This document shows, in pieces, positions 1 through 10,009 of a DNA stretch of 10,009 bases. The position numbers were made by a program, and so were the translations under genes. Numbering within the stretch: the first letter of the stretch is position 1; each line of letters starts with the position of its first letter. Location of the stretch: the NCBI GenBank assembly GCA_003644265.1, contig QNBX01000159.1, positions 1 through 10,009 on the forward strand. The letters are read 5' to 3'. The notes beneath the pieces are model-generated. The model worked only from the letters and a program-made list of their open reading frames with translations. It made no database searches and had not been told where the DNA came from. This DNA is from Planctomycetota bacterium. Its GTDB lineage: Bacteria > Planctomycetota > B15-G4.

Positions 1-1863
1 GAGCGCCGGGTTGCCGCGCAGCAGCTCGACCATCTCGAGCGCGGCGGCGGCCTGCAGCCCGCGCGAGATGTCCACCCAGCCGGTGGTGGTCCAGGCCTCA
101 GCCGTGGCCAACGCGCGCGCGTTCCCGGCGGCCTTCCCCGCAAAGAGGCGCGCCTCGGCCGATCGCAGCGCGCGCTCGTCGAAGCCCTGCCACGCGGCCT
201 GGGTGTCCAGCAACGCGCCCGTACCGAACTCCGAAACGAAGCTGGGTCCGGCGGGCGCCGCGACGGTCGCCAACTGCTCGCGCACGGCGGGCGGCAGCGG
301 ATAGGGCGGGTACAGGTGCTCGTCGAGCATGGGCTGGAAGGCGTCGTCCGCGCCGGCGTCCAGGTAGGCGGCGCGTCCGAAGAAGCCACCGGAGTCCAGC
401 AAGACGGGCCGCGTGGGATCGGCCAGGTGCAGCCGCTGCGCCAGCTCGTGGCCGTGGCGGTAGGCCATGCCCGAGAGCTCATTGAGCACCCCCCACATCA
501 CGATCGAGGGGTGGTGGTGATCGCGCGCCAGCATGGCGTCCACCTCGGCGGCGAGGCGCGCGGCCAAGGCCGGGTCGTCGTCCACCCAGCCGATGGCCGG
601 CTCCTCCAGCACGAACAGCCCGACCCGATCGGCGGCGTCCAGGAAGGCCGGGGGAGCGGGGCGCACATGCGCGCGGACCAGGTCGAAGCCCGCGTCGTGG
701 ATGGCGTTCAGCTCCGCGACCAAGACCTCGTCACTGGGCAACATGCCGCCGGAGCCCACGAAGTGCGGTTGCCAGAGCACGCCGTGCAGCCGGCGCGGGC
801 GCCCGTCCAGCAGCAACCCGTCCTGGCCCAGGGCGAGGGTCCGCAGGCCGAAGCTGCGTACGCCGTCGGGGTTGGCCGCCTCGTTGCCCACGGAGACGCG
901 GGCCTGATAAAGGTGCGGCGTCTCCGGACTCCAGCGCAGCGCGTCGGGCAGCGACGCCGAGAGGCTGAGCGTGGCGGCGCCCTGCTCCAGCGAGACCGTC
1001 ATGGCCTTGACCGTGACCAGCGCCTCGGGGCCACCCTCGTCGGGAGACAACAGCACCACGGTCAGGCGCACGTCCGCTGAGCCCTGGCCGGGCGGCCCCA
1101 CGACCTCCACCTCGGCCCGGATACGCTCCTGCGAGGCGTCCACGTGCAACCACGACAGCCGCGCCACGGGGCGATCGATGCGCACCAGGCCCACGTCGCC
1201 GAGCACGCCGCCGAAGTTGTGGTACCAGCTCTCCTTGGCGTGAGGCGTGGTGGCAAGGCTCATGCCGTCGGTGGTCATGTCGCCCGGATCGAGCACGCGC
1301 AACACGAGCGAGTGGCGCCCCGCGCGCAGCTCGGCCAGGTCCCACGAGAAGGCCCTGTAGCTGCCCTCGTGCCCACCGATCTCCTCGCCGTCCAGCCAGG
1401 CGCGCACGGCGTAGTTCACCTGCTCGAAGTGCAGGCGCCAGCGCGAGCCCGCGGGCGCATCACCAGGCAACAGCTCGAAGCGGTGGGAGAGCCAGGCCAC
1501 GCCGTCGTACTCCACGGTCTGATCCAGCGCCTCAAGCGGGCCGGGCACAGGCAGGTGCAACAGTTCGCCGGGCGCACCGGGCGGGATCCGGCCTGCGCTC
1601 AGGTCCTCTGCCCAGCCGTCCGTCAGACCCACGGCGCCCGGATCCACCATCAGTGACCAGCGCCCCGCCAGGTCGAAGCGTGCCCCGCCAGCGCGACCCT
1701 CGGCGTGCAGCAGCGCCGGCGGCTCGTCGCCCCAGCTGTCCGGCCCGGGCGCGCTGACGGCCAGGGGCGCCAGCAACGCGAGTATCAGCCCCGCCCGCAG
1801 ACCATGGACCTTGAGCCGTCCGGAGCCCAGGATGGAGGTGATCGGTTCAAGGGTGAGAGACAA
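1..1863 (-). CDS. Exported glycoside hydrolase family 2 (beta-galactosidase/beta-glucuronidase superfamily), C-terminus cut by window edge
   Basis: The minus strand is open from the left edge to at least 1863 (621 codons, no stop), so the gene continues beyond position 1. Numbering from TTG at 1863, residues 22-38 form a signal peptide (LRAGLILALLAPLAVSA) with likely cleavage after Ala38. Residues about 60-215 resemble the GH2 sugar-binding jelly roll (FEQVNYAVRAWLDGEEIGGH), followed by an Ig-like domain. The TIM barrel carries SIVMWGVLNE with acid/base Glu462 and FVSEFGTG with nucleophile Glu545. The 83-residue spacing matches the family (76 in LacZ). Tyr518 in HLYPPYP fits the active-site tyrosine. 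Family membership is therefore strong; the substrate (beta-galactoside, glucuronide or other) cannot be read from the sequence. It should act in the periplasm or outside the cell. The start is uncertain: no in-frame ATG exists, TTG 1863 or GTG 1872/1875 are the options, and an ATG at 1805 is one base out of frame. It is divergent from a polysaccharide lyase-like gene. Confidence 0.88.
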   Translation of the reverse strand, partial: MSLTLEPITSILGSGRLKVHGLRAGLILALLAPLAVSAPGPDSWGDEPPALLHAEGRAGGARFDLAGRWSLMVDPGAVGLTDGWAEDLSAGRIPPGAPGELLHLPVPGPLEALDQTVEYDGVAWLSHRFELLPGDAPAGSRWRLHFEQVNYAVRAWLDGEEIGGHEGSYRAFSWDLAELRAGRHSLVLRVLDPGDMTTDGMSLATTPHAKESWYHNFGGVLGDVGLVRIDRPVARLSWLHVDASQERIRAEVEVVGPPGQGSADVRLTVVLLSPDEGGPEALVTVKAMTVSLEQGAATLSLSASLPDALRWSPETPHLYQARVSVGNEAANPDGVRSFGLRTLALGQDGLLLDGRPRRLHGVLWQPHFVGSGGMLPSDEVLVAELNAIHDAGFDLVRAHVRPAPPAFLDAADRVGLFVLEEPAIGWVDDDPALAARLAAEVDAMLARDHHHPSIVMWGVLNELSGMAYRHGHELAQRLHLADPTRPVLLDSGGFFGRAAYLDAGADDAFQPMLDEHLYPPYPLPPAVREQLATVAAPAGPSFVSEFGTGALLDTQAAWQGFDERALRSAEARLFAGKAAGNARALATAEAWTTTGWVDISRGLQAAAALEMVELLRGNPAL

Positions 1864-4667
1864 TGCAGCCACCACGAAATCAGGAACGCACAGGATATCG
1901 GCTACTTCCAGCCGGTGGCAGAAATGGCACGCAGAGGAGCGCGCGCAGCTCTCCACCCGTACACGGCCTGGCCGCGCTGGCGTTGGCATGGCTGCTGGCC
2001 AGCGCGTGCGTCACACCGGCGGTCCGGCATGTGCACATCCCGGTGGAGCCCGGCCACGATGTGGGACGGGATCCGGGCCCGGCTGTCACGCCACCCACGA
2101 CAGCGGACGCGGCCGGCGCAGGCGCCCCAGCCCAGCCAGGCGCGAACGCGGGGGCCTCCGGGGCCGCCGAGGCATCCGGAATCGCCGGGGCATCCGGGGC
2201 CGCCGGGGCATCCGGGGCCGCTGGGACCTCCGAAGCCGCCGTTGCCACCGGGGCCGCAGGAGCCGCTGGGGCCGCCGAGCCGCCGAGCGCCAGCGTCGCG
2301 CAGGCGCCGCCTCGCCAGGAAGCAGAGGCGATCCCCGACGCCCCCCAGAGCGCCGCCACGCCGCGCGTGATCCCGAGCGCCGAGGCCCTGGCCGCGCGCA
2401 CGGCCCTGGCACACTTGGACATCTCCGACCGCAGCTCGGTCTTCCGCGCCAACGAGCCCATTCGCTGCGGCGTGCCCTTTCCGGCCGGTGTGCTCGAGGA
2501 CGCGGCGGAGCTGCGCGTGTGGTCCGCCCGCGACGGCGCCGCCCTGCCAGTCCAGGCCCGCCCGCTCTCGCGCTGGCCCGACGGCTCGCTGCGCTGGGTG
2601 CTGCTGGACACCCGGCTCGACATCAACAAGAAGAGCACGGAGCGCGTGGCCATCGGGCGAGCCGATGACATCCCCGCTGGCGACGACCCGTTCACGCTGC
2701 ACACCGAGGGCGACGTGGTCAGCCTCGACTCCGGCGACCGCAGCTGGGACGTGCTGGCGCCCCTCGAACAGGGCCACTCGGTGGCGGGGCTGGTGGCCGA
2801 TCTGGTGGACCGCTTCGGCACGCAGTACCGGCTGGAGGTCGACCCGGACTACCTCGAGCTGATCGAGAGCGGCCCGCTGCGGGCCACGCTCAAGCTGCGC
2901 GGCGGCCACCGGCAGGTGGGCAGCGAGACCGGCCTGCCTGACCCCTTCCACACCGTGACCATCTGGATGCACGTGCACGCGGACCTCGGCCTGGCCGAGC
3001 TCGAGTGGAGCCTGGAGAACACGCCCCTCAAGAACCCGCCCGGCCGCTTGGCCTTCTCCAGCTACAGCCTGTCCGCCGCGCCGCCCGAGGGGCTGACCCA
3101 GGTGGAGCTGGCGGGCCGCCGCTTCGGCGCGGAGGAGGCCGTCGTCCAGCTCCAGACCCAGGGCAAGACCCTGCTGACCGCAGGCGACGCCAAGCAGCCG
3201 TCCGGCCCCGAGACCGACCTCTGGATGGGCCTGCTGGGTGAGGGCGAGAGCCTGCATGCGCACCGCGTCGAGTCCAGACAGAACCACCCCGCCTCCATGG
3301 CCTGGACGCCAGAAGAGGGCATGACCATCGGCCTGCTGCCGGCGATCGAGGGCGTGGACCACTACCTTGACGACGCCACCCGCAAGACGTTTCGCTTCGA
3401 GCTGCTGCACGACGCGGGCGCGGCGGGCGCCGCGCGCATGCGGCGGCTGATCGAGCCCGCCTACGCCGCGCTGCTACCCAGCGAGGTGGCGGCCTCCGGC
3501 GCCTGGGGTGACACCGGGCATGTCTACCTGCCCACCGGCAAGCTGAAGACAAGCGGAGGATCGTCGTCGCACAAGATCCCCACCGGCTGGGCCGATTGGG
3601 GCGAGGCCAAGGCCAAGAACACGCACCAGAGCGGCTCGCCGCGCAACCGCCTGAGCGTGTTTCTGGAGGCCATGCAGTCCGGCAGCCCCGACCGCTTCAG
3701 CTGGAGCCGCTCGCGAGCCTGGCACGCCATGGACCTGCGGCCGTATCACATCGAAGGCTTCAACGCCGACGTCTACCCGCACGCCAACCTGTACGAGGGC
3801 ACGCCGCACGGCAACGAGAGGCCCTCCCTGCGCCTGGGACGCAGCGAGATGTACCGCCGCTTCCCCGAGTGGAAGCAGGGCCTGCCCTCCCGCGGCCACG
3901 GCTACAACGGCTTCGACTTCGAGCACATGGCGATCGACGACGTGTACGAGTGCTACCTGCTCACGGGCAGCTGGCCCGCGCTATCGGCCCTGCGCTCGGC
4001 GGGAGAGGCCATGCTCACCTGGAAAGAGCTGGTACCCAAGGGCCACATCCACTCCTCGCGGACGTTTGGCTGGACGCTGCGCGCGCTGATGCAGGTCTGG
4101 CGCGCCACGGGCGACAGCCGCTACCTGGATGCGGCCCGGCGCTACGTGGCCCGCGCCGACGCCGGGCGCGGCAAGGGCGAGGTGAAGTACATTCGCCCCC
4201 AACTCCCCGACGCGCGCCACATCGCCGACAAGTACTCCGACAGCCCCTGGATGATGGCGCCCGCGCTGCATGGCCTGGCCGCCTATTGGCAAGAGACCGA
4301 GGACCCGCTCGTGCCACCCATGCTGGTGGATCTGACGGCCTTCTGCATGTCGGCCTTCCGCGGCGTCGGCTTCCTGCCGGACATGCCCGCGGACGGCAGC
4401 CCCATGCCCGACGAGGTGCCCCAGACCATGGGGGTCGGCAGCTGGGTCCCCGGCGGCCTGGCGGCGGCGGCCTTCGTGCTCGACGACCACACCTACGTGG
4501 ACGCCACCATCGGTTACTACGCCAAGCTGCACGCCCACACCAGCCAGCCCGTGCGCTTCGGCGCCAAAGACTGGCACTGGTGGCAGACCTGGATGGTCTC
4601 GGTGGAGCAGCGCCTGGGTCGCAAGGTGGTCGAGAGCCCGGCCTCGTACGCAGCGCCCAGACGCTGA
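1863..4667 (+). CDS. PcRGLX/YetA-like protein, probable exported exo-rhamnogalacturonan lyase family (PL26-like) lipoprotein
   Basis: This is a 934-residue protein. The only in-frame ATG near the N-terminus is 1863, with AAGGG at 1849-1853 as a plausible ribosome site. A basic N-region of 35 residues precedes a hydrophobic stretch (36-48) ending in LLASAC, so Cys49 is a likely lipidation site; the N-region is unusually long. Residues 97-138 are 14 Gly-Ala-X-like triplets, a probable flexible spacer. From about 180, the segment EPIRCGVPFPAGVLE and RWPDGSLRWVLLDTR (237 on) match the N-terminal RIFT-barrel domain of the PcRGLX/YetA family. A middle beta-sandwich follows (SGPLRATLKLRGGH), then an alpha/alpha-toroid domain with FDFEHMAIDDVYE (684 on) and HSSRTFGWTLRA (730 on). 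Known family members remove unsaturated disaccharides from rhamnogalacturonan I; activity here is inferred, and a related polyuronide could be the substrate. The divergent GH2 supports a carbohydrate role. Confidence 0.75.
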   Translation: MQPPRNQERTGYRLLPAGGRNGTQRSARSSPPVHGLAALALAWLLASACVTPAVRHVHIPVEPGHDVGRDPGPAVTPPTTADAAGAGAPAQPGANAGASGAAEASGIAGASGAAGASGAAGTSEAAVATGAAGAAGAAEPPSASVAQAPPRQEAEAIPDAPQSAATPRVIPSAEALAARTALAHLDISDRSSVFRANEPIRCGVPFPAGVLEDAAELRVWSARDGAALPVQARPLSRWPDGSLRWVLLDTRLDINKKSTERVAIGRADDIPAGDDPFTLHTEGDVVSLDSGDRSWDVLAPLEQGHSVAGLVADLVDRFGTQYRLEVDPDYLELIESGPLRATLKLRGGHRQVGSETGLPDPFHTVTIWMHVHADLGLAELEWSLENTPLKNPPGRLAFSSYSLSAAPPEGLTQVELAGRRFGAEEAVVQLQTQGKTLLTAGDAKQPSGPETDLWMGLLGEGESLHAHRVESRQNHPASMAWTPEEGMTIGLLPAIEGVDHYLDDATRKTFRFELLHDAGAAGAARMRRLIEPAYAALLPSEVAASGAWGDTGHVYLPTGKLKTSGGSSSHKIPTGWADWGEAKAKNTHQSGSPRNRLSVFLEAMQSGSPDRFSWSRSRAWHAMDLRPYHIEGFNADVYPHANLYEGTPHGNERPSLRLGRSEMYRRFPEWKQGLPSRGHGYNGFDFEHMAIDDVYECYLLTGSWPALSALRSAGEAMLTWKELVPKGHIHSSRTFGWTLRALMQVWRATGDSRYLDAARRYVARADAGRGKGEVKYIRPQLPDARHIADKYSDSPWMMAPALHGLAAYWQETEDPLVPPMLVDLTAFCMSAFRGVGFLPDMPADGSPMPDEVPQTMGVGSWVPGGLAAAAFVLDDHTYVDATIGYYAKLHAHTSQPVRFGAKDWHWWQTWMVSVEQRLGRKVVESPASYAAPRR
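2151..2276 (+). repeat. Gly-Ala-X triplet repeat region coding the lipoprotein spacer
   Basis: Fourteen consecutive 9-base triplets in the lyase-like gene encode residues 97-138. Eleven begin with Gly (GAS, GAA, GIA, GTS) and three break the pattern (EAS, EAA, VAT). The DNA holds near-exact copies of a GGCATCCGGGGCCGCC core. There is no proline, so a collagen helix is unlikely; a flexible tether between the lipidated N-terminus and the enzyme domains is the simplest reading. The copy number is prone to slippage. Confidence 0.7.
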
Positions 4668-4670
4668 GCC

Positions 4671-4694
4671 CGGGCGCGCGGGGGGGCGCGCTTG
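4671..4694 (+). terminator. Weak GC hairpin after the lyase-like gene
   Basis: Just after the TGA at 4665-4667, GCGCG (4674-4678) pairs with CGCGC (4687-4691) across an 8-base G-rich loop, extended by G-U pairs and one C-G pair. Only a TTGT follows, so termination may be partial and the downstream membrane protein gene could be reached by read-through across the 63-base gap. Confidence 0.25.
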
Positions 4695-4730
4695 TGAGCC
4701 CCGCGCAGGCTGGGCTACCCTCCCCCTGCC

Positions 4731-5495
4731 ATGAAAAAACTCTTCCTCGGTTGCGGCATCATGCTCGTCCTCGGTCTGGGGGCGTTGGGCTTCGTGACCT
4801 GGCAGATCTGGCCTCAGGTGCAAGAGGCCATGCAGCGCACCGAGGAGTACCAGAGCCGCCTGCTCACGCTCGAGGAGAGCTTTCCCTTCGACGCCGAGAC
4901 GCAGACCGTGCTCGACGCCCAGCGCTTCAACGCGTTCCTCGACATGCGCACGGAGCTGCGCATCGACCTCCAGCGGACCATGGACGAGACGCGCCGGATG
5001 GAGCAGCAGGCCACGGACGATGACCTGGGCACCATCGCCCGGCTGCGCATGCAGTTCACGCAGTTCCCCATGGTCTACGACCCCATCGTCGGCGCGCTTG
5101 AGCGGCATGACATGAGCCTGAACGAGCTGGGCTACTACGTGCAGGTGCTGTGGGCCACGCTCGGCAATATCGACGCGGGCGGCGGCGGCGGCGATGCCCA
5201 GCTCGACCAGCTGCGCGGGCTCTACCCCAAGCTGCAGCTGGCCTACCGCTCGGTGGTGTCGCAGGACTCGCCCAAGCTGGCGGACCTGGTGGCACACATC
5301 GACCCGGCCGTCGTGAGCACGGCCCGCAAGCTCATGGCCACCGACGTCCCGCGCGTGCAGGCCGGCATGCTGGAGCCCCCGCTGGAGGCGGTCTGCCTGG
5401 CGCTCGCCACGAGCGGACTGAAGGTGCAGATGGGGCCTGTGGCGGTCAACATCGGCGGCCCCGAGGACGCGCAAGACGCCCCCGAGAACCCGTGA
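4731..5495 (+). CDS. Unrecognised single-pass membrane protein, coupled to a copper-type ATPase
   Basis: This 254-residue protein matches no family I recognise. It begins MKK and then a hydrophobic helix (about 4-24), after which the chain is hydrophilic, largely alpha-helical in character and probably periplasmic. Residues 26-60 are rich in Gln/Glu/Arg and could form a short coiled coil. A five-glycine run (about residues 149-153) separates two helical halves. Cys8 lies in the membrane helix too early, and with the wrong -3 residue, to be a lipobox. There is no Met/His-rich or Cys-rich metal motif. The segment TVLDAQRFNAFLDMR faintly resembles a motif in uncharacterised exported proteins of other high-GC bacteria. 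No Shine-Dalgarno is visible before the ATG. The stop TGA (5493-5495) overlaps the next gene's GTG, suggesting translational coupling and a joint role with the ATPase. Confidence 0.8.
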   Translation: MKKLFLGCGIMLVLGLGALGFVTWQIWPQVQEAMQRTEEYQSRLLTLEESFPFDAETQTVLDAQRFNAFLDMRTELRIDLQRTMDETRRMEQQATDDDLGTIARLRMQFTQFPMVYDPIVGALERHDMSLNELGYYVQVLWATLGNIDAGGGGGDAQLDQLRGLYPKLQLAYRSVVSQDSPKLADLVAHIDPAVVSTARKLMATDVPRVQAGMLEPPLEAVCLALATSGLKVQMGPVAVNIGGPEDAQDAPENP

Positions 5496-7639
5496 GCCCC
5501 ACCCAGGTCGTGGCGCTGCGCGGCATGAGCTGCGCCGCCTGCGCGGCCAGCATCGAGAAGGGGTTGTCGGCCCGGGCCGACGTCAGCGAGGTCGAGGTGA
5601 GCTACGCCACGCGCAGCGCGCGGGTCGTGGGCTCCCTGGATCAGCCCACGCTGATCGCCGCCATCAGCGCGCTGGGCTACGAGGGCATGCCGTCGGTGGA
5701 CGGCTCGCTCGAGGCCCTGCTCGGTGAGGACGGCTCGGCGCCGGCGCGCAATCGGGCTCTGCTGGCCCTGGCCCTGCTGGCCGCCAACCTGGGCCTGACG
5801 TTCTTCGAGCCCGGCGCCGCCTTCGTGCCCGCGCTGCTGCTGCTGGGCTGGCCCGGCGCGCCCGTCTTCCGCGCGGCCCTGCGCCTGGCCCGCGCGGGCC
5901 ACGCCGCCATGGACACGCTGGTGGCCCTGGGCGCCGCGGCGGCCGTGGCCCACGGGCTCGCCGGCTGGGCCTCGAGCGGCGGCGCTCCCGAGCTCATGCC
6001 CGCCGCCATGATCATGACCTTCGTGCTGATCGGCCGGGCCCTGGAGGAGCGCGCGCGCCTGGCCGCGGGCGCCGGCGTGCGGGCCCTGGCCGAGCGCAGC
6101 CCGCGACGGGCCCGCGTGCTGCGAGACGGCGTTGAGCGGCAGCTGTCCGCCGACGAGGTCCTGCACGGCGACCTGTGCGTGCTGGGCGAGGGCGACGTGG
6201 TGCCCGCCGACGGCGTGCTGACCGAGGGCGCCGCGGGCTTCAACGAGGCCCTGCTCACGGGCGAGGCCATGCCGGTCTGGCGCGGCAGCGGCGACCCCGT
6301 GGTGGCCGGCTCGGTGCACGCCGGGGGCGGTCGCGTCGTGCTGCGCGCCACCGCCGTGGGCAGCGAGAGCACCCTGGCCGGCCTGCTGCGTCTGGTGCTC
6401 TCGGCCCAGAGCAGCCGACCGCCGGTGCAGCGCCTGGCCGACCGCGTGTCCGGCGTGTTCGTGCCGCTGGTGCTGGTCCTGGCCCTGGCGGCCTGGGGCT
6501 TCGGGGGTGGCGCCCTGGCCGCGGTGGCCGTGCTGGTGGTGGCCTGCCCCTGCGCCCTGGGCCTGGCCACCCCCACCGCCATCCAGGTGGCCACCGGCCG
6601 CGCCGCCAGCCTGGGCGTGCTGGTGCGCGACGCCGCGGCGCTGGAGGCCCTCGGTCGACTCGACGTGCTGCTGCTGGACAAGACCGGCACCCTGACCCGC
6701 GGCGAGCCCGTGGTCGAGCAGGTGCTGCCTGCTCCCGGCATCGATCAGGACACGCAACACATGGCCCTGGCCGCCGCCGCCGCGGTGGAGTCGGCCAGCA
6801 GCCACCCCCTGGCGAGGGCCGTGTCCGGCGAGGCCCAGCGTCGCGGTCTGGCACCGGTGGAGCCTGACCCCATCACCCTGCACGTCGAGGCCGGCGGTGT
6901 GCGCGGCCAGCTCATGGACGGCACCGACGTGGCCGTGGGTCGCCCGGCCTTCGTAGCTGGGCGCGGCGCCGACATCTCGCCCCTGTCGTCGGACCTCGAC
7001 AGCCTGGCCGGCCGGGGCTGGACGCTGGTCGTCGTCTCGGTGGCCAAGCGCGCGCTGCTGGCCCTGGGAATCGGCGACCAGGTGCGCCCCACGAGCACAC
7101 GCGCCGTGCGCATTCTGCGACAGGCGGGCATCGCGCCCGTGCTGAGCACCGGCGATCACGAGGCCGCCGCGCGGGCGGTGGCCACGCTGGTGGGCATCGA
7201 CGAGGTGCACGCCGGGCAGTCGCCCCAGGCCAAGGCCGAGCACGTGGCGCGCCTGCAGTCGCAGGGCTTGGTGGTGGGCATGCTGGGCGACGGCAGCAAC
7301 GACGGCCCGGCCCTGGCCGCCGCGGACGCCGGCATGGCCATGGGTGGGGCCAGCGCCGTGGCTCAGGCCTCGGCCCCCATCGTGCTGGTGGACGGCGACC
7401 TGGCCCGGGCCACCGTGGCGGTGGAGCTGGGCCGGGCCACTCTGCGCATCATCCGCCAGAACCTGACGCTGGCGTTTGCCTACAACGCCGTGGCCCTGCC
7501 GCTGGCCTTCAGCGGCGTGGTGCACCCGCCGCTGGCGGCCGCGGCCATGTCAGCCAGCTCACTGTTGGTGGTGACCAACGCCCTGCGCCTGCGCCGCTTC
7601 CGCAGCCGTCTGGACACCGCCTTCGGGCTGGAGAGCTGA
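5492..7639 (+). CDS. copA: P1B-1-type Cu(I)-transporting P-type ATPase (CopA-like)
   Basis: The 715-residue product is a complete heavy-metal P-type ATPase that should pump Cu(I) out of the cytoplasm using ATP. One N-terminal metal-binding domain has GMSCAAC (11-17). Eight membrane helices are discernible, including MDTLVALG (140 on). The actuator domain has TGEAMP (256 on). Helix 6 has Cys352-Pro-Cys354, the phosphorylation site is DKTGTLT (Asp396), the nucleotide-domain HP motif is SSHPLA (His438), and the hinge is GDGSND (599-604). Tyr664-Asn665 in helix 7 and MSASS (686-690) in helix 8 are the Cu(I) (P1B-1) signature. The GTG start at 5492 follows from the 4-base overlap with the upstream stop and lies just before the HMA domain. 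It is shorter than two-HMA CopA proteins (about 830). A slower CopA2/CcoI-type role, loading copper into an envelope cuproenzyme, is possible. No copper regulator is visible in the window. Confidence 0.93.
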   Translation: MSPTQVVALRGMSCAACAASIEKGLSARADVSEVEVSYATRSARVVGSLDQPTLIAAISALGYEGMPSVDGSLEALLGEDGSAPARNRALLALALLAANLGLTFFEPGAAFVPALLLLGWPGAPVFRAALRLARAGHAAMDTLVALGAAAAVAHGLAGWASSGGAPELMPAAMIMTFVLIGRALEERARLAAGAGVRALAERSPRRARVLRDGVERQLSADEVLHGDLCVLGEGDVVPADGVLTEGAAGFNEALLTGEAMPVWRGSGDPVVAGSVHAGGGRVVLRATAVGSESTLAGLLRLVLSAQSSRPPVQRLADRVSGVFVPLVLVLALAAWGFGGGALAAVAVLVVACPCALGLATPTAIQVATGRAASLGVLVRDAAALEALGRLDVLLLDKTGTLTRGEPVVEQVLPAPGIDQDTQHMALAAAAAVESASSHPLARAVSGEAQRRGLAPVEPDPITLHVEAGGVRGQLMDGTDVAVGRPAFVAGRGADISPLSSDLDSLAGRGWTLVVVSVAKRALLALGIGDQVRPTSTRAVRILRQAGIAPVLSTGDHEAAARAVATLVGIDEVHAGQSPQAKAEHVARLQSQGLVVGMLGDGSNDGPALAAADAGMAMGGASAVAQASAPIVLVDGDLARATVAVELGRATLRIIRQNLTLAFAYNAVALPLAFSGVVHPPLAAAAMSASSLLVVTNALRLRRFRSRLDTAFGLES

Positions 7640-7644
7640 GGGCG

Positions 7645-7673
7645 CGGCTCGCCGCGGCGGTGCGGTCGAGCCG
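7645..7673 (+). terminator. Hairpin following the ATPase gene
   Basis: A perfect 7-bp inverted repeat, CGGCTCG (7645-7651) and CGAGCCG (7667-7673), begins 5 bases after the ATPase stop, with a 15-base GC-rich loop. No T-tract follows, so it may be a weak or Rho-assisted terminator or a 3'-end stabiliser. It sits in the convergent gap between the ATPase and glnA. Confidence 0.4.
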
Positions 7674-7707
7674 GACCCTGCCAGGCTGGAGCGTCAGCGC
7701 CTGTGCC

Positions 7708-7733
7708 CGCACGCAGCGCGCAGCCTGCGTGCG
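7708..7733 (-). terminator. Perfect 9-bp hairpin in the convergent ATPase/glnA gap
   Basis: CGCACGCAG (7708-7716) pairs perfectly with CTGCGTGCG (7725-7733) around an 8-base loop. It lies 11 bases beyond the glnA stop (7745-7747) and about 70 bases beyond the ATPase stop, so it could serve both transcripts. Neither side has a T-run. It is the strongest hairpin in the 105-base gap; a tandem GTCAGCC GTCAGCC at 7737-7750 overlaps the glnA end. Confidence 0.5.
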
Positions 7734-7744
7734 TTCGTCAGCCG

Positions 7745-9172
7745 TCAGCCGTCGAAGTACATGTCGAACTCAAGCGGGTGCGGTCGCGTCTTCAGCGGCA
7801 GCACCTCGTTGGTCCACTTGGTCTCGATGTAGGTCTCGATGAAGTCCGCGTCGAACACGTCGCCGCGCAGCAGGAACTCGTGGTCGTTCTTGAGGGCCTC
7901 GAGCGCCTGCTCCAGGCTGGTGGGCGCATCCCGCACCTGCGCCAGCTCTTCGGGCGGCAGGTCGTAGATGTTCTTGTCGAGCGGCTCGCCCGGGTCGATG
8001 CGGTTCTGGATGCCGTCGATGCAGGCCATGGCCATGGCGGAGAACGCCAGGTAGCCCGTGGCCATGGGGTCGGGGCAACGGAACTCGAAGCGCTTGGCCT
8101 CCGGCGCGCTGCTGAACATCGGGATGCGGATGGCCGCGCTGCGGTTGCCGCTGGAGTAGGCCAGCTTGACGGGAGCCTCGAAGTGCGGCACCAGGCGCTT
8201 GTAGGAGATGGTGGCCGGGTTGGTGAACGCGATCACCGCGTCGGCGTGGCGCAGCAGGCCGCCGATGGCCCAGCGACCGATGTCCGAGAGTCCAGCGTAA
8301 CCGTCGCCGGCAAACAGGTTCTTGCCGCCCTTCCAGAACGACATGTGCACGTGCATGCCAGAGCCGTTGTCGCCGAAGATCGGCTTGGGCATGAAGGTGG
8401 CCGTCTTGCCGGCGCGCACCGCGCAGTTCTTGACGATGTACTTGAACCACTGCAGCTTGTCGCCCATGGCGAGCAGCGAGTCGTAGCGCATGTCGATCTC
8501 GCCCTGACCCGCGGTGGCCACCTCGTGGTGGCTGCGCTCGACCGTGATGCCCACCGTCTCCATGACCATGGCCATCTCGCTGCGCAGGTCCTGGAGTTGG
8601 TCGATGGGCGGTACGGGGATGTAGCCGCCCTTGGCCTTGGGGCGGTAGCCGGTATTGGGGCCGCCCTCACCGCTCTCCCACCAGCCACCCTCGGACTCGA
8701 TGCGGTAGAACGAACCCTGGGCGTTGTTTTCCCAGTGCACCGAGTCGAACACGAAGAACTCGGCCTCGGGGCCCACGTAGATGGTGTCGCCGATGCCGGC
8801 CGCCTGGATGTACTGCTCGACGCGACGGGCCACGCCGCGCGGATCCCGGCTGTACTCGTCCTTGGTGATGGGATCGACCACGTTGCCCACCAGCACCAGC
8901 GTGGGCTGCTCGTAGAACGGGTCGACCTGGGCGGTGGAGGCGTCGGGCACCACCAGCATGTCGCTCTCGTCGATGCTCTTCCAACCGCGGATGGAGCTGC
9001 CGTCGAAGCCGAAGCCGTCGCGGAACGACGCCTCGCTCACCTGGTGATGCGGCACCGTGAAGTGCTGCCACTGACCGAACAGGTCGCAGAAACGGATGTC
9101 GACGAGACGGATGGCGTCTTCGCCGAGCATGTCGACCACATCCTTTGGGGTCAGGACACGATTCTCAGACAC
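7745..9172 (-). CDS. glnA: Glutamine synthetase type I-beta
   Basis: The 475-residue protein makes glutamine from glutamate, ammonia and ATP in the cytoplasm as a dodecamer, the main entry of ammonia into metabolism. Visible family motifs are the DGSS loop (Asp57, equivalent to Asp50), GPEAEFFVFD with metal-binding Glu136 and Glu138, KPIFGDNGSGMHVHMS with His274/His276, the NPATISYKRLVP loop, NRSAAIRIP, and RFEFRCPDP. The extra segment around 155-190 and Tyr403 in KNIYDLPPEE, equivalent to the adenylylated Tyr397, place it in the adenylylation-regulated I-beta class. The length fits (469 in E. coli). The start is GTG (9172-9170), supported by a GAAAGGAAAG purine tract at 9179-9188 about 9 bases upstream. 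It is the second gene of a glnB-glnA pair with a 116-base gap. No glnE or glnD lies in the window. Confidence 0.97.
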   Translation of the reverse strand: MSENRVLTPKDVVDMLGEDAIRLVDIRFCDLFGQWQHFTVPHHQVSEASFRDGFGFDGSSIRGWKSIDESDMLVVPDASTAQVDPFYEQPTLVLVGNVVDPITKDEYSRDPRGVARRVEQYIQAAGIGDTIYVGPEAEFFVFDSVHWENNAQGSFYRIESEGGWWESGEGGPNTGYRPKAKGGYIPVPPIDQLQDLRSEMAMVMETVGITVERSHHEVATAGQGEIDMRYDSLLAMGDKLQWFKYIVKNCAVRAGKTATFMPKPIFGDNGSGMHVHMSFWKGGKNLFAGDGYAGLSDIGRWAIGGLLRHADAVIAFTNPATISYKRLVPHFEAPVKLAYSSGNRSAAIRIPMFSSAPEAKRFEFRCPDPMATGYLAFSAMAMACIDGIQNRIDPGEPLDKNIYDLPPEELAQVRDAPTSLEQALEALKNDHEFLLRGDVFDADFIETYIETKWTNEVLPLKTRPHPLEFDMYFDG

Positions 9173-9288
9173 GGGCTGCTTTCCTTTCGAAGGAGGTCAA
9201 GTCGCACGCCCGAGGGGCGAGCTGGAGTGCTTCGGGATGGGTTGTTGGTGCCGCGGGCACGGGAACGCCGCGGGAGTCGATGGCGTCA
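9173..9288 (-). other. glnB-glnA intergenic leader with two short hairpins
   Basis: The 116-base spacer holds the glnA ribosome site (9179-9188) and two small inverted repeats. GTGCC/GGCAC (9248-9260, 3-base loop) and CGCCC/GGGCG (9207-9219, 3-base loop) would form compact hairpins in the minus-strand transcript. They could be RNA processing or partial termination points between glnB and glnA. No sigma-70 or sigma-54 promoter is clear here. Confidence 0.35.
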
Positions 9289-9597
9289 TCAGATGGCCTC
9301 CGGGCCGGTCTCGCCGGTGCGGATGCGCACGACCTCGTCAAGGCACCAGGTGAAGACCCGACCGCGCTCGCCGCCGCTCTGCTCGATGGCGTGGACCGCG
9401 GCCTCGACGAAGTCATCGTTGACGCCGACCTCGATGCGCACCATCGGTTCGGGTGACACGTCCGCCAGCGCCATGCCCGCCATGTCGGAGACGCCATGCA
9501 CCTCGCTCACCGTCATGCGGAAGATCTCCGCCTCAGCCAGCAGGGTGGTCACCGCTGCGAGCCGTTCGGGCGCGATGATGGCCTGGACCATCCTCAT
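9289..9597 (-). CDS. glnB: Divergent PII-family protein with shortened T-loop and B-loop
   Basis: The 102-residue protein is clearly PII-like. It starts MRMVQAIIAPERL, has the VSEVHG strand, VRIEVGVNDDFVEAAVHAI, and ends VRIRTGETGPEAI. Classical PII trimers sense ATP/ADP and 2-oxoglutarate and bind partners such as the GlnE adenylyltransferase or NtrB through the T-loop. Compared with 112-residue E. coli GlnB recalled from memory, the T-loop is about 6 residues short: Phe36-Gly-Arg-Gln39 is replaced by VSDM, and no tyrosine stands in for Tyr51, so uridylylation is impossible. The B-loop TGKIGDGK is replaced by a segment 4 residues shorter (QSGGERGR), with Arg80 for Lys90. Arg91 and Arg93 of the C-loop (Arg101/103) are kept. 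It precedes glnA in the usual glnBA order. The ATG at 9597 fits the PII N-terminus, though no good Shine-Dalgarno is visible. Ligand binding and partners are unknown; the gene symbol reflects family and position only. Confidence 0.88.
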   Translation of the reverse strand: MRMVQAIIAPERLAAVTTLLAEAEIFRMTVSEVHGVSDMAGMALADVSPEPMVRIEVGVNDDFVEAAVHAIEQSGGERGRVFTWCLDEVVRIRTGETGPEAI

Positions 9598-9652
9598 GGG
9601 AATTCAGCCGCCGTTGCCGTGCTTCGCGGTCGGTCGGCCGGTGGATCCGCCA

Positions 9653-9676
9653 CCAGACCCCGCCCGCGAGGTCTGG
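9653..9676 (-). promoter_or_regulatory. Inverted repeat upstream of the PII gene
   Basis: CCAGACC (9653-9659) and GGTCTGG (9670-9676) form a perfect 7-bp inverted repeat with a 10-base spacer, 56-79 bases upstream of the PII start. A second, smaller repeat, GGTGG/CCACC (9640-9654), abuts it and shares two bases. It could be a dyad operator for a dimeric regulator or a leader hairpin of the glnBA transcript. The distance fits either; there is no known consensus to choose. Confidence 0.35.
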
Positions 9677-9730
9677 GACGGAAACGTAGCCGACACGGCG
9701 AGTTGGGCCCAGCCCCGAATCCGGGAGCGG

Positions 9731-9760
9731 CGTTCCGGGCCGTTCCCGGCCGTTCCGGGC
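9731..9760 (-). repeat. Three 10-bp direct repeats, CGTTCCSGGC
   Basis: CGTTCCGGGC, CGTTCCCGGC and CGTTCCGGGC follow each other without spacers; they differ at one base. The 10-bp period places each copy on about the same face of the helix, as expected for a tandem protein-binding site. They lie 134-163 bases upstream of the PII start, where an activator or bacterial enhancer-binding protein of the glnBA operon could act. The function is inferred from spacing only. Confidence 0.6.
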
Positions 9761-9775
9761 TGGCTGCGCCATTCC

Positions 9776-9869
9776 GAGCGGGCCGGGTGGCCGAGCGGGC
9801 CGAGCGGGCCGGGTGGCCGAGCGGGCCGGGTGGCCGAGCGGGCCGGGTGGCCGAGCGGGCCGGGTGGCC
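9776..9869. repeat. 17-bp tandem repeat array (five full units and one 9-bp partial)
   Basis: The unit GAGCGGGCCGGGTGGCC occurs perfectly at 9776-9792, 9802-9818, 9819-9835, 9836-9852 and 9853-9869, with a 9-base partial copy (GAGCGGGCC) at 9793-9801. A degenerate copy follows to about 9885. The 17-bp period is not a multiple of 3, which argues against coding. The units are identical, so the expansion is recent or homogenised by slippage. There are no unique spacers, so it is not a CRISPR array. Confidence 0.9.
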
Positions 9870-10009
9870 GAGTGGGCAAGCGGGCGGGGCTGGCAGGAGC
9901 GTGAGCAGCGGCAGGCAGTGACCCGCGGCAGGGGTGTGAGCAAGAGGGCTCGAAGCGTCCAGCGTGCGGCGGTCGAGGACCAGCTCTGGAAGCGTCCTGT
10001 TGTCCCGGA

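Follow-up and report, generated by a model that had tools for sequence, protein, structure and literature searches.

A conserved PII protein with shortened T- and B-loops encoded beside glnA in Planctomycetota

PII proteins are among the best-known signalling proteins, and most of their known partner contacts, together with the response to 2-oxoglutarate, are carried by the T-loop. The stretch of planctomycete DNA analyzed here, 10,009 nucleotides long and hereafter called the window, encodes a PII protein in which this loop is shortened. The locus thus raises the question of whether such a protein is a genuine form of PII or a damaged copy, and, if genuine, what it might sense and act upon at glutamine synthetase. 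The original prediction, made from the letters of the window, was that the gene is not simply decaying and may belong to a PII subfamily that senses something else, or that binds glutamine synthetase or another partner without the usual T-loop and modification. As a whole, this interpretation is supported in part by the results below.

The 102-residue ORF matched the P-II profile PF00543 over residues 1–96 with 56.6 bits (cut-off 25; E 3.5e-15). Its scores against the NCBIfam equivalogs GlnB (NF008111; 47.4 of 202 bits) and GlnK (NF007946; 40.6 of 181 bits) were below the curated cut-offs, and it does not have the full-length T-loop with GRQKG and Tyr51 that characterizes canonical GlnB and GlnK. 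The reading frame is clean, as had been claimed, and an in-frame TGA on the minus strand, three codons 5' of the ATG, makes a longer N-terminus impossible. The C-terminal RIRTGETG is likewise intact. An AlphaFold2 model, which is of the monomer and does not extend to the trimer or to partners, had the PII fold, with a mean pLDDT of 82 and a value of 57 at residues 41–50. The best 50 matches of this model in the PDB were all PII entries (probability 1.00, TM ≈0.7). The neighboring glnA on the same strand is intact, again as predicted (Table 1). From its motif and the numbering, we take Tyr403 of the window GlnA to correspond to Tyr397 of E. coli GlnA, the residue that is adenylylated there.

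Table 1. Positions of the short PII gene, its loops and the neighboring glnA in the window.
Feature	Position	Strand	Basis
Short-loop PII (GlnB-type) protein, 102 aa	9289..9597	-	ORF, Pfam, relatives, alignment
Remnant T-loop region, residues 36–55 (VSDMAGMALADVSPEPMVRI)	9433..9492	-	20 residues versus canonical 26
Shortened B-loop, residues 74–81 (SGGERGRV)	9355..9378	-	Alignment
Intact C-loop RIRTGE (canonical R101, R103)	9310..9327	-	Alignment
Gap of 116 bp, PII stop to glnA start	9173..9288	-	Sequence coordinates
glnA, type I glutamine synthetase, 475 aa	7745..9172	-	TIGR00653, 608.8 bits (cut-off 429)
GlnA Tyr403 in KNIYDLPPEE (residues 400–409)	7964..7966	-	Motif position

Elsewhere in the window, a GC-rich tandem array (17-bp unit, ≈6.6 copies) was found at 9774–9894, which puts it about 180 bp upstream of where the PII gene begins, and no known RNA element reached its gathering threshold. 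A gene for a PcRGLX-like protein (Pfam PcRGLX_1st) is divergent from one for a GH2-family glycosidase (1863–4667 and 1–1989), and the PcRGLX-like gene was also matched in four of the five relative loci. A link between the PII protein and heavy metals was considered, as a convergent gene for a CopA-type ATPase lies downstream and is conserved in all five loci tested. This idea was rejected, since nothing ties the ATPase to PII.

A search among 5.8 billion proteins returned 205 relatives of the window PII, of which the best 120 were examined. The top 62 of those listed were 67–99% identical to it, and 58 of these 62 were 100–102 residues long. They were followed by four partial or odd rows and then, among the matches listed, by the first full-length PII (P0067), at 48% identity. 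Conservation was read from an alignment of 58 rows, made up of the window protein and 57 database relatives, all of 100–102 residues. Nine rows of P0001–P0066 with odd lengths or a hybrid appearance were left out (P0010, P0042, P0052, P0060 and P0062–P0066), among them P0062, whose N-terminus looks like that of an ordinary PII and whose C-terminal part looks like that of the short clade.

Alignments to planctomycete canonical PIIs and to E. coli GlnB (112 residues) placed the losses in the window protein at six residues of the T-loop and a net four of the B-loop, in agreement with the original estimate. Both deletions were common to all 58 aligned sequences, and T-loop residues 43–48 were missing from every one of them. 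Following the loop, a block with the sequence SPEPMVR is near-invariant in the clade, and R27, N60 and E72 (window numbering) are invariant (58 of 58). Nei–Gojobori dN/dS values among the window and six genomes carrying close homologs were 0.07–0.29, well away from 1, in 20 of the 21 pairs, with dS saturated in the remaining pair, and the sister genomes had the same short loops rather than full-length ones. Decay, an assembly error or a lone degenerate copy were therefore rejected, because 57 relatives share the length and the deletions and dN/dS is low. The short PII is a real and conserved variant of PII, and the predicted subfamily exists as a clade with shared deletions under purifying selection.

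We then considered which ligands such a protein could still bind. In the PII trimer, each nucleotide site is formed at a subunit interface, with the B-loop and the base of the T-loop coming from one subunit and the C-loop from its neighbor, and the side-chain ligands of 2-oxoglutarate are given as Arg9, Gln39 and Lys58 in PMC8395244. By that list, all three are replaced in the short clade. Residue 9 is alanine in 56 of the 58 sequences (K9A), position 39 is methionine in 37, threonine in 14, leucine in six and serine in one, and Lys58 is methionine in all 58; the changes at positions 9 and 58 add to the original prediction, which had named Gln39, Tyr51 and Lys90 as replaced or absent. These three are indeed changed in the window protein: Gln39 is methionine, the T-loop contains no tyrosine, and Lys90 is arginine, a conservative replacement found in 58 of 58 sequences. 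By the same list, the adenine-nucleotide pocket keeps most of its side chains: T29, F92, R101 and R103 are each retained in all 58 sequences. Two further nucleotide contacts in the list, G87 and D88, are gapped throughout. In the shortened B-loop, R78 and R80 (window numbering) are invariant in 58 of 58, R80 sitting at the place of Lys90. The idea that the protein senses something else thus stood only in part. Replacement of the 2-oxoglutarate side chains speaks for it, but the retention of T29, F92, R101 and R103, with arginine for Lys90, speaks against it and makes a narrower input, limited to adenylates, likelier than a new ligand, as far as can be judged from the residues.

The genomic context was examined by a pattern scan of one genome per species over 84,980 species, which yielded 114 relatives; from these, 79 loci were retained. 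Among the 79, five match the window PII at 73–77% identity, all in Planctomycetota MAGs, and the remaining 74 match at 34–42%. A sixth genome with a short PII was found in a second genome set. In all seven loci with readable context (the window and the six genomes), the short PII gene immediately precedes glnA, with both genes on one strand. The distance from PII to the GlnA match was 73–101 bp in the six relatives. The window GlnA and those of the six relatives formed one group in the GlnA tree, with support of 100/100. A glnB gene for a full-length PII also lies just ahead of glnA in three alphaproteobacterial loci (L055, L056 and L061), and therefore adjacency alone does not imply binding. 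The order was reversed in one planctomycete-survey genome (G112; L125/L154), where a short-looped PII follows glnA.

Partner genes were sought in an order sample of 14 genomes (a class-level search gave the same 14); the gene sets described are those of the relatives' genomes and not of the window's own. The short PII, a GlnA at 67–79% identity and a single ORF carrying PF08335 twice all occur in the same six of the 14; in the one genome where this ORF was scanned, it is GlnE (PF03710). None of the six, which are genomes of unstated completeness, had an AmtB match, and none of them had GlnD at E≤1e-30. Weak matches to the GlnD profile, at 1e-9 to 1e-12, occurred in four of the six and were read as cross-matches. 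The absence of GlnD at this threshold, together with the missing tyrosine, supports the claim that the usual modification is gone. A GlnE-regulated GSI-β pathway may be present: a GlnE-type ORF occurs in six of six relatives and the KNIYDLPPEE motif in the window GlnA. Among the order-mates outside the six, only one had a PF00543 match above cut-off (G010:C141:21038-21328; L099, L148).

We favor, with a probability of about one half, a reading in which the short PII is a body-only, 2-oxoglutarate-blind and adenylate-reading PII that acts on GlnE and/or glutamine synthetase, with both target and ligand deduced from sequence and gene content. The T-loop plugs AmtB and carries the tyrosine modified by GlnD; with both of these partners lost, nothing would hold the loop in place during evolution. 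The short PII trimer would then read the ATP/ADP state alone, and this state would be relayed through the surface of the PII body to GlnE and/or directly to GlnA. Glutamine synthetase activity would in this way be set with no input from 2-oxoglutarate or uridylylation. The gene has probably been kept beside glnA, even though the loop has gone, because the loop partners were lost and the role at glutamine synthetase remains.

Comparison with known systems brings out what has changed. The canonical GlnB of Planctomycetota has a similar body (RLTVSDVQG, AVNDDFVEPTI) and the same RIRTGE tail; one example (L141 in G138) is located ahead of glnA, as is the short PII, and another (P0068) is 45–50% identical to it. 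Unlike the short PII, these proteins have a full T-loop, FGRQKGHTEVYRGHEY, with the tyrosine, Gln39 and Lys58, as well as a long B-loop. E. coli GlnB and GlnK share the fold, the adenine-pocket residues and the C-loop with the short PII, but have 26 residues between G35 and E62, compared to 20. As described in PMC4285133, the E. coli proteins are uridylylated at Tyr51 by GlnD and bind AmtB and 2-oxoglutarate. The short PII looks like a natural counterpart of Azospirillum brasilense GlnZ Δ42–54, a man-made T-loop-less protein that, according to PMC7196632 and PMC11617674, still binds NadE2 and UmpH with no response to 2-oxoglutarate. A complex of DraG with GlnZ lacking residues 42–54 is also in the PDB, going by the title of entry 5ovo. 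Unlike this construct, the short PII is natural and in a fixed state, and its ligand residues and B-loop are altered as well. The c-di-AMP receptor PstA/DarA likewise combines a PII-like fold with changes in the T- and B-loops. It belongs to another sequence family, whereas the short PII falls within PF00543 and has the adenine pocket of PII.

Alternatively, the trimer might be a dedicated glutamine synthetase partner that caps the GlnA hexamer and stabilizes or inhibits it directly, as Methanosarcina mazei GlnK1 does, but through other surfaces and with GlnE irrelevant. This protein is the closest PDB sequence to the short PII (8tge, the glutamine synthetase complex; E 3.1e-14), and the constant position ahead of glnA in seven of seven readable loci, the near-invariant SPEPMVR block and the invariant R27, N60 and E72 would also fit such a role. 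However, nearly all contacts in the GS–GlnK1 complex come from T-loop residues 44–52, with the body contributing only long-range electrostatic interactions, according to PMC10651883. This binding helix is mostly missing from the short PII, with residues 43–48 deleted in all 58 sequences, and direct binding to GlnA of the M. mazei type is therefore unlikely. The full-length PIIs ahead of glnA in the three alphaproteobacterial loci also weaken the argument from gene order. On balance, we regard a dedicated glutamine synthetase partner as doubtful. A second alternative is that the protein is still an ordinary GlnB in which loop length is unimportant and the loop decays in a relaxed, near-neutral manner. 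The loops of other glnA-linked planctomycete PIIs are very diverse, ranging from 14 to 37 residues and in some cases of low complexity, as would be expected under such relaxation. The short clade, in contrast, has a fixed loop length, the near-invariant SPEPMVR and methionine at position 58 in 58 of 58 sequences with no drift, and the low dN/dS also argues against relaxation, making this explanation improbable.

A different possibility involves a second PII protein, which has full T- and B-loops and no RIRTGE tail. Such C-terminally cut PIIs were found at L085–L089 and L101 (G001–G006), and also at L262, L266 and L268–L270. The family is broad, with 119 of the best 120 relatives listed lacking the tail. 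T29 is absent from the cut PII in all six genomes that have a short PII and kept in four of five other planctomycete copies. In three of three loci scanned, the gene adjoins one of the XdhC/CoxI family, and the literature matches listed, as titles and starts of abstracts, included no paper on a pairing of XdhC with PII. One sequence, P0127, appears to be a hybrid of a cut-type PII with the tail RIRTGETGPDAI; it and P0062 are either assembly chimeras or recombinants.

Mixed PII oligomers exist, for example NifI1/NifI2, and the short and cut PIIs could be a complementary pair that forms mixed trimers with a complete 2-oxoglutarate/ATP site at only one kind of interface. Both proteins are present in six of six genomes, with their genes 22–27 kb apart in G001, G003 and G006. 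The short PII keeps T29, R101 and R103 and lacks R38, Q39, K58 and G87, whereas neither T29 nor the RIRTGE tail is present in the cut PII, which keeps R38, Q39, K58, G87 and K90. By the description of the cleft in PMC8395244, the residues lost from one protein and those lost from the other belong to different sides of the site between subunits. The cut family, however, extends as far as a Gammaproteobacterium (P0197), and cut PIIs also occur in other planctomycete genomes, including G148, which has canonical loops, with T29 retained in most copies read. The cut PII is therefore too widespread beyond the short-PII genomes for its tail loss to have arisen as half of such a pair, and we consider a complementary pair very improbable.

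The wider erosion of the T-loop in Planctomycetota without AmtB is a more interesting result than the single locus. The window PII was matched in 223 of 392 sampled Planctomycetota genomes at 1e-3. We read 144 distinct PIIs from 130 loci (30 + 100 regions) in 126 genomes of unstated completeness, using the best listed rows down to E 9.3e-11, with about 18 weaker listed rows left out. Because the listing ran from most to least similar to the window protein, it over-samples short-loop forms; C-terminally cut PIIs are outside the counts. Loops were labelled canonical or eroded by a simple regular expression, and a few assignments are doubtful: the G147 PII (L249) was labelled eroded although its loop resembles those of the amtB-linked L225 and L234, and the G229 PII (L214) and one from G195 (L247) were labelled canonical although they lack GRQK. 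GlnD was scored at E≤1e-30 (108 genomes positive), and GlnE was counted as PF08335 matches less one for GlnD, with no GlnE profile. The AmtB list omits G227 (2.2e-4) and G319 (9.2e-6). G171 and G256 were taken out of the eroded-only set, because each holds a separate amtB-adjacent PII.

PIIs encoded next to amtB, or next to glnD with no adjacent glnA, had ordinary loops of 25–26 residues in 76 of 77 cases (13 also with glnA). Those filed under glnA only consisted of 11 canonical and 27 eroded forms, with loops of 14–37 residues and unrelated sequences; these 38 include three with glnD within 1.5 kb (L164, L188 and L214), two of them eroded. Where no such neighbor was seen, eight were canonical and 21 eroded. 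Only six of the 49 eroded PIIs, compared to 93 of the 95 canonical ones, were in genomes with AmtB (p 1e-27, ignoring descent). For PIIs adjacent to glnA, the corresponding numbers without and with AmtB were 24 and three for eroded loops and one and 23 for canonical loops (p 3e-10, also ignoring descent). Counted by genome over the 126, AmtB was missing from 43 of 45 that have only eroded loops among the PIIs read and present in 79 of 81 with canonical loops; the exceptions, G075 and G174, combine an Amt match with eroded loops. A complete GlnE was found in 41 of the 45 eroded-only genomes, being absent or incomplete in the other four, and in 47 of the 81 with canonical loops, so that GlnE is not singled out as the target. 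If G147 is moved out, AmtB is missing from 42 of the remaining 44 eroded-only genomes, and GlnE is present in 41 of them.

GlnD was retained in 16 of the 45 eroded-only genomes. Ten eroded loops with a tyrosine were in genomes with GlnD and none in genomes without, while of those lacking tyrosine nine were in genomes with GlnD and 28 in genomes without (p 1.8e-5, ignoring descent and omitting two amtB-type rows, G390 and G147, that have the tyrosine and no GlnD). With these two included, the tyrosine-bearing loops were 10 with GlnD and two without (p 5e-4). The tyrosine was missing from nine of the 19 eroded loops in GlnD-bearing genomes. The complete 2-oxoglutarate triple was present in none of the 49 eroded PIIs and in 87 of the 95 canonical ones. 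Q39 and K58 were both kept in 13 of the 49 eroded loops, and loop loss is therefore not always accompanied by loss of these ligands.

When the eroded label was placed on the GlnA tree, it required four changes, compared to a mean of 17 after shuffling, and the independent pairs numbered one with support and four on the best tree. The AmtB comparison therefore has no power once descent is allowed for. T-loop erosion is linked with the absence of AmtB in Planctomycetota, but since descent clusters the association, the link is suggestive only. GlnK contacts AmtB almost exclusively through the T-loop, according to PMC4285133. Tentatively, and with less confidence than in our reading of the short PII itself, we propose that the T-loop may be dispensable for the work of PII at glutamine synthetase, with AmtB as the main partner that preserves it in glnB-type PIIs and GlnD as the one that preserves its tyrosine. 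Once these partners had gone, the loop would have been eroded or replaced in several planctomycete forms, with the window clade as an end state, a natural body-only PII blind to 2-oxoglutarate. AmtB is not the sole preserver of T-loops, since the cut PII with its full T-loop persists in the six AmtB-less genomes. The literature matches listed, in the form of titles and starts of abstracts, included no report of T-loop loss in Planctomycetota; subscription papers, such as a 2009 survey of the PII superfamily, lay outside this set. A natural loop-less PII clade beside glnA, with no AmtB or GlnD detected, is a ready system for separating the role of the PII body from that of the loop, and lets one ask which partner preserves which part of the protein.

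The survey also included other unusual T-loops. One planctomycete group of 111-residue PIIs (L119, L122–L124, L126–L135, L158 and L167) has a scrambled T-loop resembling GH[QH]R...IExFKKLKL and alanine at position 9. Its genes had no glnA, amtB or glnD match within 1.5 kb, and none of the 16 genomes had AmtB above cut-off or GlnD at E≤1e-30. Another set of PIIs (L121, L160, L164, L175, L176, L188 and L212), from genomes that carry GlnD, has alanine-rich T-loops of 30–37 residues with a single tyrosine in an AxAYA-like context.
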